Origin: Pararhodobacter zhoushanensis
Lineage (GTDB): Bacteria > Pseudomonadota > Alphaproteobacteria > Rhodobacterales > Rhodobacteraceae
Reading direction: 5' to 3'
Length of the DNA stretch: 64,000 bases
Assembly (NCBI RefSeq): GCF_003990445.1
Contig: NZ_REEZ01000008.1
Location: 1 to 64,000 of the forward strand
The stretch's first letter is position 1, and every line of letters starts with the position of its first letter. The notes below the pieces were generated by a model. That model was not told the origin of the DNA, ran no database searches, and was given only the letters and a program-made list of their open reading frames with translations. This document shows positions 1 through 64,000 of the stretch, piece by piece. A program made the translations under genes and the position numbers.

Positions 1-494
1 TGCGTCTGCTTGAAGGGTCGGTTGACCGGGCGGCGGATCAGCAACTGTTCTTCACGGCGCAGATCGTGAACTGGATTCTGGGTGCGATTGACGGTCACGC
101 CAAGAATTACTCGGTTTTTCTGGGGCCGGGGGGTTTTCGGATGACCCCGCTCTACGACATTCTGAGCGCGGCCCCGGCGATGGCCAGCAACGGGTTCCGT
201 CATAAGGACCTGCGTCTGGCGATGTCCGTGGGACGGCGCAACCACTACCGACTGGACCAGATCCAGCCCCGCCATTTTGACCAGTCGGCCCTGCGCGCCC
301 GCGTTGCACCCGACACGCGGCGTCAGGCCTTTGCCCGGATCGTTGCGGCCGGATTGCCCGCCGTTGAGCGCGTGGCGAATGCGCTGCCCGCCGGTTTCCC
401 CGAACGGGTCAGCGGCCCGATTCTGGAACATGCCCGCAACCGGCTTGAGCTGCTCATCCGGCAGGCCGAGGCCGGGCAGATCGTCGTCCATTGA
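1..494 (+). CDS. HipA-type serine/threonine kinase, C-terminal part (truncated by window edge)
   Basis: The reading frame is open from base 3 and ends at TGA 492-494, leaving about 163 C-terminal residues. It carries the HipA C-terminal kinase signature 'NWILGAIDGHAKNYS', matching the family's N-x-x-x-G-x-x-D-x-H-x-K-N catalytic/metal-binding motif, followed by 'MTPLYDILSA', another HipA landmark. HipA proteins are toxins of type II toxin-antitoxin modules that phosphorylate a translation target (GltX in E. coli) and cause growth arrest. The N-terminal half and any HipB-type antitoxin lie outside the window, so an intact module cannot be claimed. The next gene is convergent and starts a different functional block. 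Confidence 0.85.
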   Translation, partial: RLLEGSVDRAADQQLFFTAQIVNWILGAIDGHAKNYSVFLGPGGFRMTPLYDILSAAPAMASNGFRHKDLRLAMSVGRRNHYRLDQIQPRHFDQSALRARVAPDTRRQAFARIVAAGLPAVERVANALPAGFPERVSGPILEHARNRLELLIRQAEAGQIVVH

Positions 495-521
495 GCCGCG
501 CTGCCCGACTGGATGGCAGCG

Positions 522-1967
522 TCAGAGCAGCCCGAAATACTCGCGCTGTTCCCACTCCGAGACCGTGGCGGCATAGCGTGCCCATTCCGCGCGCTTGAGG
601 GTCGCGATGTAGTCGACGAATTCAGGCCCGATGGCGTCGCGGTAGAGCGTGCTGCCCTCAAACGCGCTTAATGCTGCGTCCATCGAGCGGGGCAGGGCAC
701 GCACATCTGCCGCATAGGGCGTGTCGGACGGGGGCGGAGGGGTCAGATTCCCCTCGATCCCCGCCAGCCCCGAGATGATCTGCGACGCAAACACGTAATA
801 CGGGTTCGCGCCCGGCTCGGCGACGCGGTTCTCGATCCGGCTGGCGCGGTCTTCGGCCACCATCAGCGCGCGCACCATCGCGCCCCGGTTATCGCGGCCC
901 CACTGGATGCGGTCGGGGGCCATCTGGAACGGCTGGTAGCGTTTATAGCCGTTCACCGTGGGGGTGGTCAGGATGCAGGATGCCTCGGCATGCGCCAGCA
1001 GCCCGGCGATCCAGCCTGACGCCTCGGGGGTGATGTCGTGCCCTTCGGCGGGCATGAACAGGTTGCGCCCGTCTGACAGGTTGGTCAGCGACTGGTGCAG
1101 ATGCCAACCTGCCGAGGCCCCGCCTTCGATCTTCGGGCGGCACATGAAGCTGGCGTGCAACCCGCGCCGGGCGGCGACCTGTTTGGCCATCGCGCGCAGC
1201 ATGATCATGTTATCAGCGTGGGTCATCGCGTCGGCGGGGCCGAAAACGAACTCCACCTGCCCCGGCCCCATCTCGATCTCGACCGAGGTCAGCGGCATGC
1301 CAAGCGATTGCGCAGCGCGGCGCAGGTCGTCCAGAACCGGCTCCATCCGGTCATAGGTGGTGTCCGCCAGAAACTGATAGCCGGGGGCGAGCAGGCGGGT
1401 GTCGGGCGGGGTGCCCGGCAGGCCGCTATCGCTGTGCTCAAGATGCGGATTGGTCACTTCGAACAGGTTGAATTCAACCTCCAACCCCACCGTCAGCCCC
1501 CAACCGTGCGCTGCCAGCCGGGTGAGCGCGCCTTTCAGCACTTGCCGGGGCGCGTAGGAAATCGGCGTGCCATCAACCCGCGCCAGATCGCAAAACAGCC
1601 ACGCCGAGCCGGGCGACCACGACAATTCGCGGAAGGTGGCCGGGACCGGGATCAGCCACATATCCCCCGCACCCGCGCCTTGCCCGCCCTCACCGGACCA
1701 GACCGGAAACACCGTCCGGCCCGAGGTGTCCTTGAGCAGCAGCGTCGACGGCGCGCGCAGGCCAGAGCGGAAGACCGAGGGCAGCATGTCTGCCACCACC
1801 GTCTTGCCGCGCAAAATGCCGTGGGCGTCGGAAAACAACACGCGAACCGTCTCGATCCCAGCGGCCTTGACGCGGGCGAGGATCTCGGCGGCGCGGTCCA
1901 GCGCGTCGGGGCTCAGAAACCCCTGCCGGGCAAGCGTTCCGTCGGCCAGGGCGGTAGGATCAGTCAT
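522..1967 (-). CDS. Glutamine synthetase-like ligase (gamma-glutamylamide synthetase family)
   Basis: This 481-aa protein has the glutamine synthetase catalytic fold. Visible landmarks are a glutamate-rich metal site 'VEIEMGPGQVEF' and the ATP/glutamate site 'KIEGGASAGWHLHQSL'. Length and divergence fit the GS-like ligases (PuuA, IpuC, AtdA1 relatives) that join glutamate to amines rather than housekeeping GlnA; this is an inference. The start chosen is the ATG at 1965-1967 (MTDPTALADG); an upstream extension to 2060 reads like noncoding sequence. It is the last gene of a minus-strand group running from 4158: Rieske protein, oxygenase, unknown protein, GS. Aniline degradation also pairs a GS-like enzyme with a Rieske oxygenase, so glutamylation of an amine before oxidation is possible here. 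Confidence 0.85.
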   Translation of the reverse strand: MTDPTALADGTLARQGFLSPDALDRAAEILARVKAAGIETVRVLFSDAHGILRGKTVVADMLPSVFRSGLRAPSTLLLKDTSGRTVFPVWSGEGGQGAGAGDMWLIPVPATFRELSWSPGSAWLFCDLARVDGTPISYAPRQVLKGALTRLAAHGWGLTVGLEVEFNLFEVTNPHLEHSDSGLPGTPPDTRLLAPGYQFLADTTYDRMEPVLDDLRRAAQSLGMPLTSVEIEMGPGQVEFVFGPADAMTHADNMIMLRAMAKQVAARRGLHASFMCRPKIEGGASAGWHLHQSLTNLSDGRNLFMPAEGHDITPEASGWIAGLLAHAEASCILTTPTVNGYKRYQPFQMAPDRIQWGRDNRGAMVRALMVAEDRASRIENRVAEPGANPYYVFASQIISGLAGIEGNLTPPPPSDTPYAADVRALPRSMDAALSAFEGSTLYRDAIGPEFVDYIATLKRAEWARYAATVSEWEQREYFGLL

Positions 1968-2083
1968 GCAGCGCTCTCTTGGGTTCGGTCGGTGGCGGGC
2001 AACGAGAAGGCCCCGCGTGGGTGCCCGTGATATTGATAAACGAGGAACGGACCCATGCAACGGGCCTGTGGGTCGAGGACTGG

Positions 2084-2518
2084 TTACGCAAAGAAGGGCC
2101 GGACTTGGGGAGTGGTCGGCTCAGTCTGCGTAACCCCCGACCAGCCCACACCCCGCACGAACGCCGGTTCGCCCAGCCGGACATCGGCGGGCAGCGCGGG
2201 ATCGGCGCGGTCGTCAAACCAGCGCCACGCGCCTGCGCCTAACAAAAGCACGCTTTCAGCCCCAAACAGCGCGGTCACTACCAGCGTGTCGATCAGCCCC
2301 GCGTGGCCGTCGCGCAGGTGCAGCGGGACGGGTTCATCCGCAGCCAGACCCCGTACGTCCATCACCGGCGCATGGGTCAGCGTCAGGGTCACGCCGTCGA
2401 ACCCCTGCCGTGCGGCCATTTGCCGGAGGGACTCGCGCAGGGTGAAATAGCCGTCCAGAATGTCCTGAAACGGCCGCGCATCGCCGGGCGGGGCCGCTGT
2501 CAAACCGTGGCATCCCAC
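2084..2518 (-). CDS. Hypothetical protein, 144 aa, overlapping the oxygenase gene
   Basis: The start is a GTG at 2516-2518 that overlaps the 3' end of the oxygenase gene by 19 bp, which suggests translational coupling; an internal ATG at residue 34 is the alternative. I do not recognise the family. The chain is acidic, has no signal peptide or clear membrane segment, and contains a stretch 'LRDGHAGLIDTLVVTALFG' that faintly recalls the 'HAGE-x-ET' motif of creatininase-fold amidohydrolases, but the protein is much shorter than that family and lacks its N-terminal metal motif. It lies between a split Rieske oxygenase and a GS-like ligase, so a role in the same pathway is likely from context only. 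Truncation of a larger ancestor is possible. Confidence 0.55.
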   Translation of the reverse strand: MGCHGLTAAPPGDARPFQDILDGYFTLRESLRQMAARQGFDGVTLTLTHAPVMDVRGLAADEPVPLHLRDGHAGLIDTLVVTALFGAESVLLLGAGAWRWFDDRADPALPADVRLGEPAFVRGVGWSGVTQTEPTTPQVRPFFA

Positions 2519-3726
2519 GGGCAGCCCGCGCGGCGTTCAGTATCCATCTGCTTGCTGGCTGCCACCCAATTGCCGGTGTCGCCGATGGCGTCATTCGACA
2601 AGGGGCCGATGATCTGCGGCGTCAGGGCGCGGTCCTGCATCGGCAGCTTCTCTGGCTGACCCGTCTCCAGCGCCTTGATCGCGCGGCGCAGCATCAGGCG
2701 GTAGCGCACGATGGCAGCGTCCCCCCTGCCCAGATGCTCGCGCGTGCGGTCCTGAATCGCGCCCAGCCCCTCAACCGCCCATTGGTCATGCACGTTGATG
2801 TCCGGTCCCATGCCCGTATAGGTCTGGGTCTCCTGCTCGTCGGGGTCAAAGTGATAGGCGTTCGTGCGATTCTTGAGCGGCGCGTAATCCGGCAGCCGGT
2901 GCTCTTTGAGCCGCTGCGCGCGCATCAGCTCTTTGTTCACTGGCTGGCGGAAGCTGGTGAACATGGTGAACCAATAGCAGGTCTCATCATCGACCGGCAC
3001 ATGCCACTGGGTGATGATCATTTCGCGCGACATCGGGATGCAGATGGCCGAGGGGAAGATCTGGTTGGTCACACGGACATGCGTCAGGTCATGCGCCATA
3101 TGGCGCAGGGCGGTGATCTTCAGCCCATAATCGGTTTCCTCGACCTCAAGATCCGGCCGCGGGTATTCGCGCAGAAGCTGGGTCATCGGCATGTCGGTAT
3201 GCGCCGCCTTGTCGCGGAACTGCTTGCCGTAGCTGTCGGCGGGGTCTTCGTCTTCGAGGAAGCGGTGCAGGAACGAGGCATGCGAGGGGTCGATGCCGAT
3301 CTCAAGCGCCTGCAGCCAGTTGCATTCCCACAGGCCCTTGAAGGCAAAGACATGGCTGTCGGGGGCGCGGAAACAGTCGAAATTGGGGAAGGCGGGCGGC
3401 TCGCCGGTGCCCAGATAGGCGAAGAACACGCCCTTCTTCTCGACGACGGGATAGACCGGGCCGCCCTCGACCACGCGGATATCGTCGCGCGCCGGGTGGT
3501 GCGCCGGGGGCTCATCGGGCGTGCTTTGCCGGGTGGCGAGGATATAGCCCTCCCCCTGGCGCAACAGCACCAGCCGCTCGCCCAGCAGGTTGACCGGGAG
3601 GCGCGGCTCGTCGTCGGTCAGCTCGTCCACCAGCGCGGCGGGTTGCCAGTACATCCGGTGAACCGCGCCCGCCGGGGTGTCGGGGCCGATGCGGGTGATC
3701 TGGTCGTTCAGCTTTTGCGAGATCAT
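2500..3726 (-). CDS. Rieske-type oxygenase catalytic subunit lacking the [2Fe-2S] cluster ligands (split phthalate-dioxygenase family)
   Basis: A 408-aa protein related to the alpha subunits of phthalate 4,5-dioxygenase-type oxygenases. The start of the Rieske domain is present ('RIGPDTPAGAVHRMYWQPA', 'LLGERLVLLRQGEG') and the catalytic domain is complete, with the mononuclear iron region 'NWLQALEIGIDPSHASFLH' (N136, E142, D146, H149, H154). The segment where CxH and CxxH should bind the iron-sulfur cluster is replaced by a short stretch without cysteines (about residues 61-90). The adjacent upstream gene supplies exactly that missing domain as a separate protein. The likely role is the nonheme-iron hydroxylating half of a two-protein oxygenase; the substrate is unknown. 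No flavin/ferredoxin reductase lies beside it. ATG at 3726; the preceding gene ends 21 bp upstream. Confidence 0.85.
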   Translation of the reverse strand: MISQKLNDQITRIGPDTPAGAVHRMYWQPAALVDELTDDEPRLPVNLLGERLVLLRQGEGYILATRQSTPDEPPAHHPARDDIRVVEGGPVYPVVEKKGVFFAYLGTGEPPAFPNFDCFRAPDSHVFAFKGLWECNWLQALEIGIDPSHASFLHRFLEDEDPADSYGKQFRDKAAHTDMPMTQLLREYPRPDLEVEETDYGLKITALRHMAHDLTHVRVTNQIFPSAICIPMSREMIITQWHVPVDDETCYWFTMFTSFRQPVNKELMRAQRLKEHRLPDYAPLKNRTNAYHFDPDEQETQTYTGMGPDINVHDQWAVEGLGAIQDRTREHLGRGDAAIVRYRLMLRRAIKALETGQPEKLPMQDRALTPQIIGPLSNDAIGDTGNWVAASKQMDTERRAGCPWDATV

Positions 3727-3747
3727 TGTGGCGTCCTTTCGGGGCGG

Positions 3748-4158
3748 TCAGGCGTCAGAGGCGGCGGTAGCGGGCAGGGGCGGCGGCGCGCCGTCACCGA
3801 ACCACGCATAGATCGCGCCGCCCGCTTCGATCACCGGGAAACTGGGCAGGCGGATGGTCTTGAACATGGTGGAATCCGCGGGCTCGGCCGGTTGTTCGGT
3901 GCATTGTCCCGTGCGGTCGAAGTGCCAGCCATGGAAGGGACAGCGCAGGCCGTTATCCTCGCGCCGGCCAAAACACAGATCCGCGCCGCGATGCGGGCAA
4001 TGGCGCCCGATCAGGCCCAGCTCGCCGTCGTTGTCGCGAAACAGTACCAGCCGCTGGCCAAAGGCCTCCACGGGCACCACCGGGCGCTTGACGGCCATGT
4101 CCTGCGCTTGTGCGACGACAACCCAATCGGTGGGGGCTAGGTCGGCGGCGTGGGACAT
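3748..4158 (-). CDS. Stand-alone Rieske [2Fe-2S] protein, partner of the split oxygenase
   Basis: A 136-aa single-domain Rieske protein. The cluster ligands are plain: 'CPHRGADLCFG' (C54, H56) and 'CPFHGWHFD' (C73, H76). It resembles the N-terminal domain of phthalate-dioxygenase-type alpha subunits more than a small ferredoxin and stops at 'WFGDGAPPPLP', about where the catalytic domain would begin in a one-piece enzyme. It is first in the minus-strand operon, 21 bp upstream of the catalytic subunit that lacks these ligands. The inferred role is to carry electrons to the mononuclear iron of that subunit. An AGGAGA ribosome site precedes the ATG at 4158. The IclR regulator is divergent. Confidence 0.88.
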   Translation of the reverse strand: MSHAADLAPTDWVVVAQAQDMAVKRPVVPVEAFGQRLVLFRDNDGELGLIGRHCPHRGADLCFGRREDNGLRCPFHGWHFDRTGQCTEQPAEPADSTMFKTIRLPSFPVIEAGGAIYAWFGDGAPPPLPATAASDA

Positions 4159-4200
4159 GTGATTCTCCTGTCTGGGTTAGAAAGCGCTGGACGCTGCCAG

Positions 4201-4238
4201 GTTTGTGCGTTATTTGAACATTCGTGCGTTATATAAAC
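4201..4238. promoter_or_regulatory. Candidate IclR operator: direct repeat GTGCGTTAT x2
   Basis: Between the divergent Rieske gene and the iclR-type gene, GTGCGTTAT occurs at 4205-4213 and 4224-4232, 19 bp apart start to start (about two helical turns). The outer ends GTTT (4201-4204) and AAAC (4235-4238) are inverted. The site lies 43 bp upstream of the Rieske start codon and 75 bp upstream of the regulator start, a position suited to control both promoters. Confidence 0.5.
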
Positions 4239-4312
4239 TACGCGCGCGCCGTGCCTTGCGTCAACAAGAATGCGAGGGCCAACCTGTTCGACCCCGCGCG
4301 GAGCTTTTTGCT

Positions 4313-5089
4313 ATGAGCGATACCGACGAAAAGAAGGGCGCTTCGACCTTTGCGAAAGGTCTGCGCGTGCTCGAATGCTTCGAGGGCGGTGCGCGGGGCC
4401 TGACCATGGCGGGCATCAGCAAAACCACCGGCATGGACCGCGCCACGGTGCGCCGGCTGTGCCTGACGTTGGTTGAATCCGGGTATCTGGCCCAGAGCGG
4501 GCATGAATTGCACCTGACGCCGCGCATTCTGGCCCCGGCGGGGGGATACCTGATGGCCAATGATTTTGGCCGCGCGATCCAGCCCGTGCTGACCGCCTTC
4601 GCACAGGAACTGGGCGGCGAGATTTCAATGGCGGTGCGCGACCGCGACCGGGCGCTTTATGTTGCGCAATCGGTCACGCCGGGCGCACGGTTGTCCATCG
4701 GGTTTGTCGTTGGCAGTTCGATCCCGCTTTTGCCCACTGCAATCGGTCGCATGCTGCTGGCGTCCAGCCCGCACGCGGATCGTGAGCGGGCTTTGCGCAG
4801 GCTACCCCACATCCGCTACACCGATGCAACCGACACCGACCCCGCGTCCCTTGATGCCAAGATCAGCGCCGCTGCGGATCAGGGTTACGCCGTCGTGCGC
4901 GGCGAATTCGAAGCGGGCGTCACGGCGCTGGCGGTTGCTGTCGGAAACCATGCGCATACGACGGCGGTCATCGGCACCTCGGTTGCCGGTGCGACGCTGG
5001 AGGATGACGCCGAAAGGGCGCGGATGCTCGACATCCTGCGCCGCGCGGCGCGCAGCCTGCGCGGGCCGGACCGGTCCGCCCCGCGATAA
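4313..5089 (+). CDS. IclR-family transcriptional regulator
   Basis: 258 aa from the ATG at 4313 (MSDTDEKKG); the 36 codons upstream read through the promoter repeats and were not used. The N-terminal winged helix (about residues 11-70) contains 'KGLRVLECFEGGARGLTM' and 'MDRATVRRLCLTLVESGYL', typical of IclR/PcaR proteins that control aromatic catabolism. The effector domain (about 80-250) includes 'ARLSIGFVVGSSIPLLPTA' and 'VVRGEFEAGVTALAVAV'. The gene is divergent from the Rieske operon and convergent with the ThDP enzyme, ending 7 bp from it. It most likely senses a pathway intermediate and controls the oxygenase operon. Confidence 0.9.
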   Translation: MSDTDEKKGASTFAKGLRVLECFEGGARGLTMAGISKTTGMDRATVRRLCLTLVESGYLAQSGHELHLTPRILAPAGGYLMANDFGRAIQPVLTAFAQELGGEISMAVRDRDRALYVAQSVTPGARLSIGFVVGSSIPLLPTAIGRMLLASSPHADRERALRRLPHIRYTDATDTDPASLDAKISAAADQGYAVVRGEFEAGVTALAVAVGNHAHTTAVIGTSVAGATLEDDAERARMLDILRRAARSLRGPDRSAPR

Positions 5090-5096
5090 GCCGCAC

Positions 5097-6722
5097 TCAG
5101 ATCCGCATCCGTGGCACATCTGTGGGATCGAGCTTGAGCTCGATCAGCAGCGGTCGGTCACGTTTCGGGATCGCTGCGAGCGCAGCCGCGAGTGTCTCAT
5201 CCGAGTCGACACGCAGCCCCTGTCCCCCCAGCGCCGTGGCCACCGCCGCGAACGAGGGCCATTCGAATTCTGTCAGTGCCGGGTCCATGTTGCGGTCGAT
5301 GAACTGGATGTGCTCGGCCCCATAAGCACTGTCGTTGGCGACGATGACGATCAGATCCTGCTTGAGCCGCACCGCCGTGTTGAACTCGTTGATCCCGCCC
5401 ATCATGAACCCGCCGTCGCCGGTAAACAGCACCACCGGACGCGAGCGGTCGGCCAGCCCTGCGCCGATGGCTTCCTGCAAACCCAGCCCGATCGAGCCGA
5501 AATTCGCCGTAACCAGAAAACTGCGCGGATCGGGGGCTGAGATCCGGCACCAGACTTCGGTCATGAAGCGCCCGCCGTCGGTGGTCAGGATACGCTGTTT
5601 GGGTAGTGCCGCTTCCAGTTGCTCCAGCGCGGCGATGTAATTGGCAAAGCCCGGTTTGGTGCTGCTGCGGGGCGGGGTGTGGGCCGTCAGCGTCGCGCGG
5701 TCCAGCTCGCGCGTGAAGCCCGACGGCGGGATCTCGGCCTCGTCCAGCCAGTACAGGATATTGTCGGCTGTCAGTGCGGCATCGGCGACCAGCGCGACAT
5801 CGGGGTGGAAGTTCTTGGCAACTTCGGTCAGCGAGTCGTTGACCTGCACCACGCGCTTGCCTTTGAGCAGCTTGCCCCTGTCGGTGGTGAAATGGTGCAG
5901 CGAGGTGCCGAAGCACACGATGCAATCGGCCTTGGCGATCAAGTCATAGGCAGCGGGGGTCGAGAGCGTGCCGAAGATGTCCATGTTATAGGGATGGTCG
6001 TTGAACAGGCCCTTGGCCTTGAGCGACGTGGCCAGCGGGGCCTCAAGCCGGTCCGCAAGCCGGATCAGCGCATCCCGTGCGTCGACTGCGCCGCCGCCGG
6101 CCAGGATCACCGGGCGCCGGGCCGAGGCGATCATCCCCACGGCCTCGTCCAGATCATCGCCAGCCGGGACCATCGCCGGGGCGGTAAAGGTCGGGAAGAC
6201 GGTCTTGGTGTGCTCGACCTCTTGCCACATGAAATCGGCGGGCATGTTCACCACGATGGGCCGCTTCTCTACCCGCGCGCGGTAAAAGGCGTGCGCGACG
6301 TCATAGGCGGCGGTCTGCGGTGCGCGCACCTGCTCGAATCCCGCGCCGGTGACTTTGACCACTTCCCGCTGGTCGATGCTTTGCAGGTTCTGCGGGTTCA
6401 TCACGGCGGTATCGCCCGCCAGCAGCACCATCGGGATATGTCCGCGCGCGCCTTCGGTCAGGGCTGTGACGCAATTGGTCAACGCCGGGCCATGGGTGAC
6501 CGTGGCCACGCCAACCGAGCCGGAAACATGGCTGTAGGCCAGCGCCATCAGGACGCTGCTGCCTTCATAGGCGGCGGGCACAAATGTACCGCCCCCGTCG
6601 CGGACGAAATCGTCGACCATGAACAGATTGGCATCGCCCATCAGTCCGAACATAGTGTCGACACCATGGTCCAACACGGAGCGGGCGATGGATTGATAGC
6701 AAAGAGTCTTTGCCTCGGGCAT
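5097..6722 (-). CDS. Thiamine diphosphate-dependent enzyme, acetolactate synthase-like
   Basis: 541 aa from the ATG at 6722 (MPEAKTL). The domain order is that of the ThDP enzymes: N-terminal Pyr domain with catalytic glutamate in 'AAYEGSS' (E53), central NAD-like domain with 'PVILAGGGAVDARDALIRLA', and C-terminal PP domain with the cofactor motif starting 'GDGGFMMGGINEFNTAV' near residue 435 and ending 'ANDSAYG'. Such proteins include acetolactate synthase, benzoylformate decarboxylase, oxalyl-CoA decarboxylase and sulfoacetaldehyde acetyltransferase. No small IlvH-type subunit is nearby, which argues against branched-chain biosynthesis and for a catabolic lyase or decarboxylase role. The exact substrate cannot be read from the sequence. 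Confidence 0.85.
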   Translation of the reverse strand: MPEAKTLCYQSIARSVLDHGVDTMFGLMGDANLFMVDDFVRDGGGTFVPAAYEGSSVLMALAYSHVSGSVGVATVTHGPALTNCVTALTEGARGHIPMVLLAGDTAVMNPQNLQSIDQREVVKVTGAGFEQVRAPQTAAYDVAHAFYRARVEKRPIVVNMPADFMWQEVEHTKTVFPTFTAPAMVPAGDDLDEAVGMIASARRPVILAGGGAVDARDALIRLADRLEAPLATSLKAKGLFNDHPYNMDIFGTLSTPAAYDLIAKADCIVCFGTSLHHFTTDRGKLLKGKRVVQVNDSLTEVAKNFHPDVALVADAALTADNILYWLDEAEIPPSGFTRELDRATLTAHTPPRSSTKPGFANYIAALEQLEAALPKQRILTTDGGRFMTEVWCRISAPDPRSFLVTANFGSIGLGLQEAIGAGLADRSRPVVLFTGDGGFMMGGINEFNTAVRLKQDLIVIVANDSAYGAEHIQFIDRNMDPALTEFEWPSFAAVATALGGQGLRVDSDETLAAALAAIPKRDRPLLIELKLDPTDVPRMRI

Positions 6723-7147
6723 GGAAAGTCCTGTGAGCAAGGAAGAGGCGCGCCGGATCTGCGGCGCGGGTCACGGGTCAAGGATAGCGGGGTGCTGTGC
6801 CTCGGGCAAGGCGTGGGCCGCGCGCCTGTGGGGCCTCGGGTTTTCAAAGGTTCGAACAGACCGGATATACGAAAAGGCATTTTGGTGCTGCTGTTGTCCG
6901 TTGAGATCGCGCGAGCGGTTACGCGCAGCGCTCAACGAAAGCGGCTGGAGATAGGAAGATTGACAACGCATTTCGCATTGAATAGCACAGAACACCAGTG
7001 CGCGGGCCCGTGGGATCTGCGCGGGAGATGGGATGTTGTCAGTTCAGAAAGAGCATACCCAAAAGTCAAAAATGGACGAAGGGCGTCTGAAGTGACGGCG
7101 TTCCCTTTCCTTTGCGAAGTGCCCTTTAACGATCGGAGATGCGGCTG
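6723..7147. other. Intergenic region upstream of the acyl-CoA ligase gene
   Basis: About 425 bp between divergent genes with no credible ORF. A TTGACA hexamer at 6960-6965 could be a -35 element for the plus-strand ligase gene but no convincing -10 follows at 17 bp. The ribosome site GGAG at 7135-7138 is 9 nt from the ATG at 7148. No strong hairpin or repeat was seen. Confidence 0.4.
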
Positions 7148-8806
7148 ATGGACCTCGATACGCGTTACCCATGGCGTCGCTTTCTGCCCGAGGGCGTGAC
7201 ACCTGATTACGTCCCCCCCGTCACGACGATGCCGGCGATCTTCGCGCAGGCAACCCGCGCCCATGCCGACCTGCCGCTGCTGGAATATTACGGCGAGATT
7301 ACCCGCTATGATCAGATGGCGCTGCAGGTGTCTCGGATCGCGGCGGCGCTGACGGCGCGGGGGATCGGGCGCGGCGACGTCGTGGCGCTGTATCTGCCCA
7401 ATTGTCCGTGGCACCCTGCCTGGCTGTTCGGCGTCTGGGCTGCCGGGGCTGCCGTCACCCATCTGAGCCCGCTGGACCCGCCCCCCGCGCTGATCCACAA
7501 GATCGCCGACAGTGGTGCCCGCCTGCTGGTCACGCTGTCCGCCGAACCGTTTTGCGCCAATGCCGCAGCGGTGGTGCAGGCAAGGCCCGATCTTGAGCTT
7601 GTGTTGTGCGAAGATCCCGTCGCATTGGCCGGAGCGCCCCACATCGTATCAGCCCCGGCGCAGGATCACGCGGCGTTCATCGCCGTTCCAGCCCCTGCCG
7701 CCCCTGCGGCACCCGTCCAGCCGCAGGATGTCGCGTTGCTGCAATATACCGGCGGCACGACCGGCAAGGCGCGCGCCGCGATTCTGACGCATCGCAACCT
7801 CTCCGCCGCGACGCTGATTTATTCCGAATGGTTCCGCAACGAGGCGCACTCGGGGCCGGGCCAGGCGGTCCTGACATATTCGCCGTTGTTCCACATTCTG
7901 GGGCTGACGACGAACCTGCTGCGCCGGGTGGCCGAGGGCGGTCTGGTCTACCTGCGTCAACGCTTTGATGCTGCCGAGGCGGTGGATCTGATCGAGCGCC
8001 ACCGCATCGGCTCGTTCGGCGGGGTGCCGACGACGTGGATTGCCGTAACCCAGTTGCCGGACATTGACCGGCGCGATCTGACCAGCCTGTCCTATGCCGG
8101 GTCCGGCGGCGCGCCGCTGCCGGTCGAGGTGGAGCGCCGCGTGCGCCAGTTGACCGGGCTTGAGCTGCGCGGCGGCTGGGGCATGACGGAAACCGCCCCG
8201 TCAGGCACCAATATTCCGATGCAGATGCCCGAGGGCAAGGCGGGCACCATCGGCATTCCCCTGCCCGGGGTCGAGGTGCAGATTGTCGCGCTGGACGATC
8301 CGCGCCGCGTGTTGGGTGCCAATGAGACCGGCGAACTGCGCGTGCGCGGCCCCAACGTGACCGCCGGGTATCACAACTGCCCTGACGAAACGCGCGAGGC
8401 TTTCGTGGATGGCTGGTTGCTGACCGGGGACGTAGGGCACCGCGACGCCGACGGCTTCTTCTTTCTGACCGACCGCAAGAAGGAGCTGATCGTGTCCTCA
8501 GGGTTCAACATCTACCCTCTGACGCTTGAGAATGCGATCCACGAGCACCCCGATGTTGCCGACGTCGCGGTGATCGGCATTCCTCATCCGTATCGCGGTG
8601 AGGCCGCCAAAGCGTTCGTGGTCATGCGACCCGGCGCGCAGCCGCTGACGCTGCCGGTGTTGCTCGACTTCCTGAACGGGCGGCTGGGACGGCATGAAAT
8701 GCCTGCCGAGCTGGAGTTGCGCGCTGCGTTGCCGCGCACGGCGGTTGGCAAGACATCGCGCCGCGAGCTGCGCGACGAGGAGATGGCCCGCCGCGCACCT
8801 GCGTGA
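7148..8806 (+). CDS. AMP-forming acyl-CoA ligase
   Basis: 552 aa. The ATG at 7148 is preferred over the one at 7139 because the GGAG ribosome site directly abuts the earlier codon. ANL-family signatures are all present: P-loop 'YTGGTTGKARAAILTHRN', 'GGWGMTETAPSG', the adenylation/hinge region 'LLTGDVGHRDADGFFFLTDR' and the C-terminal catalytic lysine in 'LPRTAVGKTSRREL'. It activates a carboxylic acid to its CoA thioester via an acyl-adenylate. It ends 6 bp from the convergent hydrolase gene. A monooxygenase, esterase and SDR lie nearby, so it may activate the acid freed by ester cleavage. Chain-length or aromatic preference cannot be told. Confidence 0.88.
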   Translation: MDLDTRYPWRRFLPEGVTPDYVPPVTTMPAIFAQATRAHADLPLLEYYGEITRYDQMALQVSRIAAALTARGIGRGDVVALYLPNCPWHPAWLFGVWAAGAAVTHLSPLDPPPALIHKIADSGARLLVTLSAEPFCANAAAVVQARPDLELVLCEDPVALAGAPHIVSAPAQDHAAFIAVPAPAAPAAPVQPQDVALLQYTGGTTGKARAAILTHRNLSAATLIYSEWFRNEAHSGPGQAVLTYSPLFHILGLTTNLLRRVAEGGLVYLRQRFDAAEAVDLIERHRIGSFGGVPTTWIAVTQLPDIDRRDLTSLSYAGSGGAPLPVEVERRVRQLTGLELRGGWGMTETAPSGTNIPMQMPEGKAGTIGIPLPGVEVQIVALDDPRRVLGANETGELRVRGPNVTAGYHNCPDETREAFVDGWLLTGDVGHRDADGFFFLTDRKKELIVSSGFNIYPLTLENAIHEHPDVADVAVIGIPHPYRGEAAKAFVVMRPGAQPLTLPVLLDFLNGRLGRHEMPAELELRAALPRTAVGKTSRRELRDEEMARRAPA

Positions 8807-8812
8807 CGCAGG

Positions 8813-9724
8813 CTATTTCCCCGCCGGGGCTGCGGCACTGCGGGCCACGGTCTGCGCGATGAGATCGGCGATCCGCCCTTCAAGCGCGGTGGGGATGTTA
8901 TGGCCCATGCCCTCGATCTCGACCAGATGCGCGCCCGGTATGTTGGCGGCAGTGTCGCGACCGCCTTCGGGCAGGACAAGCGGATCGCTTAGCCCGTGGA
9001 TTACGGTGCACGGGACTGACAACCGGGCCAGCCCTGCGCGCCGGTCGGGCGCTGCCAGAATTGCCGCATAATGCCGCATCATCCCGGCCGGGCGAAACGC
9101 GCGGTCCAGCGACGCCGCGCTGCGCGCGCGCAGATAGGCCGGATCTTCGGGATAGGCCGGGCTGCCAAGCGCCTGCGCGGATGTCACCGCCTCATCCAGA
9201 TAGGCTTCGCGATCACTCAGCGGCGACGGGCGGCGGCGCGTCAGCAGGCCCTGCGCCTCGGGTGCGGGGCGTGGCAAGGCGGGATTACCGGTCGTTGACA
9301 TGATCGAGGTCAGCGAGGCCACCTTGTGCGGATGGTTGATGGCGATCAGCTGGGCAATCATTCCCCCCATCGAGGCGCCCGCCACATGTGCGGTCTCAAT
9401 GCCGAGTGTGTCCAGCAGCCCGGCCATGTCTGCGGCCATGTCGTCAAGGCGGTACGGCGGGTTCAGAGCTTTGCCCTGAGACTTGGCCGCTATCATGGAT
9501 TGAATATCGGGTATGCCATGCGAGTCGAAGTTTTCCGATTTTCCGGTATCCCGGTGATCGGGTCTGATAACCCTCAAGTCCCGGGCAACAAGCGCTGCGA
9601 CGAAGCTGTCGCTCCAATAGGTCAGTTGCGTGCCAATGCCGCTCAAGAGCAGCAGGGCGGGGGCCTCTTTGCGTCCATCCTCTTCAAAATAGAGGGTAAT
9701 TCCGTTGGATATTGCCTGCGGCAT
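8813..9724 (-). CDS. Alpha/beta-fold hydrolase (esterase/lipase-like)
   Basis: 303 aa from the ATG at 9724 (MPQAISNGI), preceded by an AGAAGGA ribosome site; a longer frame reaches 9922 but runs through AT-rich promoter DNA. The catalytic triad is visible: nucleophile 'GASMGGMIAQ', acid 'VIHGLSDPLV', histidine 'GMGHNIPTAL'; the oxyanion-hole region is 'LLSGIGTQ'. The closest recognisable group is the haloperoxidase/esterase-type hydrolases. It is divergent from the flavin monooxygenase gene 166 bp away. Baeyer-Villiger enzymes make esters and are often encoded beside an esterase, so ester hydrolysis is the favoured role. Confidence 0.85.
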   Translation of the reverse strand: MPQAISNGITLYFEEDGRKEAPALLLLSGIGTQLTYWSDSFVAALVARDLRVIRPDHRDTGKSENFDSHGIPDIQSMIAAKSQGKALNPPYRLDDMAADMAGLLDTLGIETAHVAGASMGGMIAQLIAINHPHKVASLTSIMSTTGNPALPRPAPEAQGLLTRRRPSPLSDREAYLDEAVTSAQALGSPAYPEDPAYLRARSAASLDRAFRPAGMMRHYAAILAAPDRRAGLARLSVPCTVIHGLSDPLVLPEGGRDTAANIPGAHLVEIEGMGHNIPTALEGRIADLIAQTVARSAAAPAGK

Positions 9725-9890
9725 TTGCTTTTCCTTCTGATAATCCGGACCATTTTCGCCGGGCGCTACGGCTGCGCCACGTCCTTGCCAGGATGAATCT
9801 ATGACGGAAACGTCTTGCGGATCAATCTTCATTTGAATTTTGGGTATGGCATTGCTATAGGTCGGCCAACAGCCAGAGGGAGGATGTGTC

Positions 9891-11405
9891 GTGGCCAAGC
9901 CCGATCTCGACGTGATTATCATCGGCGCCGGACTGTCGGGGATCGGCGTTGCGCGCTATCTCAAGAAGCAGTGCCCCGCAAAGCGCTTCGAGATTCTCGA
10001 AAGCAAGCCGCGGATCGGCGGGACGTGGGATCTGTTTCGCTATCCCGGCATCCGCTCGGACAGCGACATGACGACGATGGGCTATGCCTTCAAGCCATGG
10101 ATGGACCGCAAGGCCATCGCTGACGGCGACGCCATCCTGAATTACATCCGCGAGACGGCCGAGGAAAACGACCTGACGCGCCACATCCGGTTCTCGCGCC
10201 GGGTGCGGTCGATCGCGTGGTCATCGGCGCAGCAGATGTGGACGCTCGAGGTCGAACGCGACGGTGCCATCGTGACGCAAACCTGCCGGTTCGTGTTCTC
10301 GGCGGCGGGCTATTATCGGCATCATGAAGGCTATCTGCCGGAATGGCCGGGGTACGAGGATTATCGCGGCACGCTGATCCATCCGCAGTTCTGGCCCGAA
10401 GATTTCGATCACGCGGGCAAAACGATCGCTGTCATCGGGTCGGGCGCGACGGCGGTAACGCTGACCCCCTCGCTGGCGCAAACGGCGGCGCATGTCTATC
10501 AGGTGCAGCGCTCGCCGACCTATATCATCAACCGCCCGTCCGAGGATCGTCTGGCCAACAGCCTGCGCCGCTATCTGCCGGCGAAGCTGGCCTATGCGGC
10601 GGCGCGCTGGCGGACGATCATCGGTGGACGCCGTCGTCGGCAGCGGATGGCGGAGAACATCACCGGCACCCGCAAGATGCTGATCGGTCAGGTCGCCAAG
10701 GCCCTGCCCGAGGGCTACGATTGGAAAACCCATTTCGCCCCCAGCTACATGCCGGGCCAGCAGCGCATCTGTGCGGTGCCTGATGGCGATATGTTCAAGG
10801 TGCTGGCCGATGGCCGCGCTTCGATGGTGACCGGCGTGATCAAGCGCTTCACCGAAACCGGGCTGGAAATGGAGGACGGGACGCGCGTCGATGCCGACGT
10901 CATCGTCACCGCGACCGGGCTGGTGATGGAATCGCTGGGCGGGATGGAGGTCACGGTTGATGGCCAGCCCGTCGATCGCGCCTCGCTGCTGATCTACAAG
11001 GGGTTCATGTATTCGAACCTGCCGAACCTTGTGTATTTTACCGGATATACCAACGCGTCATGGACGCTGAAAGTCGATCTGGTTGCGGCGTTTGCCTGCC
11101 GTCTGCTGCGGTTTATGGACCGCAAGGGTTTCACCCAAGTCTACCCACCGGCCAGCGAGAGCGATCTGCAGAATGTCAGCAGCGCGCTGAAATTCATCTC
11201 AGGCTATGTGGTGCGCGCCGCCGCCCGGCTGCCCAAGCACGGCAAGAGCTTTCCCTGGGTGCATGAGCAGGATTACTTCTGGGACCGTAAGGTGCTCAAG
11301 CGCGGCAAGGTTGATGACGGCTCGCTCCGGTTCTCAACGGGAGAGCCAATCTCGTTGCCCGCAGGCCAGATCGCCACGGCCGAAAAAACACTCGCAGCGG
11401 AATGA
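9891..11405 (+). CDS. Class B flavoprotein monooxygenase (Baeyer-Villiger type)
   Basis: 504 aa from a GTG start (9891). It has the N-terminal FAD Rossmann motif 'IIIGAGLSGIGVARYL', the signature 'RIGGTWDLFRYPGIRSDS', a second nucleotide motif 'IAVIGSGATAVTL', and the Baeyer-Villiger fingerprint [F/Y]xGxxxHxxxWP as 'YRGTLIHPQFWP'. These enzymes use NADPH and O2 to turn ketones into esters or lactones or to oxidise heteroatoms. Neighbours (esterase, SDR, acyl-CoA ligase) suit a ketone degradation route. It ends 38 bp from the convergent tandem TetR gene. Substrate unknown. Confidence 0.9.
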   Translation: MAKPDLDVIIIGAGLSGIGVARYLKKQCPAKRFEILESKPRIGGTWDLFRYPGIRSDSDMTTMGYAFKPWMDRKAIADGDAILNYIRETAEENDLTRHIRFSRRVRSIAWSSAQQMWTLEVERDGAIVTQTCRFVFSAAGYYRHHEGYLPEWPGYEDYRGTLIHPQFWPEDFDHAGKTIAVIGSGATAVTLTPSLAQTAAHVYQVQRSPTYIINRPSEDRLANSLRRYLPAKLAYAAARWRTIIGGRRRRQRMAENITGTRKMLIGQVAKALPEGYDWKTHFAPSYMPGQQRICAVPDGDMFKVLADGRASMVTGVIKRFTETGLEMEDGTRVDADVIVTATGLVMESLGGMEVTVDGQPVDRASLLIYKGFMYSNLPNLVYFTGYTNASWTLKVDLVAAFACRLLRFMDRKGFTQVYPPASESDLQNVSSALKFISGYVVRAAARLPKHGKSFPWVHEQDYFWDRKVLKRGKVDDGSLRFSTGEPISLPAGQIATAEKTLAAE

Positions 11406-11443
11406 CGCCTTCCCTCTGCGCAAAAGCTGCGGGGGGACGCGGT

Positions 11444-12739
11444 TTAGCAGCCGCGCTCGTCGAACAACCCAAAGGCCAGCGTCGCCGCATAGATCTCGAC
11501 CGCCAGATCGGCCGACGGCAGGCGTCGCGCCCAGTGCTGCAGGTCATAGGACGAGTTGATCAACGCAAGCAGGCACTGGCTGGTGATCACCGGGTCCACC
11601 GCGCGGACCGATCCTTCGGCGATGCCGTCCGACAGCATCCCCGCAAAGCGATGAGCGACATGCGCCGAGTGGCGGAATACCTCGTCGCGCAGCTCTGCCG
11701 GCAGTGCCTGCGTGGCGGTCGTGCGCAAGAACGGGAACTGGCCGTCGAACTGAATGGTCAGCAGGCTGGCAAGGCAGGCGGTCAGCCTGCCCCAATAGGT
11801 TTCCGTCAGGCCGAGCGCATCGCGCTGGTGCTGCAACAGGCGCGCATAGCTGGTGCGGAAGCAGTTGAGCACCAGCTCATCCTTGCTGTCCATGTGGTGA
11901 TAGAAGCTGCCCTTCGACAGCTTGAGCAGGCCGGCGATCTCATCGACCGAGGCACCGCGATAACCGCGATCGTTGATCAGGACGGTGGCCGCGCGCAAAT
12001 AGGCGGTCTGGCTGTCCTCATCGGCATTCGCGGTCAGGTCGAGCGGACCCCAGGGGGCAATCGGCCCGCTCTGCCAGAGCGCGCCCGGTGTGGCGAAGCC
12101 GTGTCGCAGCAGATCCATCAGGCGGTCATGGATGCGGTCGAAATCGCCCAGATCGTATTGCGGCAACCAGGCGCGCATCCAGTGGATCACATCCAGAAGC
12201 ACCTGACCGGCGGCCACGCGCCGCGCCGAGGTCAGCGGATCGTCCATCGGGCCAAAGAACCGGCCAACGCGCCAGATCATCACCTGATAGCGCTTCAGCA
12301 GGCGCTCGCGCTCGGGTTCCTCGATAGCGCGCAGGTCGCCAAGCACGGCAATCATCGGCTGTGTTCCGAGCCGGACGGCGGCGGAATGGTCCAGCCGCAA
12401 GCGAATCAGGCGGCTGACGCGGGCATCCGGCGTCGGCTCTTCGGCGGCGCTCAGGATCATCTGGTCCAGCGTGTCGATGGCCTGTTCCAGTGCCGCAACA
12501 GCCAGCTGCTCCTTGCGGCGAAAATAGTAGGTGATCGAGGTGGTGTTCATGCCCACCGCCTCACCGACGGCGACAAAGGTCAGACCGCGGACGCCAAAGT
12601 CGTTAATCAGCCGCGCCGCCGCATCCAGAATCCGCGCGCGCGTCTTCTGAAACCGGTCCGATGTGCGGGGCTGGTCGGGGCTGAGACTCTGCAAGGGCTC
12701 TCCGTTTTTCAAGCGAGGCACCGGATCGGCTGCGGCCAT
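11444..12739 (-). CDS. Tandem TetR-family regulator: two TetR units fused in one chain
   Basis: 431 aa, about twice the usual TetR length. The first HTH spans about residues 33-80 ('KTRARILDAAARLINDFG ... TTSITYYFRRKEQL') and the second about 245-290 ('AYLRAATVLINDRGYRG ... SKGSFYHHMDSKDEL'). Each is followed by a ligand/dimer region of about 150 residues. The frame is continuous with no internal stop, so this is one gene and not two adjacent ORFs. It is divergent from an SDR gene with 54 bp between start codons and convergent with the monooxygenase gene. It may fold as a pseudo-dimer with two ligand pockets. Likely targets are the SDR/AbrB genes and perhaps the monooxygenase. Confidence 0.9.
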   Translation of the reverse strand: MAAADPVPRLKNGEPLQSLSPDQPRTSDRFQKTRARILDAAARLINDFGVRGLTFVAVGEAVGMNTTSITYYFRRKEQLAVAALEQAIDTLDQMILSAAEEPTPDARVSRLIRLRLDHSAAVRLGTQPMIAVLGDLRAIEEPERERLLKRYQVMIWRVGRFFGPMDDPLTSARRVAAGQVLLDVIHWMRAWLPQYDLGDFDRIHDRLMDLLRHGFATPGALWQSGPIAPWGPLDLTANADEDSQTAYLRAATVLINDRGYRGASVDEIAGLLKLSKGSFYHHMDSKDELVLNCFRTSYARLLQHQRDALGLTETYWGRLTACLASLLTIQFDGQFPFLRTTATQALPAELRDEVFRHSAHVAHRFAGMLSDGIAEGSVRAVDPVITSQCLLALINSSYDLQHWARRLPSADLAVEIYAATLAFGLFDERGC

Positions 12740-12758
12740 CGGGCCGATTACGTCACCC

Positions 12759-12769
12759 GGTTTTAAACC
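12759..12769. promoter_or_regulatory. Candidate operator of the tandem TetR: GGTTT-T-AAACC
   Basis: A perfect 5-bp-arm inverted repeat with a one-base centre lies in the 54-bp gap between the divergent tetR-type gene (start 12739) and the SDR gene (start 12794). TetR proteins usually bind palindromes in such a gap. The SDR ribosome site AGGAGGGG follows at 12778-12785. Confidence 0.45.
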
Positions 12770-12793
12770 AGTTATCCAGGAGGGGATACGTCA

Positions 12794-13657
12794 ATGGACG
12801 CCACACAAGGCATTTTGCACGGCAAGGTCATCGTGATCACGGGCGCAGCGTCGGGGATCGGGCGCGCCTCGGCGCTGATGTTCGCGCGTCAGGGCGCGGC
12901 GATTGTTGCCTGTGACCGCGATGCGGCCGTCAGCGCGGTCGCTGACGCGATCACCGGCAACGGCGGACAGGCAGTGTCGATGACAATGGACGCCGGTAGC
13001 GAGGCCGACGTCATCGCAGCGGTCGATGCGGCGGTTGCCGGGTTCGGCGGGTTGGACGGCTATTTTGCCAACGCTGGCATTTCGGGCGGACCCAGCGGCG
13101 GCTATTTCGATGCCACGACCGAGCTGTGGGCGGAGGTGCTGCGCATCAACGTCATCGGCCCGGCGCTGGCGGTCAAGCATGCGGTCCCCGCTTTTCTGAA
13201 GCGCGGCGGCGGCAGTATCGTTGTGACGGCCTCGGTCGCGGGCTTGCGCGCCGGTGCGGGCCCGGCGCCCTATTCGGCCTCGAAAGCGGCGGCAATCAAC
13301 CTTGTCCAGACAGCCGCGCAGGCCGTGGCAGGGACCGGTATTCGCGTGAACGGCATCTGCCCGGGCCTGTCCGAAACCGGGATGACCAGCCGGCTCTACG
13401 CCATGGCCCGCGCTGCGGGACAAGAGGCGAATCTGGGCATCCGCAACCCGTTGCGGCGCGGCAGCGCCCCCGAAGAGATCGCCAGTGCGGCGCTGTTTCT
13501 GTTTTCGGACATGAGCAGTTTCGTCAACGGCGAGGCGCTGGTTGTCGATGGCGGCCTGGCCTCGTCGCATCCCTATAGCGAGATGGCCGACAAGCAGAAG
13601 CTGGCGTTGATCGACGATCTGCGCGCGCGGATGACGGAACAGCACGCGGCGGGCTGA
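12794..13657 (+). CDS. SDR-family NAD(P)-dependent oxidoreductase
   Basis: 287 aa, classical short-chain dehydrogenase. The cofactor motif is '[17 protein letters not shown]', the structural 'ANAGI' motif follows, and the catalytic YxxxK is in 'PYSASKAAAINLV' with the preceding serine in 'TASVAGL'. Length is slightly above the usual 250 because of a C-terminal tail. A strong AGGAGGGG site is 8 nt before the ATG. It is divergent from the tandem TetR and probably cotranscribed with the AbrB-type gene 29 bp downstream. Alcohol/ketone interconversion next to the monooxygenase and esterase fits a pathway role; the substrate is not predictable. Confidence 0.88.
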   Translation: MDATQGILHGKVIVITGAASGIGRASALMFARQGAAIVACDRDAAVSAVADAITGNGGQAVSMTMDAGSEADVIAAVDAAVAGFGGLDGYFANAGISGGPSGGYFDATTELWAEVLRINVIGPALAVKHAVPAFLKRGGGSIVVTASVAGLRAGAGPAPYSASKAAAINLVQTAAQAVAGTGIRVNGICPGLSETGMTSRLYAMARAAGQEANLGIRNPLRRGSAPEEIASAALFLFSDMSSFVNGEALVVDGGLASSHPYSEMADKQKLALIDDLRARMTEQHAAG

Positions 13658-13686
13658 GTCCCGCGCAGGCGCACAGGAGAAGTCAG

Positions 13687-14799
13687 GTGTTCAACGGAAA
13701 GATTCCCGCCGTCGGCGTCGGTTCGGTCCTCGGGGCGGCGGGTACGCTGGCTTTGGCCCTTGTCGGCGGCATAATCGCCAAACTGCTGCACCTGCCGTTG
13801 GCTTGGCTGCTGGGTGCGGTGCTGGCAACTGGCTTGTGGTCTGCCTGTGGCTGGCGGATCGCAGGGACGCTGCCCAGCGTGCCGGGCGTGTCGAAAGCGG
13901 TGGCGATCCCCTTGCTCGGGGTCGCCATCGGCAGCGGTTTCACGCCGCAGATCGTGGAGCAGATGCCGTCGTGGTGGCCGACGATTCTGGGGCTGTTGCT
14001 CTATCTGCCGCTGGTCCACTGGCTGTGCTACCGCATCTTTTTGCTCTCACCCCATATTTCGGCCCCGACCGCATTCTATTCCGCAGTGCCCGGCGGGTTG
14101 GTCGAGTCGGTACAGATGGGCGAAGCTGCGGGCGGTGATGTGCAGATGATGACGCTGCTTCACCTGCTGCGGCTGATTGCCTGCGTCGTCTTCATTCCGC
14201 TGGGTATGGGGGTGATGGCGGGTCAGGGCGTTTCGGGCACGGTGGCGACGCGCCCTGCGGGCGAGTTCCTGCTGCACCACATCCCCGAGCTGCTGGCCGT
14301 GATCGGCATCGGTCTGCTGGCGGGTCGTATTCTGCGTCTGCCCGCCGGCTATTTCTTTGGCCCGCTGATGGTCAGTGTCATCGCGCATGGCGCGGGCTGG
14401 AGCACCTTCGTGATGCCGGGATGGGTGATCATCTTCGCGCAGGTTGTTCTCGGCGCCGGGCTGGGCGTTCGCTTCGCGGGCATGCCGCGCGCCAAGCTGG
14501 GCATCGCCTTGCAAAGCACGCTGTTCACCGCAGCGGCGATCTATGCGTTTGCGGCGGTGACTTCCTTTGTGTTGGGCAAGATCAGCGGGATTTCGCCCTA
14601 TGAGATCTTCCTTGCCTATGCGCCCGGCGGGATAGCCGAGATGTCATTGATCGCCGTGGCGATGAACCAGAACGCGATTTTCGTGTCTTGCCACCACCTG
14701 TTACGAATCATGTTCGCCATCATCGGCGTCAGGCTTTTGTGGCGCGGCAGACCGTTCGCGCCGGGAATTGGTGAAAGCCAGAAACGCGATTTCGGCTGA
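13687..14799 (+). CDS. AbrB-family membrane protein (putative transporter)
   Basis: 370 aa from a GTG at 13687. Composition is strongly hydrophobic with about ten predicted membrane segments arranged as two repeats, and the family motif 'APTAFYSAVPGGLVESVQMG' appears in the first repeat with a related 'AYAPGGIAEMSLIAVAM' in the second. This is the AbrB/'ammonia monooxygenase regulator' family (PF05145), whose members are integral membrane proteins of uncertain function despite the name, often placed beside catabolic genes and probably transporters. It follows the SDR gene by 29 bp, so cotranscription is likely. A hairpin terminator follows at 14827. Confidence 0.82.
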   Translation: MFNGKIPAVGVGSVLGAAGTLALALVGGIIAKLLHLPLAWLLGAVLATGLWSACGWRIAGTLPSVPGVSKAVAIPLLGVAIGSGFTPQIVEQMPSWWPTILGLLLYLPLVHWLCYRIFLLSPHISAPTAFYSAVPGGLVESVQMGEAAGGDVQMMTLLHLLRLIACVVFIPLGMGVMAGQGVSGTVATRPAGEFLLHHIPELLAVIGIGLLAGRILRLPAGYFFGPLMVSVIAHGAGWSTFVMPGWVIIFAQVVLGAGLGVRFAGMPRAKLGIALQSTLFTAAAIYAFAAVTSFVLGKISGISPYEIFLAYAPGGIAEMSLIAVAMNQNAIFVSCHHLLRIMFAIIGVRLLWRGRPFAPGIGESQKRDFG

Positions 14800-14826
14800 G
14801 CGCCCAGCACGATGCGAACCGGGATA

Positions 14827-14857
14827 CCGCCCTGCGCAAGCGCGCAAGGGCGGCTTT
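14827..14857 (+). terminator. Rho-independent terminator after the AbrB gene
   Basis: A stem CCGCCCT-GCGC / GCGC-A-AGGGCGG with loop AAGC (14827-14853, one bulged A) is followed by CTTT. It lies 28 bp after the AbrB stop and before the ABC transporter promoter region, an AT-rich stretch at 14880-14940. Confidence 0.65.
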
Positions 14858-14990
14858 CCGGTACGCGGCAAAATCCAGAAATGACAGTAAGAAAATATGC
14901 TTTTAGAATATTGAGTATAGTTTTTCGTTGCTGGGTTTGTTAGGCTCGCTCAAGGCCGTTGGGAGAGTGGCCAGTATGGGAGGATGCAAT

Positions 14991-16541
14991 ATGAAACACC
15001 GGTATGGCCGGGCCCGGCCGGGTGCCGTGCGAAGAATTCTGCAGCTCTGCTCGGTAAGTCTGGTTGCTGTAAGCTTCAGTCTTTCGGCAGGTGCGACCGA
15101 AGCCCGCCGGGGCGGAACACTGACCGTCGGGTTGGAATCGGAACTTCTGGGCTTCGATGTCGTGCAAGGCGGATCGCTCGATCCCTCGGGTGAGATCACC
15201 ATGCGCGCCGTGCAGGAACCTCTGGTACGCTATGATTACGAAACGGGCCAAACCCTGCCGCTGCTGGCCGTCGAGTGGAACGCCAGCGAGGATCAGACGG
15301 TGTGGACCCTGCGTCTGCGCGACGGTGTGCTGTTCCATGACGGCAGCCCCTTTACGGCGCAGGATGTGGCGGCGCATTACGGCCGGATTCTGGACCCCGA
15401 GCAAAACGCCGCCGGGCGCTCGACCCTGTCGGTGATCGAAAGTGTCGAGGCGGTCGAGCCGTTGGTCGTCCGGTTTCATCTCAGGCATCCTTGGCCCGCG
15501 TTTTTGGTGATGATCGGATCGACCGGTATCAGCGGTCCGATCCCATCTGCCGCCAATGTGGATGCCGGTAACCAGAACCGTCAGCCGGTGGGCACGGGGC
15601 CGTTCCGTCTGACGCAATGGTCGTCGGGCGATCGTCTGGTGGTCGAACGCTTCGCTGACTATTGGGCCGCTGATGAAATCCAGCTTGACCGGGTGGTCTT
15701 TCGGGTGCTGCCCGATACGCAGACACGCTATGCGTCGCTTCAATCGGGCGAGATCGACGTGATGTGGACCGACCGCGGGCAGATCATCAACGAAGCAACC
15801 GGAAATCCGGCGCTGGTTGCGGTCTCTGTCGACGGCGGCGGGGCAGAGAACATCCTGATCAACGCCCGCATGCCGCATCTGTCGGATCAGCGCGTCCGCG
15901 CTGCCATCGCGCATGCCTGGAACCAGGAGGCGCTGGTTCGCATCTCTTGGCAGGACACCAAGCCGGTCATCGACCATCCGCTGGGCGGCACTGTCGAATG
16001 CGGCAACGTTGGCTATCGTGCGTATAACCCCGAGCGTGCGCGCGAATTGCTGGCAGACTACGGACAGCCGGTCGCGTTCGAGTTCGTGCACACCGCGACC
16101 GCGCGTGGCCGCGAACTGGGTGAGCTGTTGCAGTTCATGCTGCAAGACGTCGGCATTGCCGTCACGCTGGTGCCGGTGGACCAGTCCACGCTCATGCGCC
16201 GTGTTGCCACGCGCGATTTTGCGATGACCGGATGGCGCATCCCGGATTCACCGGATCTGGAACCGCAGCTGTATTCGGCGGTTCATTCGACCTCGCAAAC
16301 CAACAACTCGGGCGTTTCGACGCCGGAAATGGACGCCGCAGCGGATGCGATGCGCCTCGCCACTTCGCGGGACGAGTCGGTGGCCCTGCAATGCGAGGTC
16401 TCGCGCCACATCAACGAGCAGGTGTCGATGCTGTGGCGGGGCGGCGGTCGGTATCATGTGATCACCAGCCAGCGGGTACAGAACATGCCGACCCCATGGC
16501 GCGGGATCATCGACGTCACGCGCGTCAGCGTCACCGACTGA
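14991..16541 (+). CDS. ABC transporter substrate-binding protein, family 5 (peptide/nickel/opine type)
   Basis: 516 aa from the ATG at 14991 with a GGGAGG ribosome site; a 21-codon upstream extension was rejected. A basic N-terminus and a hydrophobic stretch form a signal peptide ending near 'SLSAGATEA'. The mature protein opens with 'GGTLTVGLESELLGFD', typical of SBP_bac_5 proteins (DppA/OppA/NikA), and keeps 'WTLRLRDGVLFHDGSPFTA'. It delivers an oligopeptide-like or amine ligand to the permease encoded downstream. It is first of five consecutive plus-strand genes for a complete importer. The nearby GS-like ligase, racemase-fold protein and aminotransferase suggest an amino compound. Confidence 0.9.
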   Translation: MKHRYGRARPGAVRRILQLCSVSLVAVSFSLSAGATEARRGGTLTVGLESELLGFDVVQGGSLDPSGEITMRAVQEPLVRYDYETGQTLPLLAVEWNASEDQTVWTLRLRDGVLFHDGSPFTAQDVAAHYGRILDPEQNAAGRSTLSVIESVEAVEPLVVRFHLRHPWPAFLVMIGSTGISGPIPSAANVDAGNQNRQPVGTGPFRLTQWSSGDRLVVERFADYWAADEIQLDRVVFRVLPDTQTRYASLQSGEIDVMWTDRGQIINEATGNPALVAVSVDGGGAENILINARMPHLSDQRVRAAIAHAWNQEALVRISWQDTKPVIDHPLGGTVECGNVGYRAYNPERARELLADYGQPVAFEFVHTATARGRELGELLQFMLQDVGIAVTLVPVDQSTLMRRVATRDFAMTGWRIPDSPDLEPQLYSAVHSTSQTNNSGVSTPEMDAAADAMRLATSRDESVALQCEVSRHINEQVSMLWRGGGRYHVITSQRVQNMPTPWRGIIDVTRVSVTD

Positions 16542-16571
16542 TAAAGCGCCGGATCAAGAGAGGGGATTGCG

Positions 16572-17525
16572 GTGAGATACGTCATCGGGCGGATACAGCG
16601 ACTGATCATCGTGTTGGTGATCGTGACGTTTACGACATTTATTCTTGTTAACGTCCTGCCGGGTGACGTCGCCTATCAACTGGGCGGGATCGAAGCATCC
16701 GAGGAACAGATCGCGCGTATCCGACAAGGCCTCGGGCTCGATCAGCCGGTGCTGCTGCGCTATGTCAGCTGGGTAAGTGATCTGCTGCGCGGCGACTGGG
16801 GGCACTCGCTGCTGACCGGCGAATCCGTTTGGGAGATGATCGCGCACCGCTTCCCTGTCTCGATGCAGCTGATGCTCATGGCGCAGGTCATGGCGCTGGC
16901 CGTTGCCATTCCTGCCGGTCTGGCCACGGCGTGGCTGGCCGGTGGCTGGCTGGATAAAGTGGTCACGTCCATCGGGTTCGCCACCGTGTCGATGCCCACT
17001 TTCCTGATCGCGATCCTGCTGATCTATCTCTTTTCGCTGCATCTGGGCTGGCTGCCTGCGACGGGCTACGAGCCGATGAGCGAGGGGCTCTGGGCCAATA
17101 TGCGGCCGATGATCCTGCCAGCGGCCAGTCTGGCGCTGGTTGAATGGACGGTCCTGATGCGCACCCTGCGGGCCGAGATGATCGGCACGCTGCAAGAAAA
17201 CTACATCTCACTCGCCCGCGCCAAAGGGATGAGCAACCTGCGCATCCTCTTTGCCCACGCCCTGCGGCCGTCCAGCTTTTCAACGGTCACCATTCTGGGC
17301 CTTCAGGTCGCCAGACTGCTGAGCGGGGCGATCATTCTGGAGCAGATCTTCGGGATACCGGGTCTGGGCCGGATGCTGATCCATGCCGTCTACACGCGGG
17401 ACTTCATCGTCATTCAGGGCTGCGTGACCTTCTTTGCGCTGGTCTATGTCCTGATGAACTTTATCGTCGACCTTGCCTATGCCTGGCTCGACCCGCGCGT
17501 AAGGGAGCGCCGCGCTCATGGTTGA
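16572..17525 (+). CDS. ABC transporter permease, DppB/OppB type
   Basis: 317 aa, GTG start at 16572. Five to six membrane segments are evident, beginning 'RLIIVLVIVTFTTFILVNVL' after a short cytoplasmic lead, as in DppB proteins. The EAA loop that contacts the ATPase is 'NYISLARAKGMSNLRILFAH'. It overlaps the next permease gene by 8 bp, so the two are translationally coupled. It forms the channel with the DppC-type partner. Confidence 0.92.
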   Translation: MRYVIGRIQRLIIVLVIVTFTTFILVNVLPGDVAYQLGGIEASEEQIARIRQGLGLDQPVLLRYVSWVSDLLRGDWGHSLLTGESVWEMIAHRFPVSMQLMLMAQVMALAVAIPAGLATAWLAGGWLDKVVTSIGFATVSMPTFLIAILLIYLFSLHLGWLPATGYEPMSEGLWANMRPMILPAASLALVEWTVLMRTLRAEMIGTLQENYISLARAKGMSNLRILFAHALRPSSFSTVTILGLQVARLLSGAIILEQIFGIPGLGRMLIHAVYTRDFIVIQGCVTFFALVYVLMNFIVDLAYAWLDPRVRERRAHG

Positions 17526-18453
17526 TCTTTCCGCTGTCCAGCCGCCGGCCGGAAAGGACACGGCCACCAGCGAGTCCATACGGATCGGCAATGCGCGGGC
17601 CGTTGCCCGGCATCGCAAGTCCATTGCGCTCGGTCTGGCCTTCTGGCTGCCGGTCGGTTGGCTTTTGTTTGTGATCCTCGCCTCGGCGCTGGTGCCGGTA
17701 TTGGGGCCCGTGCTGGGCTTGGCCGCGCCAAACGCGCCCAATTTCATGAACCTGCGCGCCCCGATCGGCACCGAAGGCCACCTGCTTGGCACCGACCCGA
17801 TGGGTCGCGATCTGCTCAGCCGGGTTGTCTGGGGCGGGCGCGTGTCACTGACCGTCGGCTTTGCCGCACCGGCAATCGGTGTGGGCATCGGGCTCGTGCT
17901 GGGGATGCTGGCCGGATACTACCGCGGCTGGGTGGACGAGGCGATCGGCATCGCCATCGACAGTTGGCTGGCCATTCCCGGTCTTGTCGTTCTGCTGCTC
18001 TTTTCGGTCATCTACGGCGGCAGCCTGCTGATGGTCTGCGTCTCGCTGGGCCTGTTGTTCATCCCCTCGGCTGCGCGGATCACACGCGCCGCGACCATCG
18101 GTGCGGCGCAGCGCGACTATGTTATGGCCGCACGCGCCATGGGGGCCACGGATCTGCGTATTCTGCTACGCGAGATCCTGCCCAACATCATCTGGCCCTT
18201 GATGGCTTTCGTGATGATCGACATCCCCATTGCCATCGTCGCCGAAGGCTCGCTCAGCTTTCTGGGGCTGTCGGTGCAGGCCCCGACACCCAGCTGGGGC
18301 GGGATGATTTCCGAGGGGCGCGACTATCTGGAAGTGGCCCCGCATCTGACCTTTGTGCCGGCGGCGGTCATGTTCCTGACGGTGCTCAGCTTCAACCTTG
18401 CCGGAGACGCACTGCGCAAGCGCGTCTCGGGCGGTCGCCAGGGGGCACACTGA
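17518..18453 (+). CDS. ABC transporter permease, DppC/OppC type
   Basis: 311 aa. The N-terminal cytoplasmic region is longer than in DppB, followed by membrane segments, the extracytoplasmic landmark 'GTDPMGRDLLSRVVWG' characteristic of DppC, and the EAA loop 'DYVMAARAMGATDLRILLRE'. It starts inside the end of the dppB-type gene and its TGA overlaps the ATG of the ATPase gene (18453). It is the second channel subunit of the importer. Confidence 0.92.
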   Translation: MVDLSAVQPPAGKDTATSESIRIGNARAVARHRKSIALGLAFWLPVGWLLFVILASALVPVLGPVLGLAAPNAPNFMNLRAPIGTEGHLLGTDPMGRDLLSRVVWGGRVSLTVGFAAPAIGVGIGLVLGMLAGYYRGWVDEAIGIAIDSWLAIPGLVVLLLFSVIYGGSLLMVCVSLGLLFIPSAARITRAATIGAAQRDYVMAARAMGATDLRILLREILPNIIWPLMAFVMIDIPIAIVAEGSLSFLGLSVQAPTPSWGGMISEGRDYLEVAPHLTFVPAAVMFLTVLSFNLAGDALRKRVSGGRQGAH

Positions 18454-19439
18454 TGAGCCAACCTCTTCTGACAGTCCGCAACCTGCGCACGGCATTCGCA
18501 ACGGCGCGGGGCCTGGTGCAGGCGGTCGATGACGTGTCGTTTGACCTTATGCCGGGCAGGACACTGGCGATTGTCGGCGAATCCGGTTCGGGCAAATCGG
18601 TGCTGTCCCGGTCGATCATGGGCCTTTTGCCGCGCAACGCCGAAGCGTCGGGGCAGGTCTGCCTGCACGGGCGCAATCTGCGCGCATTGCCCGAGCGCGA
18701 GCTGCGCAAGGTTCGCGGACGCGACATTGCCATGGTGTTGCAGGATCCGATGACCTCGCTCACGCCGACGATGACCATCGGCAAGCAGATCATCGAAACC
18801 CTTGTGAAACACAGGGGCCTGTCCAAATCCGCCGCGCGCGAAAGGGCGTTGGCTTTGCTGGCCTCGGTCGGCATGCCGCAACCGGCGGTGCGCATTGACA
18901 ACTATCCCCATCAACTTTCGGGCGGGATGCGGCAGCGCGTGGCGATTGCGATTGCCCTGTCGTGCGAGCCGTCGCTGATCATTGCCGACGAGCCGACAAC
19001 CGCGCTGGATGTCACCGTGCAGTCCGAGATTCTGGACCTGTTGAAACGTCAGGTCCGCGAGCGCCACATGTCGATGATCCTGATCACCCACGATATGGGG
19101 ATCGTCGCCGGGCGGGCCGATGACGTGGCGGTCATGTATGCCGGTCGCATTGTCGAGCAGGCATCGGTGCGCGCGCTGTTTCACCAGACGCGCGTGCCCT
19201 ATACCGCTGCGCTGCTGGCGTCGATCCCGCGGATGGACGGCGCGCGTGTGCCGCTTGAAACCATCCCCGGACGACCGCCAGACATGGTGAACCGGCCCAC
19301 CGGGTGCAGCTTTCAACCGCGGTGCCGCCATGCAAGGCCTGACTGCGCGCTCAAGGCACCCCCGCTTGACGATCAGGGCGGCCACCGTGCCGCCTGTTGG
19401 TATCCGCTGCCGAACTCCGCCCTTCAGGAGGCTCTATGA
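18453..19439 (+). CDS. ABC transporter ATP-binding protein, DppD/OppD type
   Basis: 328 aa. The true start is the ATG at 18453 (MSQPLLTVRNL), overlapping the permease stop; the frame extends far upstream without meaning. Walker A is 'GESGSGKSVLSRS', the signature is 'LSGGMRQRVAIAIAL', Walker B 'LIIADEPTTALD'. The C-terminal oligopeptide-transporter domain carries 'PTGCSFQPRCRHARPDC', the cysteine-rich motif common to DppD/OppD. It powers import together with the DppF-type ATPase. Confidence 0.93.
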   Translation: MSQPLLTVRNLRTAFATARGLVQAVDDVSFDLMPGRTLAIVGESGSGKSVLSRSIMGLLPRNAEASGQVCLHGRNLRALPERELRKVRGRDIAMVLQDPMTSLTPTMTIGKQIIETLVKHRGLSKSAARERALALLASVGMPQPAVRIDNYPHQLSGGMRQRVAIAIALSCEPSLIIADEPTTALDVTVQSEILDLLKRQVRERHMSMILITHDMGIVAGRADDVAVMYAGRIVEQASVRALFHQTRVPYTAALLASIPRMDGARVPLETIPGRPPDMVNRPTGCSFQPRCRHARPDCALKAPPLDDQGGHRAACWYPLPNSALQEAL

Positions 19440-20425
19440 ACGCCCACACCCCGATCACCGACAGCTTTCTGGACGTCCGGAACCTGACCGTCAGCTACCC
19501 GATGGGCAGAGGGCTGTCGGTCAAGGCGGTGACGGATCTGTCGTTCACCGTCGCGCGGGGCGAAACCTTGGGTCTGGTCGGCGAATCCGGCTGCGGGAAA
19601 TCCTCGGCCGCGCGGGCGATCATGCAATTGCCCCGCCCCAGCGGCGGCCATGTGCGGTTGGCCGGGACGGACCTGACCGCCCTGCGCGGCAGCCAGCTTC
19701 AGCGGGCGCGCCGTCAGTTCCAGATGGTGTTTCAGGATCCCATGGCCTCGCTCAACCCGCGCCACAGCGTGCGGCAGATCCTGTCCGCCCCGCTTGAGAT
19801 CGCAGGCCTGCGCGAAACCCGTGCGGCGCGCGAACAGCGCATCATCGACATTCTGGACCGTGTCGGGCTGAACGGTGCGCAGTCCATCGACCGCAAGCCC
19901 TATGAATTCTCGGGCGGGCAATGCCAGCGCATCTCGATTGCCCGTGCGTTGATCCTGCGGCCTGACCTGCTGGTCTGCGACGAATCCGTCTCGGCACTGG
20001 ATGTGTCGGTGCAGGCGCAAATCCTGAACCTGCTGCAAGAGATCCGACAAGAGTTCGGCCTGACCATGCTGTTCATCAGCCACGATCTGTCCGTTGTGCG
20101 TCATGTGTCGGACCGGGTGGCGGTGATGTATCTGGGCGCGTTGTGTGAACTGGCCGATACCGACGCAATCTACGCCCGGCCCGCGCATCCCTACACACGG
20201 GCGCTGATCAGCGCGGTGCCGCAGCCCAATCCCGATATTGCACCCGCGCCGCTTCAGATGGTGCCCGGAGAATTGCCATCGCCGATGAACCCGCCGTCCG
20301 GCTGCCGGTTTCGCACCCGCTGCCCCAGCGCCAGTGAAAAATGCGCGGCAAAGGTGCCGGTGTTTCGCCAGATCGCGCCCGGTCAGTCTGTCGCGTGCCA
20401 TCATCCGCTGACGGCCCCGGTTTAA
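19436..20425 (+). CDS. ABC transporter ATP-binding protein, DppF/OppF type
   Basis: 329 aa from the ATG at 19436, which overlaps the previous stop codon (ATGA) and has AGGAG at 19426-19430. Walker A is 'GESGCGKSSAARAI'; the signature reads 'FSGGQCQRISIARAL', and Walker B continues 'DESVSALD' where most homologues have DEPVSALD. A C-terminal cysteine motif 'PSGCRFRTRCPSASEKC' is kept. It is the last gene of the importer operon and ends 3 bp from the convergent GntR gene, with no room for a separate terminator. Confidence 0.93.
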   Translation: MNAHTPITDSFLDVRNLTVSYPMGRGLSVKAVTDLSFTVARGETLGLVGESGCGKSSAARAIMQLPRPSGGHVRLAGTDLTALRGSQLQRARRQFQMVFQDPMASLNPRHSVRQILSAPLEIAGLRETRAAREQRIIDILDRVGLNGAQSIDRKPYEFSGGQCQRISIARALILRPDLLVCDESVSALDVSVQAQILNLLQEIRQEFGLTMLFISHDLSVVRHVSDRVAVMYLGALCELADTDAIYARPAHPYTRALISAVPQPNPDIAPAPLQMVPGELPSPMNPPSGCRFRTRCPSASEKCAAKVPVFRQIAPGQSVACHHPLTAPV

Positions 20426-20428
20426 GCC

Positions 20429-21136
20429 TCACCGAGCGGGGTTTGCGCCCTCTTCAAACGAGCCGTTCTCCATCAGGAACGCAAACCCCTCCCGGATATC
20501 GCGGGCCAGCAGATCTGCGGCGGCCTCGCCGTCGTTGTCTTCCAGACGTTTGACGATCTCATCGTGGTAATCCAGCGCCAGAATGCCGCGCAGGTCGTTG
20601 TCGAACTGTCCGCCGAACTGGCGCAGGAAAGGGCCGACCTGTAGCCAGAGCGTCTCGATCAGGAACAGCAGCGACGGCGATCCGCAGGCCGCATAGATGC
20701 CGAATTTGAAATCGTGGTTGGCGCGCAGATAGGCGTCGATGTCCTGATCCTCGGCTGCGGCGGTGAGCGCGACAGCGATCTGGCGCAGGCGCAGCAAATG
20801 CGCGCGGGTCATGCCTGCAACGGCCAGCCGTGTCGCCGCAGGCTCGCAGACCAGCCGTGTCGACATCAGATCGGCAAAGCGGTCGCGGGTCATCGCCGGC
20901 AGGATCATCGAACCATTCGCCAGCTGATCCAGCGCGCGCAGCGCTTGCAGCCGCAGCAGCGCCGAGCGCACGGGCATGTCACTGGTGCCCAGCTCGCGCG
21001 CCAGCTTGCGCGAGGTTAGCTTGCGGCCCGGTTCGATCTGACCCGCCATCAACGCCAGTCGCAGGCGCTCGTAAACCTGCTCGTGCAGCGGTTGGGTTTC
21101 GATGGCGCTCAGGCCGATGGGCGGTTGCGGTGTCAC
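20429..21136 (-). CDS. GntR-family regulator, FCD (FadR) subgroup
   Basis: 235 aa from a GTG at 21136, 7 bp after the GS-like gene stop; the longer frame to 21253 runs into that gene. The winged helix is at about residues 14-80 ('PLHEQVYERLRLALMAGQIEP', 'LARELGTSDMPVRSALLRL') and the FCD ligand domain fills the rest, with the metal/ligand histidines in 'ANHDFKFGIYAACG' and 'LDYHDEIVKRLEDND'. FCD regulators sense organic acids or amino compounds. It is the last gene of a SDR-GS-GntR group and faces the ABC operon, so autoregulation and control of the surrounding genes are likely. Confidence 0.9.
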   Translation of the reverse strand: MTPQPPIGLSAIETQPLHEQVYERLRLALMAGQIEPGRKLTSRKLARELGTSDMPVRSALLRLQALRALDQLANGSMILPAMTRDRFADLMSTRLVCEPAATRLAVAGMTRAHLLRLRQIAVALTAAAEDQDIDAYLRANHDFKFGIYAACGSPSLLFLIETLWLQVGPFLRQFGGQFDNDLRGILALDYHDEIVKRLEDNDGEAAADLLARDIREGFAFLMENGSFEEGANPAR

Positions 21137-21143
21137 CGGGGCC

Positions 21144-22508
21144 TCACAGGGTTGTGCCGTAGAGCTGCCATTCCAGATCGGTAACACTGACCGCCAGCGC
21201 GTCGTGTTCACCGCGCTTGAGCGCGGCGAAGAGCGCATGCAGGGGTGCGCCAAGGAGGGATTTCATGCTGTCCGAAGCCTCGAATGCGTCGATCGCGTCC
21301 AGCCAGCTGCGCGGCATGGGCGGATAGGCTGCTGCACCCTCGGCACCTTCGATGCCGGGGTTGGTGCCGATGTCGATCCCGTCCAGCGCCGCCCCCAAGG
21401 TGATCGCGGCGACCAGATAGGGGTTGGCGTCGACCCCTGCCACCCGGTGCTCAAAGTGCCGGGACTTGGCGCTGCCCGCCGGGATGCGCAGGGCAACGTT
21501 GCGATCCTCATTTCCCCATGTGTTCGCGGCGGGGGAATACACCGTCCCGGCAAAGCGCCGCCAGCTGTTGAGCACAGGCGCCAGCACCAGCATCGACGCG
21601 GCCATGCTGGCGCGAATGCCACCAAGGGCGTGCAGCATCAGCGGCGACAGCGTCCCCTCGGACGGGTCCGCAAACAGGTTCACCCCTGCCGCATCGGTCA
21701 GCGACAGGTGCAGATGCATCCCCGAGCCCGAGCTGCGCGAGAACGGCTTGGCCATGAAGCACGCCTCCATGCCAAAGCGCCGCGCGGTGGCGCGCAGCAG
21801 GCGTTTGGCGCGGACAATATCATCCGTCGCCTGCGCCAGGTCGCGGTAGCGCAGGGTCAGCTCGAACTGCCCGGCGGCGTATTCCGAGATCAGGCTCTCC
21901 ATCGGCAGACCCAGCGCCGCCGCGCCCGCGTAAACGGCGTCAAAGAACGGCGACATCTCGTCCAGCTCATCCACCGACATGCAGTTGGTGTGCGACAGGC
22001 GGCGCCCGGTCATCGGGGCGCGGGCGGGTTGCGGGCGTCCGGCGCCGTCACGGTCCTTGTCGAGCAGGTAAAACTCCAGCTCCAGCGCGCCCATCGGGGT
22101 AAAGCCCATGCCCTGCGCCCTGTCGATCTGCGCCAACAGCGCGGCGCGCGGGTCAAGCGGGCAGGGCGCGCCGTCGGCCCCCTCCATCTGCAACAGAACG
22201 ACGCCGCGCCCGGTGGCCTGATGATAGCCCAGCGTCTGCGGCACCGGCCAGCAACGGCTGTCCCCGCCGCCGTCCTGTATCAGCGCAATTGCCGCCTCGA
22301 TATCATCGCCCGATACGTCCTGTGCGAACAGCGAGGCAGGCATGCCGCGGCCGGTGGTGAACAGGCTTTCCAGCTCGTGTCGGCGAATGATCTTGCCCCG
22401 GCCCACACCGTGCAGATCGCTGAGCACGATGTCGATGGCCTCCACATCGGGATAGGCGGCCAGAAAGGCGGTCGCTTCGGACAGCGGTGCGCGGAGGGTG
22501 TGGGTCAT
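21144..22508 (-). CDS. Glutamine synthetase-like ligase (gamma-glutamylpolyamine synthetase type)
   Basis: 454 aa from the ATG at 22508. Family landmarks are 'SEYAAGQFELTLRYRD' and the nucleotide/glutamate site 'KPFSRSSGSGMHLHLSL'. The length and the 'SGSGMHLHLSL' wording match PuuA/GlnA3-type enzymes that ligate glutamate to amines and polyamines. This is the second GS-like gene in the window; the other (522-1967) is only distantly similar. It is cotranscribed with the GntR regulator and lies among an importer, a racemase-fold protein and an aminotransferase, supporting uptake and gamma-glutamylation of an amino compound. Confidence 0.88.
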   Translation of the reverse strand: MTHTLRAPLSEATAFLAAYPDVEAIDIVLSDLHGVGRGKIIRRHELESLFTTGRGMPASLFAQDVSGDDIEAAIALIQDGGGDSRCWPVPQTLGYHQATGRGVVLLQMEGADGAPCPLDPRAALLAQIDRAQGMGFTPMGALELEFYLLDKDRDGAGRPQPARAPMTGRRLSHTNCMSVDELDEMSPFFDAVYAGAAALGLPMESLISEYAAGQFELTLRYRDLAQATDDIVRAKRLLRATARRFGMEACFMAKPFSRSSGSGMHLHLSLTDAAGVNLFADPSEGTLSPLMLHALGGIRASMAASMLVLAPVLNSWRRFAGTVYSPAANTWGNEDRNVALRIPAGSAKSRHFEHRVAGVDANPYLVAAITLGAALDGIDIGTNPGIEGAEGAAAYPPMPRSWLDAIDAFEASDSMKSLLGAPLHALFAALKRGEHDALAVSVTDLEWQLYGTTL

Positions 22509-22567
22509 GGTCGGCACTCTGTTGGTCAATGGGGTGGGGGCTGGCCGGCGAGGCCAGTGCAAAGGCC

Positions 22568-23326
22568 TTATCCGGCAGTCATGCCGCCGTCGACCGGGAT
22601 CAGGGTGCCGGTCATATAGCCTGCAGCCTCGGACAGCAGAAACGCCACAACCCGTGCGACATCCTGCGGCGTGCCGACCCGTCCCATGGGAACCTGAGCG
22701 CCGTAGCTGGCAATCTTGGCGGCTCTGTCGTCCCCTGTCAGCCCGGCGGCGATCATCGGTGTGTCGGTGTCGCCCGGGCACACGGCGTTGATGCGAATTC
22801 CCTCGGCGGCGTGATCCAGCGCCATGCAGCGTGTCAGCTGTGCGACCGCCGCCTTGGACACCGCGTAGGCCACGGCCCCACGCGCCCCGGTCAGCGCCCA
22901 GTCTGACGCGATGTTCACGATGGACCCGCCGCGCTGGCGCAGGGCAGGAAGGGCGGCGCGCGACAGGCGGAACACCGCACCAAGGTTCACATCCATTATT
23001 TGGTCCCATTCCGCATCCGAGGTTTCCTCGGCCGTTCCATGGCTCAACAGCCCTGCGTTGTTAATCAGCGCATCGACACGGCCAAAGGACTCCAGTGCTG
23101 CCTGAACGATGGCTTCGGGTGCGTTGCGATCAGTCACATCGGCGCGCAGGAAGTGCGCGGTTGCGCCGCCTTGGGACAAACGGGTCGCGAACGCCGCGCC
23201 CTCGGCGTGCCGCCGTCCAACCAGAAGCAGGGCAAAGCCCTGCGCGGCCAGTTCCTCGGCAATCGCCTCGCCAATGCCCGAGGTGGCACCAGTCACAATT
23301 GCGCAGCGCGTGCTGTCGGGGGTCAT
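22568..23326 (-). CDS. SDR-family oxidoreductase
   Basis: 252 aa, usual length for classical SDRs. Cofactor site 'IVTGATSGIGEAIAEEL', structural 'NNAGLLSHG', catalytic serine in 'NIASDWALTG' and YxxxK in 'VAYAVSKAAVAQL'. The C-terminus 'MTGTLIPVDGGMTAG' is typical. It is first in the minus-strand group SDR-GS-GntR, 59 bp ahead of the GS gene, and divergent from the carnitine-dehydrogenase-like gene across 182 bp. It may oxidise a hydroxylated intermediate of the same route. Confidence 0.88.
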   Translation of the reverse strand: MTPDSTRCAIVTGATSGIGEAIAEELAAQGFALLLVGRRHAEGAAFATRLSQGGATAHFLRADVTDRNAPEAIVQAALESFGRVDALINNAGLLSHGTAEETSDAEWDQIMDVNLGAVFRLSRAALPALRQRGGSIVNIASDWALTGARGAVAYAVSKAAVAQLTRCMALDHAAEGIRINAVCPGDTDTPMIAAGLTGDDRAAKIASYGAQVPMGRVGTPQDVARVVAFLLSEAAGYMTGTLIPVDGGMTAG

Positions 23327-23364
23327 GGGGTGCTTGTCCCTTTGTTGGATCCGTCTCTAAGATT

Positions 23365-23374
23365 TGCGATCGCA
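23365..23374. promoter_or_regulatory. Candidate operator TGCGATCGCA in a divergent promoter region
   Basis: A perfect 10-bp palindrome lies 39 bp upstream of the SDR start. Its half, TGCGATC, recurs at 23484-23490, 19 bp upstream of the divergent dehydrogenase start. The same word before both divergent genes suggests one regulator, perhaps the GntR protein encoded at 20429. Confidence 0.4.
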
Positions 23375-23508
23375 GAAGTCAATCTTGTCAATGGGTGCGC
23401 TTCGCGCGTGCCATTTAGCCAAATAATATAAAGAAAAATTCGGTCACGAGACCCACTTGCGCCGCGTCTTCGCCCGTGTAAACTGCGATCACAAAATCAC
23501 GGTGGCGC

Positions 23509-24441
23509 ATGAAAGAACTCCCCTCAACGCCGACGATCGCCATCCTCGGCGCTGGCCTGATCGGGGCCGCTTGGGCGGCGCTGTTCGTGCATCACGGCGC
23601 CGAGGTTCGGGTTTGGGATCCGGTGGAGGGGGCGTTGTCAGCGCTGTCAGCCCGCATGGCAGGGCCGCTCGCGCAGCTGGCCGAGGTTGCGCCTGAGGCC
23701 GGGCCTCGGGGCACGTTGATCTCGTGTGATACGCTGGAGCAAGCGGTCGCAGGGGCGGACCTGATTCAGGAAAACGCGCCCGAATCCTTGTCGATGAAGC
23801 ACGCACTGTATGCGCAGGTCGAGCCGCTGATGGGCGCGGACGCCGTGCTTGCTTCGTCCACCTCGGCACTCACATGGTCCGATCTCAGCCCCGGTCTGCG
23901 CGATCCTGCGCGCCTGATCACCGCGCATCCGTTCAACCCGCCGCATCTGGTGCCGCTGGTCGAGATCTACGGCATCGACCCCGCCCGGCTTGCACGGGCC
24001 GAGGCGCTCTATCGCCGCGCGGATCGGGTGCCGGTGCGGCTGAAAAAGGACGCGACCGGGCACATCGCCAACCGTCTGGCCTCGGCCCTTTGGCGCGAGG
24101 CGGTGTTCATGGTTCAGGACGGCATCGCCGATGTTGAGGCCATCGACGCGGCGCTGGTGAACGGGCCGGGGCTGCGCTGGTCGGTTCTGGGCGCGCATAT
24201 GGCCTATCATCTGGGCGGCGGGGCGGGTGGCATGGCCGGGTATCTGGCGCATCTTGGTCCCAGTCAGGAACGCCGCTGGGCGGCACTGGGTACGCCAACT
24301 CTGGACGCGGCTGTGCAGGCCGAGCTGGCCGCGGGGGTGGAGCGTGAAGCGGCGGGACGCAGCATCGCCGCGCTGGAAACCGCCCGTGACAAGGCGCTGA
24401 TCGCCGCGTTGCGCGCGCGCAGGGAAGCGCCGCATGTCTGA
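23509..24441 (+). CDS. 3-hydroxyacyl-CoA dehydrogenase-fold enzyme, L-carnitine dehydrogenase-like
   Basis: 310 aa. The N-terminal NAD site is 'IAILGAGLIGAAWAALFVHH'. The catalytic histidine motif 'TAHPFNPPHLVPLVE' and 'ASSTSALTWSDL' are those of the 3-hydroxyacyl-CoA dehydrogenase superfamily; the short length without a crotonase domain fits the L-carnitine dehydrogenase/lambda-crystallin group, which oxidises small 3-hydroxy acids. It overlaps the next gene by 8 bp. First of a three-gene plus-strand operon ending with the aminotransferase. Carnitine itself is a guess; any beta-hydroxy acid is possible. Confidence 0.82.
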   Translation: MKELPSTPTIAILGAGLIGAAWAALFVHHGAEVRVWDPVEGALSALSARMAGPLAQLAEVAPEAGPRGTLISCDTLEQAVAGADLIQENAPESLSMKHALYAQVEPLMGADAVLASSTSALTWSDLSPGLRDPARLITAHPFNPPHLVPLVEIYGIDPARLARAEALYRRADRVPVRLKKDATGHIANRLASALWREAVFMVQDGIADVEAIDAALVNGPGLRWSVLGAHMAYHLGGGAGGMAGYLAHLGPSQERRWAALGTPTLDAAVQAELAAGVEREAAGRSIAALETARDKALIAALRARREAPHV

Positions 24442-25117
24442 CCCCAAAGCCCCGCGCATCGCGCTGATCCATGCGCTGGAGGAATCCGTTGCGCCCATTC
24501 GCGCGGCTTTTGCACAGCACTGGCCCGAGGCGAGGACAGCGGATCTGCTGGACGCTTCGCTCTCGGCCGATCTTGCGGAAGCCGGACGGCTGGACAGCGC
24601 AATGACCCAGCGGTTCCTGACGCTGGGACGCTACGCTGCCCGGGGAACCGGGACGCATGATACAAAGGCCATTCTGTTCACCTGCTCGGCCTTCGGTCCG
24701 GCGATCGAGGCGGTCAAGGATGACCAATCCCTGCCGGTCATGCGCCCGAATGAAGCGGCCTTTGCCGAAGCGCTGGCCATTGGCCCGCGCATCGCGCTGG
24801 TGGTCACCTTCGCGCCCTCGCTGCCCGCGCTGACGCAAGAGCTGCAGGACATGGCCGCAGCACGCGGTCAGTCCATCCAGATCACACCCGTGCTTGCCCA
24901 AGGTGCGCTTGACGCGCTCAAGGCAGGCGACGGGGACGGGCATGACACAGCCGTGCTCGACGCCTGCGCGAAGATCGGCCCTCAGGACGTTGTTCTTTTG
25001 GGGCAATTCAGTCTTGCGCGTGCCGCGTCCCGCCTGCGCCCGCAGCTGAACTGTCCCGTCATCACCACACCTGACAGCGCGGTTTTGGCCCTGCGCCGTC
25101 TTCTCGCTCTCTCCTGA
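24434..25117 (+). CDS. Asp/Glu racemase-fold protein with a single catalytic cysteine
   Basis: 227 aa. The fold-specific loop 'AILFTCSAFGPAIEAV' supplies one active-site cysteine (C84). The mirror-image position, which holds the second cysteine in two-base racemases (usually LGC), reads 'VVLLGQFSLAR' with Q191, so the protein cannot act as a conventional two-cysteine racemase. One-cysteine members include arylmalonate decarboxylase, and related folds serve maleate isomerase and hydantoin racemase. It overlaps the dehydrogenase gene by 8 bp and is followed 12 bp later by the aminotransferase. Reaction unknown. Confidence 0.75.
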   Translation: MSDPKAPRIALIHALEESVAPIRAAFAQHWPEARTADLLDASLSADLAEAGRLDSAMTQRFLTLGRYAARGTGTHDTKAILFTCSAFGPAIEAVKDDQSLPVMRPNEAAFAEALAIGPRIALVVTFAPSLPALTQELQDMAAARGQSIQITPVLAQGALDALKAGDGDGHDTAVLDACAKIGPQDVVLLGQFSLARAASRLRPQLNCPVITTPDSAVLALRRLLALS

Positions 25118-25129
25118 AAGGCATTCCCG

Positions 25130-26512
25130 ATGAACGAACTGTCCAACATGTCACTCACCCAGATGGATCAGGCGAGCCTGTTCCATCCCGTCACCTCGAT
25201 CCACGATATCGAGGTTAACGGCCCGCAGATCTATACCTCGGCGCAGGGCGTCGAAGTGACCCGCGACACCGGGCAGACCCTGCTCGATATGGGCGCAGGG
25301 CTGTGGTGCGTGAATATCGGCTATGGCCGCTCGGAACTGGTACAGGCCGGGGCCGAGGCGATGCAGAAGCTCAGCTTCCAGCACTTCTTTGGCGGGGCTT
25401 CGGCCGAGCCGACAATCCGGCTGGCCGACCGCCTGCTGGGCCTGTTCCGCGATACCGTGCCGGGGTCCGATATGGCGCGGGTGTTCTTTGGCAACTCGGG
25501 GTCCGATGCCAATGACACCGCGATGAAATTGGTGATCTATTACAACAACCTGCGCGGCAAACCTGCCAAGAAGAAGATCATCGCGCGGCAAGGTGCGTAT
25601 CACGGGCTAACGCTGGCGTCGGGCAGTCTGACCGGGATTGAAGGCTATCACACCGCCTTTGATCTGCCGATCAAGGGCGTGCTGCACACCAGCTGCCCGC
25701 ATCATTTTGCCTTCGCGCATCCGGGAGAAAGCGAAGCAGCGTTCACCGATCGCCTGATCGTCGAGCTCGAAGAGATGATCGCGCGGGAAGGCGCCGACAC
25801 CATCGCCGCCTTCATCGCCGAGCCGGTGATGGGCACCGGCGGCGTGCTGCTGCCGCCTGAGGGCTACTTTGCCCGCGTCCAGCAAGTGCTTGACCGGCAT
25901 GACATTCTGCTGATCGCGGATGAGGTCATCACCGGCTTCGGGCGCACCGGACAGTGGTTCGGTTGCGGCACCTATGGGCTGCGGCCGGATATTGTCTCGC
26001 TCGCCAAGGGGCTGACCAGCGCCTATTTCCCGATGTCGGCCTCAATCATCTCGAACCGCATGTGGGAGGTGTTCGCGGGCGCGTCCGTGGAACGCGGCGC
26101 GATCATGCACGGCTTTACCTATTCCGGCCACCCGGTCGGCGCGGCGGTGGCACTGGCCAATCTCGACGTGATCGAGCGTGAGGGCATGGTGGAAAACGCC
26201 GCCCGTCTGGCCCCGGTGCTGATGGAGTCGCTGCGAGAGGCGACGAAAGGCAACCCCCATGTCGGCGATGTGCGCGGTGTCGGTCTGATGGCAGGTGTCG
26301 AGTTCGCGGGCTTCCGGGCCGGCGGTACGCCGCACAAGATCGTCTCGAAACACGCGATGCAACAGGGCGTTCTGACCCGTGGCCTGCCGTATCGCCCGGT
26401 CACTTCGTTCTCGCCACCGCTCTGCGTGACCGAAGCCGAGATCGTCGAGGCTGGCAAGCGCTACGCGCGCGCGCTGGCAGCCGCGATGCCCGAGCTGGAC
26501 GCGCTGCGCTGA
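25130..26512 (+). CDS. Class III aminotransferase (PLP-dependent, omega-type)
   Basis: 460 aa. Fold-type I class III landmarks: '[19 protein letters not shown]', '[15 protein letters not shown]', the cofactor aspartate in '[15 protein letters not shown]', and the Schiff-base lysine in '[13 protein letters not shown]'. Such enzymes transfer amino groups of beta-alanine, putrescine, GABA or similar terminal amines to pyruvate or 2-oxoglutarate. Third gene of the operon from 23509. In this setting it probably deaminates the compound taken up by the neighbouring ABC importer. Confidence 0.9.
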
Positions 26513-26558
26513 CGCGCGGCTGGACGGAATCGTAAACGCCGCTAAGGCAACCGATATT

Positions 26559-26588
26559 TCAGCGGCGCGCTGCGCTGTGCGCCGCTGA
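26559..26588. terminator. Hairpin between convergent genes
   Basis: A perfect 10-bp stem TCAGCGGCGC / GCGCCGCTGA with a 10-nt loop lies between the aminotransferase stop (26512) and the TetR stop (26617). No run of T follows on either strand, so it may act as a weak or factor-assisted terminator in both directions. Confidence 0.5.
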
Positions 26589-26616
26589 CGCCAAAGCCTA
26601 GGTTTGGTGCGCTGCT

Positions 26617-27207
26617 CTAGCCAATGGCTGTCGCCACCGAGCGCAGCTGGTTAACGAAGATTTCCATGGCGGCGTCGATGGTCATGTCCTTGTCGGTGGA
26701 CCATGCCCCGATTGCTGCGCTGAAACCCAACATGATGACGCGGGCGATCAAATCGGCGGTGACGGGATCAATCGTTTGGTTCCGTTCGATGATCGCAGAC
26801 GAGAGCTGACGAATCAAAGCGGTGGAGCAATCCATGAAGGCCCTGGCCAGTTCGGGGACTTTATCGGCCAGCCGAATGATGATTTCGATCGTCGATTTCT
26901 CAGGGCTGCGGCTGGACATATGGTCGACCATCAGCTGCGCTGCGTCGTCCAGCAGCGTGCCCTTGCCCGTCGCAAAATGCGCAATGGCCTCGTCGGGAAA
27001 CAGGGCCTCGGGGCCGACAGCAGCGGCCAACTTGTTGGGATAATAGTTAAAAAAGGTGCGTACGCTGATTCCGGCCTCGGTCGCGATCAGTTCGGCGGTG
27101 ACGTGCTCGTACCCGATGGATTCTGCCAGATGCAGCGTTGTCCGCTGAATCTCTTCCGCGGTCTGGTTGCGGCGACGTTCGCGCAGACTGAGCGTACATT
27201 TTTTCAT
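26617..27207 (-). CDS. TetR-family regulator of the RND efflux operon
   Basis: 196 aa. N-terminal HTH about residues 14-62 ('EEIQRTTLHLAESIGYEHV', 'SVRTFFNYYPNKLAA'), then a helical ligand domain. The gene is divergent from the membrane fusion protein gene with 102 bp between starts, the usual arrangement of AcrR/MexR-like local repressors. It probably represses the efflux operon and its own gene and releases on binding a pump substrate. Confidence 0.9.
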   Translation of the reverse strand: MKKCTLSLRERRRNQTAEEIQRTTLHLAESIGYEHVTAELIATEAGISVRTFFNYYPNKLAAAVGPEALFPDEAIAHFATGKGTLLDDAAQLMVDHMSSRSPEKSTIEIIIRLADKVPELARAFMDCSTALIRQLSSAIIERNQTIDPVTADLIARVIMLGFSAAIGAWSTDKDMTIDAAMEIFVNQLRSVATAIG

Positions 27208-27241
27208 CTGTCAGCCATTTGGTTATGTGAAACTCACCTTT

Positions 27242-27273
27242 TTGCATTGACTGCAAGTTATGCATGTGATGCA
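27242..27273. promoter_or_regulatory. Candidate TetR operators in the divergent efflux promoter
   Basis: Two inverted repeats sit side by side: TTGCA-N5-TGCAA (27242-27256) and TGCAT-GTG-ATGCA (27261-27273). A further ATGCA word follows at 27277. They lie between the tetR start (27207) and the efflux operon start (27310), and a TTGACT -35-like word (27247-27252) is inside the first repeat. Confidence 0.5.
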
Positions 27274-27309
27274 GGACATGCAAGCAAGACTATCTTACAG
27301 GAGTCGCGG

Positions 27310-28473
27310 ATGAAGTGCGGGAATAGGTCAAGATCTGCCACGATGGTGGCAGCGGTGTTCATGGTCGTGGCCGGACCCGTTCTGGCGCAGACGCCGCCGC
27401 CGCAGAACGTCGGCGTGATCGAATTGCAGCCGCAGCCCGTGGCGCGGGTTCTGGACGTGCCCGGTCGGGCTGTCGCGTCGGAAGAAGTCGCGATTCGCCC
27501 GCGGGTTGGCGGGATCATCAGCGAGATCCTGTATCGACCGGGCACGCCGATTGACGCTGGTACGCCCATGTTCCGCATTGATCCGCTGGTGCAACAGGCG
27601 GCGGTGACGCAGGCCCAGTCCGATGTCGTGTCGGCCGAGGCCGTCGTGCGTCAGGCGCGTACCTCCTTTGAGCGCGCCGAAAGACTGGTCGGTTCGGGCG
27701 CAACGCAGGCCGAAGTCGACAACCTGCGCGCCACGCTGGATCAGGCCGAGGCCGCGCTGGCCGGGGCGCAATCGCGCTTTCAGATGTCCGAGCTGGAGCT
27801 GAGCTGGACCACCGTTTCCAGCCCGATCTCCGGCATCGCCAGTCTGGCCAGCGTCACGGTTGGTGATCTGGTCGCGGCCAATCAGCAAGCCGCGCTGGCG
27901 ACGGTGACGCGGCTTGACCCGATCGAGGTCGATCTGCTGGAACCGGCGGTCCGGTTGCAGCGCGTCCTTGAAGAATCGCGCACCGGGCAGCTTCGTCAGG
28001 CAGACGAGCTGACCGCAACCCTGACGCTGGAAAGCGGGCGGCAATACGAGGCGCGCGGCGAACTGGTCGCGCCCGGCACCAGCGTGTCGATGTCCACCGG
28101 CGCCATCGAGATGCGCTTTCGCTTTGAAAACCCCGAAGGGCTGATCATTCCGGGCATGTTCCTGCGCGGACGCATCGTCTTTGGCGAAAGTGACGTGTTT
28201 CTGGTGCCGCAAACCGCCGCGCGGCGGGATCAGACGGGTGCGATCACCGTCATGGTGGTCGAAGACGGCCATGTTGTGCAACGCGCCCTGACCGCGACCG
28301 GCTCGCAGGACCATCACTGGATCGTGCCTGAGGGGCTGGAGCCCGGCACGCTGCTTATCGTCGACGCCCTGTCCCGGATTGCACCGGGGATGGAGGTCGT
28401 CCCGGTTCCCGCCACGGTTGGCGAGGATGGTGTTGTCCGGCCAACACCCCAAGAAGCGCCGAGCGGGAACTAA
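27310..28473 (+). CDS. RND efflux membrane fusion protein (periplasmic adaptor)
   Basis: 387 aa from the ATG at 27310 (MKCGNRSRS); the frame runs on upstream through the promoter. A signal peptide ends at 'VVAGPVLAQ'. The HlyD/AcrA order is visible: lipoyl half 'EVAIRPRVGGIISEILYRPG', a coiled-coil hairpin (about residues 95-160), second lipoyl half 'VSSPISGIASLASVTVGD', beta-barrel with 'FENPEGLIIPGMFLRGRI'. It bridges the RND pump and the outer membrane channel. First gene of the operon; the pump gene starts 5 bp after its stop. Confidence 0.92.
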   Translation: MKCGNRSRSATMVAAVFMVVAGPVLAQTPPPQNVGVIELQPQPVARVLDVPGRAVASEEVAIRPRVGGIISEILYRPGTPIDAGTPMFRIDPLVQQAAVTQAQSDVVSAEAVVRQARTSFERAERLVGSGATQAEVDNLRATLDQAEAALAGAQSRFQMSELELSWTTVSSPISGIASLASVTVGDLVAANQQAALATVTRLDPIEVDLLEPAVRLQRVLEESRTGQLRQADELTATLTLESGRQYEARGELVAPGTSVSMSTGAIEMRFRFENPEGLIIPGMFLRGRIVFGESDVFLVPQTAARRDQTGAITVMVVEDGHVVQRALTATGSQDHHWIVPEGLEPGTLLIVDALSRIAPGMEVVPVPATVGEDGVVRPTPQEAPSGN

Positions 28474-28478
28474 CAGTC

Positions 28479-31400
28479 ATGGCACAGTTTTTCATTCATC
28501 GCCCGGTGTTTGCCTGGGTTCTGGCGCTTGTCACCATGCTGGCAGGCGGCCTTGGCCTGTCCACGCTGCCCACCGCGCAATATCCTGAGATCGCCCCCAC
28601 CACCGTTCGGATCTCGGGCAGTTATCCGGGGGCTTCGGCGGAGATCGTCGAAGCCTCGGTCACCACGGTGATCGAGGATGGCATGACCGGCCTCGATGGT
28701 CTGCAATACATGACTGCCAGTTCGGCCCCGAGCCGTGCCTCGGTGACGCTGACCTTCGACGATTCAGTCAATCCCGACATCGCGCAGGTTCAGGTTCAGA
28801 ACCAGTTGCAACTGGTCAGCCAGCAGCTCCCCGATGTGGTGCAGCAGAACGGCGTCTCAGTCTCGCGCTCGACCTCATCCATTCTTATGGTCGTGTCGCT
28901 CACCTCGCCGGACGGGCGCTACACCGCGCATGAGCTGAGCGATTTTTCCGCCCGTCTGGTCGAGGATCGCATCCTGCGCACCGATGGCGTCGGCTCGATC
29001 CAGAGCTTTGCGGCGAATTATGCGATGCGGATCTGGCTGGACCCGATGCGCATGGCGCAGTTTCAGGTCACGCCCTCTGACGTGACCGCCGCCGTAGCTG
29101 AACAGAACACCAACGTCGTCGTTGGCACGCTGGGCGCTGCGCCTGCAACCTATGGCCAGCAGATCACCATCCCGGTTTCGGCGCAGTCGCAGTTGTCGAC
29201 GGTTGAAGAGTTCGAGCGGATTTTGCTGCGCGTGGCCACCGATGGCTCGGCGGTGTTTCTGGGAGATGTGGCCCGCATCGAGATCGGGCAGGAAAGCTAC
29301 GAGTTCGAATCCCGCTATAACGGCTATCCGTCCACCGGCTTTGCCGTCAATCTGGCGACAGGCGCCAACGCGGTCGCCGTCGCCGAGGCCGTACGCGGCA
29401 CGATGGCCCAACTGGAAGCGGCGCTGCCCGACGGGGTTGAGGTGGTCTATCCCTTTGACACCTCACCCTTTGTCGCCGAGTCGATCCATCAGGTCTATGT
29501 GACGCTCGGCGAAGCCGTGGTGCTGGTGTTCATCGTCATCCTGATCTTTCTTCAAAGCTGGCGGGCAACGATCATTCCGGTGTTGGCGATCCCTGTGGTT
29601 CTGCTGGGCACCTTCGGCGTGCTGGCGGTCGCGGGTTATTCGATCAACACCCTGACGATGTTTGCAATGGTGCTGGCGATCGGCTTGCTGGTCGATGACG
29701 CCATCGTCGTGGTCGAAAACGTCGAACGCGTGATGCACGAGGATAACCTCGGTCCGGTCGAAGCCACCGAGAAGAGCATGCGCGAGATTTCCTCGGCGCT
29801 GGTCGGCATCGTGCTGGTTCTGTCGGCGGTCTTTGTGCCCATGGCGTTCATGGGTGGCTCTACCGGGGTGATCTACCGGCAGTTCTCGGTCACGATCATC
29901 ACCGCGATGGTGCTGTCGCTGGGCGTCGCGCTGATCCTGACGCCCGCGATGTGCGCCAGTCTGCTGCGCCCCTCGCATCGCAAGATTGCGCCGGCGCGCT
30001 GGTTCAACAGAGGGATGGACAAGCTGACCAACGGCTTCGGCGGGTCGGTTGGCTGGCTGGTGCGCAGGCCCTTGCGGATCGTGCTGATGCTGGGTGCGGT
30101 ATGCTATGGGGTCTTTATCCTGTTTCAGGATCTGCCGGGCTCTTTCCTGCCGCCTGAGGATCAGGGCGTGCTCATGGTGATGATCGAAACCCCGACGGGC
30201 TCGACCATCCAGCAGACGCGTACGCTGGTCGAGCAGGTCGAAAGCTACATGCTGGAAAACGAAAGCGAGAGCGTCGAGGCGGTGTTCTCGGTGATCGGCT
30301 TTGGCTTCTCGGGCATGGGTCAGAGCTATGCGATGACCTTCGTTCGCCTGCGCGACTATGCGGATCGCGAAGGCATCTCGTTGAACGATCTGACCCAGCG
30401 CGCCAATGGTTACTTCTACATGACCAACCGTGCTGGCACGGTTTACGTGCTGCAACCGCCGGCGATTCCGTCGCTGGGTGTGTCGTCGGGCTTCAACATG
30501 TATCTGGTCGACCAGAGCGGGCAGGGCCAGGAGGCGCTGAGCGCCGCTGTCGGCCAACTGATGGCGCAAGCGCAGACCGATGGTCGTGTGACCGGTGTGC
30601 GCGGCTCGTCCGCGCCGCCGCAAACCGCGCTGCGGCTGGACATCGACCAGCAGCGCGCGGCGGCCTATGGCCTGTCCCTGCGCGAGATCAACGCGATGCT
30701 GGCGGTGATCTTCTCAGGTGCCAACGTCAACGATTTCGCGTTGGGCAACGACCTGCGCCCGGTGATCGTGCAAGGCGACCCCGAGGCCCGCTCGCAACCC
30801 GACGACATCAGTCGCTGGTTCGCCCGCAACAGCAGCGGTGAGATGGTCTCGTTTGGCGCGTTCTCTTCGCCGTCGTGGCAGCAGCAGGCGCAAAGCCTGT
30901 CGCGCTTTGACGGCACCCGCGCGCTGGAACTCAGCGGTTCGGCGACGCCGGGCCTGTCTTCGGGCGATGCGATGCTGGCGATGGAAGAGATGGTTGCCGG
31001 GCTTGAAGGGAACTTCGGCGTCGCCTGGACCGGTCTGTCGTTCCAGGAACGGCTGTCGGGTAATCAGGCCCCGATCCTGTTCGCCCTGTCGGCACTGGTG
31101 GTGTTCCTGTCCCTGGCCGCGCTCTATGAAAGCTGGTCGGTGCCCATCGCGGTGCTGATGACGGTGCCCATCGGTATTCTGGGTGCCATCGCGGCGGCGA
31201 TGTATTTCGGGCAGTCGAATGACGTTTACCTCAAGGTGGGCTTGCTCACGACAATTGGCCTTGCGTCTCGAAACGCGATCCTGATCGTCGAATTTGCGCA
31301 GGCACAGCTGCATCAGGGGGCCAGCCTGTGGGATGCCGCTGTCACCGCCGCGCGTCTGCGTCTGCGTCCGATCCTGATGACCACCTTCGCCTTCGCGCTC

Positions 31401-31580
31401 GGCGTTCTGCCGCTGGCGCTGGCCACCGGCGCAGGGGCGGGGGCACAGAACTCGATCGGCATCGGGGTTCTGGGCGGTATCGCCACGTCGGCGCTGTTCG
31501 GTATCTTCGTGATCCCGGTGTTTTACGTGGCTGTGGTCGGCTTGGCCCGCAAGGTCAGCCGGAAAGGAAGCAACGCATGA
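28479..31580 (+). CDS. RND multidrug efflux pump, inner membrane (HAE1/AcrB type)
   Basis: 1033 aa, standard for AcrB/MexF proteins. It begins 'FFIHRPVFAWVLALVTM' as HAE1 pumps do. The two proton-relay aspartates are in transmembrane helix 4, 'GLLVDDAIVVVENVERVM'. Large periplasmic porter loops lie between helices 1-2 and 7-8, and the internal duplication is clear. It exports hydrophobic compounds from the periplasm or membrane using proton flux. Its stop overlaps the start of the outer membrane protein gene (ATGA at 31577-31580). Confidence 0.95.
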   Translation: MAQFFIHRPVFAWVLALVTMLAGGLGLSTLPTAQYPEIAPTTVRISGSYPGASAEIVEASVTTVIEDGMTGLDGLQYMTASSAPSRASVTLTFDDSVNPDIAQVQVQNQLQLVSQQLPDVVQQNGVSVSRSTSSILMVVSLTSPDGRYTAHELSDFSARLVEDRILRTDGVGSIQSFAANYAMRIWLDPMRMAQFQVTPSDVTAAVAEQNTNVVVGTLGAAPATYGQQITIPVSAQSQLSTVEEFERILLRVATDGSAVFLGDVARIEIGQESYEFESRYNGYPSTGFAVNLATGANAVAVAEAVRGTMAQLEAALPDGVEVVYPFDTSPFVAESIHQVYVTLGEAVVLVFIVILIFLQSWRATIIPVLAIPVVLLGTFGVLAVAGYSINTLTMFAMVLAIGLLVDDAIVVVENVERVMHEDNLGPVEATEKSMREISSALVGIVLVLSAVFVPMAFMGGSTGVIYRQFSVTIITAMVLSLGVALILTPAMCASLLRPSHRKIAPARWFNRGMDKLTNGFGGSVGWLVRRPLRIVLMLGAVCYGVFILFQDLPGSFLPPEDQGVLMVMIETPTGSTIQQTRTLVEQVESYMLENESESVEAVFSVIGFGFSGMGQSYAMTFVRLRDYADREGISLNDLTQRANGYFYMTNRAGTVYVLQPPAIPSLGVSSGFNMYLVDQSGQGQEALSAAVGQLMAQAQTDGRVTGVRGSSAPPQTALRLDIDQQRAAAYGLSLREINAMLAVIFSGANVNDFALGNDLRPVIVQGDPEARSQPDDISRWFARNSSGEMVSFGAFSSPSWQQQAQSLSRFDGTRALELSGSATPGLSSGDAMLAMEEMVAGLEGNFGVAWTGLSFQERLSGNQAPILFALSALVVFLSLAALYESWSVPIAVLMTVPIGILGAIAAAMYFGQSNDVYLKVGLLTTIGLASRNAILIVEFAQAQLHQGASLWDAAVTAARLRLRPILMTTFAFALGVLPLALATGAGAGAQNSIGIGVLGGIATSALFGIFVIPVFYVAVVGLARKVSRKGSNA

Positions 31581-32950
31581 TCCGCCTTTATCATCGCAGC
31601 ACCCGCGCGCTGGGTCTGGTGTCGCTGCTGGCGCTGAGCGCATGCGCCGCTGTCGGGCCGGACCCGTTCACAGCGCCGCAGATCGACTTGCCGACCAGCT
31701 TTGACGGTCAGGCGGGTGTGGCGACACGGGCCGCAGTGGCCCCGGCGTTCTGGGCAGAGTACCGCGATCCGATGCTGTCGGCGCTGCTGTCGCGCGGGTT
31801 GGGGCAAAGCCTGTCGATCCTCGCGGCGAATGAGCGCATCCGTGCGGCTGAGGCCGGGGTTCGTAGCACGGCACCGTTGAGCGGACAGCTGGGCGGCGAG
31901 ACGACGGTGGCGCGCGAACGGGTCGGGGCCGAGGGTACGCCCTCGGCGGCGGCCAACCGTTCGTCGCTGAACGCCGGGTTCGTGCTGGACATCTTTGGCG
32001 GCGCGCTGCGGGCCCGACAGGGGGCCGAAGCCGATCTGCACGCCGCCGAAGCCCGCGCCGAAGTGACACGGCAGGCCTATGTCGCCGAGGTGATCGCAGC
32101 CTATAGCAGCGCACGGGTAGCACAGGAATCGCTGGCTTTGACCCGCGCTACCGTCGCTTCCCGCGAGCGCACGGTCGATATCACCCGCTCGCGCATCAAC
32201 GCAGGCACGGCGACCCAGTTCGAGCTGGCGCAGGTGCAGGCATTGCTGGAGCTGACGCGCTCTGAGCTGCCGACGTTGGCGGCGCGGTTTGATGCGCAGG
32301 TCTATCAGCTGTCGGTTCTGCTGAACGAACCCGCCGACGGCTTGATGCGCCAAATGCAGCGCGGCGCGCCGCAGTTGCGGACGCCGGCCACCCCCGGCAC
32401 TGGCGTTCCGGCGGATCTGCTGCGCGCCCGCCCCGATATCCGCGCCGCCGAGCAAGACCTGACCGCCGCCGTGGCGCGGGTGGGTGTGGCGACGGCGGAT
32501 CTGTTGCCCTCGGTCAGTCTGGTCGGGCGGATCAGCGATGTTGGGGCCAGCAATGCCTGGGGCTTTGGCCCGCAGGTGTCACTGCCAATCTTCAATCAGG
32601 GCGGCTTGCGCGCCGCCCGTGATCGCCGGATTTCCGAGGCACGTCAGGCCGAGATCGCCTGGCGGGCGTCGGTCACGGCAGCGGTTGGCGGGGTACAGAC
32701 CGCGCAATCCAACTTGCGGCGCTATCGCCAGCAGGTCGCGACACTGAACGCCGCGCTGTCGGCGTATGACCGGGCGTATGATCTGGCGATGCAAAACTAC
32801 GAAGGCGGGGCGTTGCCCTTGCCTGACCTGCTCGAGGTCGACCGCGCACGGGCAAGCACCCGTCTAACGCTTGCCAACGCCCGCCACGCCAGCGCGCTGG
32901 AATGGGCCGCGCTACAGATCGCTATCGGCGCAGGCGCGCAGCAACCCTGA
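31577..32950 (+). CDS. Outer membrane efflux lipoprotein (NodT/OprM type)
   Basis: 457 aa. A lipoprotein signal peptide with lipobox 'LSAC' ends at about residue 18. Two outer membrane efflux (TolC-fold) repeats follow, with 'GGALRARQGAEADLHAAEA' and 'LPIFNQGGLRAARDRRI' marking equivalent positions. It provides the channel of the tripartite pump. Translationally coupled to the RND gene and closed by a strong terminator at 33000. Confidence 0.92.
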   Translation: MIRLYHRSTRALGLVSLLALSACAAVGPDPFTAPQIDLPTSFDGQAGVATRAAVAPAFWAEYRDPMLSALLSRGLGQSLSILAANERIRAAEAGVRSTAPLSGQLGGETTVARERVGAEGTPSAAANRSSLNAGFVLDIFGGALRARQGAEADLHAAEARAEVTRQAYVAEVIAAYSSARVAQESLALTRATVASRERTVDITRSRINAGTATQFELAQVQALLELTRSELPTLAARFDAQVYQLSVLLNEPADGLMRQMQRGAPQLRTPATPGTGVPADLLRARPDIRAAEQDLTAAVARVGVATADLLPSVSLVGRISDVGASNAWGFGPQVSLPIFNQGGLRAARDRRISEARQAEIAWRASVTAAVGGVQTAQSNLRRYRQQVATLNAALSAYDRAYDLAMQNYEGGALPLPDLLEVDRARASTRLTLANARHASALEWAALQIAIGAGAQQP

Positions 32951-32999
32951 GCGCCGGTTCGGCCTAGCGTAGAATCTGATAAGCGATGTTATGTACTAG

Positions 33000-33039
33000 T
33001 TTCGGCCGCGCATTCCCGTTAGAGCGCGGCCGAAATTTT
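33000..33039 (+). terminator. Rho-independent terminator of the efflux operon
   Basis: A perfect 12-bp stem TTTCGGCCGCGC / GCGCGGCCGAAA (33000-33011 with 33024-33035) is followed by TTTT. It is 50 bp after the outer membrane protein stop. On the opposite strand no T run follows, so it probably serves the plus strand only. Confidence 0.85.
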
Positions 33040-33079
33040 GCTGGTGCGGGCGTGGCGCGGCCACACCCTTCAGCGCCCG

Positions 33080-33829
33080 TTACAGGTCGTTGCGCTGTGG
33101 CAGGATCACCAGATCCCGGATCGTCACGCTGCGCGGACGGGTCAGCATGAACAAGACCGCTTCGGCCACTTCGCGCGGTTCCAGCAACCCGCCGGATGCC
33201 AGCTCGGCTTCCAGCTTGTCGCGCGGCCAGTCGTCCAGCAGCGCCGTGACCACCGGGCCGGGCAGCACGGCACCGACGCGCAGACCCGCGCTTGCCACCT
33301 GACGACGCAGGGTATGCACGAAAGCCTGCACGGCGTGTTTTGACGCGGTATAGATCGGCTCTCCCACGACCGGCACAACACCGGCGATCGAGCTGGTCAC
33401 CAGAATGTCGCCCGTCTTGCGCTCGATCATATGGGGCAACACCGCATGCACACAGCGAAACACCGCGTTGATGTTCAGGGTCAGCATCCGGTCCCACGCG
33501 TCTGGGTCGCCGTCGATCACCGGGCCCCCGACATAGGCCCCGGCATTGGCGTGCAGAATGTCCAGATGGCCGGTCTGGGCAAGGATGGCGGGCATCATTC
33601 CGGCAACGGCGGCGCTGTCGGACAGGTCCACCACCAGCGGAATCGCCTGATCGCCCAACTCGGCACAGCAGGCGTGCAGGGCGTCCCGCGCGCGGTCGAT
33701 CAGCACCACCCGCGCGCCGGCCTCGACCATCGCGCGCGCGCATTCCAGTCCGATCCCCGATGCCGCGCCGGTCACCGCCGCTACCTTGTCCGAAAGCCCC
33801 TGCATCGCCGCGTTCTCCTTGTGACTCAT
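33080..33829 (-). CDS. SDR-family oxidoreductase, probable polyol/sugar dehydrogenase
   Basis: 249 aa from the ATG at 33829, with GGAGG 6 nt upstream and TGACATG coupling to the ATPase stop; an ATG at 33805 with AAGGAG is an equally possible start. Cofactor site '[18 protein letters not shown]', '[10 protein letters not shown]', catalytic YxxxK '[13 protein letters not shown]'. It is the last gene of the LacI-headed uptake operon. With an FGGY kinase in the same operon, oxidation of a polyol to a ketose that is then phosphorylated is the simplest reading. Confidence 0.85.
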
Positions 33830-33830
33830 G

Positions 33831-34901
33831 TCATGCCTCCGCCGCGAACAGATGCGCGGCGGCGGGTTCGAAGTGAAAATCAACCGTCTCGCCCGCACCA
33901 AAGGCGGCATCCTGCGGCAAGACCGCGAGCACCTGCTGGTCGTCGCTGGTACGCAGATTGACCACGGTTTCGGCCCCCAGACGTTCAACCAGCACCACCT
34001 GCCCCGACACCCGCGCGGACATGCCGGGCGCGGGCTGGCGGTGAAGATACTGCGGTCGCAGTCCCAGAACGGCGCTCTGACCGGCGGCAAAGCCCTTTGC
34101 CGGCAGCGTGATCGGCGCCAGCGACGGGGCCGATACGGTCGCGGTGTCGGCGGTGGCAGCGGTGACGCTGACCGGCAGGAAATTCATGCGCGGTGAGCCG
34201 ATGAACCCCGCGACAAAGCGGTTGGCGGGAGATTTATAGACATCAATCGGCGCGCCGATCTGTTGCACGCGCCCGCCTTCAAGCACGACGATCCGGTCGG
34301 CCAGCGTCATCGCCTCGACCTGATCATGCGTCACATAGATCATCGTCGCGCCCAGCTCCTTGTGCAGGCGGGCGATCTCCATCCGCATGTCCATGCGCAA
34401 CGCGGCATCAAGGTTCGAAAGCGGCTCGTCGAACAGAAAGACCGAGGGTTGGCGCACGATGGCACGCCCAATGGCCACGCGCTGGCGCTGGCCGCCGGAC
34501 AGCTGGCTGGGTTTGCGATCCAAGAGGGGTTCCAGCTTCAGGATGCGCGCCGCCGCCATGACGTCTTCGTTGATCTTGGCCTTGGGGGTTCCTGCCAGAC
34601 TGAGGCCAAAGCTCATGTTCTGACGCACGCTCATATGCGGGTAGAGCGCGTAGGACTGAAACACCATCGCAATGCCGCGATCACGCGGTTCCAGATCATT
34701 GCAGCGCCGCCCGCCAATGGTCAGATCGCCGCCCGAGATATCTTCAAGCCCGGCAATCATCCGCAGCAGGGTCGACTTTCCGCACCCCGAAGGGCCGACG
34801 AACACCACGAATTCACCGCTCTTGATGTCCAGATCGACACCGCGGATCACGTCGACGGCGCCATAGTTCTTGGTGAGATTGTGCAGGGTCAGATCGGTCA
34901 T
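33831..34901 (-). CDS. Sugar/polyol ABC transporter ATP-binding protein (MalK/UgpC type)
   Basis: 356 aa. Walker A '[16 protein letters not shown]', signature '[15 protein letters not shown]', Walker B '[11 protein letters not shown]', switch '[14 protein letters not shown]'. The C-terminal regulatory OB (TOBE) domain with '[12 protein letters not shown]' is that of carbohydrate importers. Its start codon overlaps the FGGY kinase stop. It energises the two permeases at 39391-41089, though separated from them by three genes. Confidence 0.93.
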
Positions 34902-36529
34902 CAGCTGTCTCCCTCGCCCGTTGCAGCGAGATGGGCGCGGGCCTGAGCCTCGGCGCGTTGAAGGGTTTCATAGGCCGCAAACCGGGCCGCATGCAGCGTT
35001 GCTACCGCCCTTGTGGCGGGGGCAACGGTGGTGTCGACGGGCGACATCGCCGTCATGGCAGCGCCAATATCCGCAAAGACACCCGCCGCTGTCGCGCCCA
35101 GGATGGCGGCGCCCAGCAGAACCGGCTCGGGGCTGCGCGGGATCTCGACGGGCAGCCCGGTGGCATCGGCCAGCAACTGGCGCACAACCGGGTGACGCCC
35201 GGCACCGCCGCTGATTACCAGCGCGTCGATCTGCGCGCCTTGTGCGCGGCTGGCGGCGATGATCTGCCGCAGGCCATAGCCCAGCCCGGTGACGGCAGCG
35301 ACATAGAGCGCCCGCAGGCTGTCGGCATCCCCGGACATATCCAGCCCGGCAATCAGCCCGCGCGCCTGCGGGTCGGCGTGTGGTGCGCGGTTGCCCAGAA
35401 AGTCGGGGATCACGATGAGTCCGGCAGCAAGCCGAACGGCCTCGGACAGCGACGCGGCGCTGGCTGCCGCGCGGTCGGCCAGAAGATCGGGCAGCGATTG
35501 CCCCAGTGCCTGCGCCTCGGCCTGAAGCGCTGGTGCGGCGGGGTGCAGCGCCAGAACCCGCTCGATTGCCGCACCGGCGGTGGATTGTCCGCCTTCGGAC
35601 AGCCAAAGACCCGGCACCATCGCCGAAAGATACGGCCCCCAGACGCCGGGAATGAACCGCGGCTGCGCGCTTGAGGCCATGGTGCAGGCCGAGGTGCCCA
35701 TGACATAGGCCATGCGGTTTTCGGCCCCGCCACCCAGCGAGCCGATGCCACCGGCATGGGCGTCGATCAGCCCGGCACCGACCGGCGTGCCCGCCAACAG
35801 ACCCAGATCGTCCGCCGCCTGCTGCGTCAGCCCGCGTCCCTGCGCGGTTCCGGCAGGAACAACGGTCGTACCGATCCGCGCGAAGCCTTCCTGCGCCAGA
35901 TCGCCCAGGCCGATAGTGTCGAAATAGCCGGGATCCCAGCGGTCTTCATGGGCCAGATAGGTCCATTTGCACGTCACCGTGCACACCGAACGGTCCAGAC
36001 TGCCGGTCGCCCGCCATGTCAGGAAATCCGCCAGATCCATGAACTGATGGGCCGCCTGCCATGTCTGCGGCAGGTTTTCCTTGAGCCATAAAAGCTTGGG
36101 CGTTTCCATTTCCGGCGACAGCGCACCGCCCACGTAATCGAGCACGCGGTGGCCGGTGGCGTTGATCCGCTCGGCCTGTCCGGTGGCGCGGTGGTCCATC
36201 CACAGAACGACATTGCGCGCCGCGTCGCCGTGGGTGCCCACGGGCAAGGGCTGACCGCCCTTGCCCAGCACGACCAGCGAACAGGTCGCGTCAAAGCCGA
36301 TCCCCGCGATATCTGCCCCCGTCAGCGCGGCCTTGGCCAGTGCCGCGCGAGTGCAGGTGGCGACAGCGTGCCAGATATCGTCCGAGGATTGCTCGGCGAT
36401 ATCGCCCGGCTCGCGCCAGGTGCGGATCGGTGCGCTGGTGGCCGCGACCAGCGTCCCCGCCGCGTCAAAGATCCCCGCCCGAACGCTGCCGGTGCCGACA
36501 TCGCAGCCCAGAAGATACCTGGCCGTCAT
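34901..36529 (-). CDS. FGGY-family carbohydrate kinase (ribulokinase-like)
   Basis: 542 aa from the ATG at 36529. FGGY kinases have two actin-like domains; here the phosphate site is '[17 protein letters not shown]' at the N-terminus and the second-domain signature is seen around '[20 protein letters not shown]'. The catalytic aspartate region is '[18 protein letters not shown]'. The N-terminal wording and length fit the D-ribulokinase/'FGGY domain' subgroup. It phosphorylates the sugar made or imported by this operon. Overlaps the ATPase gene by one base; 24 bp separate it from the FAD enzyme gene. Confidence 0.88.
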
Positions 36530-36553
36530 CGCTTGCTCCTTATCCACGCAGGA

Positions 36554-37996
36554 TCACGAGGCAGGGTGCAGCGCGCCCGCAGCGGCGCGGGTGCCATCGG
36601 GATTGCGCAGATAGACCCCGCGCTCCAGCTGCTGACGGCGCAGTTCGGCCACGTCGATCTCGGAGGGCGGACGGTTTCCGCGTGCCGAGATCCGCGCGGC
36701 GCGCCCGGCGGCCTCGCCCATCGCCATGCAGGTCGCCATGACGCGGATCGCGCCCATGGCCTCATGCGTGCACGAGATGCTGCGTCCGGCGACCAGCAGG
36801 TTCTCCACTTTCTGCGGCACCAGCGAACGGTAGGGAATATCGTAACAATCGCCGCACCAGATCAGCGTGCAGCCGTTATCCTCGGGGCGGTGAATGTCGA
36901 TGGGATAGCTGGCGACAGCGATGGCATCGTCGAAGTGACGGCACGACAGGACATCATCCTGCGTCATGACGTATTGCCCCTTGATACGCCTGGTCTCGCG
37001 GATGCCCAGAAACGGCGCGGTCTTGGTGAAATAGGCCTGCTCGAAACCGGGCACGTAGTTGGTCAGATAGGTGACGATATCGTCGATCTGGCCCCGCCCT
37101 TCGATCTCGCCCTTGGTCAGGCTGCGGGCGTCGGTGCCATCGGTTCCGGCCACCCGCGTCATGTTGATCCAGACCTCGCCCTTCTTCAGGCCGGTGATGA
37201 TGATCGTCCGCTCGTTGGGAATGGTCAGGTTCATCTCGGCCTTGGCCTTGGCCATCAGTTCGCGCAGGCCAACCACGATGAACTGATTGTTCTGGCCGAA
37301 GTATTCGGCTGGAATGAAATCGGTCAGATAGGTGCGCGCCTCGGGTGGGGAATTGGCAATCGACATCCGCAGCGCATCGGTGTCCACGCCGCCCAGACAG
37401 AACATCAGCGTCGGCGGCTGCATGCCGCCTTGCTCGTTGCCCTTCTCGCAGGGCACCCCCGCGCGGTACGCCACATCCGCGTCCCCGGTACAGTCGATAA
37501 CCACCCGCGCCAGCAACGCACTGCGGCCGCTTTTGCTTTCGGTAATGATGCCACGGATCGTGTCACCGTCCATCACCACGCCCGCAAAGAAGGTGTAGAA
37601 CAGCACGTCCACCCCGGCCTCGGTCAGCATATCCAGTGCGACAGTCTTGACCGCCTCGGGCTCGACCAGCGTGATGCCCATGTGCAGCGGGCAGGGCCGG
37701 TGTTCGCTGGCACCGTCGCGCTCATCGCGCAGGCGTTGGATGAAGGCCTCGGGCAGCCCGTCGATGATGCGATTGCCCTTCTGACCCAGAAAGCCCAGCA
37801 CGGGCAGGCCAATGGTCATGTTGCCGCCAACAAAGCTGCGGCTTTCGACCAGACCCACGCGCAGCCCGTCCTCGGATGCGGCAAGAGCGGCGGTCAGGCC
37901 TGATGGGCCACCCCCGACAACCAGCACATCATACTCGGCGGCGACGGGGATCTTGCGGGCAGGTTCTTCGATGCTGCGGACCTGAGGAGCGGTCAT
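36554..37996 (-). CDS. FAD-dependent oxidoreductase (PF12831-like) in a sugar operon
   Basis: 480 aa. The N-terminal FAD site is 'DVLVVGGGPSGLTAALAAS', followed by 'SFVGGNMTIGLPVLGFLG', typical of the FAD_oxidored group. A second conserved stretch 'VVIDCTGDADVAYRAGVPCEKG' contains the GD motif that binds the ribityl chain; the C-terminal third has 'VENLLVAGRSISCTHEAMGAIRV' in the same family. The family has many uncharacterised members. It sits between the binding protein and the kinase, so oxidation of the imported sugar or a derivative is inferred. It has no signal peptide and should be cytoplasmic. Confidence 0.82.
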   Translation of the reverse strand: MTAPQVRSIEEPARKIPVAAEYDVLVVGGGPSGLTAALAASEDGLRVGLVESRSFVGGNMTIGLPVLGFLGQKGNRIIDGLPEAFIQRLRDERDGASEHRPCPLHMGITLVEPEAVKTVALDMLTEAGVDVLFYTFFAGVVMDGDTIRGIITESKSGRSALLARVVIDCTGDADVAYRAGVPCEKGNEQGGMQPPTLMFCLGGVDTDALRMSIANSPPEARTYLTDFIPAEYFGQNNQFIVVGLRELMAKAKAEMNLTIPNERTIIITGLKKGEVWINMTRVAGTDGTDARSLTKGEIEGRGQIDDIVTYLTNYVPGFEQAYFTKTAPFLGIRETRRIKGQYVMTQDDVLSCRHFDDAIAVASYPIDIHRPEDNGCTLIWCGDCYDIPYRSLVPQKVENLLVAGRSISCTHEAMGAIRVMATCMAMGEAAGRAARISARGNRPPSEIDVAELRRQQLERGVYLRNPDGTRAAAGALHPAS

Positions 37997-38039
37997 CGGT
38001 CAGTCCTTGTTGGGATCAGTGGGGAAAAGTGGGGGGGGT

Positions 38040-38065
38040 GCGCCGGACCTGCTGAGGCCCGGCGC
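38040..38065 (-). promoter_or_regulatory. Intercistronic stem-loop downstream of the binding protein gene
   Basis: GCGCCGG-A-CC-TGCTGA-GG-C-CCGGCGC forms a 9-bp stem with one mismatch in the 76-bp gap after the binding protein stop. No T run follows on the minus strand. Such structures often protect the upstream message or damp read-through, giving more binding protein than downstream enzymes. Confidence 0.55.
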
Positions 38066-38072
38066 CGCAGGA

Positions 38073-39365
38073 TCAGGCGGGCATCATCGGGCCAACGCGG
38101 TCGATGATCGCGCCGACGGCGTCGGTCACGCTCTTGCGACCCAGCACGGCAAGCTGAACTTCTTCCAGCATCGTTGCCTGCGCGCGCGCCGCTTCGGGGA
38201 AGGGCGGGAAGGCCCCGCGCGCATTGGCCAGCACACCGGCTTCGATCTCGGCCACGGGATTGGCCTGCATCAGCGCAGGATCGGCATAGCTGGACACCCG
38301 CACCGGGCCGTTTCCGTTCAGCGCCATGCCCAGCGTCACGCGCTTGCTGGAAACTTCGCGGATATAGGACCACGCCAGTTCCTTGTCGGTCGCGTTGCGC
38401 GGAATGACCATTGCCCAGGCTTCGACCACCGCCGACATCGGCGTGCCAGCGGGCAGCGTTGACGATCCGGGGAAGGGAATCGCCTTGATACGACCGGCGA
38501 AGTTGCTCTGCTCGGGGTTGTTGAGCTGCGCGAACCGGGCGAAGGGCAGCACGGTGAAGGCCGCGCGGCCCTGCTGCATCCACGTAACCATGTCGTCGTT
38601 GCGCGTGGCGGCATAGCTGCGCGGCAGCGCGCCCGCCTCGAACAGGCCGCGCAGGACGGACAGGCCCTGCTCCATCGCGGCGCGGTCAGGCACCAGCTGG
38701 AAGTCATGCGTGATGAAATCGCCGCCGAAGGCGCGGGCGAACATCACCGGGAAAACCGCCAGGTCGCTGGCCAGCACCATGCCGGTCACCGGCGTACCGG
38801 CAGAAGAGGTGAAGGTCAGTTGGTTGGCTTGCTCTACCAGCTCTTCCAGCGTTTGCGGCGGGGCCGAAATGCCCGCTTCTTCCAGCAACGCCTCGTTGTA
38901 GAACAGGGCCTGCGTGGCGTGGCGCACAGGGATGCCGATCAGATTGCCATCCACCGTCATGCCCTGAATCAAGCCGGGGGCGATGTCACCGAAATCCTCG
39001 ATCGGATTGGCGTCATTCAGCGGGCCGAGCGGCTCGAACAGCGCCGCAATGTCCGAGGTCGGGCGGTTGTCGATCAGATACCCCACCGAATACTCGGTTT
39101 CGGGCAGGCTGGCCTCACGGAAGAGCCGGTCCTGCAACGGGTTCGAATCGAAGGTGGTGAAGCTGAGGCTGGCGTCATTCGCAGCCTTCCAGTCAGCCAG
39201 CAGATCGCCCTCGGCGGTGCCCAGCACGCGCTCATGCACCGCGTGGCTGAGGATATTGAGCGTGCGCGCTTGCGCCCAGCTTGGGAACGCGGCCATGGCC
39301 GCCGCCCCTCCGATAGCCGTGCCCAGAAGACGGCGACGGGTTAGTCCGGTTCTCAGGTCTTTCAT
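38073..39365 (-). CDS. Carbohydrate ABC transporter substrate-binding protein, Tat-type signal
   Basis: 430 aa, family 1 solute-binding protein. The N-terminus has a twin-arginine-like motif 'LTRRRLLGTAIGG' then a hydrophobic stretch to 'FPSWAQA', suggesting export by the Tat pathway. The mature part is typical of sugar-binding proteins (MalE/UgpB fold), with 'LNILSHAVHERVLG' at its start. It captures the sugar or polyol for the MalF/MalG-type permeases, whose genes precede it. Confidence 0.88.
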   Translation of the reverse strand: MKDLRTGLTRRRLLGTAIGGAAAMAAFPSWAQARTLNILSHAVHERVLGTAEGDLLADWKAANDASLSFTTFDSNPLQDRLFREASLPETEYSVGYLIDNRPTSDIAALFEPLGPLNDANPIEDFGDIAPGLIQGMTVDGNLIGIPVRHATQALFYNEALLEEAGISAPPQTLEELVEQANQLTFTSSAGTPVTGMVLASDLAVFPVMFARAFGGDFITHDFQLVPDRAAMEQGLSVLRGLFEAGALPRSYAATRNDDMVTWMQQGRAAFTVLPFARFAQLNNPEQSNFAGRIKAIPFPGSSTLPAGTPMSAVVEAWAMVIPRNATDKELAWSYIREVSSKRVTLGMALNGNGPVRVSSYADPALMQANPVAEIEAGVLANARGAFPPFPEAARAQATMLEEVQLAVLGRKSVTDAVGAIIDRVGPMMPA

Positions 39366-39390
39366 GGTTTCCTCCCTTTCAGACGATCAG

Positions 39391-40224
39391 TCATCCCTTG
39401 GTGGCGCCGGCGGTAAGCCCGGCCACCAGAAATCGGTTCATGAACACGACGAACAGCAACACCGGCGCCAGCTGGACGGTTGAGGCGGCGAACAGAATTC
39501 CCCAGTCGACCCCGTCGATCGAGCCGATCATTTCCGAAATGACCAGCGGCGCGGTCTTGGCGTTGGTGCCGGTAAAAATGAAGGCGAACAGAAATTCGTT
39601 CCACGCGAAGACGACTACGAAAACCGCCACCGCAAGGATTCCGGGCGAGGCCAGCGGCACGATCACCCGGCGCAGGATCGTCAGCCTTCCTGCTCCGTCG
39701 ATCTGTGCGGCCTCGTCCAGTTCCCGCGGGATCTGGTCGATGAAGGTGCGCATCAGCACCGTGCCCAGCGAGACAAAGAACGTGGCGTAGAGCACCATCA
39801 GCACGCCATGCGTGTCGTTGATCCCCAGAAAGTTGACGATCGGGAACAGCGGCAGCGTAATGACGATCGGCGGGATCAGGCGGACGACGATCAGGAACAG
39901 CACGCTGCCGTTCAGGAACCGGCTGGAATTGCGCGAATAGATATACCCCGCGCAGGTGCTGGCGACGACGGCCAGCACGGTCGCGCCGACGGTGATGATC
40001 GCGCTGTTCAAGAGCCCGTCAAAGAACACCCCCCAGCGTGACCAGAGCGCCGCGTAATGCTCCAGCGTCGGGGTGAAGATGTGGCGTGGCGGGACGGCAA
40101 AGATCTCTCTGCCCGGCTTGAAGGACGAGATCACCACGAAGGCGATCGGCACCAGCGACCACAGCAGCAGCATGCACACAGCCACAGCCTTGCCCAGACC
40201 GATAAACAGACGATCAATGCGCAT
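39391..40224 (-). CDS. Carbohydrate ABC transporter permease, MalG/UgpE type
   Basis: 277 aa with six predicted membrane segments. The EAA loop is 'ELDEAAQIDGAGRLTILRRV', with the GxxxxxxxxP ending 'VIVPLASPG'. It overlaps the upstream permease gene by 11 bp. Its C-terminus ends inside the cytoplasm as in MalG, 25 bp before the binding protein gene. Confidence 0.92.
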   Translation of the reverse strand: MRIDRLFIGLGKAVAVCMLLLWSLVPIAFVVISSFKPGREIFAVPPRHIFTPTLEHYAALWSRWGVFFDGLLNSAIITVGATVLAVVASTCAGYIYSRNSSRFLNGSVLFLIVVRLIPPIVITLPLFPIVNFLGINDTHGVLMVLYATFFVSLGTVLMRTFIDQIPRELDEAAQIDGAGRLTILRRVIVPLASPGILAVAVFVVVFAWNEFLFAFIFTGTNAKTAPLVISEMIGSIDGVDWGILFAASTVQLAPVLLFVVFMNRFLVAGLTAGATKG

Positions 40225-41089
40225 TGCCGGTCACCTGTTTGCGCAGCACCAGAACATAGCCAAGAGCCAGAAGCAGCGACGCCAACACCATGATCCACGC
40301 CGTCGCCGCAGCCGTGCCAAAGGCGTTGTAGGTAAAGGCTTCGCGGTACAGATAGACCGCGACCACCTCGGTCGTGCGCGCCGGTCCACCGCCGGTCAGC
40401 AGCCAGACCTCGGAAAAGATGCGGAAGGCAAAGATGTAGCGAAACAGCAGGGCGACGACGATCGCCGGTCCCAGCATCGGCAGCGTCACCCGGCGGAACG
40501 CCTGCCACGGTCGCGCGCCGTCGATGCGCGCGGCTTCGTACAGATCGCCCGGAATGGCCAGCCGTGCGGCGTAAAGGATGATGAAGGTAAAGGGCAGATG
40601 CAGCCAGATCGTCAGCATGGCGATCAGGATCATTGCGTGCACGGGCTCGAACGACCAGTCCAGCACCGGCAGGCCCAGCGACAGCAAGAGCTGCGTGACC
40701 GGCCCGGCCTGTGGATCGAACAGATAGCGCCAGCTGACCACGGCGATCACTTCACTGACGGCGTAGGGTGCCAGCGTGCAGACCAGAAGCACACGGCGAA
40801 ACGGCAGGCCGCTGGCAAACAGCAGCGCCAGCAACAGGCCCAGCAACAGCTCGACATGCACTGCAACCACCACCAGCACCACGGTATTCCACAGCGCGCT
40901 GCGGAATGAGGGATCGCTCAACACCCGGATGAAATTATCGAAGCCGACAAAGCTGGGCGCTTGCCCAAAGCTGGATTCCATCAGGCTCAGCCACGCGACA
41001 TAAAGCGCCGGCAACACGATAACACTGAGGATCAGGACGTGAACTGGTGCGACAAACGGCAACAGTTCGGTTAATTTTCTTGTTCGCAC
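40214..41089 (-). CDS. Carbohydrate ABC transporter permease, MalF/UgpA type
   Basis: 291 aa from a GTG at 41089, which has GGGAGG 5 nt upstream; the frame is open to 41233 but that part overlaps the LacI gene and has no good start. First membrane helix 'PFVAPVHVLILSVIVLPALY'; EAA loop 'DLYEAARIDGARPWQAFRRV'. It pairs with the MalG-type permease. The gene starts 43 bp after the LacI stop, so the regulator heads the operon. Confidence 0.88.
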   Translation of the reverse strand: MRTRKLTELLPFVAPVHVLILSVIVLPALYVAWLSLMESSFGQAPSFVGFDNFIRVLSDPSFRSALWNTVVLVVVAVHVELLLGLLLALLFASGLPFRRVLLVCTLAPYAVSEVIAVVSWRYLFDPQAGPVTQLLLSLGLPVLDWSFEPVHAMILIAMLTIWLHLPFTFIILYAARLAIPGDLYEAARIDGARPWQAFRRVTLPMLGPAIVVALLFRYIFAFRIFSEVWLLTGGGPARTTEVVAVYLYREAFTYNAFGTAAATAWIMVLASLLLALGYVLVLRKQVTGNAH

Positions 41090-41132
41090 CCACGCCTCCC
41101 AACGCTGTGTGACTGCGACGCCCGACAAGGCG

Positions 41133-42218
41133 TCAGTGAATGGCAGATTTGCTCTCGCCGGGGTTGAGGGGATCAGAGCCGGGGGTCGCCACATCGCCGC
41201 CCCCGATAGCGGGCAATCCCAAAACGGAATCACGCACCTGCAAGGACGCGGTCAGGCTGATCGCAACCGGCGCGCCGGTTTCGCCGCCCATGCGCGCCGT
41301 CAACCGGTCCCAGACCGATTGCGCCATCAGATCCAGCGGCTGGCGGATCGCAGTCAAAGCGGTCTTGCGCGCGCTCATCCAGGCATAGTCATCGAAGCCG
41401 ATGACCGAGACCTGCTCGGGAATATCCACCCGCGCCTGCGCCAACGCGGACAAAACCGCCAGCGTGGTCACGTTGGTCAGGGCCAGAACGGCGGTCGGGC
41501 GCGCGTGTCGCTCTTGCCAATGGGCGAAACGCTCGGCACCGGTGATGCTGTTTGAGCCCAGTTCAATCGTGACCGGAGCCCGTCCGGTCGCGCCCCGCAA
41601 GAAGTCATGCGCGCCGCGTTCGCGTTCGCGGATCGGCGCTATCGCCAGATTGGACGCAGCGATGACGACATCGCGATGCCCCATCGCCACCAGATGACGG
41701 GCCGCGATCTCACCCGCTTCGGCGTTATCAATGGTCACCGTGTCTGCCGGTGCGCCTGCCGGCACCACGCGGTCAGCCAGCACTACCGGCGTGCGCCCGC
41801 ATTCCTCGATCAGCACGGTCGGCAAGCTGTCGGTGCACGGGACAACCACCATCCCCGCCGGACGCCAGCCCAGAAGCGCGCGCAGGCGCGATTGCTCGAC
41901 CGCTGGATCATCGCGTGAACTGGCAACAATGACGTCAAACCCGTCCTTGCCTGCCATCACCTCAAGCCGCGACACGAGCGAGGTAAAGAACGCATCGTCA
42001 AGATCCGGAACCAGAATGGCCACCACCCGGGTCTGCCCCGAGCGCAACTGCGACGCCGCCCGGTCAGCCTGATAGTCCAGCTGCCGGGCCGCAGCGATAA
42101 CCCGGTCATGCACCGTTTGCTTGACCGGTTTCGAGCCATTGACGACATGCGAAACGGTCGCCGTCGAGACCCCGGCCAGCGAGGCTACATCTTTGATCGT
42201 CGCGCGTTTCTTTTGCAT
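41133..42218 (-). CDS. LacI-family repressor heading the sugar operon
   Basis: 361 aa. The HTH and hinge are at residues 6-60 ('ATIKDVASLAGVSTATVSHV', 'VNGSKPV'), followed by a periplasmic-binding-protein-like effector domain with 'VVAILVPDLDDAFF' and 'VSVIGFDDYAWMS'. The first residue after the start is followed by 'QKKRATIKDV', typical for the family. Two matching operators lie 20 bp upstream of its start, so it very likely represses its own transcription and the whole downstream operon, relieved by the sugar or its phosphate. Confidence 0.95.
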   Translation of the reverse strand: MQKKRATIKDVASLAGVSTATVSHVVNGSKPVKQTVHDRVIAAARQLDYQADRAASQLRSGQTRVVAILVPDLDDAFFTSLVSRLEVMAGKDGFDVIVASSRDDPAVEQSRLRALLGWRPAGMVVVPCTDSLPTVLIEECGRTPVVLADRVVPAGAPADTVTIDNAEAGEIAARHLVAMGHRDVVIAASNLAIAPIRERERGAHDFLRGATGRAPVTIELGSNSITGAERFAHWQERHARPTAVLALTNVTTLAVLSALAQARVDIPEQVSVIGFDDYAWMSARKTALTAIRQPLDLMAQSVWDRLTARMGGETGAPVAISLTASLQVRDSVLGLPAIGGGDVATPGSDPLNPGESKSAIH

Positions 42219-42238
42219 GAGGTCCTGATTCGACGTCG

Positions 42239-42266
42239 GTTAAACGATTTACGTTAAACGTTTAAC
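42239..42266. promoter_or_regulatory. Two abutting LacI-type operators
   Basis: GTTAAACGTTTAAC (42253-42266) is a perfect 14-bp palindrome with the central CG expected for LacI-family sites. GTTAAACGATTTAC (42239-42252) directly adjoins it and keeps the left half. Both sit just upstream of the lacI-type start codon. Confidence 0.85.
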
Positions 42267-42354
42267 TTGGCGTTTCTGATCCCGCAAGCATTTTCTTGGC
42301 GCAGAATTTTGCTGGTTGAGGCGCGCTATTTCCGACGGCTGCACATCTATAGCG

Positions 42355-42379
42355 GGAACCTATTGCTCGCGGCGACGTT
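42355..42379 (+). promoter_or_regulatory. EcfG (general stress sigma factor) promoter
   Basis: GGAAC (42355-42359), 16 bp, CGTT (42376-42379) matches the alphaproteobacterial EcfG/sigma-T consensus GGAAC-N16-17-CGTT exactly. Transcription would begin near 42386 and the first ORF starts at 42451, preceded by TAGGAGAG. Confidence 0.8.
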
Positions 42380-42450
42380 ACCTTGGAGCAAGCCAGCGCC
42401 ACCGCTTACGTCTCCGGTGCTCGGATCAGAACCTATCTAGGAGAGCTTAG

Positions 42451-42525
42451 ATGCACGGTATCATTTACCTCGTGGGCCTTGTGGTCGTCGTGATGGCGAT
42501 TCTGTCGTTTCTGGGTCTGGGCTGA
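42451..42525 (+). CDS. Hydrophobic microprotein, 24 aa
   Basis: A 24-codon ORF (ATG 42451, TGA 42523-42525) with a good ribosome site TAGGAGAG about 6 nt upstream. Apart from a start of MHG it is one uninterrupted membrane segment ('IIYLVGLVVVVMAILSFLGL'). It follows an EcfG promoter and is 36 bp ahead of a membrane protein gene, so it is probably a stress-induced single-span membrane peptide. Function unknown; small size means annotation programs would miss it. Confidence 0.7.
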   Translation: MHGIIYLVGLVVVVMAILSFLGLG

Positions 42526-42561
42526 AAAACGCACAGCCCAAACCCTTGAAAGGATGAAACA

Positions 42562-43248
42562 ATGACACAACAACCTGTAACATCTGTCCCGGCAGCACCG
42601 GTCGGCCTTGCGCAGGACCGCAGCTATGTGGACTGGCCAGCCATCCTGATCGGCGGTGTGGTCGCGTCGGGGGTTGCCTTTGTCTTCACGACCTTCGGAC
42701 TGGCCCTGGGACTGACGATGATCTCGCCTTATGAGGGTGACGGGTCGGCCATGGCTAAGCTGATCGCTGTCGGTTCGTGGATCGTTTGGACCACGGTTTC
42801 CAGCGTGATGGCAGGCAGCTATATCGCCGGCCGGATGCGTCGCCGGATCGAAGGCACCAGCCCGGACGAAACCGGCGTGCGCGACGGCGTGCACGGACTG
42901 GCCGTCTGGGGCGTCGCACTTCTTCTGGGCGCGATGGTTCTCAGCGGCTCGGTCAGTTCGACGATTGATGCCGCATCGGATATGTCAGCCAGTGTCGCCG
43001 CTGTCGGCGAGACGATCACAGGCCAAGAGGCAGCAGGCACCGCCACTGTGGCTGGTGTAGATGCCACCACGCTTGACGCCGACGCAGCCGCCCGCGCCGA
43101 AACCGCCCGCAAATACGCGATCCTTTCCGCCTTTATCCTTGCCGCCGCGCAGCTGATCGCCGGGGCCGGAGCCTATTGGGCCGCAGGAATGGGCGGGCAA
43201 CACCGTGACGACCAGCGTGTCTTTGCGCGCTTTGGTCGCTGGACCTGA
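42562..43248 (+). CDS. Hypothetical membrane protein of the stress operon
   Basis: 228 aa. Four predicted membrane segments: about 26-52 ('WPAILIGGVVASGVAFVFTT'), 64-88, 110-132 and 184-207. A conserved-looking 'SYIAGRMRRRIEG' follows the second segment, and a periplasmic or cytoplasmic loop rich in Ala, Thr and Asp lies between the third and fourth. No enzyme motif is visible. The N-terminus is a short polar tail ending 'DRSYVDWPAI'. It lies between two microprotein genes behind an EcfG promoter, pointing to an envelope role in the general stress response. Confidence 0.78.
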   Translation: MTQQPVTSVPAAPVGLAQDRSYVDWPAILIGGVVASGVAFVFTTFGLALGLTMISPYEGDGSAMAKLIAVGSWIVWTTVSSVMAGSYIAGRMRRRIEGTSPDETGVRDGVHGLAVWGVALLLGAMVLSGSVSSTIDAASDMSASVAAVGETITGQEAAGTATVAGVDATTLDADAAARAETARKYAILSAFILAAAQLIAGAGAYWAAGMGGQHRDDQRVFARFGRWT

Positions 43249-43263
43249 GGAGGAGATCGAACA

Positions 43264-43335
43264 ATGGGTGCTCTATTACTCTGGCTGATTGGCGTCCCGC
43301 TCTGGATCGTGCTTTTGCTGGTTTTCCTGACCTGA
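43264..43335 (+). CDS. Hydrophobic microprotein, 23 aa
   Basis: ATG 43264 to TGA 43333-43335, 15 bp after the membrane protein stop, with GAGGAG upstream (43249-43254). Residues 4-22 form one membrane span ('LLLWLIGVPLWIVLLLVFL'). It is the last gene before a strong terminator, so all three ORFs form a compact operon. Function unknown. Confidence 0.68.
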   Translation: MGALLLWLIGVPLWIVLLLVFLT

Positions 43336-43345
43336 CCAACGCCTC

Positions 43346-43371
43346 TTTTTCGCCCCTCACGGGGCGAAAAA
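43346..43371. terminator. Bidirectional terminator of the stress operon
   Basis: TTTTTCGCCCC-TCAC-GGGGCGAAAAA is an 11-bp perfect stem with a 4-nt loop whose flanking A and T runs give a terminator on either strand. It lies 10 bp after the last microprotein and 38 bp from the convergent HTH gene stop. Confidence 0.9.
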
Positions 43372-43409
43372 CCTATTCAGCGACAGGCCCGGAGATGGCT
43401 GCTCCGCCG

Positions 43410-44387
43410 CTAAATCCGCGCCGCCCAGACCCTGAACCGGCCTTGCCCGGTTACCTCGCGGATCAATCCCCGCTCTGATAGCCGGTCAAGATTGCGCTGT
43501 ACGGCAGCGCGCGAGGCCCCGGTCTGAGCTTCGGCCAGCGGCGCTGGCACCAGCGGCCAGTTTTGCATCACCTCCACCAGCAAACCCGGTACGCGCCCCG
43601 ACAGATCCGCAATCGCCCCATCGGCCCGCGTACGCCAGTTCCCCAGCCGGTCCAGCATCAACAGCGCCGCCAGCGTGGCGCGTTCAGCCCCGGCGATCCA
43701 TTGGGCCAGTCGCTGTTCGGGCGTACCCCGGGCGCGCAAACTGTCGGGACCATTCATCGCCAAGGGGACGAACAAAGCCCCCTGCCCCGGCAGTCGGCTC
43801 ATCCCCGCCGCGTGGCGCGCGGCCAGCACCGCCGCTTCCAGATCGCGGCCCCGGTCTGGTCCGGTCAGTTGCCAGGCGTGAAACAGGATCGCCGATTGCG
43901 TGACCGGGTGGAGGTCTTCAATGTCCGGCAAGAGGGCCGCCAGGTCGTAAACAGCCTCAGACGGGCGGTTGAGAAAGTCGCCCATCCCCATGACCGGGGC
44001 ATTCCCCTGCATCAACCGGCGTGCGGCCCAGCCCGCGCGCGCCAACGCACCTTCGCTATCCTCGGTCGAGCCGACCCGCAGCCCGACCCACAGACCCAGA
44101 CGCTCGGCCGGGAAACGCTCGCCCGCCCACCACGCCATATCCGCCGCTTCGGCCAGTGCAAGCCGTTGGCGCAGGCCAGCGCTGGCGGCGCGCAAACGGG
44201 CGTCCATCTCGCCAAAGGTCAGGGCCAGCCGGGCCAATCCATCAGACTGCGCAGCCTGCGCCGCGCGCCATGCAACGGGATCGATCAGCGCGCGGCGGTC
44301 TGCCCGCGGCAACGGCGGCGCGCCGGGAGGGACGTCATCGGCCATGGGGCCGGGCAAAAACCACAGATCGTCTTCATCGTCAGTCAT
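43410..44387 (-). CDS. HTH-domain protein resembling plasmid-borne RHE_PE00001/DUF1612 proteins
   Basis: 325 aa from the ATG at 44387 (MTDDEDDLW). The C-terminus carries a winged-helix-like region 'TGASRAAVQRNLDRLSERGL ... FRVWAA', preceded by a largely helical middle part with 'APVMGMGDFLNRPSE'. This plan, a long helical domain followed by a terminal HTH, is that of the RHE_PE00001 (DUF1612/HTH_54) proteins found on rhizobial and roseobacter plasmids; my family assignment is moderate. The start overlaps the stop of a small ORF (44384-44641). Function unknown, probably DNA-binding. Confidence 0.6.
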   Translation of the reverse strand: MTDDEDDLWFLPGPMADDVPPGAPPLPRADRRALIDPVAWRAAQAAQSDGLARLALTFGEMDARLRAASAGLRQRLALAEAADMAWWAGERFPAERLGLWVGLRVGSTEDSEGALARAGWAARRLMQGNAPVMGMGDFLNRPSEAVYDLAALLPDIEDLHPVTQSAILFHAWQLTGPDRGRDLEAAVLAARHAAGMSRLPGQGALFVPLAMNGPDSLRARGTPEQRLAQWIAGAERATLAALLMLDRLGNWRTRADGAIADLSGRVPGLLVEVMQNWPLVPAPLAEAQTGASRAAVQRNLDRLSERGLIREVTGQGRFRVWAARI

Positions 44388-44641
44388 ACGCGGCAAAGCC
44401 CATCGCTGCGCCGATGTCGTTGGCGACATTGCACACAGCGCGCCAGTGTTTCGCCGACTTCCAGCCCCCGCAAAAGGGTCTGGGCCTTAACCGCTTTGTC
44501 TTTCGGCGCTTTGGTCACGGCTCTCCCTTCTGTCCAGCCCCGGGCGCGGGGCAAAGCGCCCGGAAGCGTCGCTGTTGTCAGCGTGCTGCCAACCTGTCCA
44601 GCCCAAGGATCAAATGCAAGATTTGTCCGGTGTACGTTCAT
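44384..44641 (-). CDS. Doubtful small ORF coupled to the HTH gene, possibly frameshifted
   Basis: An 85-codon frame (or 44 codons from an internal GTG) whose TGA overlaps the next ATG. The last 25 codons read more like protein in the neighbouring frame ('SAKHWRAVCNVANDIGAAMG'), which ends 8 bp later. This could be a real small gene carrying one frameshift, or chance. No family recognised. Confidence 0.25.
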   Translation of the reverse strand: MNVHRTNLAFDPWAGQVGSTLTTATLPGALPRARGWTEGRAVTKAPKDKAVKAQTLLRGLEVGETLARCVQCRQRHRRSDGLCRV

Positions 44642-45064
44642 TTCATACTTTCACATAATGAGAGTATCGCGTTCCCACTTGCTTGCATCGCCCCGAGTTG
44701 GGCGGGTGCTGGGCATCCGCTCCTGCCATCCGCCGTTCACCAAAAGGGGCACTCACGGCGTCGAAACTACGCGCAGTCATTACCGGGCCGGGAAACGTCC
44801 TAACCGATCTGTTGATGACGATGTAGCGCTCGCACTGGATCGAGCCGGTCTGGATGGTCGGCATCGACCCCGACTCGGAAGGTCCGCGCGCGTGATCAAG
44901 CGTCGATACCGTAGACCGCACCGCGTTGCGCGTTGCGGCCGCAACCAAAGCACTGCGCGCCTGCCCCCGGACAGGTGCCGTCGCCTGACAATGAGCGTCT
45001 GACCGGCCCCGCCTGTTTGAAAGGGAGGCCGGATCACTGGGCGTCAAGAAAGTGCTGCGCGCCG
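44642..45064. other. Poorly coded stretch, possible gene remnant
   Basis: No ORF with convincing composition. Near its left end TACTTTC (44646-44652) and GAGAGTA (44660-44666) form an imperfect inverted repeat that could be an operator or promoter element for the minus-strand small ORF. The remaining 390 bp show no RNA gene, repeat or terminator I can support. Confidence 0.35.
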
Positions 45065-47056
45065 TCAGCTCCGCCGCGCCGCGAAGTCTGCAAACCAGTC
45101 CAGCGCTGCCGGGTTCTTCGTGGCGTCGCGGCTTGCGACCTTGTCGACCGGCTGGCCCAACAGCAGTTTGCGCACCGGCACTTCCATCTTCTTGCCGGTC
45201 AGCGTGGTCGGGATCTCAGGGGCGGCGACGATCTCGTCGGGGACGTGACGCGGGCTGCGTTCCGAGCGCAGGCGCTTGACGATCTCGGCTTTCTTGGCAT
45301 CATCCAGCGCCAAACCCGGCTGCATCTGCACGAAGAGTGGCATGTAATAGCCGCCCTGACCATCCTCGATGCAGAGGATCAGGCTGTCGGCCACACCGTT
45401 GATGCCCTCCATCGTGCGATAAATCTCGGCCGAGCCGATGCGCACGCCGAAGCGGTTGAGCGTCGCGTCCGACCGGCCTAACACATAGCTGCCGCCGTGG
45501 TCGTTGAACCGCACGCGGTCGCCATGCCGCCAGATCCCCGGATACATGTCGAAATAACTGTCGGTATAGCGCGCGAAATCCACATCGCCCCAGAAGCACA
45601 GCGGCATCGAAGGCATCGGTTTGCGGATCACCAGCTCGCCGACCTCACCGACGATCTGCCGCCCGTCCTCGTCAAAGGCACAGGCATCGCAACCCAGAGC
45701 GGGTGCCTGTATCTCGCCGGCGCGCACAGGCAACAGGACACAGCCGGCCAGAATGCCTGAACACAGCTCGGTGCCGCCCGATTGCGAGGTGGCGAAGAGA
45801 TCCTGCTTCACCGCCTCATGCACCCAGGCCAGAATTTCGGGCGTTGCGGGCGAGCCGGTCAGGAACATCGTCGTCAGCTTGGACAGGTCATAATCCTTGC
45901 CCGGGACAATCCCCTGCTGGCGCACCAGTTGCATGAACGTGGGCGAGACGCCGAAATGGCTGACGCCCGTGTCCTGCATGATCTGCCACAGCGCACCGGC
46001 ATCCGGGTAGGTCGGATGGCCGTCATAGAGCGTGACCTTGCCGTTCAGCAACGGGCCGGTCATCAGCGTGTTCCAGACCATCCAGCCGGTGGTGGAATAG
46101 CAAAAATACGTATCCCCCGGTGCCATATCAAAGCCGAACGCGCCGTTCTTGAGATGCTCCAGCACGATGCCGTGGTGGCCCTGAACGATGGGTTTCGGCA
46201 GGCCTGTGGTGCCTGACGAGAACAACGTCCACAGCGGATGATCCGAGGCGACGCGCTCATACTTGAACGCATCGGCGGGCACGTCATCGCCGGTGAACAG
46301 ATCGTCCCACATCAGCGTTTCGCCGTGGAAAGCCGGGGCTTTTGGCGCGTCGGGCAGGTAGTCGAGCATGACCAGCGAGGTCGCGGTCGGAAGCTCGGCC
46401 AGAATGCGGGTCAGATCGCCGGTGCGATCGAAATTCTTGCCGCCATAACGATAGCCGTTCACCGCGAAGACCAGCTTGGGTTCGATCTGGCTGAAGCGGT
46501 CGATCACTGTCTGCGGGCCGAATTCGGGCGCGGCGGTGGCCCATGTCGCGCCGATTGCGGTCGAGGCGAGCATGGCGATCACGGTTTCGGGGATGTTGGG
46601 CATATAGGCGACGACGCGGTCGCCCTTTTGCACGCCCATCGCGCGCAGGCGGGTGGCCAGTTTGCGTACCGCCGCGCCGACCTCGGTCCAGGACATCGCG
46701 GCCAGCGGACGCGTTTCGCTGCAATGGTGGAGCATGACGCGGGCTGGATCGCCACGCATCTCGTTGCGCAGGATCTGCTCGGCATAGTTCAGCCGGGTGC
46801 CGGTGAACCAGCGGGTGCGCGGCATGGGGTCGTCGGTCATTACCTGATCGAGCTGGCCTTCCATCTCGACCTCGAAAAAGTCGCTCACCGCCTTCCAGAA
46901 GGCGGCAGGCTCGCTCACCGACCAGCGATGCAGCGCCGCGAAATCGGTCAGCTCGGGGCCGTCCTGTCCGACAAAGCGCATGAATTGCCCGACCATCGAC
47001 GCCGCCCGCCGTTCCGGTGAAGCTTGCCAGAGAATATCCCCTTCCGAGACCATCAT
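45065..47056 (-). CDS. Acetoacetate-CoA ligase (acetoacetyl-CoA synthetase)
   Basis: 663 aa, close to the usual 650. ANL-family motifs: P-loop 'LFSSGTTGLPKPIVQGHHG', 'FATSQSGGTELCSG', 'WRHGDRVRFNDHGGSYVLGR', and the catalytic lysine in 'TLTGKKMEVPVRKLL'. The N-terminal 'RRAASMVGQFMRFV' and the 'NYAEQILRN' region are typical of acetoacetyl-CoA synthetases, which link ketone body or leucine/lysine breakdown to acetyl-CoA. ATG at 47056 (a second ATG follows directly). Divergent from a TetR gene with a TTGTAC palindrome between them. Confidence 0.92.
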   Translation of the reverse strand: MMVSEGDILWQASPERRAASMVGQFMRFVGQDGPELTDFAALHRWSVSEPAAFWKAVSDFFEVEMEGQLDQVMTDDPMPRTRWFTGTRLNYAEQILRNEMRGDPARVMLHHCSETRPLAAMSWTEVGAAVRKLATRLRAMGVQKGDRVVAYMPNIPETVIAMLASTAIGATWATAAPEFGPQTVIDRFSQIEPKLVFAVNGYRYGGKNFDRTGDLTRILAELPTATSLVMLDYLPDAPKAPAFHGETLMWDDLFTGDDVPADAFKYERVASDHPLWTLFSSGTTGLPKPIVQGHHGIVLEHLKNGAFGFDMAPGDTYFCYSTTGWMVWNTLMTGPLLNGKVTLYDGHPTYPDAGALWQIMQDTGVSHFGVSPTFMQLVRQQGIVPGKDYDLSKLTTMFLTGSPATPEILAWVHEAVKQDLFATSQSGGTELCSGILAGCVLLPVRAGEIQAPALGCDACAFDEDGRQIVGEVGELVIRKPMPSMPLCFWGDVDFARYTDSYFDMYPGIWRHGDRVRFNDHGGSYVLGRSDATLNRFGVRIGSAEIYRTMEGINGVADSLILCIEDGQGGYYMPLFVQMQPGLALDDAKKAEIVKRLRSERSPRHVPDEIVAAPEIPTTLTGKKMEVPVRKLLLGQPVDKVASRDATKNPAALDWFADFAARRS

Positions 47057-47143
47057 AAAACCCCCATGAATGGTGCTGCCGTGTCAGAAACTAAGCGGGC
47101 AATAGCCCAAAAGGCCAGCCTTCGCTATGGCCTGCGATCTTTT

Positions 47144-47160
47144 ATTGTACATCGTACAAT
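47144..47160. promoter_or_regulatory. TetR operator ATTGTAC-ATC-GTACAAT
   Basis: A perfect inverted repeat with 7-bp arms and a 3-bp centre, 88 bp upstream of the acetoacetate-CoA ligase start and 153 bp upstream of the tetR start. Related words recur at 48111-48167 before the aminotransferase gene. Confidence 0.7.
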
Positions 47161-47313
47161 TATCGCGCCGGCCTGTCCACATCAAGGCGCGCCGATACCC
47201 TTGGGACAGCGGCGCAGATGCATGATTGCTGTCAGAACACGATGTGTCTTATGAAGTCTTTGGCTCTTTCCCGTTCGTCGTGATCCGAAGGGCCGCTGAA
47301 ATGAAGGGTCCTC

Positions 47314-48048
47314 ATGGCCAAGAAAACCACATCCGGGCAGCGGCGCGGCAAGGGGACGGGGCAATCGGCGCCAGAGCTTTCCAAGGCGCAGATCGTCGAA
47401 ACCGCGCTGCGGCTGATTGATGACAAGGGATTGCAGTCTTTCTCGATCCGCAATCTGGCCAAGACGCTCGAATGCTATCCGACTGCGATCTACTGGTACA
47501 CGCCGAGCCGCCATTTCCTGATTGCCGAGATCATCACCATCGTGCTGGCAGACGTCGTGCCGGATCTCTCGCTGGGCTGGCAGGAGTGGCTGCGCGCATT
47601 GTTCCGGCGGTATCGCGCGGCAATCTCGAAGCACCCGAATGTTGCGCCGCTGATCGGGGTCAATCTGGTGTCAAATGCCGCGATTGATCTGGATATGATC
47701 GAGGGGACGCTGGCCAAGCTGCACGAGGCAGGTTTTCGCGATGAGGCGCTGATCAATGCCTACAACGCCGTGATCGGGGGCATGGTCGGTTTCACCACGC
47801 AGGAATTCGCGATGCTGCCGCCCGATGCCGAAGACTTTGAAGCCAATCTGAAAGACGTCCCGCAGCGCATTGACCGCGACCTGCAGCCGCATCTGGCGCA
47901 AATGGCACCGCGGATGCTGGGGTCGGCCTTTATCCTGCGCTGGCAGAACGGCGCGGCGCAGCCGATGGACGGTGCGTTTGCGATGTATGTCGAGGCTTTC
48001 GTGACCGGGCTTGAGGCTGCCTTGGCACCGGATCCGTCCCAAATCTGA
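47314..48048 (+). CDS. TetR-family regulator (TetR_C-type)
   Basis: 244 aa. A basic tail (about 22 residues) precedes the HTH ('AQIVETALRLIDDKGLQSFS', 'YPTAIYWYTPSRHFLI'). The C-terminal domain resembles the TetR_C_1 class. The gene is divergent from the acetoacetate-CoA ligase, upstream of the aminotransferase-TRAP operon, and flanked by matching TTGTAC palindromes on both sides, so it probably controls both transcription units. A terminator at 48075 separates it from the next gene. Confidence 0.9.
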   Translation: MAKKTTSGQRRGKGTGQSAPELSKAQIVETALRLIDDKGLQSFSIRNLAKTLECYPTAIYWYTPSRHFLIAEIITIVLADVVPDLSLGWQEWLRALFRRYRAAISKHPNVAPLIGVNLVSNAAIDLDMIEGTLAKLHEAGFRDEALINAYNAVIGGMVGFTTQEFAMLPPDAEDFEANLKDVPQRIDRDLQPHLAQMAPRMLGSAFILRWQNGAAQPMDGAFAMYVEAFVTGLEAALAPDPSQI

Positions 48049-48074
48049 TTATTTTCCAGGCATGGCGCGCGTCC

Positions 48075-48110
48075 GGGCCGCACCTCTGAAAAGAGGCGCG
48101 GCCCTTTCTT
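48075..48110 (+). terminator. Rho-independent terminator after the tetR gene
   Basis: GGGCCGC-A-CCTCT-GAAA-AGAGG-C-GCGGCCC (48075-48104) followed by TTTCTT. A 12-bp stem with one A/C mismatch and a GAAA tetraloop, 27 bp after the stop codon. Confidence 0.88.
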
Positions 48111-48167
48111 GTTCGCCGTACAATAAATCTCTTGATCGGTGAACAAGAGTACTTGTACGGTGAACAG
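48111..48167. promoter_or_regulatory. Pair of TTGTAC-type operators before the aminotransferase operon
   Basis: TGTTCGCCGTACAA (48111-48124) and TTGTACGGTGAACA (48154-48167) are near-exact inverted copies, 43 bp apart start to start. CGGTGAACAA also occurs at 48138-48147. The half-site TTGTACG matches the palindrome at 47144. They lie upstream of the aminotransferase start (48224). Confidence 0.6.
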
Positions 48168-48223
48168 CAAGAAGTGATTCCCGCCTGCCGGGCACCACTC
48201 TCAAGACCATCAAGGAAGACGAT

Positions 48224-49615
48224 ATGACCGCGCCGGATAAACCCACGATCGCGACCGAGAGCCCCTTCGCCGAGCGCGGCGGCCCGATTCAGGTGTTCTA
48301 CACGCCGCTGGACGCGCCCCGCCGCCCGACGATCTCGCATGCCGAGGGGATCTACATGTGGGACACCGACGGCAAACGCTATCTCGACGCGACCTCGGGG
48401 CCGGTGGTCAGCAACATTGGCCACGGCAACGCGAAGGTTCTGGCGGCGATGAACGCGCAGGCCGCGAAGGTCTGCTACGCCTCGCGCGCGCTGTTCGAGA
48501 ACACGGCGAATATCGCGCTGGCCGAGCGGGTGGCGGGGCTGGCCGGGCCGGGGTTCGAGCGGGTCTTTGTGGTCTCGGGCGGGTCCGAGGCCACGGAAGC
48601 CGCGATGAAACTGGCGCGGCAATACGCCGTGGCGCGCGGTGAAAAAAGCCGCTGGAAGGTGCTGGCGCGCAACCCCGGCTATCATGGCGCAACACTGGGC
48701 GCGGTGTCGGTCACCGGCGACCCCGAAACCGACGCGCTGTATGAGCCGGTCATGCGGATCATGCCCCGCGTTCCCGCGCCCTTCACCTATCGCACCCCCG
48801 GCAATATCGACGCCGACGCCCATGCCCGCGACTGCGCGCAGGCGCTTGAGGATGCGATCCTGGACGAAGGCCCTGACAGCGTGCTCGCCTTCATCATGGA
48901 GCCGGTCGGCGGGCTGGCAACCGGCGCGCTGGTCGCCCCGGACGCCTATTACACCGCCGTGCGCGACATCTGCACCCGCCACGGCGTCTTGCTGATCTTT
49001 GACGAGGTGATGAGCGGCGCGGGCCGCACCGGGCGCTTTCTGGCCGCCGAGCACTGGCCCGACGCGCGCTCCGATATGGTGACCTTGGCCAAAGGTGTGG
49101 CCGCTGGCTACACACCGATGGGCATGGTGCTTGCGTCGCGTGAGATGGTGCAGACGGTGGTCGAGAACGGCGGCTTTCTGCACGGTCATACCTACAGCGC
49201 AAACCCGCTCTCTTGCGCGGTCGGTGACGCGGTGCTGCGCGAAGTGGTCGAGCAGGATCTGATCGGCAATGCCGAGCGCCTGGGCGTGCTGCTGGGCGAC
49301 CGGCTGGCCACGCTGATGGAGTCTTCACCCATCGTTGGCGACGTGCGCGGGATCGGCCTGCTGCGCGCCATCGAGATCGTGGCGGACAAGGCAAGCAAGA
49401 CCTCCTTCCCGCCGACAGCCAAGGCGATCTCGCGGATTGTCGAGCTGGGGCTTGAGCGCGGGCTCTTGCTTTATTCGCGCAGCACGGCGGGGGGGCGCTA
49501 TGGCGAATGGCTGATGATCACCCCGCCCCTGATCATGAGCGAAGCACAACTCGATGAAATGATGGACCTTCTGACCGAGGTTCTGGCGGCTTTCAAGGCC
49601 GAGGCCCTCGGCTGA
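48224..49615 (+). CDS. Class III aminotransferase (PLP-dependent)
   Basis: 463 aa. Landmarks: 'VVSGGSEATEAAMKLARQY', 'NPGYHGATLGAVSVTGDP', cofactor aspartate 'LLIFDEVMSGAGRTG', Schiff-base lysine 'VTLAKGVAAGYTPMG'. It is a different subgroup from the enzyme at 25130 and closer to the adenosylmethionine-8-amino-7-oxononanoate/omega-aminotransferase type. It is the first gene of an operon with a TRAP transporter and an M20 amidohydrolase, so it probably deaminates the imported compound or its hydrolysis product. Confidence 0.9.
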   Translation: MTAPDKPTIATESPFAERGGPIQVFYTPLDAPRRPTISHAEGIYMWDTDGKRYLDATSGPVVSNIGHGNAKVLAAMNAQAAKVCYASRALFENTANIALAERVAGLAGPGFERVFVVSGGSEATEAAMKLARQYAVARGEKSRWKVLARNPGYHGATLGAVSVTGDPETDALYEPVMRIMPRVPAPFTYRTPGNIDADAHARDCAQALEDAILDEGPDSVLAFIMEPVGGLATGALVAPDAYYTAVRDICTRHGVLLIFDEVMSGAGRTGRFLAAEHWPDARSDMVTLAKGVAAGYTPMGMVLASREMVQTVVENGGFLHGHTYSANPLSCAVGDAVLREVVEQDLIGNAERLGVLLGDRLATLMESSPIVGDVRGIGLLRAIEIVADKASKTSFPPTAKAISRIVELGLERGLLLYSRSTAGGRYGEWLMITPPLIMSEAQLDEMMDLLTEVLAAFKAEALG

Positions 49616-49659
49616 ACTGGCTAAAAAACCACAACAACGAACCAACAAGGGAACAAGAA

Positions 49660-50676
49660 ATGCAACTGTCCGTCTCGTTCACCGCGCTGGCCGCCGCTGG
49701 CATGATTGTCAGCGCCGCCGCGCCCGCGCTCGCCGATACCCTGCGCTTCTCGCACTTTCTGCCGCCGGGCCACTATTTCGACAATGACGTCAACGCTTGG
49801 GGTGCGGCGCTGGATGAGGCTTCGGGCGGCGAACTGACGCTTCAGGTGTTCCCTGCCGGTCAGATGGGCGCGCCCGCCGACCATTACGCGATGGTGCGCG
49901 ACGGGATCGTCGACCTCGCCTGGGTCAACTTCGGCTACACGCCCGGCGCGTTTCCGATTGCCGATCTGATCGACCTGCCGTTCTCGCTGGAAGTGCCGCG
50001 CGATGTGGCCTCGGTCGCAGTGAACACCTGGTATGCCGCCTATGCCGGTCAGGAAATGTCGGACGTGCATTTCTGTCTGGCCCATGTCGGTGCGCCCGGC
50101 GCGCTGCATTCGGCCCAGCCGATCACCCTGCCGTCGGACGTTGCCGGGCTGCAGGTTCGTCCGGCCAGCGGGTCCATGGCCCGCTTCATCGCCGATCTCG
50201 GCGGCTCGGCGGTGCAGGTGCCCGCGACCGAGGCCCGTCAGGCCATCGAGCGCGGCGTGGCGAATGCGATCACCTTCCCCTGGGGCTCGATCGATTTCTT
50301 CGGCATCTCGGACGCGGTGCCCTATCACATCGCCGATACGCTCTATTACGTCGGCGCGGGTATCGTGATGAACAAGGCGCGGTACGAGGGCCTGTCACCC
50401 GAAATGCGCGCCGCCGTGGACAGCGTCTGTACCTCGGAATGGGCGGTTGGCGTCGGCGCAAGCTGGGTCGAGTTCGAGAACAACGGCCGTCAGGTGCTCG
50501 CCGATATGGGCCACACGATCCACGAATCGACGCCCGAAGAGCTGGCCGCATGGCACGAGGCGGCGCAACCTTCGTATGACCGCTGGGCTGCCGCCATGGT
50601 CGCCCAAGGCCTTGACCCGCAAGAGATCCGCGCCAGCCTTGACGCGGCGGTCGACGCGGCAGCAGCGGCGCAGTGA
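49660..50676 (+). CDS. TRAP transporter substrate-binding protein (DctP type)
   Basis: 338 aa with a signal peptide ending 'SAAAPALAD'. The mature protein begins 'TLRFSHFLPPGHYFDNDVNA' and contains 'VFPAGQMGAPADHYAMV', both DctP hallmarks; the conserved arginine that binds the ligand carboxylate is in 'AGLQVRPASGSMARFI'. The ligand is therefore probably a carboxylate. Its TGA overlaps the DctQ start. Part of the 48224-53811 operon. Confidence 0.92.
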   Translation: MQLSVSFTALAAAGMIVSAAAPALADTLRFSHFLPPGHYFDNDVNAWGAALDEASGGELTLQVFPAGQMGAPADHYAMVRDGIVDLAWVNFGYTPGAFPIADLIDLPFSLEVPRDVASVAVNTWYAAYAGQEMSDVHFCLAHVGAPGALHSAQPITLPSDVAGLQVRPASGSMARFIADLGGSAVQVPATEARQAIERGVANAITFPWGSIDFFGISDAVPYHIADTLYYVGAGIVMNKARYEGLSPEMRAAVDSVCTSEWAVGVGASWVEFENNGRQVLADMGHTIHESTPEELAAWHEAAQPSYDRWAAAMVAQGLDPQEIRASLDAAVDAAAAAQ

Positions 50677-51152
50677 TGGACCGGTTCCTGCGCGCCATCG
50701 AGCTGGCGGCAAGCCTGATGCTCGGGGTCGTGACGCTGATCACCTTTGCCAATGTGGTCATGCGCTTCGGCTTTAACAGTGCGTTAATGGACTCGTTCGA
50801 CCTGACGCGCATGGCGCAGGGACTGGCGCTGGCCTGGGGGATCGCCGTGACCACCCACCGCAGCGAACACATCACCATCGACGGCCTGTGGACCCTGATG
50901 GGTCCACGCGGCCGCCGGGTGATGGATATCGTGGCGCGGGTGATCACCGGGGGGTTTTTGTTGGTGCTCACCCTCGCCATGGCACAGCGCGCCTATCGCA
51001 ACATGCTGTCGAACCTGTCCACGGCCGAGCTGAGCATCCCGATCTGGGGCTTTCACGCGGCCATGACACTGGGGATCGCGCTGGCCTGCTTCGTGGTCTT
51101 CGCCAGCATCCGCCTTGTGCGGAATGGCGGTTACACGCGCGGCGCCGCCTGA
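50673..51152 (+). CDS. TRAP transporter small permease (DctQ type)
   Basis: 159 aa with four predicted membrane segments, as DctQ proteins have. Starts 'MDRFLRAIELAASLMLGVV'; the second half has 'SIPIWGFHAAMTLGIALA', the conserved DctQ ending. ATG overlaps the DctP stop (ATGA). It helps the large DctM subunit at the inner membrane. Confidence 0.9.
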   Translation: MMDRFLRAIELAASLMLGVVTLITFANVVMRFGFNSALMDSFDLTRMAQGLALAWGIAVTTHRSEHITIDGLWTLMGPRGRRVMDIVARVITGGFLLVLTLAMAQRAYRNMLSNLSTAELSIPIWGFHAAMTLGIALACFVVFASIRLVRNGGYTRGAA

Positions 51153-51216
51153 CACCCCCTGCGATCAACCGCGCCGCCCGACTGGGCGGCCGGGCAGCCT
51201 CGCCAAGGAATGGACG

Positions 51217-52509
51217 ATGTCTCTTACAGTTATTGCCCTCATAGGGTTCGCCCTTCTGGTGGTCCTGCTGCTGATCCGTGTGCCGGTCGGCATCGCCATG
51301 GCGATCGCCGGGATCACGGGTTTCTCGATGGTGGTCGGCATCGACCCTGCCATCAGCATGGTCAGTCAGGTCGCTTTCAACGCGCTGACGGCCTATGAAT
51401 TCTCGATCATCCCGATGTTCATCCTGATGGGCACTTTCGCGGCGAAGAGCGATCTCAGCCTTGAGATGTTCCGCGCCAGTCAGGCGTGGCTGGGCCGGTT
51501 CCGCGGGGGCATGGCGTTCTCGGCGCTGGTGGCCTCGGCCGGATTTGCGGCGGTGAACGGCTCGTCCATGGCGACGGCGGCCACCATGACCCGCGTCGCC
51601 CTGCCCGAGATGGAGCGCAACGGCTATGACGGCGCGCTCTCGGCGGGGGTGATCGCGGCAGGCGGGACGCTGGGGATCATGATCCCGCCCTCGGCGGTGC
51701 TGGCGCTTTATGGCTTCATCACCCAGCAGAACGTCGCCGATCTGTTCATTGCAGGCATCCTGCCGGGCCTGCTGGGGCTGGCCTGCTATGCCTCGGCCAT
51801 TCTGATCATCGGCTTTTTCCGCCCCGCCAGCATGCCCGTTGCCGGGTCCAGCAGCTGGAGCGAAAAGCTGATCAGCCTGAGCCGCGTCTGGGCCATCGCG
51901 TTGCTGTTCGGCCTGATCATCGGCGGCATTTATGGCGGGGTCTTCACCGTCACCGAAGCCGCCGGCATCGGCGCGTTCGGTGCGTGGCTGATCGGCACGC
52001 TGCGCGGTCGGCTGGGGGTGAAAGCCACGCTTGAGTGTCTGGGCGAGGCGCTCGCGATGAGTGCGGCGATCTTCACCATCGTGATCGGCGCGCTGACCTT
52101 TGGCTATTTCCTGACAGTCACCGGCACCACCACCGCGCTGATCGGCTGGCTCGCCAACCAACCCGTCGGCCCCTACGGCGTGCTGACGCTGATCCTGCTG
52201 GGCTATCTGGTGCTGGGTGCGGTTATGGACGAGCTGGCGATCACCCTGCTGACGCTGCCCATCGTGTTTCCGGTGATCCAGTCGCTGGGCTTTGATCCGA
52301 TCTGGTTCGGGGTGATCTTCGTGATGACGGTGACTCTGGGCGTCAACACGCCGCCCATCGGGATGAATGTCTTCGTGATCAACTCGATTGCCCGGCATAT
52401 CTCTCTGGGGCGGATTTACCGGGCCGTGATGCCGTTCATCGCGGTGGATCTGGTGCGCCTGCTCTTGTTGATAATCTTCCCGTCCATCGCCCTTTATCTG
52501 GTCCGTTAA
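51217..52509 (+). CDS. TRAP transporter large permease (DctM type)
   Basis: 430 aa from the ATG at 51217; the frame upstream reads through the DctQ end and spacer. About 12 membrane segments, with the DctM signature 'GGTLGIMIPPSAVLALYG' and 'GVNTPPIGMNVFVINSIA'. It carries out sodium-coupled uptake of the DctP ligand. The spacer of 64 bp from DctQ is longer than usual but no terminator lies in it. Confidence 0.93.
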   Translation: MSLTVIALIGFALLVVLLLIRVPVGIAMAIAGITGFSMVVGIDPAISMVSQVAFNALTAYEFSIIPMFILMGTFAAKSDLSLEMFRASQAWLGRFRGGMAFSALVASAGFAAVNGSSMATAATMTRVALPEMERNGYDGALSAGVIAAGGTLGIMIPPSAVLALYGFITQQNVADLFIAGILPGLLGLACYASAILIIGFFRPASMPVAGSSSWSEKLISLSRVWAIALLFGLIIGGIYGGVFTVTEAAGIGAFGAWLIGTLRGRLGVKATLECLGEALAMSAAIFTIVIGALTFGYFLTVTGTTTALIGWLANQPVGPYGVLTLILLGYLVLGAVMDELAITLLTLPIVFPVIQSLGFDPIWFGVIFVMTVTLGVNTPPIGMNVFVINSIARHISLGRIYRAVMPFIAVDLVRLLLLIIFPSIALYLVR

Positions 52510-52524
52510 GCAAGGAATGCCGCC

Positions 52525-53811
52525 ATGACAATCGAGACCGACCTTTCCCTTCAAGCGCGCCTTGCACAGCGCAGCGAAGAGATCTTCGAGCGCATGATCG
52601 CATGGCGGCGGGATTTTCACGCCAATCCCGAACTGGGCAATCAGGAACATCGCACCGCCGGGATTGTGGCGGATCATCTGGAGAACCTCGGCTTTGATCA
52701 GGTGCGCCGGGGGCTGGGGGGCTCGACCGGGGTGGTCGGTATTCTGGAGGGCGGGCAGCCCGGTCCCTGCGTCGCGCTGCGCGCCGACATGGACGCGCTC
52801 CCGGTGCGTGAGGCGACGGGGCTTGAGTTTGCCTCAACCACCACTGCGCTCTGGGGTGGGGAAACCATGCCGGTGATGCACGCCTGCGGGCATGATGCGC
52901 ATACGGCGGTGCAGATGGCGGTGGCGGAAATTCTGGTCGCCGAGCGGGCGGCGATCAAGGGCCGCGTCATGCTGGTCTTTCAACCGGCCGAGGAAGGCCC
53001 CGCGCCGGATTGGCAGGGCCTGTCCGGCGCTGCCCGGCTGGTCGCCGACGGCGTCTTTGACGACCCCAAGCCCGACGCGTTCTTCTGCTTCCACGTCCTG
53101 CAGGACGAACGCCCCGGCACCGCGGGCGAGATCCGCGTGCACGAGGGCGACGGCACCTATGCGATGAACCTGATGCGCATCAAGATCCGCGGGCGCGGGG
53201 GTCACGGTGCCTATCCGTGGCGCACGGTCGATCCGCTGTTGATCGGCGCGCAGGTGCTGACCGCGCTGCAAAGCATCCCGGCGAAGAATGTGGATGTGAA
53301 CGAGAATGCCGTCACTCTCTCGATCGGCATCTTCAAGGGCGGCACCAAGTTCAACGTGATCCCGGATGAGGCCGAGATGGAGGGCGCGCTGCGCTTCACC
53401 GACACGACGACCGGCCCCTATCTGGAACAACGCGTCGAAGCCATCGCCAAGGGCATCGCCGAAGCCGCCGGTGGCAGCGCCGAGGTGGACTGGTACATGC
53501 GTGTGCCGTTGGTTCACAACGACCCCGACCTGACCCGCCGCATGCGCCCGTCGCTGGACCGCGCGGCACCGGCAGACAAGCCGGTGGTCGCGGTCGAGAA
53601 CTGCTTTCTCGATGACGTCTCGAACTTCTCGCAGATCGCGCCCTTGATGTTCTTTACCGTCGGCGTCGGGCTGGATGAGGGCGACAGCGCCGTGTCGGGC
53701 TTTCACCACGAGCCCAGCTTTCAGGTCAACGAAAAGGGCTTGCTGACCGCGCTAAAAGCCATGGTCAATCTGGCGGTAGACTTCGGTCATGACACAGCGA
53801 AGAACAGCTGA
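52525..53811 (+). CDS. M20-family amidohydrolase (hippurate hydrolase/N-acyl-amino acid type)
   Basis: 428 aa. Metal and catalytic motifs of M20D peptidases: 'ALRADMDALPVREATG', 'MHACGHDAHTAVQMAV' and 'LVFQPAEEGPAPDWQG', plus dimerisation domain and the C-terminal 'FHHEPSFQVNE'. Such enzymes hydrolyse N-acyl or N-aroyl amino acids to acid plus amine. It is last in the operon with the TRAP transporter and aminotransferase: import, deacylation and deamination would follow in order. No signal peptide, so cytoplasmic. Confidence 0.9.
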   Translation: MTIETDLSLQARLAQRSEEIFERMIAWRRDFHANPELGNQEHRTAGIVADHLENLGFDQVRRGLGGSTGVVGILEGGQPGPCVALRADMDALPVREATGLEFASTTTALWGGETMPVMHACGHDAHTAVQMAVAEILVAERAAIKGRVMLVFQPAEEGPAPDWQGLSGAARLVADGVFDDPKPDAFFCFHVLQDERPGTAGEIRVHEGDGTYAMNLMRIKIRGRGGHGAYPWRTVDPLLIGAQVLTALQSIPAKNVDVNENAVTLSIGIFKGGTKFNVIPDEAEMEGALRFTDTTTGPYLEQRVEAIAKGIAEAAGGSAEVDWYMRVPLVHNDPDLTRRMRPSLDRAAPADKPVVAVENCFLDDVSNFSQIAPLMFFTVGVGLDEGDSAVSGFHHEPSFQVNEKGLLTALKAMVNLAVDFGHDTAKNS

Positions 53812-53937
53812 CAGTGACGCATGGCGTCGATCTGTGATGCCAATGCAGCGCGGGTGACCCGGTCGATCTGCCACGGGTCGCTCATCCGACGGGTGACAGG
53901 GCGCCTTCCCTCATGCGCTTGCCACCGCGGCCTGACG

Positions 53938-54771
53938 TCAGCCAAGGGCCGAGCGTCGCCTGACCTGCAGAATCCGGCGACAGAACGCGATCACGAAGAG
54001 CGCGGTCAGGATCAGGATGATTGTCGGCGCCGGAGCACTGTCGAGGAAAAAGCTCGCATAGGCGCCCATCAGCATCGAACTGGTACACACGACGACCGAC
54101 ACTGCCAACATCCGCCCGAAACTGCGCACCAGCAGAAAGGCTATGGCCCCCGGCGCGATCAGCAACCCGACTGCCAGCACCAACCCGGTCGCTGACAGCG
54201 TCGCGACAATGGTGAGTGACAGGATGGTCAGCAGGCCGTAATGCAACAGCCCGACCGGCAGGCCCGACGCCCTTGCCTGCGCCGGATCGAAGGCATGCAG
54301 CATCAGATCCTTCCACTTGAGCAGCAGCGCCACCGCGACACAGGCCGACAGGATCCCTGCGGTCCACAGGTCCTCGGCCCCGACGCCCAGCATGTTGCCG
54401 AACAGGATGTGGTCGAGGTGCACATTGGTGTGGATCGACACATACAGCACGACCCCCAGTGCGAACATGCCCGAGAACACCACGCCCATGACAGTATCCT
54501 GCTTCACGCGCGAGTTCTCGGCCAGATACCCCGTGGCGAGGGCTGTGATCATTCCTGCCCCGAAAGCGCCAAGGATCAGCGGAAAACCCAGCACATAGGC
54601 CAGCACGATCCCCGGCAGGACAGCATGGCTGACGGCATCGCCCATCAGCGCCCATCCCTTGAGCACCAGAAAGCATGACAACAGCGCGGTGGGGACCGAC
54701 ACGATCAGCGAGATCCAGAAGGCGTTTTGCATGAAGCCGAACTGAAAGGGTAGGAGCAGCGTGTCGATCAT
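53938..54771 (-). CDS. sitD: Manganese/iron ABC transporter permease SitD-like
   Basis: 277 aa from the ATG at 54771 (MIDTLLLPF); the open frame upstream belongs to the previous gene. Eight or so membrane segments, ABC-3 family landmarks 'KGWALMGDAVSHAVLPGIV' and 'TGLVLAVGLLIAPGAIAFLL'. Its start overlaps the stop of the preceding permease gene (ATGA). With its partner it forms the channel of the Sit importer. Last gene of the operon. Confidence 0.88.
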   Translation of the reverse strand: MIDTLLLPFQFGFMQNAFWISLIVSVPTALLSCFLVLKGWALMGDAVSHAVLPGIVLAYVLGFPLILGAFGAGMITALATGYLAENSRVKQDTVMGVVFSGMFALGVVLYVSIHTNVHLDHILFGNMLGVGAEDLWTAGILSACVAVALLLKWKDLMLHAFDPAQARASGLPVGLLHYGLLTILSLTIVATLSATGLVLAVGLLIAPGAIAFLLVRSFGRMLAVSVVVCTSSMLMGAYASFFLDSAPAPTIILILTALFVIAFCRRILQVRRRSALG

Positions 54772-55631
54772 GGCGCTACCTCGGCCCGCAGGGCCTGCAC
54801 CGCCTTGCGCCGGGCGGCAAAAAGCCCGTGTTTGGGCGCCCAAAGGAATGTCGCAAGGAAGATCAGCGTCTGTAACACGACAATGATCCCGCCGGTCGCG
54901 CCATTGAGGAAATAGCTGCCATAGGCACCGACAAAGCTGGTCACGGTGCCGATGGCGACCGAGGTCGCGATCAGTCGCGGGAACCGGTCGCACAGCAGAT
55001 AGGCCGTCGCGCCGGGCGTCACCACCATGGCGATGACCAGAAAGGCCCCCACCGTCTGCATCGCCGCGACCACGCAGGCCGCAAGCAGCATGAAGAACAC
55101 GGCCTTCAGCAAGCCGGGTCGCAGGCCGATCGACCGCGCGTGGCTTTCGTCGAAGAAGACCACCATCAGATCTTTCCATTTCGCCAGCAAGATCGCCAGC
55201 GAGACGACGCCGATGAGGAGCAGCTGCGCCGTGTCAGTCGGGGTGATCGCCAGAATATTGCCCATGGTGATGGTCTGGATCGAAACCGACATCGGATTGA
55301 TCGATACAATGAACAACCCCAACCCGAAGAATGAGGTGAAGATGATGCCGATGATCACATCGACCTTCAGCCCCGAGCGATCCGACAGAAACAGCATCGC
55401 CGCCGCCGCCAGCCCGCCCGACAAAAAGGCCCCCAGCGCAAACGGCAGTCCCAGAAGGTAAGCCCCGGCCACGCCGGGCACGACAGCATGCGACAGCGCG
55501 TCGCCGATCAGCGACCAGCCCTTGAGCATCAAAAACGCCGAGAGAAACGCACAGACCCCGCCGACCAACGCGGATACACCCATGGCATTGGTCATGAAAC
55601 CATAGCTGAAGGGCTCGAGTAGCGCGCTCAT
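54768..55631 (-). CDS. sitC: Manganese/iron ABC transporter permease SitC-like
   Basis: 287 aa, ABC-3 family, with '[18 protein letters not shown]' and '[20 protein letters not shown]'. Clearly a paralogue of the neighbouring permease. Overlaps both neighbours by 4 bp. The two permeases form a heterodimeric metal channel. Confidence 0.88.
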
Positions 55632-56530
55632 TTCGACGCCTCGGCGATCATCATCTTGTCCCCGTACGCGACGAAGGGCCGCTCATCGTCGGTCAGGATC
55701 GAAAGTTTGCGCGTGTCCGCATCGTCATGCAGATCGGTCCCGCCGAGGGTGAAATGACGCAGCACACCGCCGAAGGTCGCTTCAAGGTTCTTGCGGGTAA
55801 AGGTCGTCTCGGTGAGGCCCGAGGCCAAGACCGTGCCTTTGACCAGAATAGTACGGTCGCAGAATTCCGGCACTGTGCCCAAATTATGCGTCGAGACCAG
55901 CATCACCCGCCCTTCGTCGCGCATCGCACGCAGCAGGGCGATGATCTGCTCCTCGGTCTTTACATCCACGCCGGTAAACGGCTCGTCCAGCAGGATCACC
56001 TGCCCGTCCTGCGCCAGCGCCCGTGCAAGGAACACGCGCTTCTTCTGGCCGCCGGACAATTCGCCGATCTGACGGTGCCGATAGTCCAGCATGCTGACCC
56101 GCCCCAGCGCAGCCTCGACCGCGTCGCGGTCCACCTGAGAGGGCCGGCGCAGAAAGCCCATATGGCCAAAGCGCCCCATCATCACCACGTCCTCGACCAG
56201 GACCGGGAAGGACCAGTCGACCTCCTCGGACTGCGGCACATAGGCGACGAGGTTCTGTTTCAGCGCCTGCTTCACGCCAAGCCCCAGCAGCCGGATCTCT
56301 CCGCGTGCCACGGGCACAAACCCCATGATCGCCTTGAAAAGCGTGGATTTCCCCGCGCCATTCACGCCGACCAAAGCGGTCACGGTGCCGCGTGGGATGG
56401 CGAACGAGGCGTCCCGCAAGGCGGTGTGGCCGTTGCGGTAGGTCACCGTCACGTCCTGGGCGGTGATCCCACCACTGCCTGACATGCCATCGGACGCTGC
56501 CAATTCTTCCGGCTGGGTACCATCTGTCAT
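55628..56530 (-). CDS. sitB: Manganese/iron ABC transporter ATP-binding protein SitB-like
   Basis: 300 aa. Walker A '[17 protein letters not shown]', signature '[15 protein letters not shown]', Walker B '[11 protein letters not shown]'. A 45-residue C-terminal extension with '[19 protein letters not shown]' is typical of SitB-type proteins. Overlaps both neighbouring genes by 4 bp, so translation is coupled throughout sitABCD. Confidence 0.9.
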
Positions 56531-57423
56531 GGCACCAGCCCGTTCGCGACGGTCTGCGCGGTGACGCGGAGCAGGTCGAGATAGGTGGGCACCGGGCCAT
56601 CGGGTTCCGACAGGCTGTCGACATAGAGCACCCCACCGTACTGCGCGCCGGTTTCGCGCGCGACCTGCTCGGCCGGGGCCGTGTTGACCGTGCTCTCGCA
56701 GAACACCACGGGAATGTCATGCGTGCGGACACCATCGATCACGGCACGCACCTGCTGCGGGGTGCCCATCTGATCGGCATTCATCGGCCACAGGTACAGC
56801 TCTTGCAGGCCGAAATCCCGCGCCAGATAGCTGAACGCCCCTTCGCAGGTCACCAGCCAGCGCTGTTCCGGTGCAATCGCCGCGATCTGCTGGCGCAGCG
56901 GTTCAAGCGTGGCGCGCAGCTCAGCCTGATAGGCCGCCGCATTTGCTCGGTAGATCTCGGCGTTTCCGGGGTCGTGTTCGATGAAGGCAGTGGCAATATT
57001 GTCGATGTAGATCAGCGAATTATCCAGACCCATCCACGCATGGGGGTTGGGCATACCGGTGTAGGAACCTGCGGCGATCGGGATCGGATCTATCCCCTCG
57101 GTCAGCGTCACCGACGGCACATCTCCCAGATTGGTCAGGAACTGCTCGAACCACAGCTCAAGATTCAACCCGTTCCACAAGATCAGATCAGCGCCATGCG
57201 CGCGCACGATATCCTGCGGGGTCGGTTCGTAGCCGTGGATCTCTGCGCCGGGCTTGGTGATCGACACCACATCGGCTGCATCACCCGCCACTTGCCGCGC
57301 CATGTCGGCCAGAACGGTGAAGGTCGTGACAACCTTCATCCGGTGCTCGTCGGCCATCGCAGCACTCACCATGAACGTGCTGGCCCCTGCCGCCGCCATC
57401 AGGCGTGCTATCGTCAATGTCAT
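56527..57423 (-). CDS. sitA: Manganese/iron-binding periplasmic protein SitA-like
   Basis: 298 aa, cluster A-I metal-binding protein with a signal peptide ending 'SAAMADE'. Candidate ligands: H in '[12 protein letters not shown]', H in '[12 protein letters not shown]', E in '[15 protein letters not shown]' and D in '[11 protein letters not shown]'. The H-H-E-D set is that of Mn/Fe proteins (SitA, MntC, PsaA), whereas zinc proteins use histidine at the third position. First gene of the operon; a TTGCAA palindrome lies 66 bp upstream and the Fur-family regulator is divergent. Confidence 0.92.
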
Positions 57424-57488
57424 GAAGCGTCCTTTTCAGCATCCAGATGCAAATGAGTCGCAAGTATGAATAGCAGGTCCGCCGTTTC

Positions 57489-57505
57489 TTGCAAGTGCAT
57501 TGCAA
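57489..57505. promoter_or_regulatory. Candidate Mur box TTGCAA-GTGCA-TTGCAA
   Basis: An inverted repeat rich in TGCAA words in the sitA-mur gap, 66 bp upstream of sitA. Further TGCAA-like words lie at 57448-57454 and 57507-57511. Mur of rhizobia and roseobacters binds TGCAA-containing palindromes before sitA, which supports Mn-dependent repression. Confidence 0.6.
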
Positions 57506-57575
57506 CTGCAAGAGGCATCGGCATCTCGGGGCCCAAGACGGATGACCGCGGAAAATCTTCGTGCTACAGGGTTCC

Positions 57576-57626
57576 TTCAGCCAGATCGGCCCGCTCCGAT
57601 CTCTGGCTGACGCGACTTCAGCCAGA
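57576..57626 (+). promoter_or_regulatory. Leader with two mutually exclusive hairpins upstream of mur
   Basis: TTCAGCCAGA (57576-57585, copy A), TCTGGCTGA (57602-57610, copy B, inverted) and TTCAGCCAGA (57617-57626, copy C). B can pair 9 of 9 bases with A (an inner TCGG/CCGA helix adds 4 bp) or with C across a 7-nt loop. C ends 11 nt before the mur ATG, so the B:C stem would lie against the start region. Confidence 0.55.
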
Positions 57627-57637
57627 GCGGACGCCCG

Positions 57638-58063
57638 ATGACCAAGCCAAAGCACGAGCCCCTGATCGACCTTTGCCGGCAACGCGGGCTGCGCATTACC
57701 GGGCAACGGCGGGTCATTCTGCAAGTTCTGGACGCCGCCGATGACCACCCGAACGTCGAGGAACTGCACCGCAGGGTTGGCGAGCGCGAACCCGGTGTAA
57801 ATATCGCGACGGTCTACCGCACGATGAACAAACTCGCTGACCTGGGCCTGATCGAGCGCCATATCTTCGACGACGGACGCCTGCGCTACGAGCCTGCGCC
57901 CGACGAGCATCATGACCATCTGATCAATGTGGACACCGGCGAAGTCATCGAATTCCGCTCGGACGAGATCGAGCGGCTGCAGGAAGAAATCGCGCAGAAA
58001 TACGGGTTCGAGATCGTCAGCCACAAACTGGAACTCTACGTCAGACTCCGCAAAAAGCGCTAA
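57638..58063 (+). CDS. mur: Fur-family metalloregulator, Mur-type
   Basis: 141 aa. Winged helix with 'LCRQRGLRITGQRRVILQVL' and recognition helix 'VNIATVYRTMNKLADLG'; the metal site includes 'DEHHDHLINVDTGEVIEF'. The C-terminal CxxC structural zinc motif of many Fur proteins is absent, as in alphaproteobacterial Fur/Mur. In this lineage the Fur-family protein beside sitABCD is the manganese-sensing Mur. It is divergent from sitA, and the heme-type operon follows on the same strand after 403 bp. Confidence 0.85.
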   Translation: MTKPKHEPLIDLCRQRGLRITGQRRVILQVLDAADDHPNVEELHRRVGEREPGVNIATVYRTMNKLADLGLIERHIFDDGRLRYEPAPDEHHDHLINVDTGEVIEFRSDEIERLQEEIAQKYGFEIVSHKLELYVRLRKKR

Positions 58064-58466
58064 AGCGCTAGCGTCACGGTGCCTTGATTTTCAATGCGCT
58101 GCAGATGTTAGCGCCCGGACAACGGGGCGCTGACATCTGCGATCTCTATTGCCGAACAGGCGAGCGTCCGACCAGACCGATGCCGCTTATCCGTTGCTGA
58201 TCGGCAACAAGTGCGGGGGTCGGGCGCTGGCGGGCGGAATACCGCTTGCTAAAGGTGACTATAATTGTCAGGTAAAGCGCATCCAGCGGGCGGGGACCAT
58301 CGCATCCCCCAGCGGCCAGATCCCCGACCAACATAGACCCGTTTCGAGGCTCTCGCGGCCCGCCCGGTAATGCGCCCGCATTTTCAGGGTCCGCGCACCT
58401 CGTTGTTCACCTCGCCAGCGACCTGCCAGCGTCTCAGAAACCGCCCGTCGCGGCAGGATAACACTT
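58064..58466. other. Intergenic region between mur and the receptor gene
   Basis: No credible ORF. It holds a strong hairpin (58101-58140) and a TATAAT box (58260-58265) whose centre lies inside TGAC-N7-GTCA (58256-58270), a possible promoter/operator for the receptor operon. The remaining 180 bp form a long leader before the receptor start, in which I recognise no known riboswitch. Confidence 0.45.
58101..58140 (+). terminator. Long hairpin after mur
   Basis: GCAGATGTTAGCGCCCG / CGGGGCGCTGACATCTGC pairs over 17 bp with one G bulge and a G-T pair around the loop GACAA. It begins 38 bp after the mur stop. No T run follows, so it may be a factor-dependent terminator or an mRNA-stabilising element. 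Confidence 0.55.
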
Positions 58467-60767
58467 ATGACATCTCACCATCCGACCGCGCCCGGTGCGC
58501 GGTCATCCCAACAGTGTGCGCGCTTGTTGGCCACCGTCGGAGGCCTGGCGCTGTGCGCGGCGCTGGCACCCGCCCCGGTTCAGGCGCAACAGAACGCATC
58601 GACCACAGCGCCGCAATGGCTTGGTCGGATCACCTATTTCACCAGCCGCCTGCCGCGTCCTGTGTTGGAAGTCCCCGCAACCGTAACGGTGATTGAGGGT
58701 GAGGATCTTCACGAACAGGGTGTGACCGACATGCAGCAGCTGACGCGCTACGTGCCGGGGCTCACGGTCAACCGCCAGATCAACGCGGCGCAGCCTTTCA
58801 ACGATTTCGATGGCTTCAACATGCGCGGGGTCGGCGGCAACAGGGTGTTGACGCTGATTGATGGCTCACGCCTGCCGGAACGCATCGCCGACGGTACGCG
58901 CGACTACCTCGATTTCAGCTTTATCCGGCAGGCCGAAGTGGTGCGTGGCCCCGCCTCGGTGGTCTGGGGGTCAGATGCGCTTGGCGGCGTTGTTGCGCTG
59001 CAAACCATCACCGCCGAGGACGTGTTGAACGGCCGGGACCGTGGTGGTGAAACCCGAACGGGCTACGACAGCCATACCCATACGCGCACCGCCTCGATCA
59101 CCTTCGCGCAACGCCTGTCCGACTCGCTGACGCTGTTGGTTGGCGCGTCGACTCTGGCCGCAAACGAACCTGAAACATCGACGGCTTCGGCCAATGGCGG
59201 ACTTTACAGCGACATCTGGGGCGGCTGTCCGCGCGATCTCGCCGCCGGTGCTACCCCCTGCAACCAGTTCGACCCGACCGATATCGAAACCCAGCGCGGC
59301 CTCGTCCGGTTGCACTGGACGCCTACCACCGAGCACAGTTTCGATTTCACCGCTGATCTGATGCGCAGGGTGACCACGGTTGCCTTCAACCAGAACCTCG
59401 GCCTTGTCACGGGCTCAACCGACACTGTTCAGGTCGACGAACGTCAGCAGGACCTGCGCCGTCAGCGCTATGCGTTGAGCCATGAATGGACGCCCGAAAG
59501 CGGCGTCGTCGATTCATTGACCACAACCCTGTCGTATGCGCCGGGCGGATATTCCACCTATCGTGCCCGGCGCCATGTCACGGGGACGGGCGAGCTTGTC
59601 CAGACCGAGGACTGGCTCGATTATGACGAGGCCTTCACCGAGCTCGACATACAGGGCGTGCGCAGCTTCAGCCTGGGCGGGGCCGAGCACGAGCTGACGT
59701 TCGGCTTTGATGGCGACGTGACCGAAACCGATTACTACCGCGCCAGCCGCGTCTGGAACCGGACCACCGGGTCGGACGTAACCACCTTTGCGGGCGGCTT
59801 CAACTTTGCCAACTCCACGACGACGCGTGCCGATATCTATGTGCAGGACCGCATCAGCCTTGCCGGTGGCCGGTTCGAACTGACGCCGGGCCTGCGCTAT
59901 GCAACCTACCGGATCAGCCCGCGCCCGAATGCCGATTACGCCGTGGTGCCCGGGTCCGAACCCGTGGCCCGTCGCAGTGCTGAACTGCTGGGAAGTCTGG
60001 GCGCGCGCTGGGAGATTTCGCCAACATGGACACTGTGGAGCAACATCGGCCAGGGCTTCAAGATGCCAACCGCGCAGCAACTCTATACCTCGCTGCCGGG
60101 GACGTTCTTTGACCTTGTCCCGGCACCGGACCTGCTGCCCGAGCACGTGCTCAACGTCGAAATCGGCGCGCGGGCCGAGGCTGGCTGGGGCTACCTGTCG
60201 GTCAGCGCGTACCATGCGGATTATTCGGACTTCATTCAGTCATTCTACAACCCGCCCGGCACGAATGATTACACCTATCGCAACATTTCCGAACGCGAAG
60301 TCTGGGGTATCGAGTTTGCGGGCGAGTACCGGCTGAACACTGAATGGACGCTGAACGGCTCGCTGAACTGGCAGCGCGGCGTGGATCGCGTGACACCCGC
60401 CAGCGCCGAAACCCGTGCCGATCTGCGTGAACTCAGCGGCGTCGTTGGCCTCAACTGGCAGCCCGCGGGAAGCCGCTGGTCGATGGACAGCTACCTGCGC
60501 TTCGCGGATGGGGTCACGGAAACCGCCTCCGATACCGGGTTCCGACCGGCAGGCTACGGGTTGGTTGATCTCTTTGCCCGCTACGAACTGACCGAGACAG
60601 CCGTGCTCAGCATCGGCGTGACCAACCTCTTTGATCGGGCCTATTTCACCGATTCTGCAATCGGCGTCACGACCTCTCCCACCGAGGCGGTTGCGCGGCA
60701 GAACCCTCTCGACCTGCGCCTCGGTTCAGGTCGCGAGATCACCGTCGCGCTTCAGGCGCGGTTCTGA
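58467..60767 (+). CDS. TonB-dependent receptor, hemoglobin/heme family
   Basis: 766 aa. Signal peptide to 'APAPVQAQ'; plug domain with 'VPATVTVIEGEDLHEQGVTD' and 'RGPASVVWGSDALGGVV'; 22-stranded barrel ending in the C-terminal phenylalanine 'ALQARF'. The extracellular motif region 'GQGFKMPTAQQLYTS ... PDLLPEHV' corresponds to the FRAP...NPNL region of HemR/HmuR receptors. The TonB box is diverged (see 'LGRITYFTSR'). It imports a large ligand, probably heme or hemoprotein-derived, across the outer membrane using TonB energy. First of three tightly linked genes. Confidence 0.88.
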   Translation: MTSHHPTAPGARSSQQCARLLATVGGLALCAALAPAPVQAQQNASTTAPQWLGRITYFTSRLPRPVLEVPATVTVIEGEDLHEQGVTDMQQLTRYVPGLTVNRQINAAQPFNDFDGFNMRGVGGNRVLTLIDGSRLPERIADGTRDYLDFSFIRQAEVVRGPASVVWGSDALGGVVALQTITAEDVLNGRDRGGETRTGYDSHTHTRTASITFAQRLSDSLTLLVGASTLAANEPETSTASANGGLYSDIWGGCPRDLAAGATPCNQFDPTDIETQRGLVRLHWTPTTEHSFDFTADLMRRVTTVAFNQNLGLVTGSTDTVQVDERQQDLRRQRYALSHEWTPESGVVDSLTTTLSYAPGGYSTYRARRHVTGTGELVQTEDWLDYDEAFTELDIQGVRSFSLGGAEHELTFGFDGDVTETDYYRASRVWNRTTGSDVTTFAGGFNFANSTTTRADIYVQDRISLAGGRFELTPGLRYATYRISPRPNADYAVVPGSEPVARRSAELLGSLGARWEISPTWTLWSNIGQGFKMPTAQQLYTSLPGTFFDLVPAPDLLPEHVLNVEIGARAEAGWGYLSVSAYHADYSDFIQSFYNPPGTNDYTYRNISEREVWGIEFAGEYRLNTEWTLNGSLNWQRGVDRVTPASAETRADLRELSGVVGLNWQPAGSRWSMDSYLRFADGVTETASDTGFRPAGYGLVDLFARYELTETAVLSIGVTNLFDRAYFTDSAIGVTTSPTEAVARQNPLDLRLGSGREITVALQARF

Positions 60768-60771
60768 CGCG

Positions 60772-62496
60772 ATGGGCGTTGTGCTCAAACGTCTGGGGCG
60801 ACTGGCCTGGCTCGCCGCCTCGGGACCGGACCGGGGGCTCATGGGCGCCTGGTCCGGCCTCGGCCTTTTCGTGCTCATCCTCGGTTTCGAGTTCTGTGGC
60901 GTCTGGCTTTCGGTTCAGATGATCAACTGGTCCAAGGTCTTTTACGACGCGCTGGAGCAACTCGATGCGGTCGAAGCGCTGCGCCAGATCGGCGTCTTCG
61001 CGATCCTGATCGCCGCGACTGCCGGCGCGTCCCTGATCGGCACCTGGCTGACCAAGCAGTTGCAGATTGCGTGGCGCCAGCGACTGACCGAGAGGGCGCT
61101 CAATCAATGGCTGACCGATGGTGCTTACTGGCATCTGCGCCCCGGCCTCAGCCCCGATCCGATCGACAACCCCGATCAGCGTATCGCGCAGGATTGCAAC
61201 CTGTTCATCGAATACCTGCTCGAATTCTCTGTTGACCTGATCGCCCGCTCGGTCGCGCTGGTCACTTATCTTGCCGTGTTGTGGAACCTTTCGGGCTTTC
61301 CGCTGTCGCTTTCCTTTGTCGGACTCGACATCACCGTTCCGCGCTACATGATCTGGGCGGCCTTCCTCTATGTCGCACTTTCGACGCTGATCACCCATCT
61401 GCTGGGCAAGCCGCTCAAGAACCTCGCCTTTCGACAAGAGCGCGTCGAGGCCGATTTCCGGCACGGCTTGGTTCAGGTGCGCGACAACGCCGACGCCATC
61501 GCTCTGGCCGGCGGAGAAGACGCCGAGCGGCGGCGGCTGGCGGCGCGCTTTGCCCGCCTCAGGGACAACTGGAAACAGCTGATCGGGCGCGAATTCATTC
61601 TGGGTCTCTATACCCAGCCCTACCGGTACACCGTCCTGCGCATTCCGACCTTTCTGGCATTGCCCGCCTATTTCGGCGGGGCGGTGACGCTGGGCGGGTT
61701 GATGCAAACGGCCAGCGCGTTTTCCAACGTCACGACGACGCTGAGCTATTTCGTGTTCTACTACGCCCGGATCGCCCGCTTCGTCGCCGTGTCCGAGCGG
61801 CTGGAAGGGCTGTTCCTTGCGACCGCCGCCCCCCGTCCCGCACCCGATGCGCCGCGCAGCTTGCTGCGGGTGACCGGCGGCGGCGACCGCCTGCGCCTGT
61901 CGGGCTTGCGGCTGTTTACCCCGTCTGGGCGGGCGCTGGACCCGGTGCCCGACTGTACCATCACGGCGGGGCAAAGGATCTGGATCCGGGGCGCTTCAGG
62001 GCGCGGGAAAACGACACTCCTTTCCGCGCTGCGTGGCGTCTGGCCATATGGCACAGGCAGTATCACCCTGCCCGATGCCCCGCTGATGGCGTTGCCGCAG
62101 GTTCCCGTCGCGTTCTCGGACGGGCTGTTGGCAACGTTGTCCTATCCGCAGGATCCGGCAAGCTATGACCGCGCAGTGCTGGACGCGATGCTGCGCAAAG
62201 TCGGACTGGAAGCGCGGCTTGTGGCCTCAGACGGGCCCGGCACCCTGCAGGGGCTGTCGATGGGCGAACGTCAGCGGCTGGCGCTGGCCCGCGCGCTGCT
62301 CTTGCGTCCGGGCTGGCTGTTGCTGGACGAAGCGACAAGCGCGCTCGATCCCGCGTCGGAAACCCGGCTTCTGGCCTTGCTGCGCCGCGAGCTGCCACAG
62401 ACGACGATTCTTTGCGTCGCGCACCGCCCTCCTGTCGGGCTGGATCCCGATGGCGAACTGGCTATCGGTCCCTTTGATGAAAGGATAAGCGCATGA
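60772..62496 (+). CDS. Fused ABC transporter (TMD-NBD), YddA/SbmA/Rv1819c-like
   Basis: 574 aa from the ATG at 60772, 4 bp after the receptor stop. An N-terminal membrane domain (about residues 25-330, 'FEFCGVWLSVQMINWSKVFY') of the ABC_membrane_2/SbmA-BacA group is followed by one ATPase domain: Walker A 'GASGRGKTTLLSAL', signature 'LSMGERQRLALARAL', Walker B 'WLLLDEATSALD'. Its fold would be exporter-like, but relatives import: SbmA/BacA take up peptides and Rv1819c of M. tuberculosis takes up cobalamin. Sandwiched between a TonB receptor and a ChaN-fold protein, an import role is likely. Its stop overlaps the next start. Confidence 0.85.
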   Translation: MGVVLKRLGRLAWLAASGPDRGLMGAWSGLGLFVLILGFEFCGVWLSVQMINWSKVFYDALEQLDAVEALRQIGVFAILIAATAGASLIGTWLTKQLQIAWRQRLTERALNQWLTDGAYWHLRPGLSPDPIDNPDQRIAQDCNLFIEYLLEFSVDLIARSVALVTYLAVLWNLSGFPLSLSFVGLDITVPRYMIWAAFLYVALSTLITHLLGKPLKNLAFRQERVEADFRHGLVQVRDNADAIALAGGEDAERRRLAARFARLRDNWKQLIGREFILGLYTQPYRYTVLRIPTFLALPAYFGGAVTLGGLMQTASAFSNVTTTLSYFVFYYARIARFVAVSERLEGLFLATAAPRPAPDAPRSLLRVTGGGDRLRLSGLRLFTPSGRALDPVPDCTITAGQRIWIRGASGRGKTTLLSALRGVWPYGTGSITLPDAPLMALPQVPVAFSDGLLATLSYPQDPASYDRAVLDAMLRKVGLEARLVASDGPGTLQGLSMGERQRLALARALLLRPGWLLLDEATSALDPASETRLLALLRRELPQTTILCVAHRPPVGLDPDGELAIGPFDERISA

Positions 62497-63311
62497 TACC
62501 TGCGCCCGGAAAATGGCTCTATCCCGCTGAGGGCACAACGCCCGACCACACGCAGGTGATGGCCGAGATGGCCCGCGCCCCAGCGGTTCTGCTCGGCGAG
62601 CGGCATGACCGCGCCGACCACCACCGCTGGCAGATGCAGATCGCGGCCGGATTGCTGGCGCACCGTTCCAAGATGGTGATGGGGTTCGAGATGTTCCCGC
62701 AGCGGCTGGATCCCGTGCTGGCCGACTGGGTCGCAGGCAATCTCGACGAGGCACAGTTTCTCGAACGCGCGGAATGGGGCAAGGTCTGGGGGTTCCCGGC
62801 CGAGCTTTACCTGCCGCTCTTCCACTTCTGCCGCCTGCATCGCGTCCCGATGGTCGGCCTGAACTGCCGCCGCGCGCTGGTAAGCGACGTGGGTGCCGGG
62901 GGCTGGGACAGCATTCCCGTCGATGCCCGCGAGGGGATCACCCCCTCAGCGCCGGCAAGCCCTGCCTATCGGCGCTACCTGTTCGAGATCACGGGCGGCG
63001 CGCGACCTGACCGGGCGGCGCAAGGGCCCGACGACCCGGCATTTGACCGCTTCGTGAGGGCGCAGCAGACTTGGGACCGGGCCTTTGCCTGTCGCATTGT
63101 CGCGGCTGCGCAGCGCTGGCCGGATGCGCTGGTCGTCGGGATCATCGGGCGCGGTCATCTTGAATACCGCGGCGGCACGCCCGCGCAGCTTGATGACCTT
63201 GGTTTCACCGGCGCGCGCGTTCTGCTTCCGCAAGAAACGGGTCCGACAGCAATGCCCCCTGCCCCCGATCTGGCCTGTGCTGTCTACGGCTTGCCGATGC
63301 TGCCGGGCTGA
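62493..63311 (+). CDS. ChaN-family (heme-binding fold) protein without signal peptide
   Basis: 272 aa. Family motifs are 'VLLGERHDRADHHRWQMQIA' and 'VVGIIGRGHLEYRGGTPAQL', matching the ChaN/Cofac_haem_bdg (PF04187) proteins, in which paired histidines and a tyrosine hold heme between two subunits. The N-terminus 'MIPAPGKWLYPAEGTT' has no signal peptide or lipobox, unlike the ChaN outer membrane lipoprotein, so it should be cytoplasmic. The start overlaps the ABC gene stop (ATGA). In this position it could receive the imported ligand from the ABC transporter. Confidence 0.85.
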   Translation: MIPAPGKWLYPAEGTTPDHTQVMAEMARAPAVLLGERHDRADHHRWQMQIAAGLLAHRSKMVMGFEMFPQRLDPVLADWVAGNLDEAQFLERAEWGKVWGFPAELYLPLFHFCRLHRVPMVGLNCRRALVSDVGAGGWDSIPVDAREGITPSAPASPAYRRYLFEITGGARPDRAAQGPDDPAFDRFVRAQQTWDRAFACRIVAAAQRWPDALVVGIIGRGHLEYRGGTPAQLDDLGFTGARVLLPQETGPTAMPPAPDLACAVYGLPMLPG

Positions 63312-63355
63312 CGCACCCGGAAAACCCCTCATTCGGGTGAAATTGACCGTCGCGC

Positions 63356-64000
63356 TCAAGCACCGATCAGCGTCGCATTCCAGCGGCCCGAGGTCACGCC
63401 GTTGCTGACCAGCTCGGTCAGCAACGCGCGAACCACCTCCTGCACATAGGTCTGCGGTCGATCCGCGAGCTCGCAAAGATAGAGCGTGCGCGACAGCGAC
63501 GGCTCGATGATGGGCCTGTAGGTCAGGGTTCCGTTTGCGATCGCTTCACTGACCGAAAGCTTGGTGCCGATGGTACAGCCCAGCCGCTCACGCAACGCGC
63601 CGGATATGGCCTGAACCGAGTTCATCTTCAGCACTGCGCTGCTCTCAATGCGCTTGAGCAACGCGACTTCGTCCAGGATCGGCCCTGACGAGACGCCCTG
63701 CTGCATCATGATGATCGGAAGGGACATCATTTCCTCGACAGAGATCGGCACCTCGGCTTTGCCCAGCAGCTCCGGCGCGCCGACGCAGCCCATCCGCTCA
63801 CTAAGCAAGGGGCTGGACTTGAGCCTTGCGTCGGTGGGCGGGTTATAGACCAGCGCCATGTCCACCTCAGAGCGCATGAGGAAGGCCAGCGTCGCACCAG
63901 ACAGGCTCTCATTCAGGCTGAGCTGGACACGGGGGTGGTCGGCCATCATCCGTTTTGCCAATTGCACCCCGATCGCCTTGACCGCCGAATAGGCCATGCC
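63356..64000 (-). CDS. LysR-family regulator, C-terminal part (truncated by window edge)
   Basis: About 214 residues of the substrate-binding domain; the HTH part lies beyond base 64000 and the frame is open to the edge. Typical wording: 'RMMADHPRVQLSLNESLSGA' and 'FLMRSEVDMALVYNPP', the start of the LysR effector domain, and 'CVGAPELLGKAEVPISVEEM'. Resembles Nac/Cbl-type regulators in length. It is convergent with the ChaN gene, 44 bp away, so its target is probably to the right of the window. Confidence 0.85.
   Translation of the reverse strand, partial: GMAYSAVKAIGVQLAKRMMADHPRVQLSLNESLSGATLAFLMRSEVDMALVYNPPTDARLKSSPLLSERMGCVGAPELLGKAEVPISVEEMMSLPIIMMQQGVSSGPILDEVALLKRIESSAVLKMNSVQAISGALRERLGCTIGTKLSVSEAIANGTLTYRPIIEPSLSRTLYLCELADRPQTYVQEVVRALLTELVSNGVTSGRWNATLIGA

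Follow-up and report, generated by a model that had tools for sequence, protein, structure and literature searches.

Standard Rieske oxygenases carry the cluster and the iron on one chain. Three-component oxygenases use Rieske ferredoxins as shuttles, and their oxygenase keeps a cluster of its own. According to the accessible text on the carnitine oxygenase CntA, the cluster and the iron are 44 Å apart within a subunit and 12.2 Å apart across the interface, and the bridging residue E205 is essential (PMC7948474). In NdmCDE, the 7-methylxanthine N7-demethylase of Pseudomonas putida CBB5, a third protein, NdmE, is required; it is GST-like and is thought to align NdmC and NdmD, as stated in the available part of PMC4408171. 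In addition, excerpts on aniline/1-naphthylamine dioxygenase describe a glutamine-synthetase-like enzyme that gamma-glutamylates the amine, after which a Rieske oxygenase acts (PMC11335346). A figure legend on the sad genes for 4-aminobenzenesulfonate gives sadA as the dioxygenase, sadB as a glutamine synthetase and sadC as a ferredoxin, and the same partly available source names Novosphingobium resinovorum SA1 as a degrader of this compound (PMC5632844).

The window analyzed here is a stretch of 64,000 nucleotides from Pararhodobacter zhoushanensis. Four genes on its minus strand, in the order RIE, CAT, third gene and glutamine-synthetase-like gene, are accompanied by a divergent IclR regulator gene:

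522..2060, minus strand: glutamine-synthetase-like gene, last of the four same-strand genes (alternative ATG at about 1967); PF00120, 267.7 bits
2084..2503, minus strand: third component of 139 aa, whose TTG start shares 4 nt with the end of CAT (alternative: 144 aa from GTG 2518); no Pfam family
2500..3726, minus strand: CAT, 408-aa oxygenase subunit without a cluster; LigXa_C (PF19301), 94.1 bits
3748..4158, minus strand: RIE, stand-alone Rieske protein, 136 aa; PF00355, 78.8 bits
4205-4213 and 4224-4232: direct repeat GTGCGTTAT, with copies 19 bp apart, in the stretch that separates RIE from the IclR gene; possible regulator site
4313..5089, plus strand: IclR-family regulator, PcaR/PobR-like (longest ORF from GTG 4205; ATG 4313); PF01614 and PF09339

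The best overall explanation, to which we give a probability of about 0.7 on the sequence evidence, is a predicted working Rieske oxygenase whose halves are encoded by two genes and which has the third protein as a partner. Like NdmCDE, as far as PMC4408171 was available, this set has a cluster-less oxygenase subunit (NdmC being likened by description), a Rieske domain located elsewhere and a third protein; the NdmC/NdmD precedent named in the preliminary description was thus apt. However, the Rieske domain of NdmCDE is fused to the reductase NdmD, whereas RIE is free-standing with no reductase attached, and NdmE is GST-like, while PPC-type folds are the best, though not an exclusive, match of the third protein here. 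Assignment of CAT to NdmCDE itself was ruled out by the free RIE, of which PF00355 is the sole Pfam match, and CAT is a LigXa_C-type oxygenase. CAT belongs to these oxygenases by descent and is not a standard alpha subunit, because its own cluster, a defining feature, has been lost. The CAT/RIE system would work like NdmCDE, having got there by a separate route. One-chain LigXa_C-type oxygenases with a glutamine-synthetase-like neighbor are direct relatives of CAT. Those of Polaromonas sp. JS666 plasmid 1 and Methylobacterium nodulans pMNOD01 have the same catalytic domain (52% identity), and those of the family show 62-74% identity over the catalytic part, but all of these carry both domains on a single chain. 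The sad and aniline/1-naphthylamine systems also combine a glutamine-synthetase-like enzyme with an oxygenase; no split is reported in the available parts of PMC11335346 and PMC5632844, SadA and AtdA3 being compared by description only. No paper in the literature searched by phrase speaks in such words of a split, stand-alone or missing Rieske domain.

The preliminary description had proposed a separate Rieske protein of 136 aa, and the Pfam match and the ligands read from the sequence (C54, H56, C73 and H76) bear this out. All four ligands were kept in the 39 RIE rows read by script. The RIE proteins of L123 and L132 were missed by this script; L123 encodes a 138-aa RIE with the motif. In L132 of Jiella pelagia, RIE lies in two overlapping frames (6129-6626 and 6283-6585), with the N-terminal part in one and the cluster part in the other. 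The nearest solved structures are the Rieske parts of 9ina, 7fjl and 7fhr, and RIE shares 88% identity in the cluster subdomain with 15 one-chain rows, which were picked from 44 as near. One different reading, unlikely in our judgment, treats RIE as a mobile Rieske ferredoxin, a mere visitor to CAT or to several oxygenases and no fixed subunit; the third protein would then have a different job, for instance in folding or substrate channeling. RIE is indeed close in size to Rieske ferredoxins, but among PDB sequences it matches the alpha subunits of oxygenases best, with 110.8 bits for 7fhr against only 23.8 bits for the Rieske ferredoxin 2i7f, and the RIE rows form one clade (99/98) within the Rieske domains of the oxygenase family, in a tree with few columns, no outgroup and bootstrap values that have not settled. 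The genome has three more oxygenase-sized Rieske ORFs (393, 444, and 447 aa) in other places, and conservation over 30 loci is lower for RIE than for CAT (median pairwise identity 0.63 vs 0.74); against this, the oxygenases of known three-component systems retain their cluster, whereas CAT has none.

The nearest solved relatives of CAT are the isophthalate dioxygenase 9ina and the phthalate dioxygenase structures 7fjl and 7fhr. The part of PMC12445078 that was available gives H177, H182 and D337 as the residues that bind the iron of 9ina, and C69, H71, C88 and H91 as those that bind its cluster. Transferred by hand on the alignment, these positions place the iron ligands of CAT at H149, H154 and D314, so that the 2-His-1-Asp site is present, and D146 at the position of the bridging carboxylate. 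The motif D-x2-H-x4-H and the HDQ that holds D314 occur in 41 of 41 split CAT rows, and the cluster motif C-x-H...C-x-x-H occurs in none of them. In contrast, both the cluster and the iron motifs are present in all 44 one-chain rows (29 from the family, 14 from the class search and 1 from a plasmid), of which L037 has an internal TAG. These counts confirm the earlier claim that CAT lacks all four cluster ligands and keeps the iron region. What had been overlooked, together with the third protein, is that the N-terminus of CAT retains the base of the Rieske domain without the cluster; an internal part was lost, and the chain was not broken off. It is very improbable that CAT has ceased to be an oxygenase and survives only to bind or regulate while RIE serves other enzymes. 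Universal loss of the cluster motif would suit this idea, but the iron ligands and the bridging aspartate are conserved, and the catalytic domain is 70-86% identical to the same 15 near one-chain rows. In that comparison, CAT reaches 86% over the NWLQ-D-H-H block, and its N-terminal tail 70%. Low dN/dS values, 0.035-0.15 for CAT and 0.05-0.21 for its Rieske-base part (8 pairs), also argue against it, as does the RIE gene, which adjoins CAT in 38 of 38 split loci and is broken up in one (L132).

In the window, RIE and CAT lie in the same frame, one TGA and 21 nt apart, with start signals ahead of both; AGGAG stands 6 nt upstream of the RIE ATG. The common frame and the single stop might recall a frameshift, an assembly error or a decaying gene, but this explanation is refuted by the start signals, by the occurrence of two genes at 38 distinct loci in many assemblies, by different frames with a 4-nt stop-start overlap at 19 of the 36 distinct loci with both genes read, by the internal position of the loss in CAT, and by the absence of a one-chain copy from the genomes with the split enzyme, each of these 10 having one match at E<=1e-100. 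The one-chain homologue in the same strain, which the preliminary description had named as a refutation, was therefore not found.

A CAT homologue at E<=1e-100 was found in 46 of the 394 family genomes. Ten of these align over residues 1-408 and are split, whereas 36 align only from residue 68-91 onwards and are one-chain, 29 of the latter having been fetched and motif-checked and 7 classed by alignment range alone. In the class-wide sample, a homologue at E<=1e-80 was present in 29 of 385 genomes, and the split type, judged by range, in our own genome only. Named split carriers include Pararhodobacter, Pseudooceanicola, Maritimibacter, Roseobacter sp. GAI101 and four Hyphomicrobiales; one of the ten genomes belongs to the window's genus, and its CAT shows no difference from the Pararhodobacter sp. 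CCB-MM2 protein. In the catalytic-region tree, rooted on the long-branched outgroup L020, the 41 split rows (38 distinct loci) form one clade (100/100) inside the one-chain family, and four one-chain enzymes are its nearest kin (joint clade 97/94). L093, L100 and L104 were omitted from this tree because the script demanded an exact CPHR; the wider cluster motif is present in all three. Since the CAT tree and the Rieske-domain tree agree, a single origin of the split within the one-chain family is most likely. The gene pair, first described for this locus alone, is conserved in other genomes, which fits a single origin. Distance matrices were compared at 30 of the 38 distinct loci, those where the script read all three proteins. 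They correlate for RIE and CAT (0.69), CAT and the third protein (0.73), and RIE and the third protein (0.47), in each case beyond all 1000 permutations, which would be expected of any genes inherited together.

The third protein is constant in the split clade and would represent a new type of accessory among Rieske oxygenases. Its model consists of one helix and a beta sheet, and the best fold match is of the PPC/DUF296 type, compared with the Pyrococcus PPC 2dt4 and AF0104 2h6l, a fold search of this kind leaving room for other families. A PF03479 (PPC/DUF296) sequence match is absent, a GST fold was not found among the fold matches listed, and no PDB sequence matched below E 0.9. NCBIfam searched with 33 third proteins gave two families, each matched by one of the 33 (best E 0.064). 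Kinship with RIE was rejected (hhalign probability 0.2%). With at most seven candidates scored per genome, the third protein was found in 10 of the 394 family genomes, exactly the ten with split CAT, and not in the 36 with a one-chain enzyme; as the profile was built from those 10 genomes, what counts as evidence is that the remaining 384, which include the 36, lack it. In the class sample of 385 genomes, scored with the same limit of seven, split CAT and third protein both occur only in our own genome. Conversely, RIE and CAT are present at all 34 loci found through the third-protein motif, 26 of them outside the 10. Because every examined split relative has it, evolution seems to have made one enzyme into a several-part machine, and together with NdmE it suggests that an off-chain Rieske domain tends to need a helper. 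Several alphaproteobacterial genomes have PF03479 matches two by two at short distance, for example at G514:C94:5649-6502 and G420:C1:868585-869459.

For the predicted two-gene oxygenase, the following course appears plausible. An ancestral one-chain enzyme would have been duplicated, wholly or partly, and the copies would have degenerated complementarily; the sequences bear out this complementary retention, with the cluster-bearing part kept in RIE and the catalytic domain and Rieske base in CAT. CAT would probably still form an alpha3 ring, on which RIE may dock with its cluster in place of the lost part of the neighboring subunit, and electrons would pass from RIE through D146 to the iron held by H149, H154 and D314. 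The third protein, always present, would be a structural component that brings RIE onto CAT or keeps it there, a part proposed for NdmE with NdmC and NdmD. Co-occurrence, overlapping genes and common ancestry strongly support the previous suggestion that RIE serves CAT, but the joint model is weak: the AlphaFold model of RIE and CAT is middling (pLDDT 71.1, pTM 0.66), and the cluster and iron loops have pLDDT 40-58, which makes the cluster-iron distance unreliable. It is uncertain whether there is space for the whole RIE beside CAT if the Rieske base stays put. Also against this explanation are the two overlapping frames of RIE in L132 and the dN/dS values of RIE, up to 0.42 in one of the 8 pairs, and of the third protein, 0.24-0.41. 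A more specific picture is possible and can be offered tentatively: a heteromer built from CAT, RIE and a trimer of the PPC-like protein, which forms a ring on the CAT ring like a beta subunit and presents a detachable RIE to each active site, one branch being fed from NADPH through FAD oxidoreductase and flavodoxin.

The separation is clean and conserved within the clade, and a new partner always accompanies it. The single chain of standard Rieske oxygenases makes the contributions of cluster, iron and contact hard to vary separately. Here, cluster and iron are on separate natural proteins, with the family's one-chain relatives as controls, and the split would permit the mixing of components to test electron transfer, gating and donor choice and would provide a modular oxygenase for engineering.

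The third gene directly follows CAT at 17 of the 38 distinct split loci (layout A), and the glutamine-synthetase-like gene stands between them at the other 21 (layout B). A FAD oxidoreductase gene and a flavodoxin gene lie divergently 5' of RIE in 12 of the 17 layout-A loci; in L141, an IclR gene stands between RIE and this pair. They are candidate donors in that branch, and the donor to RIE would differ by lineage. The pair was rejected as a general donor, being absent from 5 of the 17 layout-A loci, the window among them, and from the surroundings of all 21 layout-B loci; it was also found at none of the 12 one-chain loci tested. A 2Fe-2S ferredoxin and a FAD reductase adjoin the oxygenase at 5 of the 6 one-chain plasmid loci opened, out of 11 plasmid matches. 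In part of the split clade, a change of architecture may thus have brought a change of donor module, but not generally. The earlier idea that the split allows donor swapping is only hinted at: adjacent redox genes differ between branches, but neither kind is adjacent at any of the 11 nearer one-chain loci. Our own genome has 13 Fer2 matches, none on the window's contig, and a related FAD oxidoreductase/flavodoxin pair at C34:106294-107906 (48 and 52% identity). This pair sits kilobases from another, one-chain Rieske oxygenase (L160, G000:C34:97000-116900), with ORFs between them that by eye resemble an aldehyde dehydrogenase and a ThDP enzyme. Among the genomes searched, FAD oxidoreductase homologues occur in 3 of 10 one-chain and 3 of 10 split genomes, and flavodoxin homologues in 3 of 10 and 7 of 10, respectively. 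Flavodoxin as a donor for Rieske oxygenases was not found in the literature searched.

The gene context includes a feature of glutamylation-dependent amine dioxygenase sets, a glutamine-synthetase-like gene by the oxygenase (window 522-2060). Of the 34 named split loci, 32 have a homologue in the flanks that were fetched, as do 10 of 11 one-chain loci. From this context, the likely reaction, in concert with this enzyme, is oxygenation of a gamma-glutamylated aromatic amine. The substrate would be an aromatic amine, for example aminobenzoate or aminobenzenesulfonate, which is the least certain step. A one-chain relative on the plasmid of N. resinovorum SA1 has a glutamine-synthetase-like neighbor and a maleylacetate reductase gene about 2 kb off. 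At the Palleronia split locus, the glutamine-synthetase-like gene adjoins pcaB, pcaD, pcaG and pcaH, 8-13 kb from CAT; no pca genes were found near the other split loci and flanks searched. For a gamma-glutamyl hydrolase (GAT-like), tblastn with the Caballeronia homologue against the locus flanks and the window matched only itself. Nothing supported homarine as the substrate.

The IclR regulator scores 177.4 bits against TIGR02431, under the cut-off of 284.75. The element ATAACGCA/TGCGTTAT recurs 5' of some split and one-chain loci only, which makes it no more than a lead towards a shared regulator site. Clustering of all neighbor ORFs was too noisy for use, because picking the longest ORFs in GC-rich DNA takes antisense frames. 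A 5-carboxymethyl-2-hydroxymuconate isomerase-like gene adjoins many layout-A split loci (L142 14364-14702, L131 8444-8776, and L189 7955-8296) and also lies beside the one-chain relative of Novosphingobium SA1. In addition, a second glutamine-synthetase-like gene is present in the window at 21144-23009, near genes for a GntR/FCD regulator, a class-III aminotransferase and a 3-hydroxyacyl-CoA dehydrogenase.
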